Of a DNA stretch of 64,000 bases, positions 1 to 64,000 are shown piece by piece. The notes under the pieces are model-generated. The model made no database searches, had not been told where the DNA came from, and saw only the letters and a program-made list of their open reading frames with translations. Position numbers and translations under genes: made by a program. The stretch comes from Promethearchaeota archaeon (GTDB lineage: Archaea > Asgardarchaeota > Lokiarchaeia > Sigynarchaeales > SOKP01). How positions within the stretch are numbered: the first letter of the stretch is position 1; every line of letters starts with the position of its first letter. Location: NCBI GenBank assembly GCA_019058515.1, contig JAHPYY010000173.1, forward strand, positions 62,001 to 126,000, in the 5' to 3' direction.

Positions 1-1298
1 CCATAGGCTCCCAAGGAAAATACACTGGGTATTAATTCGAATGAATTTTGTGTGATATATGGATCTCGAAATGAACGTAATAAGATCCAAAGAAACGGCA
101 CGGCGCAGAATAGACAAAGAAAGATTACGCTAAGATAGAATAAGGTTTTTCGTATTGTTCTTTTACGCTTAATCCATTTAATATTTATGTCAGAAAATGA
201 AATTGGTTCAAATTCAAATGGAGTTTCATTTTCATCTGAAACAGATATGGATTTATCTTTTTCATTTAATTCTACTATATCTCCAATTTCCTCTGTGGAT
301 TCTCTAGATTCTCTTCCTGAGAATCTTAATATTAAACCCGCAAATAGAATAATAAACCCAAACAATATAACTGAAACTGTTGAAGCGAGACCAAATTCAT
401 TACTTATTAACCAGAAATCCACTGCTTGCATAGTCATTGAATAAACGCTACTATCGTTAAATACCACTATTGCGTCATAAACCCTTAACGCATTCATCAT
501 TCGAAATATTAAGGCGATTCCAACCGCAGGTTTTATTAGTGGCCATGTAATATATCTAAATTTTTGCCAACCTGTAGCACCAGCAATATCTCCCGCATTA
601 TATAGATCTTTCGATACAATTTGTAGAGCGGCAAGAATAAGTAATGTTAAAAATGGTGTTGTCTTCCAAACATCGATGAGAATTACCGTAAACATCGTAG
701 TCTTAATTGGGATCATCATTATATATGGCGCAATTGGATATACTACGGGAAGATTAAACAATAATTGAGCTGTGGCTCCAAAAAAGTCTATTGGTAAAAG
801 GTTAAAAGCAGTAAGAATTGAATTAATTAACCCAAATTGGCTTTGTGGAGCGACAATTTCAAATCGAAATATAGTAGCTGATGCTACTGTTGGTAGTGCC
901 CATGGTATTAACAATGTAGCCCTAGCTAATCCTCTTCCTCGAAATTTCTTGTTTAATATCAATGCAAACCCGAGTCCTAAGACAAATTCTAAAGAAAGTG
1001 AAACGACTGAAAAAAATAGCGTCTGGTAAGTATATTGCCAAAATCGTTTTCCATTTAATCCAGTAGATAATAACAACTCTAAATAGTTATCAACCATTAA
1101 TCTCGTTCCAAAATAACCTTCTCGAGCACTACTATTTGTAAAACTTATAAAGATGCCTGTCGCTACGGGAAAAAGAATTGCAACACAAAAAAGAACAACT
1201 GCTGGAAGTACAATACTTGCTATAAAAAGTCTTTCTGAACGAGGTCCCTCCAGTTTAATTTCTGATTGTTCTAAAAATTCCTGTTCTAAAACTTGCAT
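1..1298 (-). CDS. Fused MalF-MalG type sugar ABC transporter permease (partial, runs off left edge)
   Basis: Membrane subunit of a sugar (probably trehalose/maltose-type) ABC importer. The minus strand is open from an ATG at 1298 to base 1 (432 codons) with no stop. Residues 1-325 look like a complete MalF-type permease: several membrane segments and an EAA-type loop near residues 234-257 (AGDIAGATGWQKF, ending PLIKP), which contacts the ATPase. An acidic, charged linker follows (about 326-375). Then a basic stretch (KWIKRKRTIRKT) and a new membrane segment (FLWILLRSFRDPYI) match the start of a MalG-type permease, so two permeases normally made separately appear joined in one frame. It lies 67 bases downstream of the binding-protein gene on the same strand, which supports one transport operon. 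The ATPase gene is not in view and the second half is cut by the window edge. Confidence 0.82.
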   Translation of the reverse strand, partial: MQVLEQEFLEQSEIKLEGPRSERLFIASIVLPAVVLFCVAILFPVATGIFISFTNSSAREGYFGTRLMVDNYLELLLSTGLNGKRFWQYTYQTLFFSVVSLSLEFVLGLGFALILNKKFRGRGLARATLLIPWALPTVASATIFRFEIVAPQSQFGLINSILTAFNLLPIDFFGATAQLLFNLPVVYPIAPYIMMIPIKTTMFTVILIDVWKTTPFLTLLILAALQIVSKDLYNAGDIAGATGWQKFRYITWPLIKPAVGIALIFRMMNALRVYDAIVVFNDSSVYSMTMQAVDFWLISNEFGLASTVSVILFGFIILFAGLILRFSGRESRESTEEIGDIVELNEKDKSISVSDENETPFEFEPISFSDINIKWIKRKRTIRKTLFYLSVIFLCLFCAVPFLWILLRSFRDPYITQNSFELIPSVFSLGAY

Positions 1299-1365
1299 TT
1301 TTCGTTATCCTTTAATTTTGTTTAAAATAGAAAAAAAAAATTTTTAGATTTTGGTTTTAAACGTA

Positions 1366-2823
1366 TTACTTTACAAAAATTCTTCTCTTTTTACCAATGA
1401 TGCCAATTATTGCTATTGCTGATACAGCCGATAACATTAAGATTGGAAGTACATATCCCGGAATCGTTACTCCTCCACCACCGACTACACTCTGAACATC
1501 AGCTTGCATTTCTGATAGAGCATCGGGAACAGTTCTACTACCACTTAATAAACTACTGAAGTAATCTGCAATTACTTTTGACATTTCAGTATATTGTGGA
1601 CTCACTGGTCTTGCTAAAGTTCTATCTAGTTGTCCTTTCCACTCGGCAACCCATTCATAACCTGTTGGTAAATTATCATATACTGACTTTAACGCAGGGA
1701 AATTTGACACTTCGGTCAGCTCTGCTTCTTGTGCTACAGCATCACCTAAAAATCTTATTAAATTCAATGCTTCAGTTTGATGTTGACAGTATACGGGAAT
1801 GGCTAAAATAGCTCCTCCTACGCATGAAGATTTTTCATCAGCAGCTCCCGTAAATGTAGGTATTGAGGCTACACCAAAGTCTAATCCTGCATCTTGTGAT
1901 GAGCCGTATCCAAAAGTCCATTGTCTCATGAAGATCGCATTTCCAGCAGTAAATCTGGTCACAGAAGAACCTTCATCCATCACTAATCCGTCACGAGGAA
2001 TAATATATGGAGTACCAATCAATCCAGTATATTGTCCAGGGATGAGATCATGTAAAAAGGTCATAGATTCATTAATTTTTACATTTGTTAAATCAACATT
2101 TCCCGCTGAATCAAAAATAGATGTTACACCGTTGCTTCCTATCCATTCGAAAAAGTTTACAACTCCGCCTTCGTAAGCGTCTAATTGTGCAACATAACCA
2201 GCCAAATCGGGGTCATTTTCACCATCTAATATCGTATTAGCTACTGACTTTAATCCAGCCCAAGTTGTAATATCTTCCTCGTCGAAACCATATTTTGTAA
2301 GAAGATCATTTCGATAGAATAAAACGCCTAAATTCATAAAGTAAGGATACGCCCAAACTTTTCCTTGGTATGTGCAAGAATCAACCATGCCACTTACATA
2401 TTGGTCCATTTCTCCAGAATCTAAGAGAGACGTTAAGTCAACTAACCAATTATTGGTTGCGAACTGTGCTGTCCAAACTGTATCTAATCCAATTACATCA
2501 AATTCAGTCGATTGAGACGTCATTTGAGTTACCAAATACGCTAACTGATCGTTAGATCGAGTTCCAGATGCTACAACAGTAACAGAATCGACTCCAGCTC
2601 CTAATGACGAAGCTAAGAAATCATCAACTACTGCATCAACTCCTGGTTTCTGCTGATCAGATACAATTATTGTTAAATCCACTTGAGATGGTTTAAGCTT
2701 TGCACTCGCAGGTATGAAGAATATCGACGCGCTGAAAAGTAATAGTAAACCAACTAAGATATATAAAGATTTTTTATTAGATTTTATTTTTGACACCTTT
2801 TTATTATGTGTTTTCCATATCAA
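1366..2823 (-). CDS. Sugar ABC transporter substrate-binding protein, membrane-anchored at both ends
   Basis: Family 1 (MalE/ThuE-type) extracellular solute-binding protein of 485 residues. It should capture a sugar outside the cell and deliver it to the downstream fused permease. The N-terminus has a basic stretch followed by a hydrophobic segment (about residues 18-41, ending PASA), a signal peptide or anchor. The body has family features such as TVWTAQFATNNWLVDL and YFMNLGVLFYRNDLL. The C-terminus has IPGY followed by a hydrophobic helix and a basic tail (KKRRIFVK), so the protein is probably held at the membrane or processed there. A divergent gene for a TreT-like trehalose synthase starts 140 bases away, which suggests trehalose or a related disaccharide as the ligand. 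The substrate cannot be fixed from sequence. Confidence 0.88.
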   Translation of the reverse strand: MIWKTHNKKVSKIKSNKKSLYILVGLLLLFSASIFFIPASAKLKPSQVDLTIIVSDQQKPGVDAVVDDFLASSLGAGVDSVTVVASGTRSNDQLAYLVTQMTSQSTEFDVIGLDTVWTAQFATNNWLVDLTSLLDSGEMDQYVSGMVDSCTYQGKVWAYPYFMNLGVLFYRNDLLTKYGFDEEDITTWAGLKSVANTILDGENDPDLAGYVAQLDAYEGGVVNFFEWIGSNGVTSIFDSAGNVDLTNVKINESMTFLHDLIPGQYTGLIGTPYIIPRDGLVMDEGSSVTRFTAGNAIFMRQWTFGYGSSQDAGLDFGVASIPTFTGAADEKSSCVGGAILAIPVYCQHQTEALNLIRFLGDAVAQEAELTEVSNFPALKSVYDNLPTGYEWVAEWKGQLDRTLARPVSPQYTEMSKVIADYFSSLLSGSRTVPDALSEMQADVQSVVGGGGVTIPGYVLPILMLSAVSAIAIIGIIGKKRRIFVK

Positions 2824-2962
2824 ATTGGATAGAATTGTGTGTACAAATTCTAAACAAATAATAATTCGAACAATTACCTTTTTAAAGCTTTGGCTTTTAT
2901 TGTGAAAGGATCTAATAAAAATATATATTCTACGACGACATATTTAATAATAATCTACATAT

Positions 2963-4228
2963 TTGATTGAAAAGAATTCAAAATTAAGCGAATTAATCAA
3001 AAAAAAAATGACTGAAAAACCGAGTTCGATCACACAAAAATATTTGAAATTATTAGGTGCTGACGAAATTTCCAAAATACGAGATAAATCAGAGAAATTT
3101 CGAGAAAATAAGGTATTTCATGTAAATGCTACGAAATTTGGAGGAGGTGTAGCTGAAATACTTAATAATATGATACCATTGATGCACGAATTTAACATCG
3201 ATGCACAGTGGGAAGCATTTACTGCCCCTGACGAGTTTTTTAACGTGTCAAAAAAGATGCACAATAGTCTCCAAGGCAATAGAGAGCTTCATTTCAGCGA
3301 AGAAGAAATTCAGATATATAAGAAGCAAGCTAAATCTATCTACGACCAGATTAACCCCGAAGGTGACTTTGTAATAATCCACGATCCACAACCTTGCCCA
3401 GTTATTAAACACGCTAAGGATAGAACGGGTAAATGGATATGGAGATGTCATATTGACACTTCAAACCCAAATCCTCAGGCGTGGAACTTAATATCAGAAT
3501 ATTTGCCTATGTATGATGCGTTAATATTTACGAAAAAGGAGTTTGTCAAACCTGGAACTCACGATCTGATATTTCCCATAACTCCCTCAATAGATCCGTT
3601 TTCAATAAAGAACGAACCGATGAGCGACGATGTGGCAAAAGGGATCGTAGAGAAATTTATACCGACTGACTTACCTATTGTAACTCAAGTATCGAGATTT
3701 GATCCTTGGAAAGATCCACTTGGAGTAATCGATGCGTACAGAATAGTATCGAAGGAAATTCCTATTCGTTTAGTTTTAGTAGGAAGTTTGGCTCACGACG
3801 ATCCTGAAGGAGTAAAGTGGTTAGATAAAATTAAGTCGTACTCTGCTGGAGATTCCAACATTCACATATTAACAAATTTAGATAGCGTAGCGGATAAAGA
3901 AGTGAACGCGTTTCAAAGAATGTCAAGTGTTATCCTACAAAAGTCTATTAGAGAAGGTTTTGGGTTAACAGTAACAGAAGCGCTCTGGAAGAAAAAACCA
4001 GTGATAGGAGGAGATGTTGGGGGCATTCAATTACAAATTGAAAACGGAGTCAACGGTTTTCTGGTGAATTCTGTAGAAGAAACTGCGGAAAAAATGTTAT
4101 ACTTGCTAAAAAATCCAAAGATATCTGAAAAAATGGGAGAAAACGGTAGAGAAAAAGTAAAAGAGAATTTCCTCCTAATTAGACACCTTGAAAAGTACTT
4201 AGATCTATTTTCCCTACTTTCTAATTAA
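2963..4228 (+). CDS. treT: Trehalose synthase, nucleoside diphosphate glucose dependent (TreT-like GT4 glycosyltransferase)
   Basis: GT4 retaining glycosyltransferase that in thermophilic archaea joins NDP-glucose and glucose to form trehalose reversibly. The TreT signature is clear: HVNATKFGGGVAEIL, FFNVSKKMHNSLQGN, HDPQP, WRCHIDTSNPN, TQVSRFDPWKDPLGVIDAYR and the donor-site motif SIREGFGLTVTEALW with its paired glutamates. The length (421 residues) is normal. The TTG at 2963 gives the N-terminal extension expected from TreT relatives; an ATG at 3008 is the alternative, and no clear Shine-Dalgarno site decides between them. It is divergent from the sugar ABC transporter genes. In Thermococcus and Pyrococcus, treT sits with the trehalose/maltose transporter, so the pair probably handles trehalose uptake and conversion. 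Confidence 0.88.
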   Translation: MIEKNSKLSELIKKKMTEKPSSITQKYLKLLGADEISKIRDKSEKFRENKVFHVNATKFGGGVAEILNNMIPLMHEFNIDAQWEAFTAPDEFFNVSKKMHNSLQGNRELHFSEEEIQIYKKQAKSIYDQINPEGDFVIIHDPQPCPVIKHAKDRTGKWIWRCHIDTSNPNPQAWNLISEYLPMYDALIFTKKEFVKPGTHDLIFPITPSIDPFSIKNEPMSDDVAKGIVEKFIPTDLPIVTQVSRFDPWKDPLGVIDAYRIVSKEIPIRLVLVGSLAHDDPEGVKWLDKIKSYSAGDSNIHILTNLDSVADKEVNAFQRMSSVILQKSIREGFGLTVTEALWKKKPVIGGDVGGIQLQIENGVNGFLVNSVEETAEKMLYLLKNPKISEKMGENGREKVKENFLLIRHLEKYLDLFSLLSN

Positions 4229-4243
4229 TTTTTAAATCCTAAA

Positions 4244-5026
4244 TTAATCCTTTGAAATTGGTAGTTTTGATACCTTTGAAACGCCTTTTTTAACCACTTT
4301 TTCTGCTAATTCTGCGGGATTTGTCAAGCTTTGAAGGCCTTGAGCGGCAGCTTCAGCGGCTTGACCTACCACATCTCCTGTAATCGCCCCTCCACCTACA
4401 ACTTCTTGAGCGATCACACCTGCAGCGGGTGTTAGAGCCGCAGATACTATAGTTGTTACAGCGGCAATAGCAACAACTTTAGCAATTTTCACAGCAAGTG
4501 GATGAGAACTTCCCTGTTGCTCTTCTACATCACTTTGAACGCTTTTTAGCCTACTTTCTAAGGCTTTGACGACAACCTTTAACGCGTCTTCCTTCTTTTC
4601 CTTTTTTCCTTTGATGTATATTCCCTTTTCGTAAATATATTCTAAGAACTTCTTAGTTGACTTTAATTTCTTAACGCTTTTAAAACCATTCCAATTCTCG
4701 TCTTTAAATGCTCCCACGATGGTTTTTACGGGCTTACCTTGATTTAATGTGAAAATATAGAATACAGGTTCTTTATCATTTTCATTTAATTCCATCTCGT
4801 AAACATAATCCCCAAGTTCCTTTTTATTCCCCAATTTTAGTCGCATATTTATCTTATTGGTAGAACCAATCAAACTTTTCGAGAATTTAATAAGAGCAAT
4901 TTTATCCTTTTTTGAGTCCTTTTTCTTTTCAAACACGGTATCTGATCTCTTTTCTTCGAAGAAATCTTTCAACACATCCATAGCGTCATCCAACAATTTT
5001 TTAACCTTATTTATCTCCTCTTTCAA
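4244..5026 (-). CDS. Hypothetical protein with charged N-terminus and hydrophobic Ala-rich C-terminal region
   Basis: I do not recognise this 260-residue protein. The first 55 residues are helical and highly charged (KKLLDDAMDVLKDFFEEKR, then a KKKDSKKDK stretch). The middle (about 60-150) looks like a small alpha/beta domain rich in lysine. A heptad-like helix follows near 155-170. The C-terminal third contains an alanine- and valine-rich apolar stretch (IAKVVAIAAVTTIVSAALTPAAGVIA), either a membrane insertion segment or a buried helix, and then a lysine-rich tail. There is no signal peptide. The gene is convergent with treT, with 15 bases between stop codons. Base use resembles its neighbours. 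The reading frame is long and well behaved, so it is likely real, but no function can be assigned. Confidence 0.7.
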   Translation of the reverse strand: MKEEINKVKKLLDDAMDVLKDFFEEKRSDTVFEKKKDSKKDKIALIKFSKSLIGSTNKINMRLKLGNKKELGDYVYEMELNENDKEPVFYIFTLNQGKPVKTIVGAFKDENWNGFKSVKKLKSTKKFLEYIYEKGIYIKGKKEKKEDALKVVVKALESRLKSVQSDVEEQQGSSHPLAVKIAKVVAIAAVTTIVSAALTPAAGVIAQEVVGGGAITGDVVGQAAEAAAQGLQSLTNPAELAEKVVKKGVSKVSKLPISKD

Positions 5027-5220
5027 ATTTATTCCTCTTTACATCTTATTAATTCGGATATATTTTTTTGCATAAATAAAATACAAATAACAGTATATAT
5101 GTCTATCCATTAACTTGTATTGCCATTGACATATTGCTATTAACGGTGGATTTAAACTAGATATAAGCTCATTTTTTTCTTAAAACCTTAAAAACTTTTA
5201 AGCGTTTAATATCATTATAT

Positions 5221-7155
5221 ATGGTTTTAACAGTTCAAGGAGATTGGTTTCTCGACAAATATGGTCGAAAAGTGTTGCTTCGAGGGGTTAATTTAGGGGG
5301 GAGTTCAAAAGTACCTCTAAATCCAAATGGAGCAACGCATATTAGAACTACTTTTGAAAACCACCGAGAGATCTCTTTTGTTGGTAGACCATTTCCAATT
5401 AATGAAGCTGATGAGCATTTTAATAGGATTAAGCACTGGGGGTTCAATTGCTTAAGGCTGTTAATCACCTGGGAAGCAATTGAGCATAAGGGCCCAAGAT
5501 CGTATGATAAGGAATATTTAGAATACTTAGAAGAGTTATTAAAGATCGCAGAGAATTACAAGTTTTATATATTTATTGATCCCCACCAAGATGTGTGGAG
5601 CAGAATGACGGGAGGGGATGGAGCCCCAGGATGGCTTTTTGAGAAGGTTGGGCTTGATTTCACGAAATTTGATGCCGCAGAAGCAGCGTTTGTCATGCAA
5701 TACCGATACAAAAAAAGCGACCCGAAAGCTTATCCCCCTATGTATTGGGACAACAATAATGTTAGGTTCGCTAACGCTACAATGTGGACCTTATTTTTTG
5801 GAGGAAAAGATTTCGCTCCTTCGTGTAAAATTGACGGATATTACGCTCAAGAATATATGCAAGAGCATTTTTTCGATTCGATTAAAGAAGTGGCGAGAAT
5901 TGCCAAAGATTTTAATTATGTAATCGGATTCGATAGCTTAAACGAACCAAAGAACGGTTGGATCGGTGAATATATTGACGGGAGCAGAAGATTGGGTTTT
6001 TCAGAGGTACTAGGTTACGATTTTACTCCGTTCGACGCTATGGTGACCGCTGCAGGGTACCCAAGAAAAATAGGGTTCCGAGAAATAAAGTATTTGGGAA
6101 TCAGGCAAACTAGGGAGGATCTATTAAACCCGAATGGTGTCTCGTGTTGGATTGAAGGACACGATGATTTTTGGAGAAAAGAGGGTGTTTGGGATGTTGA
6201 CAGCGACGGAACTCCCGTTATTTTAAATAATGAACATTTTGTAAAAATGGAGGAAGAAGAAGTTAACTTTTATAGAAACTACATGTCGCGCTTTATCTTA
6301 GAGTTTTCTAAAGAGATACACGATATTATTCCTGGCACCATAATATTTTTCGAAGGACCAGAAGTACCAATGATGATGGGTAAAAGGTGCGATTTCGATT
6401 TACCACAAAGTTGGGGACCGTTTGTCAGCGCTGCTCACTGGTACGATGGAGTTTCTGTAACTACTAAACGAGCGTGGTTGAATATCAATATGGACATAAC
6501 CAGCAATAAATTTGTAATAGGAAATAAAAAAGTACAGAAGATGTTCACTAGACAGTTAAAGCTCATTAGAGAAGCGTCAAAAACTGTTGATAAGGGTGTT
6601 CCAACCTTAATTGGAGAGTTTGGATTACATTACGATTTGAAGAGTAAAATAGCTTACAATAAATATAGGACGATTGGAGACGAGGCGTTCAAAACTAACA
6701 TCAAAGCGCTTTCTATGTATTATAACGCGCTAGATGAAAATCTACTCAACGCAACGCAGTGGAATTACACTTCAGATAACAATAACGAGTGGGGAGATCA
6801 ATGGAATTTAGAGGACCTATCAATCTTTTCGAGGGATCAGCAAATAGATCTGAGGAACATTAACAGTGGAGGGAGAGCAATTAAAGGGTTTTGCAGACCT
6901 CATTTTACCCATTGTAGCGGTATCCCTGTGAAAATGAATTTTAACTACAAAAAATCAACATTTTACCTAGAATTTAAGCCCAAACCTACGATAAATAAAC
7001 CTACGATTATGTATATACCTAAAATACAGTATCCTAACGGATATGATGTAGATATATCCCACGGAAAATACGAAAAAGACGAAAGGAAGCAAAGATTAAA
7101 AGTTTATACAACATTAGATGAAACTTGTAAGCTAAAAATTAAGAAGAAAAAATAA
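5221..7155 (+). CDS. Glycoside hydrolase family 5, endoglycoceramidase / steryl-beta-glucosidase-like
   Basis: A GH5 retaining glycosidase of 644 residues. The start (YGRKVLLRGVNLGGSSKVP) is typical of the endoglycoceramidase-related proteins best known from fungi, some of which cleave steryl glucosides or glucosylceramide. The acid/base glutamate is Glu242 in DSLNEPKNG and the nucleophile is Glu466 in TLIGEFGLH. An HQDVWSR motif sits in the active-site barrel. The last 90 residues form a probable beta-sandwich accessory domain ending in a lysine-rich tail. No signal peptide is visible, so it probably acts in the cytoplasm or on the inner membrane face, on a glycolipid or other beta-glucoside. 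A short leader precedes the ATG, with TTTTAAG about 25 bases upstream as a possible promoter element. Confidence 0.85.
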   Translation: MVLTVQGDWFLDKYGRKVLLRGVNLGGSSKVPLNPNGATHIRTTFENHREISFVGRPFPINEADEHFNRIKHWGFNCLRLLITWEAIEHKGPRSYDKEYLEYLEELLKIAENYKFYIFIDPHQDVWSRMTGGDGAPGWLFEKVGLDFTKFDAAEAAFVMQYRYKKSDPKAYPPMYWDNNNVRFANATMWTLFFGGKDFAPSCKIDGYYAQEYMQEHFFDSIKEVARIAKDFNYVIGFDSLNEPKNGWIGEYIDGSRRLGFSEVLGYDFTPFDAMVTAAGYPRKIGFREIKYLGIRQTREDLLNPNGVSCWIEGHDDFWRKEGVWDVDSDGTPVILNNEHFVKMEEEEVNFYRNYMSRFILEFSKEIHDIIPGTIIFFEGPEVPMMMGKRCDFDLPQSWGPFVSAAHWYDGVSVTTKRAWLNINMDITSNKFVIGNKKVQKMFTRQLKLIREASKTVDKGVPTLIGEFGLHYDLKSKIAYNKYRTIGDEAFKTNIKALSMYYNALDENLLNATQWNYTSDNNNEWGDQWNLEDLSIFSRDQQIDLRNINSGGRAIKGFCRPHFTHCSGIPVKMNFNYKKSTFYLEFKPKPTINKPTIMYIPKIQYPNGYDVDISHGKYEKDERKQRLKVYTTLDETCKLKIKKKK

Positions 7156-7280
7156 TTTTTAAAAAGCTAAGTTGGGTTATGCTTTATTATGCTCTTTGTT
7201 AGAACCAAATTACTATTTCTGTCTTTTTATTGATCGATTTATAAAATATTTTGATAGCTTTTTAATTTGATAGACATATA

Positions 7281-7805
7281 ATGCGAATAATGACTGAAGA
7301 AGATACGCCTAGACCCAGCGGAATTGATATTGGATCAAGAGCTCCAGATTTTGATACAGTAGATATAGACGGAAACCGCATAAATCTTGACGATATGTTA
7401 AGAGAATACAACGGTGTTCTTATTGATTTTTTCAGAGGAAATTGGTGACATCATTGAAAAAAGCATTTATTGGTACTTACCAAAACTCTAAGCGAATTTA
7501 CTAAAAGAAAAGTGAAACTAATTTCTATAGCAGCGGATAGCGAAAGATTGTTGAGAAATTTTAAAGAAGAAAACGGATTTTCAGTAAATATTGTGGCAGA
7601 TAGATTGACTAAAATAATCAAACAGTACGGTGTGTATTGGTACGCTAAAGGTGGGGGTGGTACAATGAAGGTAAAACAAGCGTTCCCCAGTACATTTATA
7701 ATAAACAAAAACAAGCTGATTGTCTGGAAATACATTGGTCAAGATAAGACCGACAGACCTTCTATGGAAAAATTACTGAGTGTTATAGATGATAAAATTA
7801 AATGA
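7281..7805 (+). CDS. Peroxiredoxin-like selenoprotein with UxxU redox motif (two in-frame TGA codons)
   Basis: Thioredoxin-fold, AhpC/TSA-type peroxiredoxin-like protein of 174 residues that likely reduces peroxides or disulfides. Translation from the ATG at 7281 gives the family N-terminus (GSRAPDFDTVDIDGN, LIDFFRGNW). It then meets TGA at 7446 and TGA at 7455, exactly where relatives have the CxxC of RGxWCPxC, and continues in the same frame (KKHLLVLTKTLSEF, ISIAADS, QAFPSTFIINK) to a TGA stop at 7803. Reading both internal TGA codons as selenocysteine gives the motif U56-H-H-U59. Nothing else in the frame is broken, and a SECIS-like hairpin lies just after the stop. Multi-Sec proteins are established for Lokiarchaeota. 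A standard gene caller would report only the part after the second TGA, from a TTG at 7470. Confidence 0.85.
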
Positions 7806-7816
7806 GTCCTATTAGA

Positions 7817-7852
7817 ATGAAGCAAGCATGAAAATAGTAGATGCTTGAAGAC
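7817..7852 (+). ncRNA. SECIS-like element in the 3' UTR of the selenoprotein gene
   Basis: Starting 11 bases after the stop codon, ATGAAG is followed by the perfect seven-base-pair stem CAAGCAT (7823-7829) / ATGCTTG (7841-7847). The stem encloses an 11-base loop beginning GAAAA and is closed by AAGA. The lower part can form the tandem G.A pairs of a eukaryote-like SECIS core (ATGA 5', GA 3'), and the loop carries the unpaired adenines expected at the apex. A possible basal helix pairs TCCTA (7807-7811) with TAGGA (7869-7873). Lokiarchaeal selenoprotein genes are known to use SECIS elements resembling the eukaryotic type. The fold was worked out by eye. Confidence 0.75.
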
Positions 7853-7970
7853 GACCCATGTAAGGGTTTAGGATATATACATCGTTTTTTTTTCAACATA
7901 TTCATAAGTTTGTACTATTAAGATATTTTACATTATTTAATCTCATTAAATTAATCATACGATTCACAAA

Positions 7971-8006
7971 CCTTAAGTAAGATTATATCGAATATACATA
8001 TTAATT
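7971..8006 (+). promoter_or_regulatory. Conserved promoter region of membrane protein gene, copy 1
   Basis: CCTTAAGTAA lies exactly 60 bases and AATATACATATTAATTA exactly 40 bases before the ATG at 8031. Both elements occur at the same distances before the paralogue at 11321, while the bases between them have diverged. The AT-rich element is a plausible archaeal TATA box. Confidence 0.5.
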
Positions 8007-8030
8007 AACTTGAAAAAATTCTTAAGTTCC

Positions 8031-8747
8031 ATGGATAATCCCCGAATTATCATAACCTATTTTCTTTTTCTTCCTATTATTGTTCTATTTACATATTTGG
8101 CATTTCGAGTGCTTAAAAAGAAGCAAAAGTATAGCTATGTACTCTCTTTGTTTTACATATGCGTTGTTATAGGGAGTACATTAAATATAATATATGTATT
8201 GATTGATATTGTACTTATTGTGATAATTTTACACGGATTTACTCTTTTCATTAATTTTTTTGCCCTAGCGTTTCTGTACATGGTCAACAGAATTATTCTA
8301 GAGACTTCAGTAGTGTACACCAAGGAAGAGCGTCTTAAGTATATTATTAGTTATGGTTTAATATTTGGGGTAGGTATGATTGTTTTAATATCTTTTAATG
8401 CTGTATCACTTAACACGCAAAATCAACCCAAATGGAATATATTTATGTTTTTGTTCATGGTGATAGTGGTTTCGGGGTTTGGGATAATCCCTAGTTTAAG
8501 TTCTTCATTTAAAATATTAAAACAGAGTAGCTCTAAAGAATTTAAATCAAAATTCAGGTACTATTATATTGGACTTTGTGGTTTGGCTTCGGTAGCCTAT
8601 ATGATTTTCTTTAGTAACTTTCTAGATAATCCGACTTTCAGATTGATTATCACTATTTATAGTGTAGCAAATATCATATATCTAATTCTGATGTATTATG
8701 GACTAATGAGATTGAAGCCTAAACTCCAAACTGAGAGAGAGAAATAA
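8031..8747 (+). CDS. Seven-helix integral membrane protein, copy 1
   Basis: A 238-residue, highly hydrophobic protein with about seven transmembrane helices and short charged loops (RVLKKKQKYSYV after helix 1, VYTKEERLKYI in the middle). The function is unknown to me. The ATG at 8031 is chosen over a TTG at 8010 because the paralogue at 11321 starts at the equivalent Met-Asp. The two copies share long identical stretches such as KKKQKYSYVLS and FLFMxIVVSGFGIxP. It is followed 21 bases later by the broken dehydratase gene. No catalytic or transport motif is evident; a sensor or small-ligand membrane domain is possible. Confidence 0.75.
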   Translation: MDNPRIIITYFLFLPIIVLFTYLAFRVLKKKQKYSYVLSLFYICVVIGSTLNIIYVLIDIVLIVIILHGFTLFINFFALAFLYMVNRIILETSVVYTKEERLKYIISYGLIFGVGMIVLISFNAVSLNTQNQPKWNIFMFLFMVIVVSGFGIIPSLSSSFKILKQSSSKEFKSKFRYYYIGLCGLASVAYMIFFSNFLDNPTFRLIITIYSVANIIYLILMYYGLMRLKPKLQTEREK

Positions 8748-8768
8748 AACCAACGGTTTGGAATTAAA

Positions 8769-9731
8769 TTGCGGTCTCAAATAACACTTAAAGAAATAAA
8801 AAAAGCATAAGAAGTAATTTTACCTTACATTCGTCAGACTCCATTAATTTATAGTAATTATTATTCTCAAGCCTGCAACGCTCAAGTTTATTTAAAACTC
8901 GAGAACCTTCAAAAGACTGGCTCGTTTAAATTAAGAGGTGGCTTGACTAGCATGCTACTACTTGATGACGAACAAAAAAAAAAGGGAGTAATAAGCGCTT
9001 CAGCTGGAAATCACGCACAAGCTATTGCATTTGCTTCAAAAGAGTTAGATATTCCCGCAACAATTATCGTACCTAAAAATACACCGAAGACAAAAATTAA
9101 TGTTATCAAAACTTATGGAGTAAAACTTAAAGTTAAAGGAAACATCTACGACGATGCGGAAGCCTTCGCGATTCAAAAAGCACAAGAAACAAATTTGCAT
9201 TATCTTTCGCCCTATAATCACCCAGATGTAATTGCAGGTCAAGGTACGGTTGGTTTTGAATGCTTGGAACAAAATCCCGAACTTGAAGTTTTATTAATCC
9301 CTCTCAGTGGGGGAAGCCTTTTTTCCGGAGTGGCAATCGCAGTAAAGAAAATAAATCCTTCAATCATTTGTTATGGTATTCAAACTGAAGCTTGTCCGGT
9401 AATGTTCGAGTCCTTAAAACAGGGGTGTATCGTAGATGTACCAATGAAGCATTCCATTGCAGAAGGATTACACGGCGGTGTAGAAAAAGGGTCTATTACT
9501 TTTCCCTACATTCAAAAGTATTGTGAAAATGTTCTTTTGGTTAGTGAAAAAGAGATTAAGGACACAATTGTGGAATTAATACAGCGCCACCACATAATCT
9601 GCGAAGGGGCAGGAGCCGTTGGTCTTGCCGCGCTTAAGAGATACAGAATGTTGTTTAAAGAAAAAAAAGTGGGGATAATTATTTCGGGAGGAAATTTAGA
9701 TTTAACAGATCTAAAATCTTTTTTGAAATAG
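8769..9731 (+). pseudogene. Threonine/serine dehydratase family (PLP fold type II), copy 1, one nonsense codon
   Basis: Read from the TTG at 8769 this is a nearly complete threonine dehydratase-like enzyme (about 320 codons) that would deaminate threonine or serine to a 2-oxo acid. The PLP lysine motif is TGSFKLRGG, the glycine loop is IPLSGGSLFSG, and SASAGNHAQA is the usual substrate loop. Codon 14 is TAA (8808-8810), where the second copy has TGT, so the ancestor was open there. No ATG, GTG or TTG lies between this stop and the catalytic lysine. The downstream open frame (from 8943) therefore lacks the PLP lysine and could not be active alone. It is probably a recent pseudogene; a sequencing error at codon 14 is the main alternative. 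Confidence 0.8.
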
Positions 9732-9880
9732 ATAGCTAACGGTTAACTCGTTAAGTAATCCATCCACTATGCATATAAAATGAATAGATTCATCCCTGAT
9801 CGCAAAAATTATTCATTTTTAAAGCAATACCCACCATTTGCATAAACATATTCATATTAGCTATTTCAATATTATAATAC

Positions 9881-9932
9881 GAATTTTCGTGAAATTCCAT
9901 TTTTTCATAGGAAAAAAAAGAATAGTTAAATA
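9881..9932 (+). promoter_or_regulatory. Inverted repeat, hairpin and TATA box before GNAT-like gene, copy 1
   Basis: The perfect inverted repeat GAATTT-TCGTG-AAATTC (9881-9897) is followed by a T6C / GA6 inverted repeat (9900-9917) and then TTAAATAG near 9925-9932, about 49 bases before the ATG. The same three elements occur in the same order before the second copy, in an otherwise diverged region, which suggests a conserved operator upstream of the promoter. Confidence 0.55.
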
Positions 9933-9976
9933 GGTAATTGTCGTTTTAATACATGTAGCGATTGGAGGATAATATT

Positions 9977-11086
9977 ATGGTAGTTTCATTAAAATCAAAA
10001 ATATTAGAGAGTTATCAAGATAAAAAGGAACAATACTTTTTTACGCTTAAGGAAAAATACGGTTTAAGATTCGGATTAGCTAGCGATGCGAGAGAGATAT
10101 CTAAATTGTACATTCAAGAATATGGGTACGAATATGTTAATCCTATGGTTTACGATATAGAAAAATTGGAAGAACACATAGATAATCCTCAAAATTATTG
10201 GATAATTGGAGAAAATGTAATTTCTAAAGATTTTTTCGCCGTTTCGCTTATCGAGTTTCCAAAAGTATACAAAGCGTATGGAAGCAAAGTTATATTAAAA
10301 CCCTCCTACCGAGGTAATGGTTTCTCTTCGATATTTAGTTTCAACGCAGTAAAAATCCTTAAGGAAATGGGAGTGTTTGATAAATGTTTAAAATTCGAAG
10401 CTATAGTACGGGCTACTCAGATTGGAGCACAAAAGCTTTGCGAAGCTGCGGGGGGTATTCCATATGGATTTGTGCCTGCATTTATTAATTTAGGAGATAG
10501 AAGGTTTTTTAAATTCAGATCTAATCGACCATTTCCAAGGAAAAACGAGGAAAGTGTTATGCTATATAAAATGATCTTTCCAAATATGTGGAAATCCAGG
10601 GATCCTGATATTCATTTACTTAAACACGATACAATAATGTTTCTTTACGACTTTATAAAGAATTTTAAGAAACCATTATTCACCAATATGAAATCGGATA
10701 CAATTCATACATATAATAAAAGAGAACCAATAGACAATTTAGAAGAAAATTTCGAAGTTTCTATTAATCTTTACAATTCCGTAGCAACCCTAACGGGTTA
10801 TGTCAACGAGGATACTTTAAAGTATTTTTTTAGTAAATACCACCATTTTCGCATAATCTTATGGCATATTCCTGTAAATAAGAAGGGATTAAATTCCATG
10901 AAAGTTGCACTTCAGAAGAGTTTTAAACCTGTAGGATATAGTTTAGGGGAATACGTTAATAACTTAGAAGTAATAGATACGGTTTTATTTATTTATGTTA
11001 AGAAGTACAAGTCAGATTTCTCTCAAATAAAGCCTACAACCAAAAACTTCTCGCTCTATTCGAAAGTGATACAAGAATTTAGTTAG
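9977..11086 (+). CDS. GNAT-like acyltransferase family protein, copy 1
   Basis: A 369-residue protein. The N-terminal half looks like a GNAT acetyltransferase: LRFGLASDAREISKLY as the first strand and helix, and KPSYRGNGFSS resembling the acetyl-CoA pyrophosphate loop (R/QxxGxG/A). The C-terminal half (about 225-369) is a second alpha/beta region with FHHFRIILWHIPV, NSMKVALQKSFKPVGYSLG. This fits a tandem or extended GNAT fold. The ATG at 9977 is supported by GGAGG (9965-9969) and by exact length agreement with the paralogue (369 residues each); an upstream TTG overlaps the ribosome-binding site. The acceptor substrate is unknown. The frame is intact, unlike the adjacent dehydratase. Confidence 0.68.
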   Translation: MVVSLKSKILESYQDKKEQYFFTLKEKYGLRFGLASDAREISKLYIQEYGYEYVNPMVYDIEKLEEHIDNPQNYWIIGENVISKDFFAVSLIEFPKVYKAYGSKVILKPSYRGNGFSSIFSFNAVKILKEMGVFDKCLKFEAIVRATQIGAQKLCEAAGGIPYGFVPAFINLGDRRFFKFRSNRPFPRKNEESVMLYKMIFPNMWKSRDPDIHLLKHDTIMFLYDFIKNFKKPLFTNMKSDTIHTYNKREPIDNLEENFEVSINLYNSVATLTGYVNEDTLKYFFSKYHHFRIILWHIPVNKKGLNSMKVALQKSFKPVGYSLGEYVNNLEVIDTVLFIYVKKYKSDFSQIKPTTKNFSLYSKVIQEFS

Positions 11087-11113
11087 ACATCAAGAGTTCA
11101 GAAAAAGTAAAAT

Positions 11114-11217
11114 TTAAGCAAAAATTGAAACTACTCTTTCTTCGAGAACTTTAGATTCAATCTCGAAAGATTTTCGTGAAAGATCTTCGAACTCCTTAAA
11201 TATAGCTAAGTTATGAA
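11114..11217 (-). pseudogene. Truncated 3' fragment of the longin-like gene at the duplication junction
   Basis: The minus strand encodes LAIFKEFEDLSRKSFEIESK and ends EERVVSIFA before a TAA. This matches the last 34 residues of the complete minus-strand gene at 14035-14508. There is no start and nothing of the rest of the gene, so it is a remnant left at the duplication breakpoint. Confidence 0.85.
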
Positions 11218-11260
11218 ATTATTAATTGAATAATGTTAAATTAATCATAATACTAGCAAA

Positions 11261-11296
11261 CCTTAAGTAAGGATAAGTCAAATATACATATTAATT
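11261..11296 (+). promoter_or_regulatory. Conserved promoter region of membrane protein gene, copy 2
   Basis: CCTTAAGTAA at 11261 and AATATACATATTAATTA at 11281 sit 60 and 40 bases before the ATG at 11321, exactly as in copy 1. Confidence 0.5.
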
Positions 11297-11320
11297 AATT
11301 ATAAAATATCTCTTGATAGA

Positions 11321-12034
11321 ATGGATATTACTAGATTTGTTTTAGTCTATGTTGTTCAAATACCAATTGTTCTTGTTTTTACATATTTGGCTATTAGAGT
11401 ACTAAAGAAAAAACAGAAGTATAGCTATGTACTATCTTTTTTTTACATTAACGTCATTATTGGGAATATCTTAAATATGATCTATGCTTTGATCGACAAT
11501 TTACCTCTTGTTCTTATTCTACACGGCATGACCAATTTTTTCAATTTTTTCAGTTTAGGATTCCTTTATATCGTGAATAAAATTATTTTAGAAACCTCGT
11601 TGGTCTATACCAAGGAGCAACGACTAAAATATATTATCAGTTACGGTTTAACACTTGGAATTGGAATGGTAATTTTGATTGCCTTTCAAGGCGTCTCCTT
11701 AAATGTCCAGAATCAAATAGTGTGGAATCTATATATGTTTTTATTTATGATGATTGTGGTTTCTGGATTTGGAATAGTTCCCACGCTAAACACCTCTTAC
11801 AAAATCCTGAAAGAGAGCACATCGAAAGAATTTAAACGTAAATTTATCTATTATTATATTGGTCTTGCAGGTCTTTTTTCTATAGCTTATATGATTTTCT
11901 TCACTAACTTTTTAAATAATTCGCTTTTTAGACTAATCACCACAGTATATGGAATTACAATCATATTGTACCTCTTTCTTATCTATTTTGGATTAACGAG
12001 ATTGAAACCCAAGACTTTTGACAGTGAAGAGTGA
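11321..12034 (+). CDS. Seven-helix integral membrane protein, copy 2
   Basis: Paralogue of the protein encoded at 8031-8747: 237 residues, about seven transmembrane helices, same loops (RVLKKKQKYSYV, LVYTKEQRLKYI). Substitutions are mostly conservative and the frame is intact, so selection appears to keep both copies functional even though the neighbouring dehydratase copies have decayed. The start at ATG 11321 is consistent with the conserved upstream spacing. The function is not recognised. Confidence 0.75.
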   Translation: MDITRFVLVYVVQIPIVLVFTYLAIRVLKKKQKYSYVLSFFYINVIIGNILNMIYALIDNLPLVLILHGMTNFFNFFSLGFLYIVNKIILETSLVYTKEQRLKYIISYGLTLGIGMVILIAFQGVSLNVQNQIVWNLYMFLFMMIVVSGFGIVPTLNTSYKILKESTSKEFKRKFIYYYIGLAGLFSIAYMIFFTNFLNNSLFRLITTVYGITIILYLFLIYFGLTRLKPKTFDSEE

Positions 12035-12059
12035 AAAATTAATTTACGATTGAGTCATT

Positions 12060-12625
12060 TTGCAGTCTCTAATAAAGCTTAAAGCGATAGAAAAGGTATG
12101 TGATTATATCTTACAATATATTCGTCAAACTCCATTGATATATAGTAAGTATTATTCGAATGCTTAGAATAAAATCCCGAATTAGAGTAATTATTAATTC
12201 CTCTCAGTGGGGGATGTCTATTTACTGGGATCGCAATTACCGCAAAAGTCATTTATCCTTCTATATTTTGTTATGGAGTACAGACGGAAGCGTGTCCCGT
12301 AATGGTCCAATCTCTCAAGCGAGGACGCATTGTCGATGATCCAATGAGCCATTCAATCACAGAAGGACTACATGGCGGAGTAGAAAAAGAATTAATTACA
12401 TTCCCCTACATTCAGAAATATTGCGAGGATGTTCTTTTAGTAAGCGAGAAAGAAATTAGGGAATCTATTGTGGAATTTATAGAATATCATCACCTAATCT
12501 GTGAAGGAGCGGGAGCTGTAGGTCTTGCAGCTCTCAAGAAATATCGAAAATTGTTTAAAGATAAAAATGTGGGAATCATAATTTCTAGGAGAAATTTGGA
12601 TTTAAAAGATTTAAAATCTATATAA
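12060..12625 (+). pseudogene. Threonine/serine dehydratase family, copy 2, internally deleted
   Basis: The remnant begins at a TTG at 12060 with LQSLIKLKAIEKVCDYILQY and IRQTPLIYSKYYSNA, matching copy 1. It then hits TAG and jumps to the IPLSGG region. About 390 bases including the PLP-lysine segment are missing, and further stop codons lie around the join (TAA where copy 1 has CAA). From 12302 the frame is open to the end (EGLHGGVEKELITFPYIQKY, ICEGAGAVGLAALKKY) and closes at the same place as copy 1. It cannot make an active enzyme. Confidence 0.9.
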
Positions 12626-12802
12626 TTATGAATTTCAAATTGCTAGTTCGTTTAAGAATTCATCTATAGCATAAAAGGGTGAGATTTGCTTCATTCTAGA
12701 TTAGAAAATATTATTTATTTTTAAGATTTACTCCTTTACTCATTAGAAATCTTTAATATTAACTTAAATAAGTTCAATATAAATATTTCAAAACTAGCGT
12801 AC

Positions 12803-12857
12803 GAATTTTCGTGAAATTCTCTTTTTTCAAATGAAAAAAAAGGAAATTATTAAATAG
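12803..12857 (+). promoter_or_regulatory. Inverted repeat, hairpin and TATA box before GNAT-like gene, copy 2
   Basis: The same GAATTT-TCGTG-AAATTC repeat (12803-12819) is followed by CTTTTTTC-AAAT-GAAAAAAAAG (12821-12842) and TTAAATAG (12850-12857), about 50 bases before the ATG at 12903. Conservation between copies marks it as functional. Confidence 0.55.
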
Positions 12858-12902
12858 TATCAGTACCCAGTTATATATGAAAATAATTGGAGGATATCAA
12901 AT

Positions 12903-14012
12903 ATGGTAATTTCAATTAAAGCTAAGATAATAGAAACTTATCAAAATAGAGGGGATCAATATTTCTTTACACACGAAGAAAAATATGGATTGAGGTTTGG
13001 AGTTCCTGACGATGCAAATGAAATATCTGAATTATATATTCAAGAATACGGATTTGAATATGTTAATCCGATGGTATACGATATTGACAAATTAGAAAAA
13101 CATATAGAAGATCCTCGAAATTATTGGATAATTGGGGAAAACATAATTTCAAAGGAAATTTTTTTTGTGTCTCTTATGGAGTTTCCAAAGAGATACAAGG
13201 CATACTCGGGCAAAACTATTTTGAAACCCACTTATCGTGGCAATGGTTTATCTTCAATACTTGGATTCAATACAGTGAAATTTTTAAAAGAATCTGGAGT
13301 ATTTGATAATTGTTTAAAAATAGATTCCATGGTAAGATCGCACCAAATTGGTGCTCAGAAGTTATCCGAAGCAGCAGGCGGAATTCCATACGGCTTTGTT
13401 CCAGCTTTAATTAATTTTGGCGATAAAAGATTTTTCAAATTTAGATCTAACAGACCGTTTCCCAGGAAAATTGAGGAAAGTGCTATACTTTACAAGGCGA
13501 TCTTTCCAAACCTGTGGAAACTCAGAAGTTCGGAGGTTCATTTGCTTAAAGACGAGTTGATCTTATTTCTATACGATTACATCAAAAATTTTAAGAAACC
13601 AATTAAATTGAAGATGAAAAAAGACAATGTACATATCCATCAGAAGGGAGAACCCTATAATTATTATGACGAGAACTTTGAAATTTCAAAGGATCTTTAC
13701 AACTCAATAGCAACGCTGAATGGTTATGTAAATGAGGATACTTTAAAGTATTTTTTTAGTAAATTCCACCACTTCAGAGTTATATTATGGCATATCCCCG
13801 TGAACGAACCTGGAATCAATTCTATGAAAATAGCAGCTCAAAAAGGTTTTAAACCAGTTGGGTATAGCTTAGGTGAATATGTAAACAACCTAGAGGTAAT
13901 TGATACAGTTCTCTTCAGTTATATTAAAAAATACAAGTCTGATTTCTCTCAAATAAACCCAACAAGTAAGAATTTCTCACTCTATTCAAAAATTTTGCGA
14001 CAATTCAATTAA
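12903..14012 (+). CDS. GNAT-like acyltransferase family protein, copy 2
   Basis: A 369-residue paralogue of the protein at 9977-11086, equal in length and collinear. It keeps the acetyl-CoA loop (KPTYRGNGLSS) and the GAQKLSEAAGGIPYGFVPA and RSNRPFPRK blocks. GGAGG at 12889-12893 supports the ATG. The C-terminal domain (FHHFRVILWHIPV, SLGEYVNNLEVIDTVLF) is more strongly conserved between copies than the middle region (about 215-240). The substrate is unknown. Both copies are intact, so they may be specialised. Confidence 0.68.
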   Translation: MVISIKAKIIETYQNRGDQYFFTHEEKYGLRFGVPDDANEISELYIQEYGFEYVNPMVYDIDKLEKHIEDPRNYWIIGENIISKEIFFVSLMEFPKRYKAYSGKTILKPTYRGNGLSSILGFNTVKFLKESGVFDNCLKIDSMVRSHQIGAQKLSEAAGGIPYGFVPALINFGDKRFFKFRSNRPFPRKIEESAILYKAIFPNLWKLRSSEVHLLKDELILFLYDYIKNFKKPIKLKMKKDNVHIHQKGEPYNYYDENFEISKDLYNSIATLNGYVNEDTLKYFFSKFHHFRVILWHIPVNEPGINSMKIAAQKGFKPVGYSLGEYVNNLEVIDTVLFSYIKKYKSDFSQINPTSKNFSLYSKILRQFN

Positions 14013-14034
14013 CCTTCAAAATAATACAAAATAA

Positions 14035-14508
14035 TTAAACAAAAATAGAAGCTACTCTATCTTCGAGAACTTTAGATTCAATCTCGAAAGATTTTCGTAA
14101 AAGGTCTTCGAACTCCTTAAATATGGTTAAGTTATTAACATTACTATCTCGATGTTTAACAATAAATTTCTTAAGAATGCGCTTAAGAGTTTTAAGGACT
14201 TTTTCTTTGTAAAGCTTGTCAAATTCGAGTTCCTTGTTGATAACGGAGTAAATTATAATCTCCTTTTTTGATTTAGTACTAAATTTATTAAGTACTTTTT
14301 TTAGAAAAATTATACAATATTTTTCGGATTCTATATACTCCACCGATTCAATAAGCATTCGTTCTGAGAATATCAACAAACTGGGAATTATTCCTGTACT
14401 ATGAATAAATTGGGAACCAAAACTGCCAAAATCATTGAATCTAACATAGACTACGGGTATACCATTGACGATAATCCCAATTTCATGTATACGCATTTTT
14501 CTTCGCAT
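14035..14508 (-). CDS. Small longin-like domain protein (tentative)
   Basis: A 157-residue protein. The N-terminus (MRIHEIGIIVNGIPVVYVRF) followed by a strand and helix pattern resembles longin or Roadblock-type small domains, which are abundant in Asgard archaea and often pair with small GTPases. The C-terminal half is helical and charged (KVLKTLKRILKKFIVKHR, RKSFEIESKVLEDR). Another ATG lies close to the first (MRRKMRIHEI). Its 3' end was copied into the junction of the upstream duplication. Rag-like GTPase genes lie 2 kb away. The domain call is by pattern only. Confidence 0.55.
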   Translation of the reverse strand: MRRKMRIHEIGIIVNGIPVVYVRFNDFGSFGSQFIHSTGIIPSLLIFSERMLIESVEYIESEKYCIIFLKKVLNKFSTKSKKEIIIYSVINKELEFDKLYKEKVLKTLKRILKKFIVKHRDSNVNNLTIFKEFEDLLRKSFEIESKVLEDRVASIFV

Positions 14509-14957
14509 ATTTTTCTTCCGAATCTTGTAGTTAAAGCAACTGTGAACTATCTTTGTATATCAAGAATCAGTGTTGTTTAGTAATGCTATTATATTTTCAA
14601 TAATGAACAAGAAACTCGTATTGTTGGAGGATAAATTTATACCTATCTCAAATAAGTTCTTACCAACAAAATATAATTTTATTTTCCTATTTAAAATTAT
14701 GCGTGACTCATAGCATGTTATGACGCGCCGGAAAACAAACGACAAAAATTAGGATTGCCTAAATTTGTACAAAATGAGTCATTTCAATGAGAAATATGTA
14801 AAAATAATTATGTCAATTGTGGCAATTTATTTTATTTTAAAAAAAAAAAATTCATCTTTTAAATTTCAATAGATATAAAAATAACTTCGTCCAATCCAAT
14901 ACTAAAAACAATGTTATTCAATATTCATCCAAATTAATTTGATAATGACGTTTAATC
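14509..14957. other. Intergenic region between divergent genes
   Basis: 449 bases that are mostly AT-rich. A 61-codon minus-strand frame (14560-14745) shows no family likeness and no ribosome-binding site, so I do not call it a gene. The region holds a TTAGG..CCTAA palindrome (14749-14762), a run of ten A residues near 14841, and the likely promoter of the symporter gene. Confidence 0.6.
14749..14762. promoter_or_regulatory. TTAGG-ATTG-CCTAA palindrome, DtxR-box-like
   Basis: A perfect palindrome with five-base arms lying 195 bases before the symporter start. An identical 14-mer lies at 42680-42693 and a near copy at 34829-34841, all intergenic. It matches 12 of 14 positions of the DtxR/IdeR half-site consensus TTAGGTTAGCCTAA, so a metal-dependent repressor site is possible. 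Confidence 0.4.
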
Positions 14958-16349
14958 ATGGAAGACGAATCTAAATATAAGCAAAGCACCATAAAAACTG
15001 CCTTGTACGGGTTTGGGAACTTCTTTAACGAATTTTTTACTATGGCGTTTGGCTCTATGGCATTTTTCTTTTATGAGAGCGAGCTAGGGTTGAATGTCTG
15101 GCTTACGGGAAGCGCATTTATTATTTTTGCAGTCTGGAACGCGTTTAACGATCCTTTAGTCGGGTATCTAACGAATCGCACCTTTAAATTTACCAAAAAG
15201 TGGGGGAGAAGGTTTCCTTGGATATTGATCGGAGGAATACCCTTTGTAGCTAGCTACATTTTGATTTTCACTCCGCCAACTTTAGATCCTATAGGTGGGG
15301 CACTAGTACTATTTCTTTGGTTAATCTTCACCACTTGCTTATATGACTTTTTTGCTTCGATTTTCTGGGTGAACTTTAGTTCTTTGTTTCCCGATAAGTT
15401 CAGATCTGTTGACGATAGAAGGAAGGCAAGCGGGTTGCAAATTCCCATAGGTATTATCGGTGTAGCTTTAGGTGCAATTGTACCTCCTTTAATCTTTCAT
15501 TATGGAGATATACCTTCGTATAGCTTTGCGGCTTTCGTAGGATTTTTGATTGGAATCGTAGCGTTAGGAATTTCTATCCCAGGAATTAGAGAAGATCCCG
15601 AATTAATCAATCGGTATTTAGAGAAAGTGGAAGCGCGTCGAGAAGAATCCTCATTCTTTAATTCTCTCAAGCATATTATGAAACAACGTTCTTTCGTTTC
15701 GTTCATCGTGTTGTACACGCTATATCAAGCAGTAATCAGTATAATGAGTGCGTCAATACCATACGCAGTGTTATTCATCTTAGGAATGGAATCTAATGCC
15801 CAGATTCCGCTATTTGCGGGATTTTTAATTGGAGCTTTAATTTCAATCCCTCTTTGGATATTCTTTGTAAGAAAGGTCAATAGCAACAAATTAGTAATAC
15901 TAGTAGCAGCTGTGCTATTAGGAGTTTTTACGATACCTCTAATATTTTTGCGAGACTACCTCTTTATGATAATTTCAATGGTCGTTTGGGGAACAGCTTT
16001 AGGAGGCTTTTGGGTAATGATTGCACCTACATTAGCCGATGTAATCGATAATACAGTAGTTATTATGGGAAAGCGTGAAGAGGGTATTGTTACAGGGCTT
16101 CAAAGGTTTTTTGGAAGGTTTGCATTGGTAATTCAAGCTTTAGGCATCGCTTTTGCCCACACACTCACAGGGTTCGTAGAAGGACAAGGTACTCAGACCG
16201 AACTGGCAAAAGTTGGGATACATATACACCTTGCCGTTATTCCAATTATTTGCATTCTTCTAGGAGCATTTATATTTTGGATTTTCTACGATTTGAACCC
16301 CGAAAAAGTTAAGCAAAACCAAGAAAAAATTATTGAAATGGGATTATAA
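14958..16349 (+). CDS. GPH-family (MelB-like) cation:sugar symporter, MFS
   Basis: A 463-residue major facilitator protein with about 12 membrane helices. AFNDPLVGYLTNRTFKFTKKWGRRFPWILIGG is the signature of the glycoside-pentoside-hexuronide:cation symporter family: the N-D-P motif of helix 2 and the following basic loop. It likely imports a sugar or glycoside using a sodium or proton gradient. The C-terminus ends in a cytoplasmic tail (NPEKVKQNQEKIIEMG). It stands alone in its transcription unit, behind a possible DtxR-type box. The substrate cannot be told; nearby GH5 and GH172-like genes suggest a glycoside. Confidence 0.85.
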   Translation: MEDESKYKQSTIKTALYGFGNFFNEFFTMAFGSMAFFFYESELGLNVWLTGSAFIIFAVWNAFNDPLVGYLTNRTFKFTKKWGRRFPWILIGGIPFVASYILIFTPPTLDPIGGALVLFLWLIFTTCLYDFFASIFWVNFSSLFPDKFRSVDDRRKASGLQIPIGIIGVALGAIVPPLIFHYGDIPSYSFAAFVGFLIGIVALGISIPGIREDPELINRYLEKVEARREESSFFNSLKHIMKQRSFVSFIVLYTLYQAVISIMSASIPYAVLFILGMESNAQIPLFAGFLIGALISIPLWIFFVRKVNSNKLVILVAAVLLGVFTIPLIFLRDYLFMIISMVVWGTALGGFWVMIAPTLADVIDNTVVIMGKREEGIVTGLQRFFGRFALVIQALGIAFAHTLTGFVEGQGTQTELAKVGIHIHLAVIPIICILLGAFIFWIFYDLNPEKVKQNQEKIIEMGL

Positions 16350-16357
16350 TTTTATAA

Positions 16358-16385
16358 ATCTCCCCTTTTTTGTTTTATTTGGATT
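16358..16385 (+). terminator. Pyrimidine-rich terminator after symporter gene
   Basis: CTCCCCTTTTTTGTTTTATTTGG just after the stop codon is a T-rich tract of the kind that ends archaeal transcription. No strong hairpin precedes it. Confidence 0.4.
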
Positions 16386-16519
16386 TGTATTTAAATTGCT
16401 ATTGAGAATATCCCAAGAATTAACTCCTCTTTTTAAAAATTAAAATTACACTTTTAAGATTATTTGCGTTTAATTAATATAACAAGTTTAAACATTGAAG
16501 CTAATTTTTTATTCTAAAT

Positions 16520-16528
16520 GGAGGTGAT
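16520..16528 (+). promoter_or_regulatory. Strong Shine-Dalgarno site GGAGGTGAT
   Basis: GGAGGTGAT is fully complementary to the usual 16S rRNA 3' end and lies eight bases before the ATG at 16537. This decides that start over the second ATG at 16552. Confidence 0.75.
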
Positions 16529-16536
16529 TCTAAAAC

Positions 16537-17490
16537 ATGGAAGATTTACATATGCAGAAAACAATTTCACATAAAATATTGTTCACCGGATTAGACGGTG
16601 CGGGTAAGACATCAATAATCAAGACACTTCAAAGGGAATTGGCTAATGTTATTGGAATAGAGCCTACAAGAGGGGCTGAGAGAACAAGTTTCAGCTTGAT
16701 GAATCATCAAATCAGCGAATGGGATCTTGGAGGACAAGAAATATATCGTATAGCTTATTTAAAAAACCCAAATAAATATTTTGATGGTACAGAGATAGCT
16801 ATATATGTTATAGATATACTAAATATAGACAGAATTGAAGAATCGCTTAGTTACTTAAAAGACGTTTTAGAAAAGTTTGAAGAGTTAAATTTGAATCCCA
16901 CGATAAACGTATTCTTTCACAAACTTGACCCAAAATTAATAAAAAGCGAATATTTGTCTAAGACAGAAAATTTCATAGATAACATGAAATACAAAATTAA
17001 CAAAATAAATAACCGATTTGACATTCGATTTTTCGAAACCTCCATTTTTAATTTCCATTCAATCGTAAATGCTGTATCCAAAGTATTACTTCAACTATAT
17101 CCAAAATCTCAACTAATACATAAAACTGTTGAAGATTTTGCAGAGAGAATACAATGCGAAGGATTATTAATTAGTGGCACCAACTCTCTAACAATCGGAG
17201 TATACTACGAGAACGATTTCGCAAGAGAGATCATAAGCAACACAACGCGCGTACTTCTTGGACTTAATGATTTATTTAAAGAACTTGGTATAGACAAGGA
17301 AAACGACCACATTTTAATTAATAAGGCAAACAAGCATTTTCTACTTAAAGAATTAAATCTTGGAGGCTCTACTGAACGATACTACGTAATTTTACTAAAA
17401 GAAAAAAATCCGTTTAATATACCCTTTGTAGAAAAGGAATTCGAAATCTTCGTCGAATTAATATCCGACATTATAAAAAGCAAACAGTAA
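16537..17490 (+). CDS. Rag/Gtr-like small GTPase with C-terminal sensory domain
   Basis: A 317-residue protein. The GTPase domain (about 1-185) has P-loop GLDGAGKTSI, switch I EPTRGAERTSF, switch II EWDLGGQEIYR and G4-like HKLDPK, as in Rag/Gtr GTPases (which have HKxD in place of NKxD). The C-terminal part (about 190-317) has VEDFAERIQCEGLLISGTNS and the alternating strands of a Roadblock/longin-like domain, as in eukaryotic Rag proteins. In eukaryotes Rag GTPases report nutrient state at membranes; the archaeal role is unknown. A decayed paralogue follows 150 bases downstream, and a Roadblock protein gene lies 3 kb away. Confidence 0.82.
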   Translation: MEDLHMQKTISHKILFTGLDGAGKTSIIKTLQRELANVIGIEPTRGAERTSFSLMNHQISEWDLGGQEIYRIAYLKNPNKYFDGTEIAIYVIDILNIDRIEESLSYLKDVLEKFEELNLNPTINVFFHKLDPKLIKSEYLSKTENFIDNMKYKINKINNRFDIRFFETSIFNFHSIVNAVSKVLLQLYPKSQLIHKTVEDFAERIQCEGLLISGTNSLTIGVYYENDFAREIISNTTRVLLGLNDLFKELGIDKENDHILINKANKHFLLKELNLGGSTERYYVILLKEKNPFNIPFVEKEFEIFVELISDIIKSKQ

Positions 17491-17643
17491 GCGAGTAATA
17501 CGCTTACTTATTGCCATCAACATCTTTTTCATCTTATTAGATGTCTTTCATTTGATTTGAAACTTTAAAAAAACTGGTTTTTTAATAATTATTGTTATCG
17601 AAAACCAATTTAATTGGATTAAATTGAAGAGTAGAAATTAGAT

Positions 17644-18591
17644 TTGGAGTATATCACTAAGCAAAACCCTAAACAACATAAAATCCTGTTTACAGGTCTC
17701 GACGGAGCAGGCAAGACATCAATTATTATGGCGTTGCAACAAGAATTTTCGAGAATATCCAGCTTAGAACCTTCGAAAGGAGCGTAGATGAGGGTTTTTA
17801 ACCTTCTAAGTCATAAAATAATAGAGTGGGATTTAGGTGGTCAAGAAAGCTATCGTATTGCGTATTTAAGAGACCCCAACAAATTTTTTGACGATATAGA
17901 AATAGCAATTTATGTCATCGATATTCAGAATGTAGATCGCGTTTCTGAATCGCTCAGTTATCTAAGGGATGTGATTCTGACATTCAAAGAATTAAGAATC
18001 AATCCCCCTATTAATGTGTTCTTTCACAAATCGGACCCGAAGTTAATTGAAAGCCAAGATTTAATAATTAACGACAGCGTAATTCAAGAATTAATAAATT
18101 CCATCAAGAATTTAAGCGTAGGAACCGATTTTCACTTTTTTAAAACCTCAATTTTCGATTTGTATTAGAGTGTCCAAGCGATGTCCGAAATATTACTAGA
18201 ATTGTATCCAAAATCCGATTTGATTAACAAATCGATAGAAGAATTTGCTAAAAAGTTGGATTGCGAAGGAATTATAATTATAGACGATAATTCTCTTATA
18301 ATTGGCTCCTATTACGAGAATGAGTACGCAAAGGAACTAATGCACAGTTATATTGGGTTGTTTATTAGCTTAAACGACAGTTTTTCCGCTCTAGGAACTA
18401 ACCAAGAAGAAGATCAGATTGTAATTAATAAAATGAATAAGTATTTTGTATTTAAACAACTAGTTCTCGGTGATTATTATCCAAAATATAACGGGTTAAT
18501 ACTTAAAGGAAAAAGCCCTTTTAATCTCCAACTTTTACAAGAAGACTATAACGCCTTTACTCAGATTCTTTCTGAAATAATAAAAATATAA
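17644..18591 (+). pseudogene. Rag/Gtr-like GTPase paralogue interrupted by two in-frame TAG codons
   Basis: From the TTG at 17644 the same frame runs to 18591 (316 codons) and aligns end to end with the preceding GTPase: P-loop GLDGAGKTSII, EWDLGGQESYR, FFHKSDPK, then SIEEFAKKLDCEGIIIIDDN. It is interrupted only by TAG at 17785-17787 (codon 48, just before switch II) and TAG at 18166-18168 (codon 175). No frameshift is needed. TAG is used as an ordinary stop elsewhere in the window (for example at 9731 and 11086), so a decaying pseudogene is the simplest view. Amber suppression or pyrrolysine insertion is the alternative. No good ribosome-binding site is seen at the start. Confidence 0.75.
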
Positions 18592-18750
18592 TCGTCTTTT
18601 TTTGTTACCTTTAATTTATTTTTGTAATGGATACGAGATTAGGTAAGGACAAAAAATATAATCGTAAGTCTCTTGTTTGCTTATAAACACATAAAATAAA
18701 TTGTACCAAGACTAAAACATCGATAAATTGAAAGACTCTAAATCTATCCG

Positions 18751-19146
18751 TTAAGTTATATCTACCTTTAGCTCGTTTATTATAAATTGCTTTAATTTAT
18801 TACAATTTTGTTTGAAATCCTCATGATCACTATTGAATAAGGAACGATTGGGGCAATCAGAATCCCGTTCACATCTCATATTATCAAGACTATAGATTAG
18901 GGGGTAAAACTCGCACCCCGTTGGCTTAAACTCGTAAATTTTACATTTTTTCTCTTCAAGGTTAAAAAAAAAGCACCGATTATTCTCGTTTTTAAGTTGA
19001 TATGCATGCGGAGTAATTTTAAAGGCAAAATCATTTAGTTTTAACTTACTTGGGTAATTGGTTAAAATTCGATCTATATCTTCTATGGAAATAAGCATTT
19101 CTGTGTTTAAACAACATACGCCGCAGTCTTTACACAAGGGATTCAT
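18751..19146 (-). CDS. YkgJ-type CxxCxxCC iron/zinc-binding protein
   Basis: A 131-residue protein of the YkgJ/UPF0153 family. The N-terminal CKDCGVCC motif, the FFFNLEEKKCKIYEFKPTGCEFYPL block and a later CERDSDCPN give the cysteine set thought to bind a metal or Fe-S cluster. The length is typical. The start at 19146 places the first cysteine at residue 5, as in relatives. The molecular role of the family is not settled. It is 17 bases downstream of the GH172-like gene on the same strand and probably cotranscribed. Confidence 0.8.
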   Translation of the reverse strand: MNPLCKDCGVCCLNTEMLISIEDIDRILTNYPSKLKLNDFAFKITPHAYQLKNENNRCFFFNLEEKKCKIYEFKPTGCEFYPLIYSLDNMRCERDSDCPNRSLFNSDHEDFKQNCNKLKQFIINELKVDIT

Positions 19147-19163
19147 TATAAAAAAAAAGAGAA

Positions 19164-20234
19164 TTATTCCAATATTTCTTTTGGTTCCTCGCGAGGTAAT
19201 CTTTCTTCTACAGGCTTTAATGGTTCAAAAGATTTGTGAGGTTCAGCTTGATACCAATACGCCGTCGAGGAATAATCGTCGGATCTTTGGTTTGCGTGTC
19301 CGTGTTCGATTTTAACCTTTAAATTCTTATGAAAATATACGGGGTCTTCTATGTGATATCTGTAATAACTAATCTTTCCAGACCACTTACTACCTCCAGT
19401 TAAAGAAACTCCAAAATATGGAGAACAATAGAATTGAGCTGGACACCAAGCCATACAAAAGTAATCTTCGGTCCCAGTACCGTATAAAACGCTTTTACCA
19501 TCATCTATTTCTATAAAATCGTCTCCCTCCCCAGGCCACCAAAAATCTTTTGTTGAGGTGTTTTCATTCGTCATGAGATTATGCATATTTAAGTGGCACC
19601 CTACATAGTGTCCTTCTCCTTCAGCATCAAGAATAAGATAATCATTTTCGTGAGAAACATTTTTAGCTATGAATCGTTCGACTTTTTTACCTGTACCGTA
19701 TGGTTTTCCATCACAGGGATTTTGGCGGTTCCAATACGCGTGGAATCTCCCTAAATTGTCTGAAATCTTTGCGTATTCTTCATAGTCTATGTAATAATAC
19801 AAAACTACCGTAGTATCTGACTCGTTTTCAACTTCAATTTTAGCTTGCGAAGAAAAAGGCATCGGAAAGAAACAATTAGACCCTTTTCCATCGTTTGGAC
19901 CGTTAGCAAATGGAAGTGAGGCAAAATTAACCGTTTTACCATGTCCAATTCCGAAAAAATCTCCGATTGGAACTTCTACTGAAGGATTAGCTTCATCATC
20001 CCACCACATTCGCAATACAAGTTGCCGAAGATAATTTGGATCCGATGAAGCGATGGTCATCCAGATGTGTTTTATAATTCCAGCTCCCTGTATATTGCAT
20101 ATTTGATAGATCTCTCGAGGTTTGATTTGAACATTATCCATGTTAGCTCCTGTTTTATCGTAGCTAGAAATACGCCTACGGGTGACATCCTTATTTATCT
20201 TAGCTAAATTACTTAACGAATTAAAGCCAATCAT
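19164..20234 (-). CDS. DUF2961 / GH172-like glycosidase family protein
   Basis: A 356-residue protein of the DUF2961 family, now linked to glycoside hydrolase family 172 (fructofuranosidases and arabinofuranosidases with a jelly-roll fold). The family blocks are present: SYDKTGANMDNVQIKPRE near the start, GAGIIKHIWMTIAS, the VPIGDFFG motif, and GTGTEDYFCMAW, where the glutamate is a likely catalytic residue. There is no signal peptide, so it is probably intracellular. Glycan specificity is unknown. The gene is the first of a probable two-gene unit with the YkgJ-like gene. Confidence 0.8.
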   Translation of the reverse strand: MIGFNSLSNLAKINKDVTRRRISSYDKTGANMDNVQIKPREIYQICNIQGAGIIKHIWMTIASSDPNYLRQLVLRMWWDDEANPSVEVPIGDFFGIGHGKTVNFASLPFANGPNDGKGSNCFFPMPFSSQAKIEVENESDTTVVLYYYIDYEEYAKISDNLGRFHAYWNRQNPCDGKPYGTGKKVERFIAKNVSHENDYLILDAEGEGHYVGCHLNMHNLMTNENTSTKDFWWPGEGDDFIEIDDGKSVLYGTGTEDYFCMAWCPAQFYCSPYFGVSLTGGSKWSGKISYYRYHIEDPVYFHKNLKVKIEHGHANQRSDDYSSTAYWYQAEPHKSFEPLKPVEERLPREEPKEILE

Positions 20235-20442
20235 ATTGATCTATTAATGGTAATAGAGATATCTAGTAATAAACGAAAAAGAATTAATACTTTTTCAGAA
20301 TCTAAAGTGAGGTTTTTGTAAAAAGAAGAAATTTAATTTAATTCAAATAACAATTGTAAAAATTCAAGCTTAAATACAATAAAATCTTACTATTCAAATA
20401 TAAAGCAGTGAGTACTATTAAAAAGGATAATATAGGTGAAGG

Positions 20443-20805
20443 TTGAAATTGAGTAGCAATAAAATTAACGAAGTGTTAGACTCATTAAAAAGCATAAAAG
20501 GAGTACATGGAGCAGCGCTTATTGAAAAATTCGGATTAATTAAAGGTAGTGCTTTACCCGGTTGGGTGGATCCAGAAGCGGTTGCGGCAATGGTTAACCT
20601 TATTCTAAAAGCAAGCCAAAGAGCTACAAAGGAATTGGAACAAGGGGTTTTTGTAAACGCAACTATTGAATCTGAAAAAGGCAAGATATTGTTTACCGAA
20701 GTAAAGGGCATCATCCTTTGTATAATTACTACTGTTGAAGCTAAACAAGGAATTATCCAGTTAAAGCTTGACGCTGCAAGCAAAGCGTTGGGAACGGCTC
20801 TCTAA
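20443..20805 (+). CDS. Roadblock/LC7 domain protein
   Basis: A 120-residue single-domain Roadblock/LC7 protein (INEVLDSLKSIKGVHGAALIEKFGLIKGSALP, then helix, then central strands GKILFTEVKGIILCIIT). In bacteria and eukaryotes such domains regulate small GTPases such as MglA and Rag. It starts at TTG 20443 with GGTGAAGG directly upstream. Rag-like GTPase genes lie 2-4 kb upstream on the same strand, so a partner role is plausible but not shown. Confidence 0.8.
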   Translation: MKLSSNKINEVLDSLKSIKGVHGAALIEKFGLIKGSALPGWVDPEAVAAMVNLILKASQRATKELEQGVFVNATIESEKGKILFTEVKGIILCIITTVEAKQGIIQLKLDAASKALGTAL

Positions 20806-20889
20806 ATAACAATAAAACATCAACAGAAGCCAATGTTTTTTCTATTTTTTCTTTATTTCATATTATCTTATTGACAATTTTAACTTGTA

Positions 20890-22359
20890 TTACTCAATTG
20901 TTCCTATACTTCTGAGAAGTTTAATAATTATCTTCCGTACAATGTGAGGATCGGCTTGTCCTCTAGTTTTTTGCATAACTTTACCAATTAACGCTTCCAC
21001 TGCTTTAAGGTTTTCCTTACAGTCATTAACAATTTTAGGATTTTCCTCAATTGCCTTATTACTAAGCTGTTCAAGAAGTTTTTTATCTGATATTCTCTTC
21101 TTTCCCTTGGTTTCAATAATTTCTGAAATCGAAAAGCCTTTCATCATATCATCAATAATCGTTTTTGCGATTTTGGTAGTAATCTTCCCCTTGTTGAGGT
21201 TTCGAATCAAATCAACGATTTGGTGTGGATGAAGTTTTGTATCATTAAGCTTCTTATTATTCTCGTTTAACCATCTAGAGATATCGTTCATTAACCAATT
21301 ACAATATTGCTTGTATTCGTCTGGTCCAAAAGATGCGTCAGAATTTATCCCTTCCTCGTAAAAATCAGCAATGTCTTTTTCTATAACTAAGTTGTCCGAA
21401 TCAAATTCAGAGAGATTGTAATCCCTACGAAGTCTAAGAGATCTTTCATTTGGCATTTCTGGTAAAACACTTTTAACATTTTGGATATAATCATCATTGA
21501 TCTCTATCGGATTTAAGTCTTGCTCTGGAAAGTATCGGTAGTCCGCTTCGTATTCCTTGGTTCGTAATGAAATAGTGACTCGTCGTTTATCGTCCCAATG
21601 TCTCGTTTCCTGTATTATTTTCCTTCCACGTTTGATTAAATTTTTTTGTCTGACAATTTCGTGCCTTAACGCTCGCTCTACTTCCTTAAAGCTGCTTATA
21701 TTCTTAACTTCACTGCGTTCGTGACCTTTTATGGAGATATTAGCGTCTACTCTAACTGAACCCTCCAGATCAAGGTTAGAAATTCCTGAATAATTAACAA
21801 TTGATTTTAACTGCTTCAAAAACTCCCGGGCTTCTTCTGGGGAGGTTATTACTGGCTCCGTTACAATCTCAATTAAAGTTACCCCAGACCGATTATAATC
21901 TACAAGGGTATATGGCGATGTCGCAATACTTCCCTTATGAACTAGCCGGGCGGGATCTTCTTCGAGATGGATTCTATTTAGTTTTATGTCTTTTTTGTGG
22001 TCATTTATTTTTATTGTAATTAGCCCACCATCTGCAAATGCTTTTCCACCTGCCTTGTTGTATTGGCTTATCTGAAATCCTTTAGGAAGATCGGGATAAA
22101 AGTAGTTTTTTCGAAAGAAATACATTGAATCATTTATGTTACATTTTAACGCTAAAGCTAATCGGGTTGCAAATTCAACCGCTTTTTCGTTTACTACTGG
22201 TAGGGTTCCCGGTAAGCCTAAACAAATGGGGCAAAGATGAGTATTAGGATCGTCGGCCCTGTAATCGCTGTTACAACCGCAAAATAGTTTAGTATTCAAA
22301 TTTGTTAGCTGAATGTGGACTTCTAATCCAATGATCACTGAAAAATCTTCTTCTGGCAT
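20890..22359 (-). CDS. gatB: Aspartyl/glutamyl-tRNA amidotransferase subunit B (GatB)
   Basis: A 489-residue GatB, the kinase/tRNA-binding subunit that activates Asp or Glu on misacylated tRNA for amidation. Evidence: VIIGLEVHIQL at the start, zinc-ligand cysteines (FCGCNSDY, CPICLGLPGTLP), the NYFYPDLPKGFQISQY block, and the C-terminal YqeY-like helical tail ending in KTRGQADPHIVRKIIIKLL. It starts four bases after the gatA stop, so translation is coupled. No gatC is visible nearby. Confidence 0.93.
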   Translation of the reverse strand: MPEEDFSVIIGLEVHIQLTNLNTKLFCGCNSDYRADDPNTHLCPICLGLPGTLPVVNEKAVEFATRLALALKCNINDSMYFFRKNYFYPDLPKGFQISQYNKAGGKAFADGGLITIKINDHKKDIKLNRIHLEEDPARLVHKGSIATSPYTLVDYNRSGVTLIEIVTEPVITSPEEAREFLKQLKSIVNYSGISNLDLEGSVRVDANISIKGHERSEVKNISSFKEVERALRHEIVRQKNLIKRGRKIIQETRHWDDKRRVTISLRTKEYEADYRYFPEQDLNPIEINDDYIQNVKSVLPEMPNERSLRLRRDYNLSEFDSDNLVIEKDIADFYEEGINSDASFGPDEYKQYCNWLMNDISRWLNENNKKLNDTKLHPHQIVDLIRNLNKGKITTKIAKTIIDDMMKGFSISEIIETKGKKRISDKKLLEQLSNKAIEENPKIVNDCKENLKAVEALIGKVMQKTRGQADPHIVRKIIIKLLRSIGTIE

Positions 22360-22363
22360 GTTC

Positions 22364-23839
22364 TTAAATTTTGGAAATAATCGGTTTTTTTCTATTAATG
22401 TTTAAGTCTTGCTCGAGATGATAAGCAACATTAAGTATAGTTTTTTCATCGAAGTGGTTACCTATAAGTTGAAATCCTATTGGTAAATTATAATTATCGA
22501 ATCCACACGGTATAGATATGGCGGGTAATCCTGCTAAATTGACGGGACAAGTGAGAATATCGATCATGTACATTTGAATTGGATTGTCTATTAATTCACC
22601 GATTTTAAAGGCAGTAATTGGCATAGTTGGAGACGCAATACAGTCGCAGGTCTTAAACACCTGTTGAAAATCTCGTTTAATGAGCGTTCTTACCTTTAAC
22701 GCTTTAATGTAATACATGTCGTAGTAACCCGCAGATAGTATGTATGTACCGAGAAAAATCCTCCTCTTAACTTCCGCTCCGAATAACTCACCACGAGTTT
22801 TACTAAAAGCATCGAACACATTTCCTCGGACATCCTCTGCCATCTCTCCATATCTTAACCCATCGTACCGAGCGAGGTTCGAGCTTGCTTCACTCATGCA
22901 GGTAAGATAGTAGGTAGCGACGCTATACTCAAGATTAGGTATTGATACATCTACAATCTTCGCACCTAATCCCTCCAAGCGATGAATTGACTTTTTGACG
23001 CTTTGATTAACCACTTTATCAATACCCTCTCCAAAGAATTCTTTAGGAACTCCAATTTTTTTTCCCTTTATCTCTTTCTTGATTTCGTTTGTATATTGAT
23101 CTACTTTGATATTCACCGAAGTGGAATCTAAAGGATCTTTACCAGATATTACTTCAAGCATTAGAGCAGAATCATACACACATTTTGTAATAGGACCAAT
23201 TTGATCTAAGGAATTAGCAAACGCTATTAAACCGTAGCGAGAGACTCTCCCATAGGAGGGTTTTAGCCCAACAACACCACAGAATGCCGCTGGGCACCTC
23301 ACACTTCCACCGGTGTCGCTCCCTAACGCTATCATGGCCAAACCCGAGGCAACGGCAGCAGCAGCACCTCCGCTAGATCCCCCAGGGACTCTAGCCAAGT
23401 CCCACGGGTTGTAAGTTGGACCAAAGCAACTATTTTCAGTGGAGCTTCCCATAGCAAATTCATCCATATTCGTATTTCCTATGTGTACCGCTCCTTCTTT
23501 ATCAACGACACTCTGAATTACCGAAGCGTTATATGGAGGTTTGTAATTATGTAAAATTTTCGAACAGCAAGTCGTAGGAAAATTCTTGACACATATTAGG
23601 TCCTTGTTAGCAAAGGGTAATCCGTATAGTTTTTTCTTAAACTTATTGGGATCATTTGTCTTATCTAGTTTTTCAGCTTTCTTTAACGCTTGCTTCTCAG
23701 ATAAATTCACATAAGAATGGATCTTTGGTTCAAATTTATCAATAGTTTCAAAGATATTTTGAATTAACTCCTTACATGAGAGTTCTTGGGTTCTCAATTT
23801 TTCGATAGCTTCGATGGCGAATAACTCTCTGAAATCCAT
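22364..23839 (-). CDS. gatA: Aspartyl/glutamyl-tRNA amidotransferase subunit A (GatA)
   Basis: A 491-residue amidase-signature protein that releases ammonia from glutamine for GatB. The catalytic Ser-Ser-Lys machinery is present: the lysine in LPFANKDLICVKNF, the GGSSGGAAAAVASGLA block with the cis-serine, and GSDTGGSVRCPAAFCG with the nucleophile serine. The length is normal. It is first in the gatA-gatB pair, with asnS 170 bases upstream on the same strand. Confidence 0.93.
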   Translation of the reverse strand: MDFRELFAIEAIEKLRTQELSCKELIQNIFETIDKFEPKIHSYVNLSEKQALKKAEKLDKTNDPNKFKKKLYGLPFANKDLICVKNFPTTCCSKILHNYKPPYNASVIQSVVDKEGAVHIGNTNMDEFAMGSSTENSCFGPTYNPWDLARVPGGSSGGAAAAVASGLAMIALGSDTGGSVRCPAAFCGVVGLKPSYGRVSRYGLIAFANSLDQIGPITKCVYDSALMLEVISGKDPLDSTSVNIKVDQYTNEIKKEIKGKKIGVPKEFFGEGIDKVVNQSVKKSIHRLEGLGAKIVDVSIPNLEYSVATYYLTCMSEASSNLARYDGLRYGEMAEDVRGNVFDAFSKTRGELFGAEVKRRIFLGTYILSAGYYDMYYIKALKVRTLIKRDFQQVFKTCDCIASPTMPITAFKIGELIDNPIQMYMIDILTCPVNLAGLPAISIPCGFDNYNLPIGFQLIGNHFDEKTILNVAYHLEQDLNINRKKPIISKI

Positions 23840-24007
23840 CTTTAGATGATTATATAGTGATGTTAGTTAATTAATTAAGAATATTTATAGAATTAGTGGA
23901 GGATTTCTAAAAAGTTTCACTAAATCGATTTTTAAACGAATTCCTTTACTTGATTTGTAAGTATATCGAAATTAAATAAAATAATAGGAATGATAACAAA
24001 ATAATTA

Positions 24008-25309
24008 CTATGGAGTTTTCCTTAACATCGTTCTGGGGAACGGTATTGCGTCTTTTATGTTATCTAGTCCACATATCCACGAAACAACTCTTTCAACTCC
24101 CAAACCATAACCAGAATGAGGAACGCTACCATATTTTCTCAAGTCAAAGTACCACTCGTAATTCTTAGGATCTTCTCCATCAGCTTCTAATCTGTTCATC
24201 ATGTCCTGAACCAACAAGCTTCTTTCAGAACCTCCTATGATTTCACAATATCCTTCAGGAGCAAGCATATCAAAACAAAGCGCTTCTTTTGCATTTTCTT
24301 CGCTCGGAGGCTTGTAAAAACCCATAATTTCTGTGGGGTAATGTGTGACTACTACGGGAACTTGAAAGTGTTCTGCAATCTTAGCTTCTTCGATGGTTCT
24401 TAAGTCTTTACCCCAAGGAACTTCCATATTATACTTCGAATTTAGGAGTTCTAAAGCTTCTGCGTACTTAATGCTCGGATACTCTGCTTTTTCGTACTTT
24501 TTTAAAAGATCGATATCTCTCTCTAATATTTCAAGCTCGTTTTGATTATATTTCAATACTTGCGAGATAATAAATCGTATTTCGTTCTTCGCTACTTGAG
24601 TTACATCGTCCAATTGCATCCAGGCTGCTTCCATTTCCGCCATCCAGAATTCAGCTAAGTGCCGAGAAGTTTTAGATTTTTCCGCTCTAAAGGTTGGTCC
24701 CATGTTGTATATTTTCCCTAACGAAAAAATTGCCGCTTCTGCGTACAATTGCCAGGTTTGGGATAAGTATATTTTATCTCTGAAATATTTAACTTCGAAC
24801 AGCGTAGATCCTCCTTCAGACTGAGTTGGTTGAAATATTGGAGCGTCGAACTCGTAATATCCGTTACTTCTAAAGAACTCATGAATAGCGCCGACTATCG
24901 TATGACGAATTTTGAGTATGGCGTTAAACCTGCGAGAACGTATCCATAGATGTCGATTGTCGTAAAGTAACTCTGGAGATTGGTATTCGGTTATAGGAAA
25001 TGGTTCAGCTACCTGCAAAATTTCTAGTTGTGATACAGCAATTTCAAATCCTGTAGGAGCTCTCTCGTCTTTCTTTATTTCGCCCGAAATTTTAACAGAC
25101 GATTCAATAGTTAACGGTTGAGCTTTTTCAAATAATTCTGGGTTCTTTTTATTCGAGATTACGCATTGTATTATGCCTGATTCGTCTCTTAGCACTATGA
25201 ACACGAATTTGTTTGACTTTCTTTCTCGATACACCCAACCTCTTAAATTAACATTGCCGGATCCTTTTTCCGTTGCTTCTTGGATAGATAAATAATCCTT
25301 AGCTTTCAT
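24008..25309 (-). CDS. asnS: Asparaginyl-tRNA synthetase (AsnRS)
   Basis: A 433-residue class IIb synthetase charging tRNA-Asn with asparagine. It has an N-terminal OB-fold anticodon-binding domain (about 1-105, VNLRGWVYRERKSNKFVFIVLRD) and a catalytic core: KIYLSQTWQLYAEAA, motif 2 FRAEKSKTSRHLAEFWMAEME, and motif 3 GYGLGVERVVSWICGLDNI then IPFPRT. The YLSQTWQL and IPFPRT forms fit AsnRS rather than AspRS. It sits directly upstream of gatA-gatB, so both direct and transamidation routes may coexist. Confidence 0.88.
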   Translation of the reverse strand: MKAKDYLSIQEATEKGSGNVNLRGWVYRERKSNKFVFIVLRDESGIIQCVISNKKNPELFEKAQPLTIESSVKISGEIKKDERAPTGFEIAVSQLEILQVAEPFPITEYQSPELLYDNRHLWIRSRRFNAILKIRHTIVGAIHEFFRSNGYYEFDAPIFQPTQSEGGSTLFEVKYFRDKIYLSQTWQLYAEAAIFSLGKIYNMGPTFRAEKSKTSRHLAEFWMAEMEAAWMQLDDVTQVAKNEIRFIISQVLKYNQNELEILERDIDLLKKYEKAEYPSIKYAEALELLNSKYNMEVPWGKDLRTIEEAKIAEHFQVPVVVTHYPTEIMGFYKPPSEENAKEALCFDMLAPEGYCEIIGGSERSLLVQDMMNRLEADGEDPKNYEWYFDLRKYGSVPHSGYGLGVERVVSWICGLDNIKDAIPFPRTMLRKTP

Positions 25310-25402
25310 TTTAGAATTACATGGTTTTTAATATATCTACTTAAGTTCTGTATTTTTAAAAAAAGTGACTAATGCGAGGAGAGAATTAAGGTTAAATGAG
25401 TT

Positions 25403-26182
25403 TTATTTTTTCTTTTGAAGAAGGTATTTCGAAAAAATATTCATATATAAACACTCCTCAGGAGGCATTTCCATTGTTAATTGAGGATTTTCAGTAAAAG
25501 TAACTTTAGCTCCCTTAATAATCACAACTGGTGTTTGTTCGTTTGCTTCGCCAAGCAAGAATTGAGCAGCACTTGCCAAATCGTCGGCAATTGCTCTCAT
25601 GGTTATCTCTAATGGTCTATTAAACAAATCCGGTTTACCACGAAAATCCTCAATTGGTTCAAATCCAGCAGTAGCAATCGCTATACCAATTGTCCCCTTC
25701 CTAAGCGGTTGAACCCTAGAATCAGCAATAATGATTCCTAAATTATCCATGTTAAATTCAAACTTCAGTCTTTTGTGATAATTCTTAATTGTTTCGTTTA
25801 AATCACTGGGTAATAACACTACATTATTAACTCCCGCATTCGATTGATCTATACCTGCATTCGCAATTAAAAAGTCGTTAACTTTTGTAAGAATTACATG
25901 GTGCATACCTCCTAAAATCGTCGAGGCTTCTCGTAAAATAAGCTCCACTAATCTTTCGTCCATATCGTATTGATTTGCTAATGTTTTAGCATCCTCTGAA
26001 ATGTTTTTCACATCATCTAAACTCATCACCCTTCCTTGAGATGTTGCAACTACTTTCTCTGATATTACTATAATATCTCCTTCATTTAAGGATCTTCCAT
26101 GTTTTTTTATATTTTGGATAATAATATCTAATAAAGGGTCATTGTTCTCGATGAGAGGCAATCTAATCGAAAATAACTCCAT
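25403..26182 (-). CDS. cofE: Coenzyme F420-0:L-glutamate ligase (CofE)
   Basis: A 259-residue CofE, adding gamma-linked glutamates to F420-0 with GTP. Recognised by LNEGDIIVISEKVVATSQGR, the HHVILTKVNDFLIANAGIDQSN block, and IADSRVQPLRKGTIGIAIATAGFEPIEDFRGKPD, which contribute metal and GTP binding. It implies F420-dependent redox enzymes in the cell. No other F420 gene is in the window. It is 93 bases upstream of asnS on the same strand. Confidence 0.9.
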   Translation of the reverse strand: MELFSIRLPLIENNDPLLDIIIQNIKKHGRSLNEGDIIVISEKVVATSQGRVMSLDDVKNISEDAKTLANQYDMDERLVELILREASTILGGMHHVILTKVNDFLIANAGIDQSNAGVNNVVLLPSDLNETIKNYHKRLKFEFNMDNLGIIIADSRVQPLRKGTIGIAIATAGFEPIEDFRGKPDLFNRPLEITMRAIADDLASAAQFLLGEANEQTPVVIIKGAKVTFTENPQLTMEMPPEECLYMNIFSKYLLQKKK

Positions 26183-26294
26183 AACACATTTTAGAATAAT
26201 CCCTATCTTATATCTCTTATCGCTATTGCAATCCTACAGACATATGGTCTCAAGAAACAAATCTTCTAATTTAATTTTTTAAAGATTAATTGAA

Positions 26295-26807
26295 TCAATT
26301 AAAAGATATTTTAAAAATACAAGTGTCATTCGCATCTGGTCTGTTCTTAATGCATTGTACTTTTATTTTAGGGTTAATTTTTTTGAAATAATGAGTATGA
26401 ATCTTAGTACAACCATGGATACATGATACTTTTGCAGGTTCTCCATTTTTAGATATATAATCATCTAATTCCATTTGAATCATAGAATTCCAATTTGGAC
26501 AATTTTTATATTCCCATTTTAATGATTCTGGAGTTTGTTCAATCTTTTTAGGAATATATCCATTAATTTTACTCACTTGAGTAAGAACTTGCCTTGCTTT
26601 TTCGATGTCATTTCCCTCTGGTTCAATCAATTGATATAATAAGTCCACAGCAGGAGGCATTAATTTGTCCCACATCTCCAATTCTGCTTCAATAATGCCT
26701 TTAGGTCCCAATCTTTTATATGCATACCAAGACCATCCATTAGAAATATTATAGAGCATTTGTAATCTTACAATATCGATCATTTTTTTTGTTAATTCTT
26801 TAACCAT
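26295..26807 (-). CDS. Hypothetical cysteine-containing protein (DUF6125 / ATC-hydrolase-like, tentative)
   Basis: A 170-residue protein of helical character (YNISNGWSWYAYKRLGPKGIIEAELEMWDKLMP), followed by a part with conserved-looking Cys and His residues (KNCPNWNSM, CIHGCTKIHTHYF, QCIKNRPDANDTCIF). Its shape recalls the small helical L-2-amino-thiazoline-4-carboxylate hydrolase-like or DUF6125 proteins, but I cannot confirm this. Several cysteines could bind metal or haem. It is the first gene of the CG-poor stretch that runs to about 33.6 kb. Confidence 0.6.
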   Translation of the reverse strand: MVKELTKKMIDIVRLQMLYNISNGWSWYAYKRLGPKGIIEAELEMWDKLMPPAVDLLYQLIEPEGNDIEKARQVLTQVSKINGYIPKKIEQTPESLKWEYKNCPNWNSMIQMELDDYISKNGEPAKVSCIHGCTKIHTHYFKKINPKIKVQCIKNRPDANDTCIFKISFN

Positions 26808-26938
26808 GAATCATTTCCTCTGTGTTAATTTGTTATAAAAATTAATAATAATTTTTGAATAAATAAAAGGTTGGTATAATAAATGCTTAAATAACATAGG
26901 ATTTTAAAGATATTTAAACCAAATAGTAGAATCTAAAA

Positions 26939-27664
26939 TTAATTTTCTTTTAACAATAAATTTTTCAATGAATTTGGTAAAAAAAATCCAAAATAAAACG
27001 CGAATGAACTAAATACTAAAATACTTCTATAAAGTAAAAGAGTTATTATATCTAATGTTAAGAATACATCTAAAAAAGAGCCAATATCAAATGAAATAAA
27101 TCCAAGAAGCAAAAATTTAGCTTTTAATCTAATTTCAGGTTTATCTATTTTAATTGATTCTCGTACAAAGAGTATACCTGTTATTATTAATAAACATGCT
27201 ATTTCAATAAAAAATATTAATAGAGGTGGTTTATATTCAGCATCGATAATCCCTACCATTTCTACTAGTATTGAAGGTTCGGTAAAAATATAATAAAGAG
27301 AAAAAGTCTCGAAAATTATAATTTGGATTATAAATATTATGATAATTGGTTTTTGTAAATTATTATACATTAACTCAGTAAAAGCAATCATCCATAATGT
27401 TATTGCTACAGGAGTCAAACCAACAGCTACTAAGAAAAATAATTCTATAGATAGAGTTTGATTTGTTGTAATTAATAAGATAAATGAAATAGAGGGAGCC
27501 CACCAACCCTCATACATCAACAACCATGTAATACCAACTAATAATAATATTCTTTCTCTATGTTGAAAATATTTATAAGCTATTTTTAATCCAGTGAAAA
27601 TAGAAATCACTGAAACAATTAAACAAGTTAATCCATTTGTAATTAATAGTGGATCCAATTCCAA
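26939..27664 (-). CDS. Seven-helix membrane protein, function unknown
   Basis: A 241-residue hydrophobic protein with about seven transmembrane helices (LLITNGLTCLIVSVISIFTG, then WLLMYEGWWAPSISFILLI and others) and few charged loops, resembling sensor-type 7TM domains without a cytoplasmic output domain. I do not recognise the family. It lies in the CG-poor island between the small cysteine protein and the wHTH regulator, all on the minus strand. Confidence 0.65.
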   Translation of the reverse strand: MELDPLLITNGLTCLIVSVISIFTGLKIAYKYFQHRERILLLVGITWLLMYEGWWAPSISFILLITTNQTLSIELFFLVAVGLTPVAITLWMIAFTELMYNNLQKPIIIIFIIQIIIFETFSLYYIFTEPSILVEMVGIIDAEYKPPLLIFFIEIACLLIITGILFVRESIKIDKPEIRLKAKFLLLGFISFDIGSFLDVFLTLDIITLLLYRSILVFSSFAFYFGFFLPNSLKNLLLKEN

Positions 27665-28001
27665 ATGTTCAAAATATAAAGTTATGTTTAAATTAATATA
27701 AATACAATCTAAATGTATTTAAAGATATCCGAATCAAGATTACAAAATAAAAATCAAAAACCTAATCATATCTAGGTAAAATCAATTATAAGCAAAATTT
27801 ATCTCTTTGATTTACAAATTTCCTTGAATAGAAATTGAGTTTAATTGAATCATTGTATAGAACCTCTCAATTTATAAAAATAAAATTTAATTTATGAAAA
27901 TTCAAAAAAAAGCTTATTAATATTAAATTAAAATTTAGAAAAGTTTTGATTAAAAAATCAGTTTTCTAAGGCGAAATACGATAAATCTTAATTGAATTAT
28001 A
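27665..28001. other. AT-rich intergenic region
   Basis: 337 bases with no open frame of note. It contains only A/T-rich sequence with possible promoter elements for the membrane protein gene on the minus strand. I see no structured RNA or repeat. Confidence 0.5.
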
Positions 28002-28718
28002 TCATTCAAGAGCTTGGAAAAGCTTTCTAAATTCTTTTAATTCTGAATCATATTCTATTATTTGTAACAATGGAAAAAAAGTATTTAAAATAAGATATGG
28101 CCTAATAGCTTCTTTATTCTTCAAATTATCTTCATGAATGATAGTTTCTAATTCTTTTTTATATTTTTTATTCCATTCTTCATATGATTCTCGCCCTTTT
28201 TCAGAAAGAAACCAATAATCATAATTTATTGGAATTTTAAAATGAATATCTTGAAAGTTCTTGAAGATTTTTGGCTTTGCTTTCATGCTTTTATCAATTA
28301 TTGCATTATAATATAATATTGCTTGCTCAAATAGAATTTTAATAATTTTAAAAAAAAGAATATCATTCAATATTGCATCATTAATATCTTCTTTATATTT
28401 ACTTTGCTTAGATAATATGATTTCCTCAGTCTCTAAATTTAATTTTTCAAGAAAATTTGGAATTAATTCATATACCTTTGCATCAATTGAACCACGTGCT
28501 TCTTTCCTAGTAGATGATATTATCCCTAGATTTTCCAGTTTTTTTATATGATGGGTAATTGTAGATTTAGCTCTCCCTAATAACTGACTTAACTTGGTTA
28601 AACTTACCTTTCTAAATATTATAAGTGATAAGATTATTCTAAGTCTAGTAAGACTTTCCATTAATCTTAAAACTTCAATTCTTAATTTTAAATTCTTTTT
28701 GGAATATTTTTGATCCAT
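28002..28718 (-). CDS. Winged helix-turn-helix (ArsR/MarR-type) transcriptional regulator
   Basis: A 238-residue protein. Residues 15-80 form a winged HTH: LTRLRIILSLI, then VSLTKLSQLLGRAKSTITHHIKKLENLGIISSTRKEARGSIDAKVYEL, the standard archaeal ArsR-like DNA-binding domain with its wing. The C-terminal 150 residues are an all-alpha region of unknown ligand specificity. It is divergent from the glycyl radical enzyme operon, a common layout for a local regulator. Confidence 0.78.
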   Translation of the reverse strand: MDQKYSKKNLKLRIEVLRLMESLTRLRIILSLIIFRKVSLTKLSQLLGRAKSTITHHIKKLENLGIISSTRKEARGSIDAKVYELIPNFLEKLNLETEEIILSKQSKYKEDINDAILNDILFFKIIKILFEQAILYYNAIIDKSMKAKPKIFKNFQDIHFKIPINYDYWFLSEKGRESYEEWNKKYKKELETIIHEDNLKNKEAIRPYLILNTFFPLLQIIEYDSELKEFRKLFQALE

Positions 28719-29127
28719 TATTCTAGGAAAATTAAGTCGCCTTTCGTAATTTTACTATAAAAAGGAAAATGATTTGATAGTTTCATTTAGTTTTATTTTT
28801 GTTTTTAAACTCACCATTAAATTAAATTTTCATAATAGTAAGCTATTCAATTTATAGAAATAAATTTAAGTCTTTTTAATTATTTTGGCAAAAATATGAT
28901 TTTCTAATATATATCTTCATCTACTGGATACTGTTCTAACATAAAACATATTTTAAAATTGTCCAAATTTTGTAAGGTAATAGCTTCTACCCATAATAAA
29001 TAAAATTTCTAGATTATTAAAAAATATTTATCGAACATTAGGCTCCTTTTTAAACGAGTCCAACATTTAAATAGGAAAAGTGATCTATTATTATTATACC
29101 TTTATAAAAAAATATTAAACGAGTATT
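28719..29127. promoter_or_regulatory. Divergent promoter region of regulator and glycyl radical enzyme operon
   Basis: 409 AT-rich bases. TTTAAATAGG (29066-29074), about 60 bases before the ATG at 29128, is a good archaeal TATA-type element for the enzyme operon. No clear operator palindrome was found by eye. Confidence 0.45.
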
Positions 29128-31632
29128 ATGAGTGATTTTAAAGAAAATTTAAGATCTAATGGGAAAAATCCAAAATTTCCTATAGCACATGCTCATGATT
29201 TATTATCCCGCTCAAAGTGGCTTCGTAATTATTATTTTACAGGACATAAAAGGAAATGGAATAATCTATTTATGTTTTTTACCACTGGTGTTGAATGGGA
29301 TGTGATATTACATGAGGGTGATTTTTATGTAGCCCCAGATCTTTTAGATATGCTTGGATTTAAAAAGAAGGGAGTATATTACTCAGCAGAATCAATGGCT
29401 ATACCTGTAAAAGTACCCGATAATCTTTGGGAACTATCATTACCCGAACGTAGAACTATTTTCTTTGAAACAGTTATATTGAATTATGTTCCACAAGAAA
29501 TTATTTCTGAAAATGATTTGATTGCTGGTGGCCGATTCAGCACAATGCTTAGTCGTTGTTTGGATAAAAAACAAGCAAAAAAATATTGGAAGCAAACTTT
29601 CAAAAACCGAGTATCTATAAGAGAATTCCATAATAATGGTTTTGGAAATGCTGGAGCGACAGCAGGACATATTATTTGTGATTATGAAACAGTTCTGAAA
29701 AAGGGGTTTAAATATATTTATGAAAACATAAAGAACCATTATGAAAAATTATCTGAGAAAGAAAAAAAGGGGCCAAAAGGCAATGAATTAAGAGCAATGA
29801 TGCGTTCGGCAGAAATTCCAAAAAAATTAGCTAAGAAATACACGGATAAGTGTCGTAAATTGAAGGAAACAGCTTCTACACCTGAAAGAGTCAAAGAACT
29901 CGAACAAATGGCAAAAAATCTTGAATATGTTCCTTGGAAACCTGCAGAAACATTTTGGCAAGGTCTCCAAGCAATATGGATAACTCACATGCTTATAATG
30001 GCCGAAGAATCATATCCTGGACCAGGAACATCGTTTGGACGCTTTGACCAGCATCTTTGGCATTTATACAAAAAAGATGTACTGGAAGAGAAGAATATAA
30101 CAAAAGATTTTGCTAAAGAAATTTTAGGTAGTTTTTGGTTCCATTGCCATACTGCATATGATGCATTGATGGTGCTAGGTGGAAAACATGGGATTAATTC
30201 TTCTTTTGGTCAATTAATTACACTATCTGGATGTGGTCCAAATGGCGAGGATCTTACAAATGAATTAACTTACACAATTTTGGAAGTAATTGATGAATGG
30301 TATCCTAGTCTTGAGCCAAAACCTAATATAAGGCTCCACAGAAACTCACCACAACGATTATTAGATATCATTGTAGATATGATTAGTCGAACTCAAGGAA
30401 GTCCATTCTTACTTAATTTTGATGAGAGGAGCATTGCTGGAATGGTGTTAGAAGGTGTTCCTAAAGAATTGGCTTGGGATTATGGTATAGTGGGTTGCTT
30501 AGAAAATACTATGCAGGGAAATGATCGTTCTGGTACTGTTAATTGTAATTTAAATCTGGCTAAGAGTATTGAATTAACTTTATGGAATGGAAAAAATATG
30601 CCAATTGATGATCCTAAAAAATCTAAAAAACAATTAGGTCCAAAATCTGGTGATCCAGAGAATTTTGAAACATGGGAGGAATTTTGGAATGCTTGGGTTA
30701 AGCAAATCAAATATTTAATCAGACATATTGTTGATGTTTACAATCCTTTTGAAATTTTTAGATCGGATTTCTTGCCCACCCCTTATGTGTCTACAATTAT
30801 ACGAGGATGTGCTGAAAAGGCTTTAGATGTGCGTAGTGGGGGTCCAGAATTAAGATTTGTTACAATTGAAGGTGTGGGATATGCTACAACTGTAGATTCG
30901 TTATTGGCCATTAAAAAGTTTGTATATGATGATAAAAAGTACACTATAACACAAGTTAAAAAGGCATTATTAAATGATTATAAAGGAAGCAAGGAACAAA
31001 CAATAATGCAATCAATGTTTCAAAAGAAAGCTCCTAAATATGGCAATAATGAGGATGAACCAGATGAGATCGGAAGAAAAGTTATGGAAACTTGGTGTAA
31101 TGAGTGCTGGAATTATAAAACTCCTAATGATTTCCAATTTAGACCTGGAATGTTATCTTGGAATTATTGGGCGGGTCCAGATGCATCAAAATGTGTTGCC
31201 ACTCCTAATGGAAGAAATTCTGGAACATTTTTATCAAACGCAATTTGTCCCTCGACAGGTGCAGTAAATAGTGGTCCTTCTGCAGTGACAAATTCAGTTG
31301 GAAATGTGATTGGAGGAAAAACCGCAAATAATGAATATGTAAATTATCTACCAAATGGTACAAGCCATACAGTTACTTTTAATCCAAGTGTATTTCTTAG
31401 AGATAAAGAACATAAAGAGAAATTCAAAGCATATTTACGTGGATATATTGAAAATGGAGGTACAGCATTGCAAATTAATATGGTGAATTCTGAAATGCTT
31501 CGCGATGCTCAAAAACATCCTGAAAATTATAAAGAATTATTAGTTAGAGTTACTGGATACAATGCTTATTTCGTAACCATTGGAAAAGAATTACAAGAGG
31601 AAATTATATCAAGAGAGATGCAGGTAATTTAA
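29128..31632 (+). CDS. Glycyl radical enzyme (PFL-like family, substrate unknown)
   Basis: An 834-residue glycyl radical enzyme. The radical-site motif is RVTGYNAYF near the C-terminus (Gly810), and the thiyl-radical cysteine is Cys457 in GIVGCLEN. A single cysteine here, rather than the Cys-Cys of pyruvate formate-lyase, points to the lyase, decarboxylase, dehydratase or fumarate-adding groups. The order of the PFL domain (about 1-680) and Gly-radical domain (about 700-834) is normal. These enzymes are oxygen-sensitive, so an anaerobic host is implied. It is followed 13 bases later by a split-barrel protein gene and then by its activase gene. The DNA is poor in CG compared with flanking genes, suggesting transfer. 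I cannot name the substrate. Confidence 0.88.
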   Translation: MSDFKENLRSNGKNPKFPIAHAHDLLSRSKWLRNYYFTGHKRKWNNLFMFFTTGVEWDVILHEGDFYVAPDLLDMLGFKKKGVYYSAESMAIPVKVPDNLWELSLPERRTIFFETVILNYVPQEIISENDLIAGGRFSTMLSRCLDKKQAKKYWKQTFKNRVSIREFHNNGFGNAGATAGHIICDYETVLKKGFKYIYENIKNHYEKLSEKEKKGPKGNELRAMMRSAEIPKKLAKKYTDKCRKLKETASTPERVKELEQMAKNLEYVPWKPAETFWQGLQAIWITHMLIMAEESYPGPGTSFGRFDQHLWHLYKKDVLEEKNITKDFAKEILGSFWFHCHTAYDALMVLGGKHGINSSFGQLITLSGCGPNGEDLTNELTYTILEVIDEWYPSLEPKPNIRLHRNSPQRLLDIIVDMISRTQGSPFLLNFDERSIAGMVLEGVPKELAWDYGIVGCLENTMQGNDRSGTVNCNLNLAKSIELTLWNGKNMPIDDPKKSKKQLGPKSGDPENFETWEEFWNAWVKQIKYLIRHIVDVYNPFEIFRSDFLPTPYVSTIIRGCAEKALDVRSGGPELRFVTIEGVGYATTVDSLLAIKKFVYDDKKYTITQVKKALLNDYKGSKEQTIMQSMFQKKAPKYGNNEDEPDEIGRKVMETWCNECWNYKTPNDFQFRPGMLSWNYWAGPDASKCVATPNGRNSGTFLSNAICPSTGAVNSGPSAVTNSVGNVIGGKTANNEYVNYLPNGTSHTVTFNPSVFLRDKEHKEKFKAYLRGYIENGGTALQINMVNSEMLRDAQKHPENYKELLVRVTGYNAYFVTIGKELQEEIISREMQVI

Positions 31633-31645
31633 AGAGGTGAAACAA

Positions 31646-32536
31646 ATGGAAGTGAAAAGAAATCATGATTTATGGAAAAAAGAATTAAGTAAAGAAGCCT
31701 GTGATTTCACTCAAAAAATAGCAATGGTAAAATTAATGAGCACTATTGATGAAAAAGGATGGCCACACATAACATTTATCTCAAATAATAAAGCTAAGTC
31801 TCCTAATCAAGTTGTATGGGGAGAATTCATGCATGGTAAATCAAAAAGATACATCCAAGAGAATTCTAAACATGGATATTTTTATATGTCGGGAAAGAAA
31901 CCTTTGATGATGTTACAGATTAAAGCTGACTTTTCACATATTCTAAAATCAGGTGAAGATCTCGATGATTTTAATAATACACCTGAAATGCGGTATTCAA
32001 CAACTATGAATGTTTGGAGAGCATTCTATAGTAATGTCGTATCAGTTTCCCCACTTCAGAAGATATCAATTGGAAAACTCTTAAAAGGGATAATTTTCAA
32101 TTTATGGGCAAAGGGAGCAGCAAAGACAGGTAATTCTAAAGAAAGACTTGATTATAACGGTAAACAAATTTTCACTGGAGTTATGAATCCAAAATTTTTA
32201 GCATTTATAGACCCAGTTGATAACTATCCGATAGTCTTACCCTGTTTTCAAGCAATTGCTGCTGATAATACAAAGCTAGTCTTTCCACCTACTATGTTTA
32301 AGGAGCAATTAGCATCCATTCCTGAAAACAGCAAAATCGCAATATATGGATTAAACTCAGAATTTATAGCACATATGGTAAAAGGCGCATTTATGGGATA
32401 TAAGAAATATCGAGGTGTCACATTAGGTTCGGTTGGTATTGAAGAAGTCTATAATGCTGTACCTCCCCTACCAGGCATTATTTATCCAGAACTTGAAGTA
32501 CTCCCTGAAATTACAACTTTTGAAATGCCTGAATAA
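31646..32536 (+). CDS. FMN-binding split-barrel (pyridoxamine oxidase-like) protein
   Basis: A 296-residue protein. The N-terminal 130 residues resemble the PNPOx-like FMN-binding split barrel (VKLMSTIDEKGWPHITFISNN, then QVVWGEFMHGKSKRYIQEN, KHGYFYMSGKKPLMML). The rest is a second region of unclear fold ending GSVGIEEVYNAVPPLPG. The ATG at 31646 follows AGAGGTGA, so it is preferred over the GTG at 31637, which overlaps that site. It is in the operon with the glycyl radical enzyme and could be a flavin reductase acting in the same pathway. The pairing is unusual. Confidence 0.68.
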   Translation: MEVKRNHDLWKKELSKEACDFTQKIAMVKLMSTIDEKGWPHITFISNNKAKSPNQVVWGEFMHGKSKRYIQENSKHGYFYMSGKKPLMMLQIKADFSHILKSGEDLDDFNNTPEMRYSTTMNVWRAFYSNVVSVSPLQKISIGKLLKGIIFNLWAKGAAKTGNSKERLDYNGKQIFTGVMNPKFLAFIDPVDNYPIVLPCFQAIAADNTKLVFPPTMFKEQLASIPENSKIAIYGLNSEFIAHMVKGAFMGYKKYRGVTLGSVGIEEVYNAVPPLPGIIYPELEVLPEITTFEMPE

Positions 32537-32617
32537 AAAAATTTCTTCTTTTTTTTATATATAATGAATTGATATTGGGTTTGATATTAAATTTAGATTT
32601 ATATATCCATATTATTG

Positions 32618-33576
32618 ATGGTTTCAGACTTGATAAGAATAAAGCAAGGATTAATTTTTGAGATTCAAAAAATGTCAACAGAGGATGGACCAGGAATTCG
32701 AACGACAATATTTTTTAAGCAATGTCCATTAAACTGTAAGTGGTGTCATAATCCAGAATCTATATTGAAAAAGAAGCAAATTGAATGGTTTAAACATAAA
32801 TGCATTGGATGTAAAACATGTATAGATACATGTCAACAAGATGCATTGCGATTTGAGGAGGATGGATTGCACATTGATCGCAAAAAGTGTATAGGATGCG
32901 GGAGTTGTGTATTAAAATGTCCAAGTACTGCTTTACACATGTTTGGAGAATTATGGGTAATAGATGATCTATTTCGAGAGATTAATAAGGATAAAGTATA
33001 TTATGAAAAATCAAAAGGGGGTATTACGGTTTCTGGAGGAGAACCAACCATTCAATCAGATTTTGTGTTAGAATTGTTGAAAAAATGCAAAAATATGGGA
33101 TTTCAACCGCTTTAGATACATGTGGTTATGCATCAAAAAAAATTTATCAAAAACTTCTTCAGTATGTTGATTTAGTCTTATTAGACATTAAGGAGATCAA
33201 CTCAAAGAAGCATAAAGCATTTACAGGTGTTCCAAATGAACTAATCCTTGAAAATGCTATTTGGATTTCTCAATACTTAGCTAAAAAGGATAAGGAAATT
33301 TGGATTAGAACTCCAATAATTCCTTCCTACACAGCTACTAAAGAGAATATATTAGGAATTGGAAATTTTATTGTACATCAATTAAATAATTTTCCCTCGA
33401 GATGGGATTTATTGGCGTTTAATAATTTATGTGTGTCAAAATACGAACGATTGAATCTGATCTGGTCTTTAAAAGATAGAGATTTAATGACTAAAGAAAA
33501 AATCGAGAATTTTTACGAGATAGCTAGATCGACTGGGGTTATAAATGTACAATGGTCTGGTTTTACTAAGAAATAA
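32618..33576 (+). pseudogene. Glycyl radical enzyme activase (radical SAM), split by a one-base frameshift
   Basis: Together the two frames encode a complete activase of about 320 residues that would install the radical on the upstream enzyme. The first frame has the radical SAM motif (CPLNCKWCHNPES) and a two-cluster ferredoxin insert (CIGCKTCIDTC, CIGCGSCVLKC), then GGITVSGGEPTIQ. Near 33105 the frame breaks: ...KCKNMGF ends at a TAG, and the +1-shifted frame continues with TALDTCGYA and VDLVLLDIKE. One missing base between 33105 and 33106 explains it (GGATTTCA/ACCGCT for an expected GGATTTCAnACCGCT). The ATG at 32618 is preferred to the TTG at 32615. Real mutation, programmed shift and consensus error are all possible. 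Confidence 0.8.
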
Positions 33577-33732
33577 TAGTTGCTTCATTCATCTTCTACT
33601 AATTTTATAGATTAATGTTATATTATTAAGTAACTTAAAAATTAAGAAGTAAATTGTTTTTACATCAAATTTAAATCAAAATTATTTCTTTTTTAAGATA
33701 TTTCAGATTAATTATCATTTTTATACTAAATA

Positions 33733-34599
33733 ATGAAAAAGATATATACGAAAATACATGATATTTTAGAAATTGGTTATGATTTTCCCACAGTAATGAT
33801 GGGAGTCATAAATTTAAGTCCTGAATCTTTCTATAAAGGCTCTGTTTATGTAGAACCTGAAAAAATTAAAAATGCTGCTTTAGAAATGGTAAAAAACGGT
33901 GCTGATATATTAGATATTGGTGGTCGTTCAACTGCCCCTTGGTCTGATAAAATTTCAATAGAAGAAGAAGTAAATAGGATGAAAATAGCTATGGAAAATG
34001 TTTGTGGAATAATACCAGATACCATACTAATATCAGTTGATACTCAATATCGAAAGGTTGCTGAAGTAAGTCTCGAATTAGCTAATAAATACCAAAAGAA
34101 AATAATTATAAACGATGTGAGTAGTCTTAAAACCGATCCTAGTTTGGAGGATTTCGTTGTAGACAACGACCTCCCGTTGATTATCATGGCCTCAAAAGAT
34201 GTACCAGGTGACTTACTAACTATAGAGCAGATTATGGAGGAATTTAAGATTACAATCGAAAGGCTTAGTTCTAAAGGCTACAATGAAAACCAAATTATAC
34301 TTGATCCCGGGATTGGAAGGTGGATTAAGCAGAAAATCCCTGAATATGACTTAAAAATCCTCGCTAATTTAGAAAAACTAAGGGTGCTGAACAAACCTAT
34401 ACTAATAGCGGTGTCGCGGAAATCGTTTATAGGGGTGATCTTGAATAAACCTGACCCAAGCGAGCGTTTATACGGCTCGTTATCGGCAACAGCAATTTCG
34501 GTGTTCAATGGCGCACATATCATTAGAACCCACGATGTGGATGACAATTTATCAGATATACTAAAGTTAGCATATGCATTAAGAAGGATGAAGGAATAA
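33733..34599 (+). CDS. folP: Dihydropteroate synthase-like pterin-binding enzyme
   Basis: A 288-residue DHPS-family TIM barrel that condenses a pterin pyrophosphate with an aminobenzoate-type acceptor in folate-like (or tetrahydromethanopterin-related) synthesis. Family motifs: MMGVINLSPESFYKG, ADILDIGGRSTAPW, IINDVSSL, ILDPGIGRWIKQ and VSRKSFIG. It starts at an ATG after an AT-rich leader. It is a stand-alone gene between the CG-poor island and gyrB; its 3' half returns to the normal base composition. The exact substrate in this lineage is uncertain. Confidence 0.85.
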   Translation: MKKIYTKIHDILEIGYDFPTVMMGVINLSPESFYKGSVYVEPEKIKNAALEMVKNGADILDIGGRSTAPWSDKISIEEEVNRMKIAMENVCGIIPDTILISVDTQYRKVAEVSLELANKYQKKIIINDVSSLKTDPSLEDFVVDNDLPLIIMASKDVPGDLLTIEQIMEEFKITIERLSSKGYNENQIILDPGIGRWIKQKIPEYDLKILANLEKLRVLNKPILIAVSRKSFIGVILNKPDPSERLYGSLSATAISVFNGAHIIRTHDVDDNLSDILKLAYALRRMKE

Positions 34600-34923
34600 T
34601 AACTAGTATTCTCAAGATTGGTTTCAAATTATAAAGAATTAAAACGAATATTCTACAATTTCGTACAAAACTTATTACTTACCTTGAAGTTCCATAAGCA
34701 TCTAAATCAGAAAATTAATTCTCTTTTCTAAATCGAGAATCAGAAATTAATCTAAAGCTTCAAGGAAGCTATTATGTTCGAACTATTTAAGTTTTAAAAC
34801 GATTAAAAAACTGCAATGCACTTAAATGTTAGGATTGCTTATTATTATATGTAAATCGTTAAAATATCAGTGAAAATTGATATAATTTACTTTTACAAAC
34901 TTAATTAGGAACGCTTGCTTCTC
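34600..34923. other. Intergenic region before gyrB with a possible structured RNA
   Basis: 324 bases. At 34682-34765 CCTTGAAG pairs with CTTCAAGG (eight base pairs), enclosing a hairpin ATTCTC (34718-34723) / GAGAAT (34735-34740). A direct repeat AATCAGAAA(A)TTAAT flanks that hairpin. Near 34829 there is TTAGGATTGCTTA, a near copy of the DtxR-like palindrome. It could be a leader RNA for the gyrase operon or a small RNA. Confidence 0.4.
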
Positions 34924-36900
34924 ATGTCTAATAACACCCCTAATCAAGATTCGTACGACGCTCAGGACATCCAAGTTTTGAAAGGCTTGGATGGCGTTAG
35001 GAAGCGTCCAAGTATGTATATTGGAGACCAAGGAAAAAAAGGACTCCATCATCTAATTTTTGAAGTCTTGGACAACAGTGTAGACGAAGCAATGGGTGGA
35101 TTTGCTGATAAAATAAGCGTGGTATTCAATAAAGATAATTCCGTCTCGGTTGCGGATAACGGCCGTGGAATACCAATCGATATACACCCAGAATTTAAAA
35201 AGCCAGCGGTCGAAGTCATTATGGAACACCTTCATTCGGGAGGTAAATTCGACAGTAAAAGCTATAAAATATCGGGGGGTTTACACGGAGTTGGATTGTC
35301 CGTTGTCAACGCGCTAACTGAATGGTTAATTGTAGAAATCCATCGCGATGGAAATAAGTATGTCCAAAAATTTTCAAAAGGAAAAAAACAGTCAGAACCA
35401 GAAATTTCAGAGGTTAAAAATAACAAATCAGGAACTGAAATATCCTTCTACCCCGATAATAATATTTTTGAATTTGATCCCAACGAAAGGATATTCACAT
35501 TCTCAACGATCGCAAATCGGATGCGGGAGCTAGCCTTTTTGACTCCACAAGCAAAATTCGAGATTTACGATGAGGTTACGGAAGAAGAAGAAGTATTCTA
35601 TTATAAGGGGGGATTAAAGGAGTTTATAACCTATCTAAACAAAGATAAAATGCCTATACACAACGATGTTATAACTCTCCAGGATACATTTGAAGAGGAT
35701 GGGGGTAGAATGTATCAAGTTGATATCGCTATGCAGTACAATCAAGGATATCAAACCAATGTGTTAACCTACGCAAATACTATTAACACCATCGAGGGGG
35801 GTACCCATTTAACTGGGTTCAAATCGGCACTCACAAGAACTTTAAACACATACATTGAAAAGGACATGGACAAGAAGTACAAAGACCACGTTCTCTCTGG
35901 GAGTGACACGAGAGAAGGTTTATCAGCAGTAATTTCAGTTAAAATCCCTGATCCTCAATTCGAAAGCCAAACTAAAATCAAGCTTGGAAATCCTGAAATT
36001 AGACAAATGGTAAGTCAAGTTATTACGGAAAAACTTTATCAATATATGGAAGAAAATCCCGAAACTGCTAAAAAACTGTTATTGAAATCGATAAGCGCAA
36101 AAGCAGCTCGAGAAGCGGCTCAAAAAGCGAGGTCTCTCGTTCGTAGGAAATCGGCGTTAGATAGCGCTAGATTACCGGGAAAGCTGGCCGATTGCTCTTC
36201 CAACAATCCGGAAGAATCTGAGATCTTTATAGTTGAAGGGAATTCAGCTGGGGGAACTGCTAAGCAAGGGAGAGATCGAGAATACCAAGCGATTTTACCT
36301 TTAAGGGGTAAAATTTTGAACGTAGAAAAAGCTAGAATGGACAAGATCTTAAAAAATAACGAAATTCAGTCCATAATCAAAGCATTGGGAGTCGGCGTTC
36401 AAGGCGTAAATGATGAGGATTTTAACATTGACAATTTGAGGTATTATAAAGTGATAATCTTTTGCGACGCAGATGTGGATGGACATCACATCGAAACTTT
36501 ATTGCTTACGTTCTTTTTTAGGTACATGCGGCCGTTAATTGACGAAGGTTATTTGTATATGGCTGTGCCTCCCTTGTACAAGTTATCCTATCGTAAATCG
36601 AGTGAATATGTATATACTGATGCAGATAGAGATAAAAAGTTAGAAGAACTTGTGGAAAAATACAAGTTAAAAAATACATCCAGTATTAAAATCCAAAGAT
36701 ATAAGGGATTAGGAGAGATGAATCCTGACGAGCTTTACGACACAACCATGAATAGGGATTCGCGTATCCTCAAACAGGTTACATATGAGGATTATCTCGA
36801 GAACGACCTCATCTTTACTAAGCTAATGGGCAAAGAAGTCAAAGCCCGAAAAAAGTTCATAATTGAGCACTATAGTGATGTTAGGACTTTAGACATTTAA
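34924..36900 (+). CDS. gyrB: DNA gyrase subunit B
   Basis: A 658-residue ATPase subunit of bacterial-type DNA gyrase, which introduces negative supercoils. Evidence: GHKL ATPase motifs (EVLDNSVDEAMGG, DNGRGIP, GLHGVGLSVVNAL), transducer region (TKIKLGNPEIR), Toprim domain (FIVEGNSAGGTAKQGRDREYQ and FCDADVDGHHIETLLLTFFF) and the C-terminal QRYKGLGEMNPDELYDTTM block that contacts GyrA. The ATG at 34924 is preferred; a TTG at 34915, close to AGGA, is possible. It is followed by gyrA after 35 bases. Gyrase in archaea is of bacterial origin. Confidence 0.95.
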   Translation: MSNNTPNQDSYDAQDIQVLKGLDGVRKRPSMYIGDQGKKGLHHLIFEVLDNSVDEAMGGFADKISVVFNKDNSVSVADNGRGIPIDIHPEFKKPAVEVIMEHLHSGGKFDSKSYKISGGLHGVGLSVVNALTEWLIVEIHRDGNKYVQKFSKGKKQSEPEISEVKNNKSGTEISFYPDNNIFEFDPNERIFTFSTIANRMRELAFLTPQAKFEIYDEVTEEEEVFYYKGGLKEFITYLNKDKMPIHNDVITLQDTFEEDGGRMYQVDIAMQYNQGYQTNVLTYANTINTIEGGTHLTGFKSALTRTLNTYIEKDMDKKYKDHVLSGSDTREGLSAVISVKIPDPQFESQTKIKLGNPEIRQMVSQVITEKLYQYMEENPETAKKLLLKSISAKAAREAAQKARSLVRRKSALDSARLPGKLADCSSNNPEESEIFIVEGNSAGGTAKQGRDREYQAILPLRGKILNVEKARMDKILKNNEIQSIIKALGVGVQGVNDEDFNIDNLRYYKVIIFCDADVDGHHIETLLLTFFFRYMRPLIDEGYLYMAVPPLYKLSYRKSSEYVYTDADRDKKLEELVEKYKLKNTSSIKIQRYKGLGEMNPDELYDTTMNRDSRILKQVTYEDYLENDLIFTKLMGKEVKARKKFIIEHYSDVRTLDI

Positions 36901-36935
36901 TTTACTCTTTTTTAATACAAATAAGAGGATTTAAT

Positions 36936-39386
36936 ATGACGGTTGAGCAGATAAAAGAGGTATCTCTAAAGGAAGAAATGCAAAGTAGCTACATAGACTA
37001 TGCCATGTCGGTAGTGGTCGGTCGAGCGATACCAGATGTACGAGATGGATTAAAACCAGTACATAAGAGAATTATTTACTCCATGGCCACAAACAATTGG
37101 CTTTATAACAACTCTCATGTAAAGTGCGCTAAGATCGTGGGGGATGTTTTAGGAAACTATCATCCTCACGGAGATCTGGCGGTATATAATGCTCTTGTAC
37201 GTATGGGGCAAGATTTTTCACTACGTTATCCATTAATCGATCCTCAAGGTAACTTCGGTTCTATCGATGGGGACCCTCCTGCGGCGTATAGGTACACTGA
37301 AGGTCGCCTTTCCCAAATAGCAAACGAATTGATTGAAGATCTAGACAAAGAAACCGTTGTGTTTCTACCAAATTTCGACGGAACCACCTCCGAACCGGAG
37401 TATTTGCCCAGTAAATTGCCAAACATGCTCCTAAACGGTACTAAAGGGATCGCAGTTGGGATGGCAACCTCTATGGCACCTCATAACTTAATGGAAGTGT
37501 GTTTAGGCATCACATCAACGATAGACGATTCAGACATTTCAATTGAAGAATTAATGGAAATTATTAAGGGGCCCGACTTTCCTACAGGGGGAATCATAAC
37601 GGATAGTAACGGAATTTACGATGCATATTCCAGCGGTCAGGGAAATATCACTATTCGAGGAAAAGTAGACATTGAAGAAAAGAAAAACAAATTTAACGTT
37701 GTAATTTCGGAAATACCGTATCTAGTAAATAAGACGAGTCTGATAGAATCCATTGCGAAGTTAATTAAGGATGGAGTGTTGAAAGAAGTTAGGGATTTGC
37801 GGGACGAGTCCGACAGGAAGGGAATGAGAATTGTCCTTGAGTTAAAGAAAAGCGCTCAACCTGCGATAGTGAAGAATGTGTTATATAAAAGGACTAGATT
37901 ACAAACTAGCTTTAGCATTGTCAACTTAGTCCTCATCAACAACGGCAAACAACCTAAAATTCTCAATTTAAAGGAATTAATACAAGAATACATTAACCAC
38001 AGATTAGATGTAATATATAAGCGGACCGAATTTTCTCTTAAAAAAGCAAAAGAAAGATTACATAAAGTCGAAGGGTTACTTATTGCGCTAAACGACATCG
38101 ATAACATTATAACCCTTATAAAATCGGCGAGAGACCCAGATGATGCGAAGCAGAAGCTAAAGAAAAGTTACAAATTGAGCAACATTCAAGTTAAGGCCAT
38201 CTTAGACATGCCACTTTCACGTCTCACAAATTTAGAGCAGCAAAAACTAAACGATGAGAAGCAATCGCTAGAAGACACAATTTCCGATTTATCTGACATT
38301 TTAACGAACAAAAAAAGGCGATTAACTATAATTAAAGACGAATTATCAGAATTGAGCAAAAAGTACGGAGATGAGCGACGTACTCAGATATTAGAACCCG
38401 AAGAAGTTAAATCGATAAAAAAGAAGGATTTAATCAAAAAAGAACCGACCATTGTAGTGTTAACAAAGAATCAGTATATAAAGAGAATGTCTTTGACGGA
38501 ATATAAAGCGCAGAGACGAGGGGGGAGGGGAAAAAGAGGAATGACGGTTGGAGAGGAGGATTTCATTATCGACTTGTTCGTGTGCTCTACTCACGATACC
38601 ATTCTTTTTTTCACATCTCGTGGACGGGTTTACTCGATCAAATGTTTTGAAGTACCCTTGCAAACTCGAACCGCAAAAGGTAAGCCAATAGTTAACTTAA
38701 TATCGATTAAATCGGAGGAACAAATATCTCAAACTATCCCAATTCACAGTTTTAATACCAACGATAAGCTGATAATGGTCACTAAAAACGGAATCGCAAA
38801 GAAAATAGCCTTAAAGCATTTTGGAAAGATTCAAAAAACGGGAATTAGGGCCCAAAGAATCAAACAAGACGATGAATTAGTTAGCGTAAAAAAAATTTCT
38901 AATGAATTGCAAGATATATTTATCGCTACTAAATTAGGATACGCCATAAGGTTCGACGAGTCTGAGCTACGGGATCTTGGGCGTAACTCTATGGGAGTAA
39001 AGGGTGTTAATTTACGGGAAGAAGACGAAGTTATAGACGGATTACTTGTAACGGACGACGATTTTCTCATTACTCTAACGGAAAATGGATACGGTCAAAG
39101 AACCAAAATCGAGGAGTACAGAAAAACAGGGAGAGCTGCGAAAGGGGTAATTAACATATCACTTAAAGAAGAGGAAAACGATCATGTGATCGCTGCTAAA
39201 ATCGCCGAGGACGAAGACCTGCTCATTGGAACCGAACAAGGACAAGTAATTAGATTACCCGTCGACTCGATCAGAATTACCCATCGCAAAGCCAAAGGGG
39301 TTAGCGTGATAAATCTTTACGAGGGAGATTCGGTTAGCGCCACCGGGAAATGTACGAAAGAAATTGAAAACGAAAAATTATCTTAA
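36936..39386 (+). CDS. gyrA: DNA gyrase subunit A
   Basis: An 816-residue breakage-reunion subunit. The catalytic tyrosine is in PAAYRYTEGRLS, preceded by the winged-helix region (GDVLGNYHPHGDLAVYNALVRMGQDFSLRYPL). The coiled-coil arm spans about residues 365-490. The GyrA box QRRGGRGKRG is present, which distinguishes gyrase from topoisomerase IV and is needed for DNA wrapping, followed by six-bladed beta-pinwheel repeats to the C-terminus. It is cotranscribed with gyrB. Confidence 0.95.
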   Translation: MTVEQIKEVSLKEEMQSSYIDYAMSVVVGRAIPDVRDGLKPVHKRIIYSMATNNWLYNNSHVKCAKIVGDVLGNYHPHGDLAVYNALVRMGQDFSLRYPLIDPQGNFGSIDGDPPAAYRYTEGRLSQIANELIEDLDKETVVFLPNFDGTTSEPEYLPSKLPNMLLNGTKGIAVGMATSMAPHNLMEVCLGITSTIDDSDISIEELMEIIKGPDFPTGGIITDSNGIYDAYSSGQGNITIRGKVDIEEKKNKFNVVISEIPYLVNKTSLIESIAKLIKDGVLKEVRDLRDESDRKGMRIVLELKKSAQPAIVKNVLYKRTRLQTSFSIVNLVLINNGKQPKILNLKELIQEYINHRLDVIYKRTEFSLKKAKERLHKVEGLLIALNDIDNIITLIKSARDPDDAKQKLKKSYKLSNIQVKAILDMPLSRLTNLEQQKLNDEKQSLEDTISDLSDILTNKKRRLTIIKDELSELSKKYGDERRTQILEPEEVKSIKKKDLIKKEPTIVVLTKNQYIKRMSLTEYKAQRRGGRGKRGMTVGEEDFIIDLFVCSTHDTILFFTSRGRVYSIKCFEVPLQTRTAKGKPIVNLISIKSEEQISQTIPIHSFNTNDKLIMVTKNGIAKKIALKHFGKIQKTGIRAQRIKQDDELVSVKKISNELQDIFIATKLGYAIRFDESELRDLGRNSMGVKGVNLREEDEVIDGLLVTDDDFLITLTENGYGQRTKIEEYRKTGRAAKGVINISLKEEENDHVIAAKIAEDEDLLIGTEQGQVIRLPVDSIRITHRKAKGVSVINLYEGDSVSATGKCTKEIENEKLS

Positions 39387-39497
39387 ACTCTGGCTAAATT
39401 CCTCACCTTTATTAATTACTTAAACTTACTATCTTATGGAAGATTAATCCAAATCTAAAACTCAAAGAGAAGATAAAGTAAAATCTTCACATTCAAT

Positions 39498-40007
39498 ATG
39501 AAAATATCAGAATGCATCTTAAAGGCTATGATTGGTTTATTTTTCGTACTACTATACCCAATATCTCACATACTATACTATTTAGATTATCAAATATTGG
39601 CAAAACTCCCTCTAACTGGAATTTGGATAGTTGAAGTACAACGTATCTCTATTTTTATATATATGTTCTTTGTCATCTCTGGTTGGATATGTGGTATTGG
39701 ACTTATCGTTTTAATACGGCCATTTATATTTATTATAGGAACGGAAAACAACGAGAGTAAAAACCCAATTTTCGTCTCTCTTTCCACAGGAATAATTTTA
39801 GCAGTTTGGGATTTGTTTATAGCAATTCTTCCCATTTGGTACTATTTTCCGCAACTGGAGGATTTGTTTGGGTGGTATATTAATTCGGGAATTGACGCTT
39901 GCATTTCTATTGTTGAAATTGTAATTTTAACGTTTTCTATGTTATATCTTAGAAAAGTTAGAATTAGAGTAATGTATGAAGAACGCGGAAACGAATTACC
40001 GCACTGA
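39498..40007 (+). CDS. Four-helix membrane protein, function unknown
   Basis: A 169-residue hydrophobic protein with about four transmembrane helices (AMIGLFFVLLYPISHILYYL, FIYMFFVISGWICGIGLIVL, ILAVWDLFIAILPIWYYF, and a last one near 135-155) and a short charged tail (RKVRIRVMYEERGNELPH). No family is recognised. The gene stands alone between gyrA and a phosphodiesterase gene. Confidence 0.65.
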   Translation: MKISECILKAMIGLFFVLLYPISHILYYLDYQILAKLPLTGIWIVEVQRISIFIYMFFVISGWICGIGLIVLIRPFIFIIGTENNESKNPIFVSLSTGIILAVWDLFIAILPIWYYFPQLEDLFGWYINSGIDACISIVEIVILTFSMLYLRKVRIRVMYEERGNELPH

Positions 40008-40109
40008 TAATTCTAGGAGAAGAAGAAAAAGAATTAGTTTAATTTAAATTATTAATTCCAAAAGGTAGTACTTTCTTATTAATTCATTAAAATTAATGGA
40101 AATGTAAAA

Positions 40110-40631
40110 ATGAGCAAAGAATCAATATTAATTGGATTGATAAGCGATACTCACATCCCTTCAAGAGGTCCAACCATTCCAAAACACATCATCGAAGACT
40201 TCAAGAAAAGCAAAATCGATCTATTAATCCATTTAGGGGATTTTGATAACGCAGAAACGTATTTCTTACTTCAGGACGCGTTTGGAAAAGAAAATGTAAT
40301 TGGGATTAGGGGAAACATGGACAGACCTAAATTGCAAAAATTATTGCCAGAAACTTCTGAGCTTGAGTTATTAGGGCATAAGATCTTTATGACACACGGC
40401 ACGGGGGGTCCTAACATTATTATTAAACGATTAAACCGTTCGCACAACTTAGAACCTTACGATGTAGTGCTTTTTGGCCATGTCCATCGTCCATACGCCG
40501 AAAAATGGAGGGACGGTAAATTTTATATATGCCCTGGGACTCCAACAGATAAGAGATTTACGGATGTCAACTCTTATGGGTATTTAAGAGTCACAAAGGA
40601 CTTGTTAGAACCAAAGATAGTGTATCTATAA
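40110..40631 (+). CDS. YfcE/MJ0936-type metallophosphodiesterase
   Basis: A 173-residue calcineurin-like phosphoesterase. The metal-binding motifs run in order: GLISDTHIPSR, HLGDFDNAETY, IRGNMDRP, MTHGTGG, and LFGHVHRPYAEK. The length matches the YfcE/MJ0936 group, small dimetal phosphodiesterases with broad activity on nucleotide-like substrates. The native substrate is unknown. Confidence 0.88.
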   Translation: MSKESILIGLISDTHIPSRGPTIPKHIIEDFKKSKIDLLIHLGDFDNAETYFLLQDAFGKENVIGIRGNMDRPKLQKLLPETSELELLGHKIFMTHGTGGPNIIIKRLNRSHNLEPYDVVLFGHVHRPYAEKWRDGKFYICPGTPTDKRFTDVNSYGYLRVTKDLLEPKIVYL

Positions 40632-40758
40632 TTTACGATTTTAAGGTAATTTACGTAATTTCTTCTATTATGGTACACTATCATACACTATTTTGTTAAT
40701 CCGAACATTTAATTACGCGTAATTTATTACTCATTAAAACATTACGATTGATTCCAGA

Positions 40759-41148
40759 ATGAATAACAACGATGAGTATCACTATCGATACGATATTTTA
40801 ATCGTTGAAGATTCTTCGATGATATGCAACCTTCTGATGGAAGTGTTTGAAAAAAAGGGATTCACATGTTTGGCGGTGGAATCGTCGCTAGATGCTTTAA
40901 AAGAGTTGGAAAAGAACACCCCTAAACTCATTTTATTGGATGTGCATCTGCCAGATGCTAATGGATACGAATTTTGCCAAAAGATCCGAAATACATTGGA
41001 AATTCGAGACATACCCGTTTTTTATTTAACTGGAAGTCCAAAAAGCGAAGTATTGGAAAAAGTTCAAGCAACCTCTGCTAATGGTTTCATATCTAAACCC
41101 TTCGCTTTATCAGATTTAGATGTAGTAGAACAATATATTAAAACTTAG
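40759..41148 (+). CDS. Single-domain response regulator (CheY-like)
   Basis: A 129-residue receiver domain. The acidic pocket is Glu17-Asp18, the phosphoacceptor is Asp61 in LLDVHLPD, the threonine switch is Thr91 and the lysine is Lys113 in ISKPF. There is no output domain, so it probably signals by protein contact as CheY does. It has no adjacent kinase gene; the CheA-like scaffold at 54.3 kb is the only other chemotaxis-type component in the window. Confidence 0.88.
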   Translation: MNNNDEYHYRYDILIVEDSSMICNLLMEVFEKKGFTCLAVESSLDALKELEKNTPKLILLDVHLPDANGYEFCQKIRNTLEIRDIPVFYLTGSPKSEVLEKVQATSANGFISKPFALSDLDVVEQYIKT

Positions 41149-41211
41149 GAAACTCAACCTAAACCTATAATTTTTTAAAAAGAGAAATAGAAATAAAATA
41201 ATTTAGTTCTT

Positions 41212-41854
41212 TTACACTCCGTCTATAGATTGTCCAGAAAGTTTCTTGTAGTGATTGAGAACTGCTTGGCGCGCAGCGTACACAAAAGCTCGCTTGACGT
41301 TAACTCCTGTAATGGCGATCGTTTCGTAAATTAATACGTGGGTGAGTTTCGCAGTATCTAGAACTTGCCGAATCTTAACAATCTCCACGACCTCTTCTAA
41401 GTCGCGTTTATTTGCAAGAAGTACGCTAGGAACTTCTGGAGGGTCCGCAAATGAGGGAGGGATCAATTTATCTCCGTAAAATTTCAATAATTCTTTCAAG
41501 GACCAGATGTTTTCTTCCCATTGGTCAATTAGCGAATCCCACGTAAAGATAACTGCGTCTGTTCCTTTCAGAACCGTCTGTCGTTGAAACTTGTGCCGCC
41601 TTTAGCTATAGCTTGGAATTCAAGCAATTTTGTCCGGCAACAGTATAAACCTGGAAGACCACGTTAGAAACGCGGGCAACGACACGGTCAAAGAACAAAG
41701 TTCGTCCGGTTGGGTCTTGTATTTGTTGCATATCGCCACTAGCTAATCCTTCTTTGTTATAGACCCACTCAAGAGCGGTTGTTTTTCCGCCTAAACTCGG
41801 TCCATAGAAACAAATCTTGAAAACTAGTGTACCGTCTCCTCTCCTAGATGGCAT
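41212..41854 (-). pseudogene. MglA-like small GTPase interrupted by a 28-bp insertion
   Basis: N-terminal frame from the ATG at 41854: KICFYGPSLGGKTTALEWVY (P-loop), DPTGRTLFFDRVV (switch I) and VVFQVYTVAGQ (switch II start). The frame then ends in TAG. The rest continues in another frame: RRHKFQRQTVLKGTDAVIFTWD, then LLANKRDLEEV (NKxD, guanine specificity) to a normal C-terminus. Removing the 28 bases at 41602-41629 joins the halves with no loss. MglA-type GTPases control polarity in bacteria and are numerous in Asgard archaea. All G motifs are intact, so the break is recent, spliced out or an artefact. Confidence 0.8.
41602..41629 (-). other. 28-bp hairpin insertion within the MglA-like gene
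   Basis: The inserted bases contain GCTTG-GAATT-CAAGC (41611-41625), a five-base-pair hairpin spanning a GAATTC site. The flanking coding bases TGCCG and CGGCA can also pair. The length is not a multiple of three. I could not form a convincing bulge-helix-bulge motif. Confidence 0.6.
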
Positions 41855-41996
41855 ATTAATAACCTTAGTTTTATTTTAAAATTTGTTTTATCAGTAAAAA
41901 ATCTATTTAATTATTCTATAAAAATGTTGTAATTTAAAAATTTGTAGATCCATATTCGGAAGAATATTTATATTCCTAAATGGTGTTACATTAGTT

Positions 41997-42302
41997 ATGG
42001 AATTTACTACGCAAAACTTAAAGACTATTGTGTGTCCGAACTGTTCGTATAAGATGGTAGAACCGTTTAAATCACATTGTCCAAACTGTGATATGGATGT
42101 ATCTGAACTTATCAAAGAGACTAAAGCCAAAAAAATGCTCAAAAAGCGAGCAGAAAAACTGGGGGAGGTAGGCATAAAGATCAAGGACAACTTGAAAGAC
42201 AATGTGGAAAGATTAAAAGGAAACATTGGAAAATTTAAAGAGAAAGCCACTAGTTTTGTAAGCAAGACGCTCCAGAAAGACCAAAATTCTGATGCGGAAT
42301 AA
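41997..42302 (+). CDS. Zinc-ribbon protein with helical tail
   Basis: A 101-residue protein: a CPNC...CPNC zinc ribbon (CPNCSYKMVEPFKSHCPNCDMD), then a long charged amphipathic helix region (KKMLKKRAEKLGEVGIKIKDNLKDNVERLKGNI) and a short tail. This is a common architecture in Asgard genomes, but the function is unknown. It is divergent from the interrupted GTPase gene. Confidence 0.68.
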   Translation: MEFTTQNLKTIVCPNCSYKMVEPFKSHCPNCDMDVSELIKETKAKKMLKKRAEKLGEVGIKIKDNLKDNVERLKGNIGKFKEKATSFVSKTLQKDQNSDAE

Positions 42303-42820
42303 GAAAAAAGTTGATTTTTTAACTGGTTAAATCTTTTTGTGAGAATAGTTTCTGCAGGTTTATGTAATTATTATCAAAGCATACAAATTAATTTCCGTAA
42401 CTAGCTTTTTATATAACAAAATCGGATCATAAATTGAAATCATATTATATTGTGAATATTAAGGCTTTACCTGTATTTTTACTCAGAGATACATACAATT
42501 AGATTTTGAGTGGCAGAAACAAAATTAATCATTTTTTTTTATTTACTTAAATTTTTTTAAGACTAACATCATGTTAGTTTCCAGAATTATGAGCTTAATT
42601 AGCAAAATATTACAAAAAAATCTCTATTTTTAATCGGAACAGTATGTATTTTCTATAGGGTCTTACGTTCGCGTTACCTTTAGGATTGCCTAAGTATAGT
42701 CAGTTCGAATTCAAAATCATTAATAAGATACAATAGTGTCTAACATAGATTTTAAATATTCACGAACTATAATAGTGTTAAATTTAATTTCTCAAACAAT
42801 TTCAATTTAGTGCGAATTAT
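42303..42820. other. Intergenic region, 518 bases
   Basis: No credible gene. It begins with a T-rich terminator-like stretch after the zinc-ribbon gene, contains TTAGGATTGCCTAA at 42680-42693, and ends with AT-rich promoter sequence before the surface protein gene. No tRNA or CRISPR structure is visible. Confidence 0.5.
42680..42693. promoter_or_regulatory. TTAGG-ATTG-CCTAA palindrome, DtxR-box-like
   Basis: Identical 14-mer to the site at 14749-14762, here 127 bases before the surface protein gene. A shared intergenic palindrome suggests a common regulator. Confidence 0.4.
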
Positions 42821-44455
42821 ATGAGGATAAAAAACAAATTTGCTATTGTAAGTATGACTCTAATCTTAGGCTCATCGTTCTTTATTATACTCCCTTCCGC
42901 TCGAGCGGCATCATTAGAAGAAACCATAGGTCATAACTTTCAAGAGGATTACTGGTCAATCTTGTATGATTTTGCGGGTCAATACCTCGAAAAAGATTAC
43001 AATCCAGGTGAACATAGCGATGAGTTAACAAATGGATTGATTGACAATAACACGCAAACTGATTCAAAGTTTTTCTTGGCTTACAATAAAGTTCAAAATG
43101 TACAAACGCTATATATTGCCATGCAGAATCTTACTTGGGAAGCTGAAAATTCTTCGATCATGGCATATGGTTGCGCACCATATCAGATCTTGCTTCAGCA
43201 CTTCAGACCACCAGGTCAATTAAATTATCATGTGTTTATTATTAACACCTTTTTGGGATTATTGGCCTATAGAGAACGAAATATGGATTTCAAAAATGAT
43301 GTACCTGACGAGGAAGACGAATTGTATTTAGGGTGGAGTTATTACTCCGAATTTCACAAAGCATTAGTAAATCTGATACTCCTACTAAACGGAGTACCAG
43401 AGCACATGCTTTTTGACGACAGTGAGCGTACTACAGCAGAACCAATCCCTCTAGAAGAAACCGAGGAGAACCAGTTCAAATATGGAATGTCATACAAGAA
43501 TGTGTTCATATTGTGGCAGAAAATAAATATTACAGAAGGATTGGACGATTCTGTTACGGGCGTAGATGTAATTAATAAGTGTTCAGCTTTTGCGTTATTA
43601 TCAGAAATAAACTTCACATATGTAGTAAAATATCAAGATTCTGATATAGAAGGATTAGGTGAAGTTACTACTACAACTGAATATGATATAGGAGAAATGG
43701 AAGGTTTATGGGTGGTAGGAGATAGTGAATCGGTTGTTGATCATTTTGCTGGGGAATATGTTCCGTTAACCAAACCTAAAAATGTAGACACTACTTTAGG
43801 ATATTATACTGGTAATGCACTGCACGATCGAATTGATGGAGATGAAAATGTTCCCGGATTTAGTCTATCTGTTGTGAACCATGCTAATATATTAGTTTAT
43901 AATACAAGCGCAACCGAAGAAGGTTTTCAAGGTGCTGAATTCATCGATCAAAGTGGAAATACCCTTGGTGCCTCTGTTAAAAACATTACTCAAGCGAAGT
44001 ACGATTTTTTTGAAGAACCTGCTTATAAAATAGATTTTGCTTCCAAACCGGATTATCTATTAAACGATGCAGACGAGTATCCCTCTCCCGTGAGAGTTTT
44101 AAAGAACGATTCTATGGAAGTAGATTTAGGATTCACGCATTCGTTTTCAATGAGAAGTTTGCTTTCCTTGGCAATAGCCCAAATGACAGGAAGTTTTTGG
44201 GCCGGTTTAACTGCGTTGTTCTCTAGTAGATTAGATGATGCTCAATTTTTCTACCTAACCTGTTTCCCAACATGGTCCGGTTACTCGATTAAACAAGATC
44301 CAACCTTTTCGGTTTATGTAACTCCTCCAGAAGATGATAATAATGGCCGTCGAATCCCTGGATTTGAGCCATTGTTGATCTCTCTAATTGGATTATGCGT
44401 TGTCTCTACTGTGGTTATAACACTAATATCCAAACGGAGAATCAAGTTTATTTAA
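42821..44455 (+). CDS. Secreted or surface protein with C-terminal anchor
   Basis: A 544-residue protein with a signal peptide (basic MRIKNK, hydrophobic core, cleavage likely after ARAA near residue 30), a large extracellular domain without cysteine clusters, and a C-terminal IPGFEPLLISLIGL helix followed by a basic tail (SKRRIKFI). The same IPG[FY]-helix-basic layout ends the sugar-binding protein at 1366-2823. The extracellular domain is not recognised. A surface or cell-envelope role is likely. Confidence 0.75.
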   Translation: MRIKNKFAIVSMTLILGSSFFIILPSARAASLEETIGHNFQEDYWSILYDFAGQYLEKDYNPGEHSDELTNGLIDNNTQTDSKFFLAYNKVQNVQTLYIAMQNLTWEAENSSIMAYGCAPYQILLQHFRPPGQLNYHVFIINTFLGLLAYRERNMDFKNDVPDEEDELYLGWSYYSEFHKALVNLILLLNGVPEHMLFDDSERTTAEPIPLEETEENQFKYGMSYKNVFILWQKINITEGLDDSVTGVDVINKCSAFALLSEINFTYVVKYQDSDIEGLGEVTTTTEYDIGEMEGLWVVGDSESVVDHFAGEYVPLTKPKNVDTTLGYYTGNALHDRIDGDENVPGFSLSVVNHANILVYNTSATEEGFQGAEFIDQSGNTLGASVKNITQAKYDFFEEPAYKIDFASKPDYLLNDADEYPSPVRVLKNDSMEVDLGFTHSFSMRSLLSLAIAQMTGSFWAGLTALFSSRLDDAQFFYLTCFPTWSGYSIKQDPTFSVYVTPPEDDNNGRRIPGFEPLLISLIGLCVVSTVVITLISKRRIKFI

Positions 44456-44485
44456 ACCCTTAACTTATTCATTTTTTATTTTTTC

Positions 44486-46696
44486 TTATTCTTCGCTCAT
44501 GTTAAACACAGTTCTTTTCACCACATCATCAATTTTTAAGAGTTTGTGATGTAACAGCGTTCTGATCTTCTTAGAAGTGATCTTCGGATTTTTAAGACAC
44601 CAATCTTGCACTAAAGCTTCGCATTTTTTTGCTTTTTTGGCTAATTTTAGGTGATCTTCGTTTTTTGCGTCGAATAATGGAATTGGAAAAATAAAGGGTC
44701 TTTTATGAATATGACGAGAACTTTTCACTAGTTTAATATTTCTCGTAAGAATTGGGCTATTAAGTACCGAGCATAAGTAATACGCTTCTTTTACATCTGG
44801 AGTCGAATAATAATAGTTTTCAGAGTCAATAATTATTGAATTACTCTCGTTTTCAATAACCGAAGATTTTAAGTTTGAACCACTTGCGTTGTACACTACC
44901 AAGTAGGTTGAGTTTTTTGATTGTTTGGTTAATTTGCTCCAATAATTTAAGTTGCTTATTAAGGTATCGAGGGAGCTTGTGATTTTTTTGTGCTTTTTAT
45001 AGTACTCATTGGTTTTATTATAAAAATTATAAGCAAGGGGTGAGTTTTTTAAGTGAGCGAGATCAAATTCAAAATCTTCTTTTTGAACGGGTAAAAATAC
45101 ATCTCTTTTAGTTTTTAAATGAAAGGGAATTAAATCTTGGTTCAAAAATGTCTTAAATGCGTAAATTTTCTCAATTTCTTCTTTGTCAAACTTATAATAC
45201 CATTTTTTTTTTGCACGCTTTAAAACATCGCTATCTGAACGAATTACAAGATGGGTATTTTTTTCCTCAAGAATATTGAAAAATACCAAGCTTCTTGGAA
45301 CTAAAGTTGCACCTTGAAAAAATTTTGATCTATATTTACTTTTTAACAATTTTTGGATGGATATTAACTCGTTTATCGGAAGAATGGATTTGGCTCCATC
45401 TTCCAAAATTTCTATACTAGAATAAAGTATTTTTTTTACACATACTAGATTTTTGTCAAAGATTTTCGCTTGTATAGGATATTTTTTTGAGATCGGTTTA
45501 TTATGTTTCTTTCCTACATATTGAGCTCTTAAACAGATGTGTTGTATCGGAAATATGCAGTAATCTTTAAAATCCCAGATTTCAATATTATCAAAAAAGG
45601 TAAATGCCCTAAATTTTAAGCAATGATCTCCTGTAATTACGCCTTTGGTTAGTATGAAAAAAATGGTTCCCTTAATCTTTAAAAATTTTATCGTAGTAGC
45701 GTAAAAGAAAACTGAAGCTAATTCAATATGTGTTATGAATTGGCTTTTTGGCTTTATAGAAAGAGTTTTGCTTAAATTAAGGATTTTTGTTTGATAATCC
45801 TTTTTTACTAAATCTTTATATGTAAGCCAAGGAGGATTGCCGATAAGTAGATCGAACGATCCAGATAGATCAGCGAGATTAATACTAAGAGATTCCTCAT
45901 ATTCTTCTGGAAAAAGAGAATCTAGCATGTAAATATTTATAAAATCTTGCAGGTGATTTTCTGTGCCAAAGTGTTCTAATATATTCAAGAGGATATTAAT
46001 CTTTGCGACTATAATTGCAACTGGATTTATTTCGAAGCCATAAATATTACTTATTGCTTTAAATTGATCTTTTCTCTTTCTGTTAGAATTAACGATGTGC
46101 TTGTAAATTTGTAGAATAAATGTTCCTGAGCCACAACTTGGATCTAATACTTTTTTTCCGAATGTATACGAGTTTTCAATCATATTGTCTGCTAATTGTG
46201 TTGGCGTATAAAATTCACCAATTTTATGTCGAGTTATTACGAAGAAGATCTGTTGATAAAGCTCGCTAAACAAGTCTTGAAATTCAAATTTACAATTGTT
46301 AAAAAACTCGAAAATATCTGAGAAAATTTCCTTAGAAAGGACTACCCAATTAAAAAAACTTGAGTATTCGCTAATTGAAAATGAAACTAAATCAGATTCT
46401 TTATACTTTTTATATATTTCCTCAAGATTATTCGCTTCACTGGAATAGTATTTAATGATAAGAAACGATTTTAAAATTTCTACGAGATACGTATGTTTTA
46501 GAAATAGAGATGGTCGAACTTCTTTACCGTATATAGATTTAAAAAAGTCTTTCCATTTTTGATATTTCTCAAAGTATATCGCGTTATCGGTTTCGCATAA
46601 GCCTTCCAAGAATGCTATGATTTTCTTAAATGAATTTGATGTTGTACCAAAGGAATTGAGTATATCTTCCGATGTAATCGCAATTTCAGTTTCCAT
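44486..46696 (-). CDS. N6-adenine DNA methyltransferase, type I/IIG-like
   Basis: A 736-residue gamma-class adenine DNA methylase. SAM motif I is DPSCGSGTF (185-193), motif X region KIGEFYTPTQLADNM (158-172), and catalytic motif IV NPPW (287-290). The C-terminal region (about 430-736) resembles a target-recognition domain (TPDVKEAYYLCSVLNSP, SSRHIHKRPFIFPIP). No nuclease domain is seen at the N-terminus, and no restriction endonuclease gene is adjacent, so it could be an orphan or the modification part of an unusual defence set. It starts two bases after the stop of the glycosidase-like gene, so the two are translationally linked. Confidence 0.85.
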   Translation of the reverse strand: METEIAITSEDILNSFGTTSNSFKKIIAFLEGLCETDNAIYFEKYQKWKDFFKSIYGKEVRPSLFLKHTYLVEILKSFLIIKYYSSEANNLEEIYKKYKESDLVSFSISEYSSFFNWVVLSKEIFSDIFEFFNNCKFEFQDLFSELYQQIFFVITRHKIGEFYTPTQLADNMIENSYTFGKKVLDPSCGSGTFILQIYKHIVNSNRKRKDQFKAISNIYGFEINPVAIIVAKINILLNILEHFGTENHLQDFINIYMLDSLFPEEYEESLSINLADLSGSFDLLIGNPPWLTYKDLVKKDYQTKILNLSKTLSIKPKSQFITHIELASVFFYATTIKFLKIKGTIFFILTKGVITGDHCLKFRAFTFFDNIEIWDFKDYCIFPIQHICLRAQYVGKKHNKPISKKYPIQAKIFDKNLVCVKKILYSSIEILEDGAKSILPINELISIQKLLKSKYRSKFFQGATLVPRSLVFFNILEEKNTHLVIRSDSDVLKRAKKKWYYKFDKEEIEKIYAFKTFLNQDLIPFHLKTKRDVFLPVQKEDFEFDLAHLKNSPLAYNFYNKTNEYYKKHKKITSSLDTLISNLNYWSKLTKQSKNSTYLVVYNASGSNLKSSVIENESNSIIIDSENYYYSTPDVKEAYYLCSVLNSPILTRNIKLVKSSRHIHKRPFIFPIPLFDAKNEDHLKLAKKAKKCEALVQDWCLKNPKITSKKIRTLLHHKLLKIDDVVKRTVFNMSEE

Positions 46697-46698
46697 GA

Positions 46699-47895
46699 TT
46701 AAAAGTTGGGTAAGCGCTTATTTCGGGTCCATTCTCGATCGAGTATAAAATTAGTAGCAGCTTCGTTGTCAATAAAATTATTTATTAAATCCATAATAAT
46801 TGTAGAGTTTGCTGCGTTTTCCTTACCAATCCCTTTTCCTGTATTTGGATCGTAGCACTCGTAAAATCCATTATTGTTCACAAGACTAAGGAGTCTAATG
46901 AAGAGTTGTTGGGATATATTTATAAACCCGTGTTTACGCAATCCAAGGATTATCAACCAATTAAGTGTATCACTGGTAAAATTGTTAAGATTTATTTGTA
47001 ATATTTCAAATTGGTCTAATGAAATAAATGGAATAAGGTAATTGCTCATAAATTTATCTTCGTTAAGAATTCGTTCATCTACTAATATATACGCTATATG
47101 TTGAGGCAGCTTTTCTAAGTATAACGGAATCAGAGATAACGACGTCTGAAGCTTATTTCCGATGCGATCTTTACTTAAAACCTCAGTAAAACAAGCTTGA
47201 TCATCGTTCCAAAAATGTGTAATGATATCGTTTTCCAATCTGTTTGAGTAATTAGAGTAAAAATTACTTAGATTAGTGTCTTTTAACTTTGAATATAACA
47301 CAGATAACATTCGTATTCCTTGAGTAAATAAAACATTAAATGATAAGTCAAAATAGTAAGGCGAAAATTCCGAGGATTTTTTAACCCATTTTTCATGGAA
47401 TTTAGAGGATGAAGGCAACTGTCCTATTGCATAAACAAAATTGTCCTTGAGATTTTGACTGAAAACTAAGTGTGAATTTTCTAGTTTTCTATTTTGGATA
47501 ACATAATTATAAAATCGTCTAACGCTGGAGATATATTTACGTATGTTATCAAGGTGATAATCTCTATGGAATATCGAATTAACACATAAACTAACTAAAG
47601 GAGGGGCAATTTCTGAAGGATGTGAATTAAAAGGATCCATTAATGAATACGCATATGGTGTATATCCAAATATATCCACTAATTCAAGTTCACTAATGGC
47701 TAGGTTTCTGTCTAAATAACTGTTAGTAATTATGTGTAAGAGATTTGAACCTATAAGTAGAAAATTTTGCTCGTTTATAGAACTATCGGTTAAATAAAAC
47801 TCGCTCCCATCAATTTCAATATTTTTGGTATTCTTTAAAAGATTTTTTTTGCAAGTCGACTCAAAATCTGTGTTGGTTATTTCAGGAAGGTTCAT
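46699..47895 (-). CDS. (alpha/alpha)6-barrel glycosidase-like protein (GH63/trehalase-like, divergent)
   Basis: A 398-residue protein. The second half carries the pattern of GH63/GH37-type glucosidases: ITHFWNDDQACFTEV, SLIPLYLEKLP, NWLIILGLRKHGF, and GFYECYDPNTGKGIGKENAANSTIIMDL, which recall the active-site blocks of alpha-glucosidase and trehalase. The first half is more divergent. There is no signal peptide. It is translationally coupled to the DNA methylase, an odd partner. A sugar-releasing role is inferred; activity is uncertain. Confidence 0.62.
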   Translation of the reverse strand: MNLPEITNTDFESTCKKNLLKNTKNIEIDGSEFYLTDSSINEQNFLLIGSNLLHIITNSYLDRNLAISELELVDIFGYTPYAYSLMDPFNSHPSEIAPPLVSLCVNSIFHRDYHLDNIRKYISSVRRFYNYVIQNRKLENSHLVFSQNLKDNFVYAIGQLPSSSKFHEKWVKKSSEFSPYYFDLSFNVLFTQGIRMLSVLYSKLKDTNLSNFYSNYSNRLENDIITHFWNDDQACFTEVLSKDRIGNKLQTSLSLIPLYLEKLPQHIAYILVDERILNEDKFMSNYLIPFISLDQFEILQINLNNFTSDTLNWLIILGLRKHGFINISQQLFIRLLSLVNNNGFYECYDPNTGKGIGKENAANSTIIMDLINNFIDNEAATNFILDREWTRNKRLPNF

Positions 47896-48025
47896 AGGTA
47901 ATAAAAACTCGAATAATTATGTATAAATCACGCATTTGTAAAGTTCAAGATCCTTGAATGTCGAGATTCACACATTTACGAATTAAACTTAGAATTATGT
48001 TATACAATATTAACGAGAACAAATG

Positions 48026-48562
48026 TCACCTTCTCATAAATGAAGGCAACATTAGACTGACAATTTCTGCTAAACTCTTTAAGCGCGATCTTTCTCTCAT
48101 GACAGTTACAATCAAAACAGATTTAGCTAATTCTTTTCTATCTAATGAACCTCCCGAATACACCGCTTCCTCCGTGTTAAAAACTAGTAATAAGCGAATA
48201 TTTGGATTGCTTATAATATTAACTCCTTCTGTTTGTTTTAAATCCTCGAAAATTTCCAAATATTCCCCCAACAGTCCTCTTCTATCGTTTGTTATTAACA
48301 AAACAGGAACTCCTTTTTTAACTAGCTTTTTTATCTCATTTGCGTAGAATTTGTCTATTTTGGGACTGATAATATTAAGTTGAGAATTAGTATTATTTAT
48401 TATTTCAATTATTTTTTCGTTAATGAAGTCCTTTTGGTTCGGTCCACCTGATGAGTGAATTTCTATGTTCCCGACCAGAGAAAGAATTTTCCGCTCTAAA
48501 TTTTCGACTTCTTCTTGAAGTTGTCTGTTTTTTACTCTGAGTTCGATTAACCGGTCTGACAT
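48026..48562 (-). CDS. Coiled-coil plus PLD-like domain protein
   Basis: A 178-residue protein. It has an N-terminal coiled coil (about 1-30, LIELRVKNRQLQEEVENLERKI). It then has a small alpha/beta domain like the PLD-type sensor domain seen in TrmB-like regulators: LNIISPKIDKFYANEIKKLVKKGVPVLLITND, then NPNIRLLLVFNTEEAVYSGGSLD. The classical HKD motif is absent, so it is probably not a nuclease. It lies 83 bases downstream of the CHAT gene on the same strand. Confidence 0.65.
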   Translation of the reverse strand: MSDRLIELRVKNRQLQEEVENLERKILSLVGNIEIHSSGGPNQKDFINEKIIEIINNTNSQLNIISPKIDKFYANEIKKLVKKGVPVLLITNDRRGLLGEYLEIFEDLKQTEGVNIISNPNIRLLLVFNTEEAVYSGGSLDRKELAKSVLIVTVMRERSRLKSLAEIVSLMLPSFMRR

Positions 48563-48645
48563 TTTTCTAACCTTTTTAAAATAGTGCGTTTAAAGTGAAA
48601 TATTACTTAATTAATTCAAGTAAACTATTTATTGTTTATTAAATC

Positions 48646-51225
48646 TTATGGTAAGATCATTTTTTTCCACGGTTCGCCAAATAATATAAGACTATTAAGT
48701 TCAATTAAGTCGTTTAACTGTAATTTTTGTTCAAATTGAGTAATATCAAAGGACTTAGAGGATTCGATCTTGAATTTCTTCTGAATTAACCGTCTTCTAG
48801 CGTTTAGTAGAGAATTCCCTAAATTCCAAGAGTTTATGACATTAACATAGAAACTAGCAGAAAGGAATCTTGATTCGTTGTTAAACACGGGAATAATTCT
48901 CGCTATTACTCCTAATATTCGCTTATTATTGTTAAAAACCTTGTATATGTTACTATACGCCTCAAGTGGAAAGCGATGCCTATGACCATCGGGATCGAAT
49001 ACTTGACAATCAAAAAATACAATTGGACTTCTTTCACGATAACTCTTTTGGATTATGTCTGAAATTTGTTTAATCTTGAGAATTTTGCAGTCGTTTGTAA
49101 TAATATAACTCCCTTGAGGATTCGTTTGCGTGTAAAGTATGTTTCCAACAAAATGAATCATATCAAAAGTTCCCAAGGAGAGTTTTTCAATAATCGTGTT
49201 GTAGATTGATTCCATATCCGACAATGAGGTCATTTCGTTGATGTGGTTTTTATTGCTAAAGAAATTTAAGAAGTAAGATAGAACATCTTTTCCCTCGCTA
49301 AATTCGTATAATATCTCTTTTTTTTGAAGCGAATCATTCCATTTTAGCGGAAATTCTGAATTTAAACAATCTATTAAGAGGGTATTAGGTTTTTTCTGGT
49401 TAACTTCAGATTCAAATTCTTTTGGAAAGATTCCCATTAAAGAATCACTTAGGAGAAAATCACCAACTTTATAACCTATCGAATATCTAAGCATAAAAAA
49501 TGAATCATCGTATAGAATTTCCATTGGAATAGATAATTTTTGATCAAACATGAAATATATTTGCGGTCTCACAGTCGATTTTAAAAGTCGGAATTGAGAC
49601 ATATATCTTCTAAGGATTTCTGGTAGGAATGCATAAAAGATTTTTCCAAAATCCTCAGTTGTAAAATTCTTCTCGTTATTTCCTATAAATACACCGTAAA
49701 ACAGTTTGTTTAGCTGAGAATCGTTCCAATACTCATCGTTTACGGTACCATATATTAGATTGTTTTCGGTAGAGATTAAATAATATTGAATAGAGCCCGT
49801 GTTAGTAACTCTAACCACAATTTGAGAGATAATAAACGAGGGATCATATTCCAACGATATATTAAATTCGTCCTCAAATGAATAGATTTTATTTCGATTA
49901 GGTTCCGTACTAGTATATAATACTTCTAAGTTTTCAAGAAATGGTGCCAAATTCTCGTCTAAAAGCGGAATTAATTTCTTGGCCAAAATAAAATCCTTTT
50001 CTTCGAATAAGATTCTATAAAAAATCATTCTCCAAAAATCCATATCCTCTAAAGAAAAAAACCTCGACTTAAATTTCCACAGGTAATTACACGTGTAAAA
50101 GTAATGGAAAATTTCTTCGTTATTCTGAGGAAATTTTAAGTGATTATTTAATTTTTGAAGAGATTGAAATAAGAACTTATTTTCTTTTACGCCTTCGAAT
50201 TTTTTACATGCCTCCGCCCATAATTCTACTAAAACATAATCATAAGATAGATCCGAATCGTATAACAGTAAATCATCTAAGAAGTCGTAAATTTCATAGG
50301 TTACATTAAAGTATGATTGATCTCGCGACAATTCTATATATTTATGGATGTAATTAATCGCATCTCCAAACGTTTCAAATTCGTTAATTTTTGAAAATGT
50401 GTTTCTTATAACGGCTATAGTCCAATCATGTTTACCAATATTGTTTATTTCGGTTACTAGTTCATCCATGCCTCTTAGAATTGCCTTGTAATTTCTCTCG
50501 TTGATCGAAAAACGGCTAGCGCGACTAAATTCTGTTTTAAGATACTCTGAAAGGCGGTTAATAAGTAGTTTATAAATTGAATTGACAAATTCTTCAGAAG
50601 ATCCGGTAAGTTGGTATTTTATTTTTACATTCTCAATTATAATATAGACAAATAATCCACGTTTACTTGGTTCTAGCTCCTGGAGGAGATTGCTAAAAAT
50701 TTTCATGCTATATTTAAATAATTCGGAGGGAACCACAGTCTGAATTAGATACGCTAATAGGATTTGCAATTCAATCAGAGTTTGGAAATCTTCCTCGGTT
50801 TTAGCCCTAAAACAAACAGAGTTAACAAATTTTAATATTCCTTCATTGGATAAGTTCTCTCGTTGAATAAATTCCTTCAATAGGCGGGTCCAAAATACCT
50901 TAAATTGGTAATAATCATCCAACATTGACAAAAAACTAAAGAATCTTTTATAAGCGTCGATGTATCGCACGATATCTAAGCTTGAACCCTTCCCAATCTT
51001 GAATTTCAACGAATTTATGTACATCCACCAACTATTCATCTCCACCATAACTAATTGTTGTTTTTTCTGTGAGTCTAACCAATCAATCTTCTCTATATCG
51101 TAATATAAATTAGTAAGAATTTGGTCTCCCCAGCGATGATTACCCATCTGGAGCAATTTTCTGGCTTGAATTACCTTACTTTGAAAATGGGTTAAAAACT
51201 CTTTATTAATATTTTCAGTCAACAT
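48646..51225 (-). CDS. CHAT-domain (caspase-like protease fold) protein
   Basis: An 859-residue protein. Residues 1-430 are helical and repeat-like without a clear TPR motif. A beta-rich stretch follows (about 460-600). The C-terminal part (about 600-859) is a CHAT domain: LSIPMEILYDDSFFMLRYSIG, then FDMIHFVGN with the candidate catalytic His691, then IVFFDCQVFDPDGH with the candidate catalytic Cys740. It ends with NSWNLGNSLLNARRRLIQK, the typical terminal helix. Both active-site residues are present, so a cysteine protease activity is plausible. In bacteria CHAT proteins such as TPR-CHAT act in defence and cell death. This gene lies between an actin-related protein gene (27 bases) and the PLD-like gene. 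Confidence 0.78.
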   Translation of the reverse strand: MLTENINKEFLTHFQSKVIQARKLLQMGNHRWGDQILTNLYYDIEKIDWLDSQKKQQLVMVEMNSWWMYINSLKFKIGKGSSLDIVRYIDAYKRFFSFLSMLDDYYQFKVFWTRLLKEFIQRENLSNEGILKFVNSVCFRAKTEEDFQTLIELQILLAYLIQTVVPSELFKYSMKIFSNLLQELEPSKRGLFVYIIIENVKIKYQLTGSSEEFVNSIYKLLINRLSEYLKTEFSRASRFSINERNYKAILRGMDELVTEINNIGKHDWTIAVIRNTFSKINEFETFGDAINYIHKYIELSRDQSYFNVTYEIYDFLDDLLLYDSDLSYDYVLVELWAEACKKFEGVKENKFLFQSLQKLNNHLKFPQNNEEIFHYFYTCNYLWKFKSRFFSLEDMDFWRMIFYRILFEEKDFILAKKLIPLLDENLAPFLENLEVLYTSTEPNRNKIYSFEDEFNISLEYDPSFIISQIVVRVTNTGSIQYYLISTENNLIYGTVNDEYWNDSQLNKLFYGVFIGNNEKNFTTEDFGKIFYAFLPEILRRYMSQFRLLKSTVRPQIYFMFDQKLSIPMEILYDDSFFMLRYSIGYKVGDFLLSDSLMGIFPKEFESEVNQKKPNTLLIDCLNSEFPLKWNDSLQKKEILYEFSEGKDVLSYFLNFFSNKNHINEMTSLSDMESIYNTIIEKLSLGTFDMIHFVGNILYTQTNPQGSYIITNDCKILKIKQISDIIQKSYRERSPIVFFDCQVFDPDGHRHRFPLEAYSNIYKVFNNNKRILGVIARIIPVFNNESRFLSASFYVNVINSWNLGNSLLNARRRLIQKKFKIESSKSFDITQFEQKLQLNDLIELNSLILFGEPWKKMILP

Positions 51226-51252
51226 AGCTCTTTTTTAACAAATCTAAATTGC

Positions 51253-52392
51253 TCAATTTGATTTAAAAATCCATCCTTTTTCTAACTGTCCTTTCAAATA
51301 CAAAACAGAAGCGCCAATCCAAGACATATGCTCCCTTCCTGCGGGAGCGAAAACATTAACCTTTAGCTGTAGTTTTTCCGGAAAGTATTTGGTCAATTCC
51401 TTACTTAATCTTTCACGTAAACCAGTAATTAGACTGCTACCTCCAGAAATAATTATTCCAGATAATAATTCTGCCCAATTTTCGCGATCCCAAAGCTTAA
51501 TTACTTCAGCAATCGACTCATCTAAACCTTTATAGTCTAAATGGAGGAGAGAAGGATCAAATAAAGGTTCAGCTAATTGAAATCGCTCGTAATTTATCTT
51601 TAAGTTATAATTGTTAGGGAGGGTTATCAGACGATTGTATTTCTCGAATCCTTCTTTAATTTTATTTCTTTCGGATTCTGGATTTAATACACATAAGCTA
51701 GCCTTCTCTTTTATTTCTTTTGCAATCCAGCGGTTTATGTAAAAATCCTTATTAGTTTCTTTTTGAGACAAAATAAGATTTAAAAAGTAGTTGGTTAAAT
51801 CCTTTCCCGTGATAGGGAATAAATCTCTTGCCATATTGTTCATAAATCCGTGCAAAACTGTAGATATATAGGTATTAGATTCTCCAATGTTGACGATTAC
51901 TCCACTCATTTTTTTTAACGAAGATATTATGGCTTGAGTCTCCGATAAAAATAATAACTTCGGAAACCCAAATGTTTCAAGGAAAATTTGTTGGTATTTT
52001 ACCTTTTCTATTTCAGGAGTGAAAAAAGGATTAATTAGAATGATCGGTTGTTTGTATTTAAAGTCAGAAGGAATTTTTAATTGGTTGTAAAAATATTTGA
52101 AATACTTCAAGAAAATGCTGAAATTACCGTCTTTTTTAAATTCGTGAATTTTTAAAATATTTAGGTATTTTTCAGCATCGTTTCCAAACAAGTACTTATT
52201 CGTTCCCTCTTCCAAAAAAATTTCTTCGAATCCTTCTATGACATCGGTTTGAAACAGAAAATCTGTTATATCCGCATAGATACTTGGAGCAATTATTTGA
52301 GGAAAATCGGTGCCAGCCCAGCCTAATTTAAATATCGAAGACCCAATATCTAAGATTAATGGTTTTGTTAGATTACTGATTTCGCTTTCCAT
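51253..52392 (-). CDS. Actin-related protein of the Asgard actin superfamily
   Basis: A 379-residue actin-fold ATPase. Phosphate-1 loop LDIGSSIFKLGWAG (from residue 14, Asp15 kept), a Gln153 equivalent to actin Gln137 in ETQAIISSL, phosphate-2 loop IVNIGESNTYIS, ITGKDLTNYFLNLI matching actin GRDLTDYL, the adenosine loop IIISGGSSLITGLRERL, and C-terminal SWIGASVLY matching actin SWIGGSIL. The length equals actin. The phosphate-2 aspartate of actin (Asp154) is Asn168 here and the next acidic residue is Glu171, so hydrolysis may be altered. It may polymerise or act as an Arp-like component. It lies 20 bases downstream of a coiled-coil protein gene. Confidence 0.87.
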   Translation of the reverse strand: MESEISNLTKPLILDIGSSIFKLGWAGTDFPQIIAPSIYADITDFLFQTDVIEGFEEIFLEEGTNKYLFGNDAEKYLNILKIHEFKKDGNFSIFLKYFKYFYNQLKIPSDFKYKQPIILINPFFTPEIEKVKYQQIFLETFGFPKLLFLSETQAIISSLKKMSGVIVNIGESNTYISTVLHGFMNNMARDLFPITGKDLTNYFLNLILSQKETNKDFYINRWIAKEIKEKASLCVLNPESERNKIKEGFEKYNRLITLPNNYNLKINYERFQLAEPLFDPSLLHLDYKGLDESIAEVIKLWDRENWAELLSGIIISGGSSLITGLRERLSKELTKYFPEKLQLKVNVFAPAGREHMSWIGASVLYLKGQLEKGWIFKSN

Positions 52393-52412
52393 TGTTCAAA
52401 AAGAAAAGTTTG

Positions 52413-53474
52413 TTATTGAATTCCTTCTATAGTATGAAAATATTCATCTGTAATTTTTTTTAAGCGATATTCTTTAACTTGAAGTTCAAGTAAGCCAAGA
52501 ACTCTTCTAAACTCGCCTGACATACTTTTAAGATCTACATCCGCAACCCTTTCGACTTCATCTCTTTTTTGTTTAAAGAGTGTGAGTCCTTCCTGGATGT
52601 TATCGTAAGATTCTTTTATAGATTTTTCCAATTCTTCAGTATTCTTCTGAGTTATTTTTCGCATTTTTCTTAATATTGCCAAAATGTTTGATACTTGATT
52701 TTCCCACATATTATACCTTTCGTCTACGCTTTTTTGATATTCTTCGATAAAAATCGCTAATTTTCCGTAAATTTCATCCATTGGATCTTTTTCTACGACT
52801 TCCTCCACTTCTATTTTTTCCAATTCTTCTTCTGCTTCTTCCGTCTCTACTTTTTCGTCTTCTAATTCTAATTCTTCAGTTACCTCTTGAATCCCACTTT
52901 CGAGTGGGGGAGGGTTTTCAGAGATTTCTTGCGAGGGAGTTTCTGATACCGATTCAACGGTAATTTCGTCAACAGTTTCAGATTCTGGGGGTTTAGGTTC
53001 TTCTTTGGGTTTCCTTTTTGGTACCGTTGTTATAGGCTTTATGATGGGAAGTTCTTCTTTCACATATTCGGCTGCTAAATCCTTGCTTTTAGTTTCATGA
53101 GCTAATTGAGGCTCAATTTTCTCTTCCTCTACATCTTGTCTATGATAAAAACCGGTACCATCTGAAATACCCTGAAGTAAATCTTGCAATGTAGACTCAG
53201 TTTTCTTTGTAGAATGTAAAGCAGCATCTAAGGTATATGTTTCTTTTGGCGTCTCTAACTGAATAGCATCAATTTTAGATTCAAATTCTTTTGGAGGTCT
53301 TTGGTCTTCTTTGACTTCATCCCGTTTCTTGGGCTCAGCTTTCTTCTTACTTTCAGCTTTTTTCTTTGGCTCACCTTTCTTCTTTGATTCGGCTTTTTTC
53401 TTGGAGACTAAAGTCTTATCTAAGTCATAATCTTCAACAGCTGATTTCTTTGATTTCTTTTTTTTCTTTCCCAT
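52413..53474 (-). CDS. Lysine/acid-rich disordered protein with C-terminal coiled coil
   Basis: A 353-residue protein. The first 60 residues are repeats of KKAESKKK/EPKK type, followed by a long acidic, proline-rich disordered part (about 60-235). Residues 235-345 form a predicted coiled coil (EEYQKSVDERYNMWENQVSNIL, KSIKESYDNIQEGLTLFKQKRDEVE). There is no catalytic motif. As first gene of the actin-related/CHAT set it could be a scaffold or filament-binding partner, which is inference from position. Confidence 0.68.
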   Translation of the reverse strand: MGKKKKKSKKSAVEDYDLDKTLVSKKKAESKKKGEPKKKAESKKKAEPKKRDEVKEDQRPPKEFESKIDAIQLETPKETYTLDAALHSTKKTESTLQDLLQGISDGTGFYHRQDVEEEKIEPQLAHETKSKDLAAEYVKEELPIIKPITTVPKRKPKEEPKPPESETVDEITVESVSETPSQEISENPPPLESGIQEVTEELELEDEKVETEEAEEELEKIEVEEVVEKDPMDEIYGKLAIFIEEYQKSVDERYNMWENQVSNILAILRKMRKITQKNTEELEKSIKESYDNIQEGLTLFKQKRDEVERVADVDLKSMSGEFRRVLGLLELQVKEYRLKKITDEYFHTIEGIQ

Positions 53475-53572
53475 ATCGAAGTCAATAATTTAATAGAACA
53501 AATTATTAATAAATCTATTTTAAAATTAATAGGCAGAGATCACCCAGATCCCAGCTATTAATTGTAGTTATA

Positions 53573-53980
53573 TCACTTACTTTCAATATCTAAAATTTCA
53601 ACGCTCATGGCACCTTTTTCAAGTAGGAGATCTTTTAATCGTTCTATTTCTGTAGGCGGTCTTTCTGAGATAACGGTCCATACCGCAGTTTTATCCTTTT
53701 CAACTATAACTGCTTCACTATATATCATGCTCAAGTTTAGATCAGCAAAAATTGAAGCGAGTTTCGCTAACGCTCCAGGTGCATCTGTCATAGTAATTCT
53801 AAATTTAACGGCGTTCTTTTCATCGGCAAATCCTATGGGAGTAATCTTCATTTCTTTTGTTTCGGAATCGGCGACCAACATTAGTTGCGAATTTGTGGTT
53901 AACCCTAAACTTCTCCGAATAATTTGTGGGATAACAATACGACCTCGATTATCAATCGTTAAAATTTTAGAGTGTTTCAT
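53573..53980 (-). CDS. AbrB/SpoVT-like DNA-binding domain fused to ACT domain
   Basis: A 135-residue protein. The N-terminal 50 residues are a swapped-hairpin AbrB/SpoVT domain (ILTIDNRGRIVIPQIIRRSLGL). The rest is an ACT domain (FRITMTDAPGALAKLASIFADLNLSMIYSEAVIV), which usually binds amino acids. A ligand-responsive transcription factor is likely. It is divergent from the CheA-like gene and lies 99 bases upstream of the coiled-coil gene. Confidence 0.82.
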   Translation of the reverse strand: MKHSKILTIDNRGRIVIPQIIRRSLGLTTNSQLMLVADSETKEMKITPIGFADEKNAVKFRITMTDAPGALAKLASIFADLNLSMIYSEAVIVEKDKTAVWTVISERPPTEIERLKDLLLEKGAMSVEILDIESK

Positions 53981-54328
53981 GAGTTTATATCACATTATTG
54001 GAAGGAACTAAAAATTCTTAATGTTCGCGAATATTCAATTCTTACGTTATAATTTTATATATAATCAAAAAGCTTTATAAGTCTAATCTTCAGAGCGTTC
54101 TTTTGGTGTTTTCTACCTTGATTAATTCGTGGATGCGATTTTTAAATTTTAAATGTTTTATCGATTAAATAAAAAATTACGATTTTAGTAACTTCATATA
54201 AAAACTTATGTAAATTATATGAGCAAATTTTCAATTTAGGATGCAAATTAAAAGTATTTATCGATTTAAGAAACTTTAAATAAAAATTGTATTATTAGCT
54301 ATTAAAGAATATATTCATTTTCGTCAAA
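53981..54328. promoter_or_regulatory. Divergent promoter region, AbrB-ACT and CheA-like genes
   Basis: 348 AT-rich bases. CTTTAAATAAA near 54275-54285, about 45 bases before the ATG at 54329, is a good TATA-type element. TTTATATATAATC near 54053-54065 may serve the opposite gene. A partial repeat of TTTATCGATT occurs twice (about 54157 and 54258). Confidence 0.45.
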
Positions 54329-55876
54329 ATGTCCAAAAATCAGTATATTGAGTTATTCCTTGCAGAATCTGAAGGGCTCTTAAACAAAGTAGACGAGGAA
54401 ATCTCTAATTTCGAAAAAAATCCGAAGAATTACATACTTATTGAGCAAATTTACTTTATTTTCAACGGATTAACCCGCTTAATTAAACCTTTAAATTTTG
54501 AGAACCTTACCAGCTTTAATGTGAATATTGAAATGCTTCTGGAAAAAATAAAGCAAAAACAAATCCCAGAAAATAAAGTCTCATCTTTTGTCAATTTAAT
54601 GTACGAGAATTTAAAGGTATTAAAAAAATTTGTAAATTACTTGAAAGAAGGGAGTACTACTGATTTAACTAACATAGAAGTTTTAAACCTAAACAAGAAA
54701 ATTAAGGAATTTGAAAGAGAATACGAGATAACATTTATTAGACCAATTGAACCTCACGAAGTAGAAGCTATCGCAAAAAGCAATAATTTATACAATATCA
54801 AGATCACAATTGAAGAAAGCGTTAAATTCAAGAAAGTGAGATTATATTTTATTTTTCGAGCCCTCAACAATCTCGGGCACATTTGCTATAGCGAGCCAGA
54901 ACCAGAATTGTTAGAAAGCGGAGATTTTGAACGAGAATTCAAAGTTTATTTCATAACACAAAAAGAAAAAAAAGATATTGCCGATGTTCTAAACGAGATA
55001 TTAGACATCGAAAGCTTTTTCATTAATCGTATGAGTTTAGACGAGCTTAAGCAAATCATCTCTCAATTCTACGAAAAAGTGAAATTAGAGAGAGAAAGGA
55101 TCCTAAAACAAATATCTGAAATAAAGCAATCAAGCGACCACCCTGATAAGGATAAAATCTTAAGTTTCTTGAAAACCAGAACTCGAAAGGAGATTATTGA
55201 AATATCTAACAACAAAAGTAATAGATTCTACGATATTTATGTACGGTTTGAAATGGGATGCAAGTTTAAAATGTTAAGATCATTCCTCCTATTTAGAACT
55301 CTTAATTCAATAGCGGAAATAAACGGGTCAAATCCTAATCCCCAAATTCTCGAAAAAGGAGAATTTTTATTTGACTTTGATGTGTATGTCATTAGTCAAA
55401 AATCTAAGGAGGAAATAGTTGACGCCTTAAATGAGATACAAGATATTGCAAATAAATTTGTTAAGGAACTATCTTATTACGAGTATATCAACTTGCTTGG
55501 GCTTAATGGAAAGAAAAGCGATGCCGAGGAAATAAATGTAGAGATAGAAGAAGTTCCACGAAAGCAAATTATATTTACGTACGATTTTGAAAGAATACAA
55601 GAGAAAATTATGCTTCCTAACGATAGTTTTATTAAGTTAATCGACAACGAGGATAACAAAATTATTTATGCTTGCGAAGACAATCAACACAAAGACGAAT
55701 TCTTCTTGTATGTTATCAAAGATGGTGTGGTTTTTGCTTCTAAAGTTGATAGCAATAATAAGTTCGATACTTTTTTACAGATTACAAAAACAGGGTTCCC
55801 ATCTGTGTTAGACTTGCTAAAAGCGAATAAGCGTAATATTGACACCTACGAAGAATATAAGCGTTCCTTGAGTTAA
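54329..55876 (+). CDS. Kinase-less CheA-like scaffold: degenerate HPt plus two P2-like domains
   Basis: A 515-residue protein. Residues 1-110 resemble the CheA HPt domain (IELFLAESEGLLNKVDEEIS, IEQIYFIFNGLTRLIK), but Asn46 sits where the phosphorylated histidine should be. Residues 155-240 and 302-378 are two related copies of a CheA P2-like domain (IKITIEESVKFKKVRLYFIF and IYVRFEMGCKFKMLRSFLLF, each followed by a glutamate-rich LEKGEF or LESGDF strand). No dimerisation, ATPase or CheW domain follows. The C-terminal 130 residues form a further unassigned alpha/beta domain. It could bind the CheY-like protein without phosphorylating it. Confidence 0.72.
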   Translation: MSKNQYIELFLAESEGLLNKVDEEISNFEKNPKNYILIEQIYFIFNGLTRLIKPLNFENLTSFNVNIEMLLEKIKQKQIPENKVSSFVNLMYENLKVLKKFVNYLKEGSTTDLTNIEVLNLNKKIKEFEREYEITFIRPIEPHEVEAIAKSNNLYNIKITIEESVKFKKVRLYFIFRALNNLGHICYSEPEPELLESGDFEREFKVYFITQKEKKDIADVLNEILDIESFFINRMSLDELKQIISQFYEKVKLERERILKQISEIKQSSDHPDKDKILSFLKTRTRKEIIEISNNKSNRFYDIYVRFEMGCKFKMLRSFLLFRTLNSIAEINGSNPNPQILEKGEFLFDFDVYVISQKSKEEIVDALNEIQDIANKFVKELSYYEYINLLGLNGKKSDAEEINVEIEEVPRKQIIFTYDFERIQEKIMLPNDSFIKLIDNEDNKIIYACEDNQHKDEFFLYVIKDGVVFASKVDSNNKFDTFLQITKTGFPSVLDLLKANKRNIDTYEEYKRSLS

Positions 55877-55921
55877 ATTTTAGCTACTAAAAAAGAAATA
55901 AATAAATAGAAATAAATCGAC

Positions 55922-56323
55922 CTATTTTTCTTCGGGATATCTTTTTTTAATCTCTCCTGCGTAATATCTAAATACCGATACTACTTTGCTCAAATCAGCT
56001 ATTTCTCTAGAAGCACCCATTAAAACAAAGCGTCCCGCAGAAGAGAGTATTATAAAACCGTTTTCACCCCTTAGAATGATTTCAAGTACATTGTGATAAC
56101 CAAGCGTCTCTATAGCATCTCCGCCTGATTGAATAACAACAGCAGACAAAGAGGAGAATAAGTCTGGGTTTATGTTATATTCGGGTATTGAGGAAAACGC
56201 CAATCTCAAGCCAGTTTTAGTTATTAAAGCTAACGCTTCCAGATCAGAATATTCTGTAATGTTTGCAAGAAATTTTGATAGAGAATGCGCTTCCTCTGGT
56301 GTAAGCTCTGAGATATTAATCAC
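55922..56323 (-). CDS. Roadblock/LC7 domain protein
   Basis: A 133-residue Roadblock/LC7 protein: helix LSKFLANITEYSDLEALALIT, then KTGLRLAFSS, a central helix (PDLFSSLSAVVIQSGGDAIETLG) and the final strands EIILRGENGFIILSSAGRFVLMGAS. It probably binds a small GTPase. It is transcribed away from the CheA-like gene and is the likely downstream partner of the gelsolin gene, 98 bases apart. Confidence 0.82.
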   Translation of the reverse strand: MINISELTPEEAHSLSKFLANITEYSDLEALALITKTGLRLAFSSIPEYNINPDLFSSLSAVVIQSGGDAIETLGYHNVLEIILRGENGFIILSSAGRFVLMGASREIADLSKVVSVFRYYAGEIKKRYPEEK

Positions 56324-56421
56324 TCTTTACTTTTTTTTAAACAATTGCGTTAGTTTTAATAATAGTAATATAAGAATCTTAATATTTTAATGAATCTGAA
56401 TAATAAGAAAAAATTGAAATT

Positions 56422-57240
56422 TTATCCTAGCTGTTCTTTAAGTTGACTTTTCAATATGTTTTTCTTACTTTTCGGGTCTAAACGACCAGGACTACCTTTG
56501 CCTGTTCTTTTCAAAAATTCTATGGCCATTATTTTGCCTCCCTCTGTAAGAATGCGCGGGGAATAATTCTCAGCAAAAAATACTCCTTCAGGGATTGAAC
56601 CGACTCGAGAAATTTCTTTAGATACTTGCTTTTTCCCCAAAAATGTCTGGACTTTTTCCACGACAGAATAAGCGTAATTCCCAACAACTACTAATTCTCT
56701 TTCATAACCGGATGGAATCTGAATTTCCTCTAACTTTTGCATTATTTGCTCAAAATTTAGCTGAGCCTCATCTTGGAATTGAGCCGTCTTAGATGTTTCT
56801 CCTGTATATAAAGGGCCCTGATTTTGAGTACTTGGTATTGCTCTTTGAGGTCTAGTTTTCGTTCTTCCTGCACTCGGTGTAGCTGAACTTGGAATTCTAA
56901 CCCCACCTCCCATTGGAGCGTTGTCCTCTTTTACTTCCTTGGCTATACCTCCCTCAGTTTTACCCCCAATAATCTTTAGTAAGTCTTGGGGCTCATCCCC
57001 CTCGTCGACCGAACCGGTACTGTAATGTAAACCAACTTGACCTCGTATCTCCTGGCTTCTTTTAGCACCTATGAACTTCGAACGCACATTACTTTCGCTA
57101 CCTATCCATAAAAATACTTTCCGGATGTTATCAGCAACTAATACATAACACTCGTCGGATTGCATTATGTCTTTGATTTGTCCAGATGTAGTTAATTCAG
57201 TAGTTGTCCCATCTGGGTTTACTTTAAAAATTTGAGTCAT
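56422..57240 (-). CDS. Gelsolin-domain protein
   Basis: A 272-residue protein. Residues 1-95 are a single gelsolin-like domain (CYVLVADNIRKVFLWIGSESNVRSKFIGAKRSQEIRG), the family that binds and severs or caps actin filaments in eukaryotes and is established in Asgard archaea. A low-complexity linker (about 100-160) leads to a C-terminal domain of unknown type (YERELVVVGNYAYSVVEKVQTFLGKK, VFFAENYSPRILTEGGKIMAIEFL). The start follows AGGAGACTC. It is close to an actin-related protein gene (4 kb) and next to a Roadblock gene. Confidence 0.83.
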   Translation of the reverse strand: MTQIFKVNPDGTTTELTTSGQIKDIMQSDECYVLVADNIRKVFLWIGSESNVRSKFIGAKRSQEIRGQVGLHYSTGSVDEGDEPQDLLKIIGGKTEGGIAKEVKEDNAPMGGGVRIPSSATPSAGRTKTRPQRAIPSTQNQGPLYTGETSKTAQFQDEAQLNFEQIMQKLEEIQIPSGYERELVVVGNYAYSVVEKVQTFLGKKQVSKEISRVGSIPEGVFFAENYSPRILTEGGKIMAIEFLKRTGKGSPGRLDPKSKKNILKSQLKEQLG

Positions 57241-57409
57241 TCTGAGTCTCCTAAATTAAAGATTTAATTTAATAGAATTACTAATTTTAGAATGATAAAA
57301 GCAATTCTTATATATTCTGAACCGATTGCTAATATTTATTTTTATTTTTTTGCAAACAATATAATTTTTTTCTCTTAATAAAATTAGGTTATCAACATTA
57401 TTAAACACA

Positions 57410-58686
57410 TTAAGAATTATTAACAGCTTTTAATAAAAATTGTTCGTGTGAAGTTTGGAACACATCCCTTATTCGCACGGGTTGAACCCAGCAACCTCTA
57501 TCGGATAAATTTTGAATAAAACCATCTCCGACTACTTTTCTAAGGATATTTAACGCTCCATTTACATCAACGTTAAGTAGATAATTTGAACCTTGAAATA
57601 GGCCTCGTTTAATCCGTTTTCCAACGAATTTTTTACTTTTTTTTATAGCTCCTAAATCTAATGAGCTATATTTCGAAGTATAGGACTCATCAACCTCGTG
57701 AACTCGAATTCCTACAAGCTGAACTTTATAAGCTATCAACTGTTTAAGCGTTTGAATGGGGATATTCACGAAATTTTGGTTATTTCGCAAACCCATTCTG
57801 ATGTTTTGCTTGACGTTTTTTTATTCTCCTAAACAAATATTTCCTATTTTATGTCTTAAACAGTAACCAACAATCAATTGAGAGGTCTTATGTAAATAAT
57901 CTTTACCACGGAGTATCTCTTTATTGAAATCTTATCGAGTTTCTCGGTCCACTTTAGTTCTTACTTATCTTTGATAGAGAATAGCCTTGCTTTCTGTTTA
58001 TTCCATTGTTGATTGATAGATTTTAAAATCTTGCCAGAGACAATAATAGGTTTAGCATTTCGATTCTCCACTGCAGTTATTAAATTATTCAGACCAAAAT
58101 CAATGGATAAATATGAATCTTGATTTAATTCAGCTTTCTTTGCTTCTTTTTTATAAACAATCTCCACTTCATAAAATCGCTTTCTTGGTAAAATATGTAT
58201 TTGCTGATATCTTTCAAAACTCTTGTTTTTATATTCGGGAATCTTGATTTCAATAGGATTGACAAATTTATGAAAGGATTTTTTAAACAGTTGAGACATT
58301 GTAAGAGTAATTTTATCCTGTGTAATCTTACTATTTTGGTTGTTAAATATTAAGAAGTTTTTGCTCTTTTTCTTGTATTTGGGTGGTCTCGGTCTTCTAT
58401 TGAATTTTCTTTTAACTATTTTCCACTCATTTATCGCATTGAAGAAACTTTTCCAGTTCCTATCTAAGACTTTAAGAATTTGTTGAGAGGTTTGAGCTTT
58501 CAACAAATTATAACGAAAAGATGGTTTCATTATGAAATTTAAATCGTTGTATCGAAGCCAATTCTCTAAATGAAATAAATATTGTCGTACATACCAATTA
58601 GCTTGATTATAGAGTTTCCTAGATATAGAGCATAATAAATTTAAATGCTCAGTTTTAGGAATTCTGAATTTATAAACTAAAATCAT
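57410..58686 (-). pseudogene. tnpB: Decayed TnpB (IS200/IS605 OrfB) gene
   Basis: The N-terminal frame (58686-57961) encodes a TnpB-like start (MILVYKFRIPK) and RuvC-I LSIDFGLNNLITA. It stops at TAA after SIKDK, continues in frame, shifts frame near 57901, and passes another TAA right after ICLGE (RuvC-II Glu). A last open part (57796-57410) has VHEVDESYTSKYSSLD and the RuvC-III DVNGALNIL. Two stops and one frameshift show it is dead. No TnpA gene and no clear insertion ends were found. TnpB proteins are RNA-guided nucleases; no guide RNA was identified here. Confidence 0.88.
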
Positions 58687-58804
58687 CTTAAATCTTACGC
58701 CTCTTTAATATTTTTTAATAAAAATATCAAACGAGTCTCTCGATTTTTATTAAAAACGAGTATTATATTTTAACGTTTTATTTTCAATCTCAATTAACTA
58801 TTCG

Positions 58805-60388
58805 TTAAAGTCTTCTATAATTGGAATTATTAACTAGCTCTTCTAACACGTTATTTATGTTATAAATCATATCCATTGTATTAAATCTTGAACCTATGTT
58901 TTTCTTGCAATGTTCTCCTAATAATCCGTTCAAAAACGCAGCTGAGCAAGCAGATTCAAATGGATCGTTTTCTATTCCTAAAAAACATCCACATAAACCA
59001 GCGAGAACATCGCCAGTTCCTCCAATCGACATTTCTGCACAACCCGTTGTGTTAATTTGTGTTTTTTGACCATTACTAATGTAATCGTAGGTACCTTTAA
59101 CTAACAAGGTAGTTCCTAATTCATAAGCTAGGTTTTGAATTAGTTCTACGCGCTTTTCTACGTAATTATATGATGGCAATTCAAGTTGAGTCATGATTTT
59201 TAATTCTCCTGCGTGAGGAGTTAAAATAATCGGTAAGTGTTTGAGCAGAGGCAAATGATTTTTAACGAGTTTAAGCGCGTCTGCATCTAGTACACACGAT
59301 TTATTAAATTCTCTCATGTATTTAAGTAATTCAACAAGCAGATTCTCCGTTTCTATTTCTTGACCCAACCCAGGACCGATGACGATCACATTTGCCCAGT
59401 CAACCAACCGTTTTAGTTCCTCGTAGCAGTCTAAATTCAACCATTCACCATCGTGCGACCGCACAATCATATTAGGAGAGTAACTTCTCAAAACATTTGC
59501 GATTACTTCAGGTACATATGTAATCACTAAGTCCAAACCAAAATGCACTCCAGTTAACGAGGTGTAAGCAGGGGCTCCAGAATAGTTACGTGATCCTCCT
59601 ATCACCAACATCCTACCAAATTGACCTTTATGATTGTCTAATTTCCTCGTTTTTAAGGTTGGAAGGAGATCTCCCCTTCCTACATAGATCTGTGCCTCTA
59701 AAGGGATACCTATTGATTGAATTGCTAGCTTGTTGATGTATAGGGAGTTCTCGTTTAACCCTTTTTTTGCGCGATGGAAAGATATCGTTAGATCAGATTT
59801 AACTGCTTTATCTTCGACTTCGCCAGTATCAGGATTCATTCCTGAGGGTACATCTATCGAAACCACTGAAATTTTCGCTTGATTACTTATTTCATTGATA
59901 AAGTCTATAGTGGTGGAAATCGGTTCTCTTAATTTACCCTTGATTCCTGTGCCTAGCAGAGCATCTATGATCAATTCGAAGTGGTTTTCTTTATCAAAAA
60001 TAATACCAATTCTCCCAACATCCGTCGAATCCTTAATTATTTCTATATCGACCGAAAAATTTAAAGCGTTAGCCAGAATATTCCAATTTAATCTTGCTTC
60101 AGAAGTTCTGATCTTTTCTGGATTACCAATGAGAACAACCAAGGATTTAATACTAAAAGAGGACAATTGTCTAGCTATAACAAAACCGTCACCACCATTA
60201 TTTCCTGTACCACAAAATATAACCACTCTAGAGTTAGGATTTAAGTTATACCTTTTGAGAATCTCAGAAGCACTAGAATACCCTGCACATTCCATCAATA
60301 ATACCTTGGGTATTCCTAACCATTCAGAATTAGAGTCGAGTCGAGTAATTTCTTTAGAAGATACTTCTTCTTCGCGATTCAAATTCAT
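58805..60388 (-). CDS. nnr: Bifunctional NAD(P)HX epimerase / ADP-dependent dehydratase
   Basis: A 527-residue fusion that repairs hydrated NADH/NADPH. The N-terminal epimerase (about 1-225) has VVIFCGTGNNGGDGFVIAR and SIDVPSGMNPDTGEV. The C-terminal dehydratase (about 240-527) has GQFGRMLVIGGSRNYSGAP, VIGPGLG, VLDADAL, ILTPHAGE and the GGTGDVLAG active-site loop. The length and order are typical of the bacterial and archaeal fusion. A monocistronic gene. Confidence 0.93.
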   Translation of the reverse strand: MNLNREEEVSSKEITRLDSNSEWLGIPKVLLMECAGYSSASEILKRYNLNPNSRVVIFCGTGNNGGDGFVIARQLSSFSIKSLVVLIGNPEKIRTSEARLNWNILANALNFSVDIEIIKDSTDVGRIGIIFDKENHFELIIDALLGTGIKGKLREPISTTIDFINEISNQAKISVVSIDVPSGMNPDTGEVEDKAVKSDLTISFHRAKKGLNENSLYINKLAIQSIGIPLEAQIYVGRGDLLPTLKTRKLDNHKGQFGRMLVIGGSRNYSGAPAYTSLTGVHFGLDLVITYVPEVIANVLRSYSPNMIVRSHDGEWLNLDCYEELKRLVDWANVIVIGPGLGQEIETENLLVELLKYMREFNKSCVLDADALKLVKNHLPLLKHLPIILTPHAGELKIMTQLELPSYNYVEKRVELIQNLAYELGTTLLVKGTYDYISNGQKTQINTTGCAEMSIGGTGDVLAGLCGCFLGIENDPFESACSAAFLNGLLGEHCKKNIGSRFNTMDMIYNINNVLEELVNNSNYRRL

Positions 60389-60512
60389 CTCACTTTATTT
60401 TATAGTTTTCCTAGAATTTATAATTAAATGAAAAGAATGAAAATAGTAGTCTCTTCTAGTTTATCTTGATTGCTCAAGTAACTATTTCACATTAAATCTA
60501 TTATTGCACTAT

Positions 60513-61343
60513 TTAAACAATCTTATTTAAGAGATCCTTATTTTCCCTTTTAAGATATTCTTCTAATAATGGCAATCCGTAAGAAATGATGTGAGAATTT
60601 AAGAATTTTTCTTGTATAGCTTTAGTTAATAACTCCTTGTTTATAGTATCAATTGATTCTAAATATTTGAGTGAAAAATTTACTTCTTCCAAAAAATTAT
60701 CTACCTTATTTCGTATTATCTCTATTTCTCCTTCTTTATTCTTTACTTCTAAAGCCTTTTTTAAAATCGAAGATTCAAACTCTAAATCATTTTCCCATGG
60801 AGTATGCAGAATATTACTGTTGGTATCAAGTATTAACGATTCATTAAAAAGGGTGTTTAAAACATAGGGCTTTAGGAAATAAAAGTCATGAATTATCGAA
60901 ATGTTAAATTTGTGTTTAATGTGTTTAAACTTGATTTCATTAAAATAATTACTTATTAATTCAGATTTTTCATCAGATAATCCTTTCCCTAAAATCTTAA
61001 CTTGATAGTTATAAATTAGTGTGTGTAGTAAGCATATTGCTCCATATCCTCCAAACAAAGATATAATACTACGCAAAGAGAGTGCTTCTTTAAAGTCCTT
61101 TATTTCTTTCGCGGGAATAGTAAACATCTTGTCTATAACTTCATACCCTATAACCTCTCTTTTAATCGGATCTAAAAACACGATAAACGAATGAGAGCAT
61201 ATTATTTCTGAAACCTGAACTTTTACAGTCTTAAAATTATTTTGATTAAAAAGATATTCAGGTAATTCAATCTCTTTTATTGTTTTACATCTTGGACAAG
61301 AAATTTTGACTGTCTCGAATATTTCGTTCATTTGTATTTTCAT
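60513..61343 (-). CDS. Hypothetical zinc-ribbon protein
   Basis: A 276-residue protein. The N-terminus has CPRCKTIKEIELPEYLF, half of a zinc ribbon, with another Cys/His pair in EIICSHSFIVFLDP, a small beta domain also seen in other Asgard proteins. The rest is helical (about 90-276) with charged, possibly coiled-coil segments near the end (EVKNKEGEIEIIRNKVDNFLEEV). It is not recognised further. It is divergent from the UroD-family gene 106 bases away. Confidence 0.65.
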   Translation of the reverse strand: MKIQMNEIFETVKISCPRCKTIKEIELPEYLFNQNNFKTVKVQVSEIICSHSFIVFLDPIKREVIGYEVIDKMFTIPAKEIKDFKEALSLRSIISLFGGYGAICLLHTLIYNYQVKILGKGLSDEKSELISNYFNEIKFKHIKHKFNISIIHDFYFLKPYVLNTLFNESLILDTNSNILHTPWENDLEFESSILKKALEVKNKEGEIEIIRNKVDNFLEEVNFSLKYLESIDTINKELLTKAIQEKFLNSHIISYGLPLLEEYLKRENKDLLNKIV

Positions 61344-61449
61344 AAAATTAATAATAAATAGATATTAACTTCATAATTATATTATAACCAATGTTTATAT
61401 TTTTAATTGAAATTAATGATTAAAATACCATTATAATACCTCTTTCCCT

Positions 61450-62640
61450 ATGTTCAAAATAATAAAGAATATTGTTAAAGGAATGGTTAAGGTAAGATTA
61501 GGAAGGCAATTGAGTGGAAGTGAACGATTTCTACTAACTTCGTTGTATTCTAAAGTTGATCGAATTGCAACTCTAATTACCGCAAGTAATGTTCATCCTC
61601 AATTGATTGATAAAGACTATGATTTCGTCAAACTTACTTCAAATGTAGACGCAAACATAGAATTGTTTGATAAGTTATTAGAAAAATTCCCTAACTTCGA
61701 TGCTGCCGTACCAGCATGCTGGCTTGGATTAGCTGGATGTGGATTAGAAGAGATGGGCACGACAATGCGTATTTCACCCATAATAGAGCCAACACCTCAT
61801 ATTTTTGCTTTAGATCGTATGAAGTTAGAAGATTTATCTTTCCCAAAAATGACTGGAGAATTAGAAAAACGTATTACCTTATGTGCTGAAGTACAAGATC
61901 GTTATCCAAATCTGAATTCACCACCTATATTACTAGGAGCTTTTGATCTTGCAATTTTGCTCCGAGGTGAACGATTAATTTCTGATTTTAGAATCTACAA
62001 GGATTTTATAACAACATCAGATGAGGAGCGAAAAACTAAGATAAAAAAAAGAGGAGATCCTATGTTTTTTTCAAAGCTATTAGAGTTCACTAGTGAAGCG
62101 AGTATCTTTATTGGTAATTTGTATAAAGAAAATGGACTTAATATGCTGGGAGCTGCGTTTGTAGATCAATATGCTAATCCACCTCTTTTGTCTCCTAACG
62201 ATTTTTTAGAATATATTTATCCATATGCGGAAAAAATTTGGCGTAATTTCAAAAGATATAGACCTACATTTGGCTACATGCCCCCCTCACCTAATGTCGC
62301 TAGTGAAATTACCAAATATCCTGCCTTGAGTGGTATTGCTTGTTTCAATAACTATATGTTTCCTCAAGATGACATTGGACTTACACCTCCAGAATACGAC
62401 GAAGAAATGGTTAAATTATCTGAACGAGTTAAGACTCCATATCAATTCCTAATTCATGGAAAGTTTTTGAGAGATGGTACAATTAAGGAATTACAAAATC
62501 AGGTAGTAAGAGTATGTAATCTAGCTTTGAAATACAATGTTCCGATGTCAATAGGTTTTGCGGCAGTTCCGTTGGGCACAGATATTTCAAAAATACATAA
62601 AATATTAGAAATTATAAATACACGCGGGGTTTATGAATAG
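61450..62640 (+). CDS. Uroporphyrinogen decarboxylase-family methyltransferase
   Basis: A 396-residue protein of the UroD/MtaA superfamily (TIM barrel). Family-like parts: ERFLLTSLYSKVDRIA, IEPTPHIFALDRMKLEDL, PPILLGAFDLAILLRGE, FTSEASIFIGNLYKENG and a final VPMSIGFAAVPLGT. These proteins move methyl groups between a corrinoid protein and a thiol or substrate. It overlaps the corrinoid protein gene by one base, so the two act together. Whether it demethylates a methoxy compound or methylates a cofactor is unknown. Confidence 0.8.
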   Translation: MFKIIKNIVKGMVKVRLGRQLSGSERFLLTSLYSKVDRIATLITASNVHPQLIDKDYDFVKLTSNVDANIELFDKLLEKFPNFDAAVPACWLGLAGCGLEEMGTTMRISPIIEPTPHIFALDRMKLEDLSFPKMTGELEKRITLCAEVQDRYPNLNSPPILLGAFDLAILLRGERLISDFRIYKDFITTSDEERKTKIKKRGDPMFFSKLLEFTSEASIFIGNLYKENGLNMLGAAFVDQYANPPLLSPNDFLEYIYPYAEKIWRNFKRYRPTFGYMPPSPNVASEITKYPALSGIACFNNYMFPQDDIGLTPPEYDEEMVKLSERVKTPYQFLIHGKFLRDGTIKELQNQVVRVCNLALKYNVPMSIGFAAVPLGTDISKIHKILEIINTRGVYE

Positions 62641-63269
62641 TGACACTAGATAAAATGATTGCTGAAGGGGATATCTACAGTATTCAAGAGGCTGTTGAAA
62701 ATGTGTTGAAAAATTCGGCCCCGATGGATGTTTTAAACGATTTAATTTCGGGACTACGCTTAGCGGGAGAATTATATCAGAAAGAAGAGATTTATATCGT
62801 CGATATTATGGTTGCTGCTGAAGCATTTAAAGAGGCGATGCAAATATTAGAACCTAAACTTGGAGAAAAGAAAAGAAGCTTCATCGGAAAGGTAGTAATA
62901 GGAACTGTACAAGGAGATGTACACGATATAGGAAAAAATCTAGTTGCGATAATGCTTGAATCTTCAGGTTTTGAAGTTATCGATATTGGAACAGATGTGA
63001 CACCTGAGCAATTTGTTAAAGCCGTTTCAGAACATAATCCTCAAATACTTGGTATGTCTGCAATGTTAACAACCACGATGTTAGAAATGGAAAACATCAT
63101 AAAAGCTTTAGAGGAGGCAGGGAAGCGGAACGATCTTATAATAATGGTGGGTGGGGCTCCAATATCGAATAGATATGCAGAATCCATCGGTGCAGACATC
63201 TATTCTAGCGAATTGATATCAGCAATTGACAAGGCAAAAAAATTAATACAAAAAAGAAATTCATCCTGA
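62640..63269 (+). CDS. Methyltransferase corrinoid (B12-binding) protein
   Basis: A 209-residue corrinoid protein of the MtbC/MttC type. The helical cap (about 1-78) is followed by a B12-binding Rossmann domain with the DxHxxG motif in QGDVHDIGKN (Asp93, His95, Gly98), whose histidine binds cobalt from below, then FEVIDIGTDV, GMSAML and MVGGAPIS. The GTG at 62640 overlaps the last base of the upstream stop codon; an ATG at 62655 is an alternative. It carries the methyl group for the adjacent UroD-family protein. Confidence 0.9.
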   Translation: MTLDKMIAEGDIYSIQEAVENVLKNSAPMDVLNDLISGLRLAGELYQKEEIYIVDIMVAAEAFKEAMQILEPKLGEKKRSFIGKVVIGTVQGDVHDIGKNLVAIMLESSGFEVIDIGTDVTPEQFVKAVSEHNPQILGMSAMLTTTMLEMENIIKALEEAGKRNDLIIMVGGAPISNRYAESIGADIYSSELISAIDKAKKLIQKRNSS

Positions 63270-63422
63270 GTTATTCAAATCTATTTTCCACTTTCCATTT
63301 GTATGTGTTTTTATTAAGCAATTTCTTTCTTACATTTTTTAGAAAGTTATAAAAACCCAGATGTCATTAAAGATCTTATAGAATTTATTAATTAAACAAA
63401 TGTAAGTATGGGAGATTGCTGT

Positions 63423-64000
63423 CTAGAAGAAAGCCTCCAACACTTTTTTTAATTCTTGAAAGCTACTAACTTCAAATTCTGAACAAAAAGGAGTTTTATT
63501 CTTGTTTCTAACAAAATGAATTGGTTTCATGCCGATGCTGTAAGCAGAATTAAGATTTTCTAATCTATCGTCGATAAATAGACACTCAGTGGATATTTCA
63601 CCTATATCGTTTAAAACGCTCATAAACACTTCAGGATTTGGTTTTCTCATTTTCAACGAGCTGCTAATTCCGATATAGCTAAAGTAATCCAGAATTCCAT
63701 AATTATCTAATAAATTTAGAGACCACCTCTCTACATCGTTCGAAATTATGCCCAATTTGAAATTCGGGATTAATTCATGGGCGACATCTTTAAATTCAGG
63801 ATTCGATACTGAGAAACTATCAAGATATTCCCCTTCGACACCTTTAATCTCATATATAATCCCCAAGTCTTTCCAGAATTGATCCGCGTCGATCTCACCA
63901 AGACTTGCCTTTCTATATATGCGGTATATCTCCTCTTTTGATAAATTAATCCCTTTTTGTTGCAGAAATGGAATTAAAAGATCATATACAAAATTCAAAA
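63423..64000 (-). CDS. HAD-superfamily hydrolase (partial, N-terminus beyond right edge)
   Basis: At least 191 residues of a HAD phosphatase. Visible motifs: II in LGIISNDVERW, III lysine in KMRKPNPEVF, and IV in LFIDDRLENL. The motif I DxD, normally at the very N-terminus before the cap domain, is not in the window, so the TTG at 63998 is not the true start and the gene continues to the right. The cap region (about 1-60) is helical. Substrate unknown; beta-phosphoglucomutase-like or small-molecule phosphatase types are possible. Confidence 0.82.
   Translation of the reverse strand, partial: LNFVYDLLIPFLQQKGINLSKEEIYRIYRKASLGEIDADQFWKDLGIIYEIKGVEGEYLDSFSVSNPEFKDVAHELIPNFKLGIISNDVERWSLNLLDNYGILDYFSYIGISSSLKMRKPNPEVFMSVLNDIGEISTECLFIDDRLENLNSAYSIGMKPIHFVRNKNKTPFCSEFEVSSFQELKKVLEAFF

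Follow-up and report, generated by a model that had tools for sequence, protein, structure and literature searches.

A very likely UxxU peroxiredoxin-like selenoprotein gene followed by a putative three-way-junction SECIS element in a very probably Lokiarchaeal contig

The window analyzed here, a stretch of 64,000 nucleotides of genomic DNA, carries a peroxiredoxin-like (Prx-like) gene of the AhpC/TSA fold that contains two in-frame TGA codons and is followed by a structured RNA element (Table 1). When TGA is taken as a residue, the encoded protein scores 84.5 bits against the AhpC-TSA family (Pfam PF00578), for which the cut-off is 26. In the frame opened by the ATG at 7281, both codons lie where the initial annotation had located them and generate the active-site motif WUHHU, a UxxU arrangement formed by U56 and U59. 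The prediction that automated annotation would split this gene was borne out by the protein database, which holds a 97-aa 3′ piece (99% identical; P0029). Translation is more likely to begin at the second ATG (7290; MTEEDTPRP) than at the first, because homologues begin likewise (MxxEEPPRP), and, judging from where homologues end, the TGA at the end of the gene presumably terminates translation. The T run downstream of the RNA element probably marks the end of the transcript.

Table 1. Features of the Prx-like locus in the window and positions of further selenoprotein candidates in the loci examined.
Feature	Position	Strand	Remarks
TATA-box-like sequence TTTATAAAATA	7238..7248	+	about 40-50 nt 5′ of start codon; by eye
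Prx-like (AhpC/TSA fold) selenoprotein gene	7281..7805	+	174 residues counted from ATG 7281
TGA, predicted Sec codon U56	7446..7448	+	in frame; TGA in 61/61 homologous genes
TGA, predicted Sec codon U59	7455..7457	+	TGA 21, TGT 22, TGC 18 of 61
Terminating TGA (predicted)	7803..7805	+	sits where homologues end
Putative three-way-junction SECIS element	7806..7874	+	model R1, fold, covariation
Lower stem, 5′ strand	7806..7811	+	pairs with 7869-7874; fold and helix 1 covariation
Quartet core 5′ half, AUGA	7817..7820	+	starts 11 bases past stop
Second in-frame TGA	7818..7820	+	inside SECIS core, behind first stop
Upper SECIS hairpin	7823..7847	+	7 bp (7823-7829 with 7841-7847), 11-nt A-rich loop GAAAATAGTAG
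Quartet core 3′ half, GA	7850..7851	+	
Side hairpin GACCC/GGGTT, third junction arm	7853..7868	+	fold; helix 3 covariation
Nine-T run	7885..7893	+	directly 3′ of SECIS; seen in sequence
Zinc-ribbon candidate, Sec form	L195-L215, L217, L218, middle of each locus		three-way SECIS downstream
Zinc-ribbon candidate, Cys form	L017:1015-1128, L019:7813-7926		same genes as in L220, L223
Hydrophobic-stretch candidates	L048, L051, L052, L056, L143, L151, L155, L156, L159, L160, L169, L174, L175, L178, L183, L188, L190		before SECIS match

A protein search returned 40 matches, one of which is the window gene's own 3′ piece. At the DNA level, a scan of genome contigs recovered 33 loci, each with Lokiarchaeota or Lokiarchaeia in its title, and in the 37 genes of this first set (the 33 loci and the window) codon 56 is TGA throughout and codon 59 specifies Cys in 29 genes and is TGA in 8. 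A search of the phylum matched 58 of 227 genomes at an E-value of 1e-10 or better, with TGA inside all 60 matches at 1.8e-28 or better and no internal stop in the matches between 1.8e-14 and 1e-10. The 12 weak matches that were fetched have T/SxxC (11) or CxxC (1) and are therefore regarded as other AhpC/TSA proteins. The final set, from which L104 was left out as a duplicate of L032, comprises 61 distinct genes including that of the window. Codon 56 is TGA in every one of them and TGG in none, and codon 59 is TGA in 21, Cys in 40 and nothing else. No relative was found in the phage collection or in the viral-contig scan. Two of the 61 genes (L029 and L118) contain one extra TAA or TAG within the matched stretch. 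An apparent one-base frameshift lies near position 1417 of L118, the 3′ part of which continues in another frame, probably as a result of MAG error or decay.

The codon comparisons show both TGA positions to be conserved Sec-codon or Cys-codon sites within a family of AhpC/TSA fold, contrary to the outcome, named beforehand as one that would count against a selenoprotein, of homologues in which neither position is a conserved Cys or Sec. The initial annotation had set the two codons on the cysteines of a family CxxC motif; this motif applies to distant fold relatives, whereas every homologue has UxxC or UxxU and none has CxxC. A protein tree of all 61 sequences, for which the two Sec columns were masked, requires at least seven changes of state at position 59, which on this evidence has switched repeatedly between Cys and Sec. 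The window gene pairs with a UxxC gene (L005), away from the other UxxU genes, on a long branch and with a support of 88/91 that is not starred. With a SECIS element in place, a change from Cys to Sec at 59 would need just TGY to TGA.

Downstream of the gene, model R1 matches the window at 7803-7874 with 59.3 bits (E 3.7e-13), the sole match at an E-value of 1 or better, the window element being one of the 15 training rows of this model. The hairpin of the initial annotation is present, with seven perfect pairs, an A-rich loop and AUGA 11 bases past the stop, but it appears to form only one arm of a three-way junction. Together with the AUGA/GA quartet and apical adenines, the 7 bp stem, the 11-nt loop and the core 11 nt after the stop agree with the layout given for eSECIS-like elements, namely a GA_[G/A]A core, an upper stem of 7-15 bp, a loop of 8-20 nt and a location near the 3′ end (PMC11227280). 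Folding of positions 7800-7900 (101 nt) yields the upper hairpin, the lower stem and a second hairpin with a z-score of -1.68, and 13 of 200 shuffles fold equally well; as the single-sequence fold is only mildly better than shuffles, the proof rests on conservation.

Model matches were paired by hand with gene ends from their coordinates, and accompany 56 of the 61 genes (15 of them training rows), comprising 37/37 gene ends of the first set and 19/24 of the further Prx genes. No match was detected for the divergent L119, L121 and L122, all of which have TGA, or for L117 and L120, which run into the end of the contig as fetched. Comparison across these gene ends shows a conserved structured RNA just after the stop. 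A GAATGA-like core lies after or over the stop codon in all 37 first-set genes, at a distance of 0-12 nt in 35 and of 56 nt in L032. The L025 core reads AGGA instead of AUGA, and in L014 the core overlaps the stop and its own UGA is the stop codon, an overlap already reported for Lokiarchaeia (PMC11227280). In L016, L024, L027, L030 and others, the lower SECIS stem lies within the last codons (AATCCCAA, residues NP). Since the lower stem overlaps these codons where the core directly follows the stop, the RNA may influence which residues the protein has at its C-terminus.

Support for the third arm comes from covariation. In a plain MAFFT alignment of 37 rows, 7 of the 8 upper-stem pairs present changes on both sides; automatic folding of this alignment returned the upper hairpin only, and the position of the side arm was shifted among subgroups. 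Because of this shift, the model was built from 15 sequences of the same layout and tested on others. On the MAFFT alignment of these 15 sequences, the three-stem structure, which we drew from the same sequences, beats every slide and nearly all shuffles: 27 of 500 shuffles had as many further pair types as observed, and for each of the other four measures 0 or 1 of 500 reached the observed value. Pair counts in two larger sets lean towards the model because the alignments were fitted to it. Of the five side-helix pairs, three present both-side changes in the 27 rows from the second search, a set made up of 20 Prx elements (L104, a duplicate, among them), 4 weak matches and 3 elements of zinc-ribbon genes, and all five do so in 78 distinct elements, most of them not from Prx genes, in an alignment of 79 rows that includes one Prx gene, L041. 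In the latter, 88.8% of side-arm cells are paired, and the whole structure reaches 90.7%, compared to 63.3% when shuffled and at most 50.6% when slid. Model-free parsing, which succeeded for 54 of the 61 gene ends and failed for 7, yielded a mean side-hairpin score of 6.33 versus 4.55 for shuffled sequences (highest of 200 shuffle means, 5.23), with L101 misplaced yet counted in the means. Covariation is thus seen in all three helices, also in sequences outside model training, and indicates that the SECIS element appears to form a three-way junction, the third arm of which is a hairpin on the 3′ side.

The third arm appears to be new with respect to the literature consulted, because neither the 2022 review nor the published Asgard model describes such an arm and a literature search returned none, although Mariotti 2016 or supplements may have it. 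The review (PMC9499178), citing Mariotti 2016, attributes one apical loop to Lokiarchaeal SECIS elements and two to most archaeal ones, and the Asgard model (PMC11227280) consists of a core, an upper stem, an apical loop, the surrounding internal loop and a lower stem. The words hairpin, three-way and side are absent from the main text of the latter, and in the literature on SECIS, three-way junctions and archaea the phrase was found only in a reference on another RNA.

The T run that directly follows the element, and the position of the arm where the transcript likely ends, would also suit a different role, in which the lower stem and side hairpin serve 3′-end formation or mRNA stability and the SECIS element consists of the AUGA/GA hairpin only. 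We consider this unlikely, given that in the Prx genes, and likewise in other gene families, arm and core hairpin covary as a single unit, and that the 3′ strand of the arm directly precedes the lower-stem strand pairing upstream of the core. A SECIS element that includes all three arms is the reading adopted here.

The Lokiarchaeal genomes that carry the Prx-like gene were assessed for Sec machinery. SepSecS was found over the cut-off in 31 of these 32 genomes and SelD in 30, with one TGA in each of the listed cut-off matches of SelD. Matches to tRNA-Sec exceed the Rfam cut-off in 8 of the 32 genomes and reach 29 at looser E-values, a count to which we give no evidential weight, since at loose E-values every one of the 14 control genomes matches as well (5 over the cut-off). 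The window itself is very probably Lokiarchaeal, since its GatB, 79-81% identical over near full length to GatB of Lokiarchaeal MAGs, matches best in genomes of Lokiarchaeal loci (those behind L027, L024, L020, L030 and L028, and a few others). An actin-like gene recognized by eye on the minus strand (window:51253-52392; GSSIFKLGWAG) fits an Asgard source.

Position 56 is printed as W in all 32 database homologues that cover it, as it would be if TGA encoded tryptophan in this lineage (a code-4-like reading) and the motif were WWxxC or WWxxW. The DNA of related loci has TGA at this position, and the W entries are for this reason read as most likely, and most simply, TGA called under a TGA=Trp code. 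The complete lack of TGG at 56 and the restriction of 59 to TGA or Cys codons, an alternation that argues against tryptophan, join with the structured RNA 3′ of the gene, the SepSecS and SelD of its relatives and the coincidence of the window's third TGA with homologue ends in making recoding to tryptophan very improbable. Even more remote is a pseudogene, a CxxC gene with two nonsense mutations, for although TGC or TGT becomes TGA by one base and the data are mostly from MAGs, TGA recurs at 56 in all 61 genes across many genomes, the frame is open downstream, the downstream half is conserved at the protein level and a covarying structured RNA follows the gene.

We therefore regard it as highly likely that the gene encodes a thioredoxin-fold, Prx-like redox enzyme in which both active-site residues are Sec, recoded via a 3′ UTR SECIS element. 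Comparison with homologues in this way supports the original proposal of a Prx-like Asgard selenoprotein with UxxU and a eukaryote-like SECIS element in its 3′ UTR. An AlphaFold2 model computed with Cys at both sites reached a pLDDT of 89.6 and presents a helix that begins at 57, right after U56. Its closest solved folds are archaeal Bcp/PrxQ proteins (3hjp, 2ywn and 2cx3), with ResA (4nmu) at rank 5. At the head of this long helix, UxxU should act like a CxxC oxidoreductase site, and a peroxide or disulphide substrate is suggested by the fold only. Bcp/PrxQ and ResA share the fold of the window protein, and Bcp-type relatives align TxxC onto UxxU, placing Thr at U56 and Cys, the peroxidatic residue, at U59. 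Classical Bcp/PrxQ membership was rejected, the TxxC site being absent and codon 56 invariably TGA. SelL, a eukaryotic protein defined by UxxU, is alike in carrying this motif within a thioredoxin/Prx-like fold; membership was rejected here too, with 55.6 bits against the NCBIfam SelL-related model versus a cut-off of 120. SelL has itself been named a Prx-like protein (PMC2398784).

In the mechanism that we propose, the three-way-junction SECIS element would present its AUGA/GA core and A-rich loop to a putative SECIS-binding factor and a Sec elongation factor, by which Sec-tRNA would be delivered to both UGA codons, situated about 360 nt 5′ of the element. With just 11 nt between it and the core, the terminating UGA would lie too near for recoding, so that translation stops, and the in-frame UGA inside the core may act as a back-up stop. 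The protein would then cycle between diselenol and diselenide, or a selenenyl-sulphide in its UxxC relatives, reducing peroxides or disulphides.

The gene is a new member of an already published selenoprotein family. Asgard Prx-like selenoproteins with eukaryote-like SECIS elements have been described, with the gene name prxL, in a study according to which an earlier Lokiarchaeia paper, cited there as reference 32, was the first to report them (PMC11227280). The window gene shares with prxL the fold family, Sec, and a type I eSECIS-like element that lies close to the end of the gene and has an AUGA_GA core and an A-rich loop; it differs in its UxxU motif and in the third arm, the published SECIS model having one upper stem and an apical loop (PMC11227280). 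A word search of the main text of that study did not find UxxU, which its supplements or Mariotti 2016 may show. The earlier Lokiarchaeia paper is, we assume, Mariotti 2016. The same domain and motif, with one or two Sec, characterize the Prx-like thiol:disulfide oxidoreductase (PF00578, UxxC/UxxU), whose listing covers prokaryotes generally (PMC9312934, PMC13188914). Other Asgard lineages also harbor peroxiredoxin-family selenoproteins with predicted SECIS elements (PMC9723677, PMC11291895), but in the relevant passages of PMC11291895 these are CXXU or UXXC and UxxU goes unmentioned, in contrast with the window protein. Bacterial SECIS elements are located within the coding region (PMC9499178). 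Eukaryotic elements resemble that of the window in their AUGA/GA core, apical adenines and 3′ UTR location (features per PMC11227280), yet have two stems and one apical loop, whereas the window element adds a side hairpin and in an Rfam scan of the window RNA matched no SECIS family.

When 32 genomes were scanned with the model, 32 matches, spread over 6 genomes, were obtained at E 1 and 111 matches, spread over 26 genomes, at E 0.001; 60 of the 74 non-Prx matches at this threshold were fetched and their upstream ORFs read. By eye and from known motifs, we take 21 of these ORFs to be MvhD/VhuD, 3 HdrA-like and 1 SelD, and the rest comprise 11 zinc-ribbon proteins, 13 proteins with a single hydrophobic helix and a TGA close to the C-terminus, and 11 unclear cases. 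The best of the undescribed-looking selenoproteins is a candidate zinc-ribbon protein of 37 residues (CxxC..CxxC) with a predicted C-terminal Sec, its TGA being followed at once by TAA or TAG. One such protein, searched against the 227 genomes of the phylum, matched 30 times in 29 of them: 23 end in [FY]K-TGA and then TAA/TAG, 2 end in TGT, and 5 remote matches (L219, L221 and L224 among them) present neither ending. A SECIS element lies 3′ of 23/23 TGA-ending genes, and none belonging to the 2 Cys or 5 remote genes was found with the model at E 0.1, the elements in L220, L222 and L223 belonging to the Prx gene. Because the Sec/Cys exchange tracks the presence of the element, the zinc-ribbon selenoprotein is strongly supported. 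Both Cys-form genes immediately precede the Prx gene, and in L032, L101 and L112 a Sec-form gene is located on its 5′ side. The distance from TGA to core is 40-48 nt in 11/11 measured genes, which is short compared to the 70-1,500 nt that a review states (PMC9499178). Literature searches combining selenoprotein and zinc ribbon with archaea or Asgard found nothing, and the survey of Huang et al. started from known families.

A second group of small proteins consists of one hydrophobic stretch with TGA near the C-terminus (GGGUPSTC, GGUAC, CFUH), followed by a three-way SECIS element (Table 1). Three of them were tested and had no Pfam match at the cut-off. Their layout recalls that of eukaryotic SelK/SelS, the likeness being one of layout. 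In L186, L191 and L192, the SECIS match is preceded by similar ORFs, each 300 residues or longer, in which no Sec codon was placed.

The three-way-junction element and the candidates derived from the scan point beyond the published Asgard Prx-like selenoproteins. Asgard SECIS elements have been argued to be a bridge to eukaryotes, and the reports at hand name no SECIS-binding protein, and no SBP2, in archaea; a Lokiarchaeal vhuU SECIS element was not functional in Methanococcus maripaludis (PMC11881835). A tentative possibility is that the extra arm docks the missing archaeal SECIS-binding factor and that a hidden selenoproteome includes a selenium-to-selenium electron relay, in which the zinc-ribbon Sec protein would pass electrons to or from the UxxU/UxxC Prx-like enzyme. 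The covarying third arm suggests a specific site at which a factor might bind and sharpens the model used for searches, which bears on the placement of Sec in archaea and early eukaryotes, and a family-blind SECIS search points to selenoproteins that would be missed by surveys that start from known families.

Tandem Prx pairs about 700-740 bp apart occur in L020, L021 and L028, the first gene being UxxC and the second UxxU, with a SECIS element for each. As a single case, the minus-strand Prx gene of L112 (gene end at reverse-complement position 2326) has three in-frame TGA codons, the third located 11 residues before UxxU (NYSULLIDFF), and the nearby zinc-ribbon gene also has two TGA.
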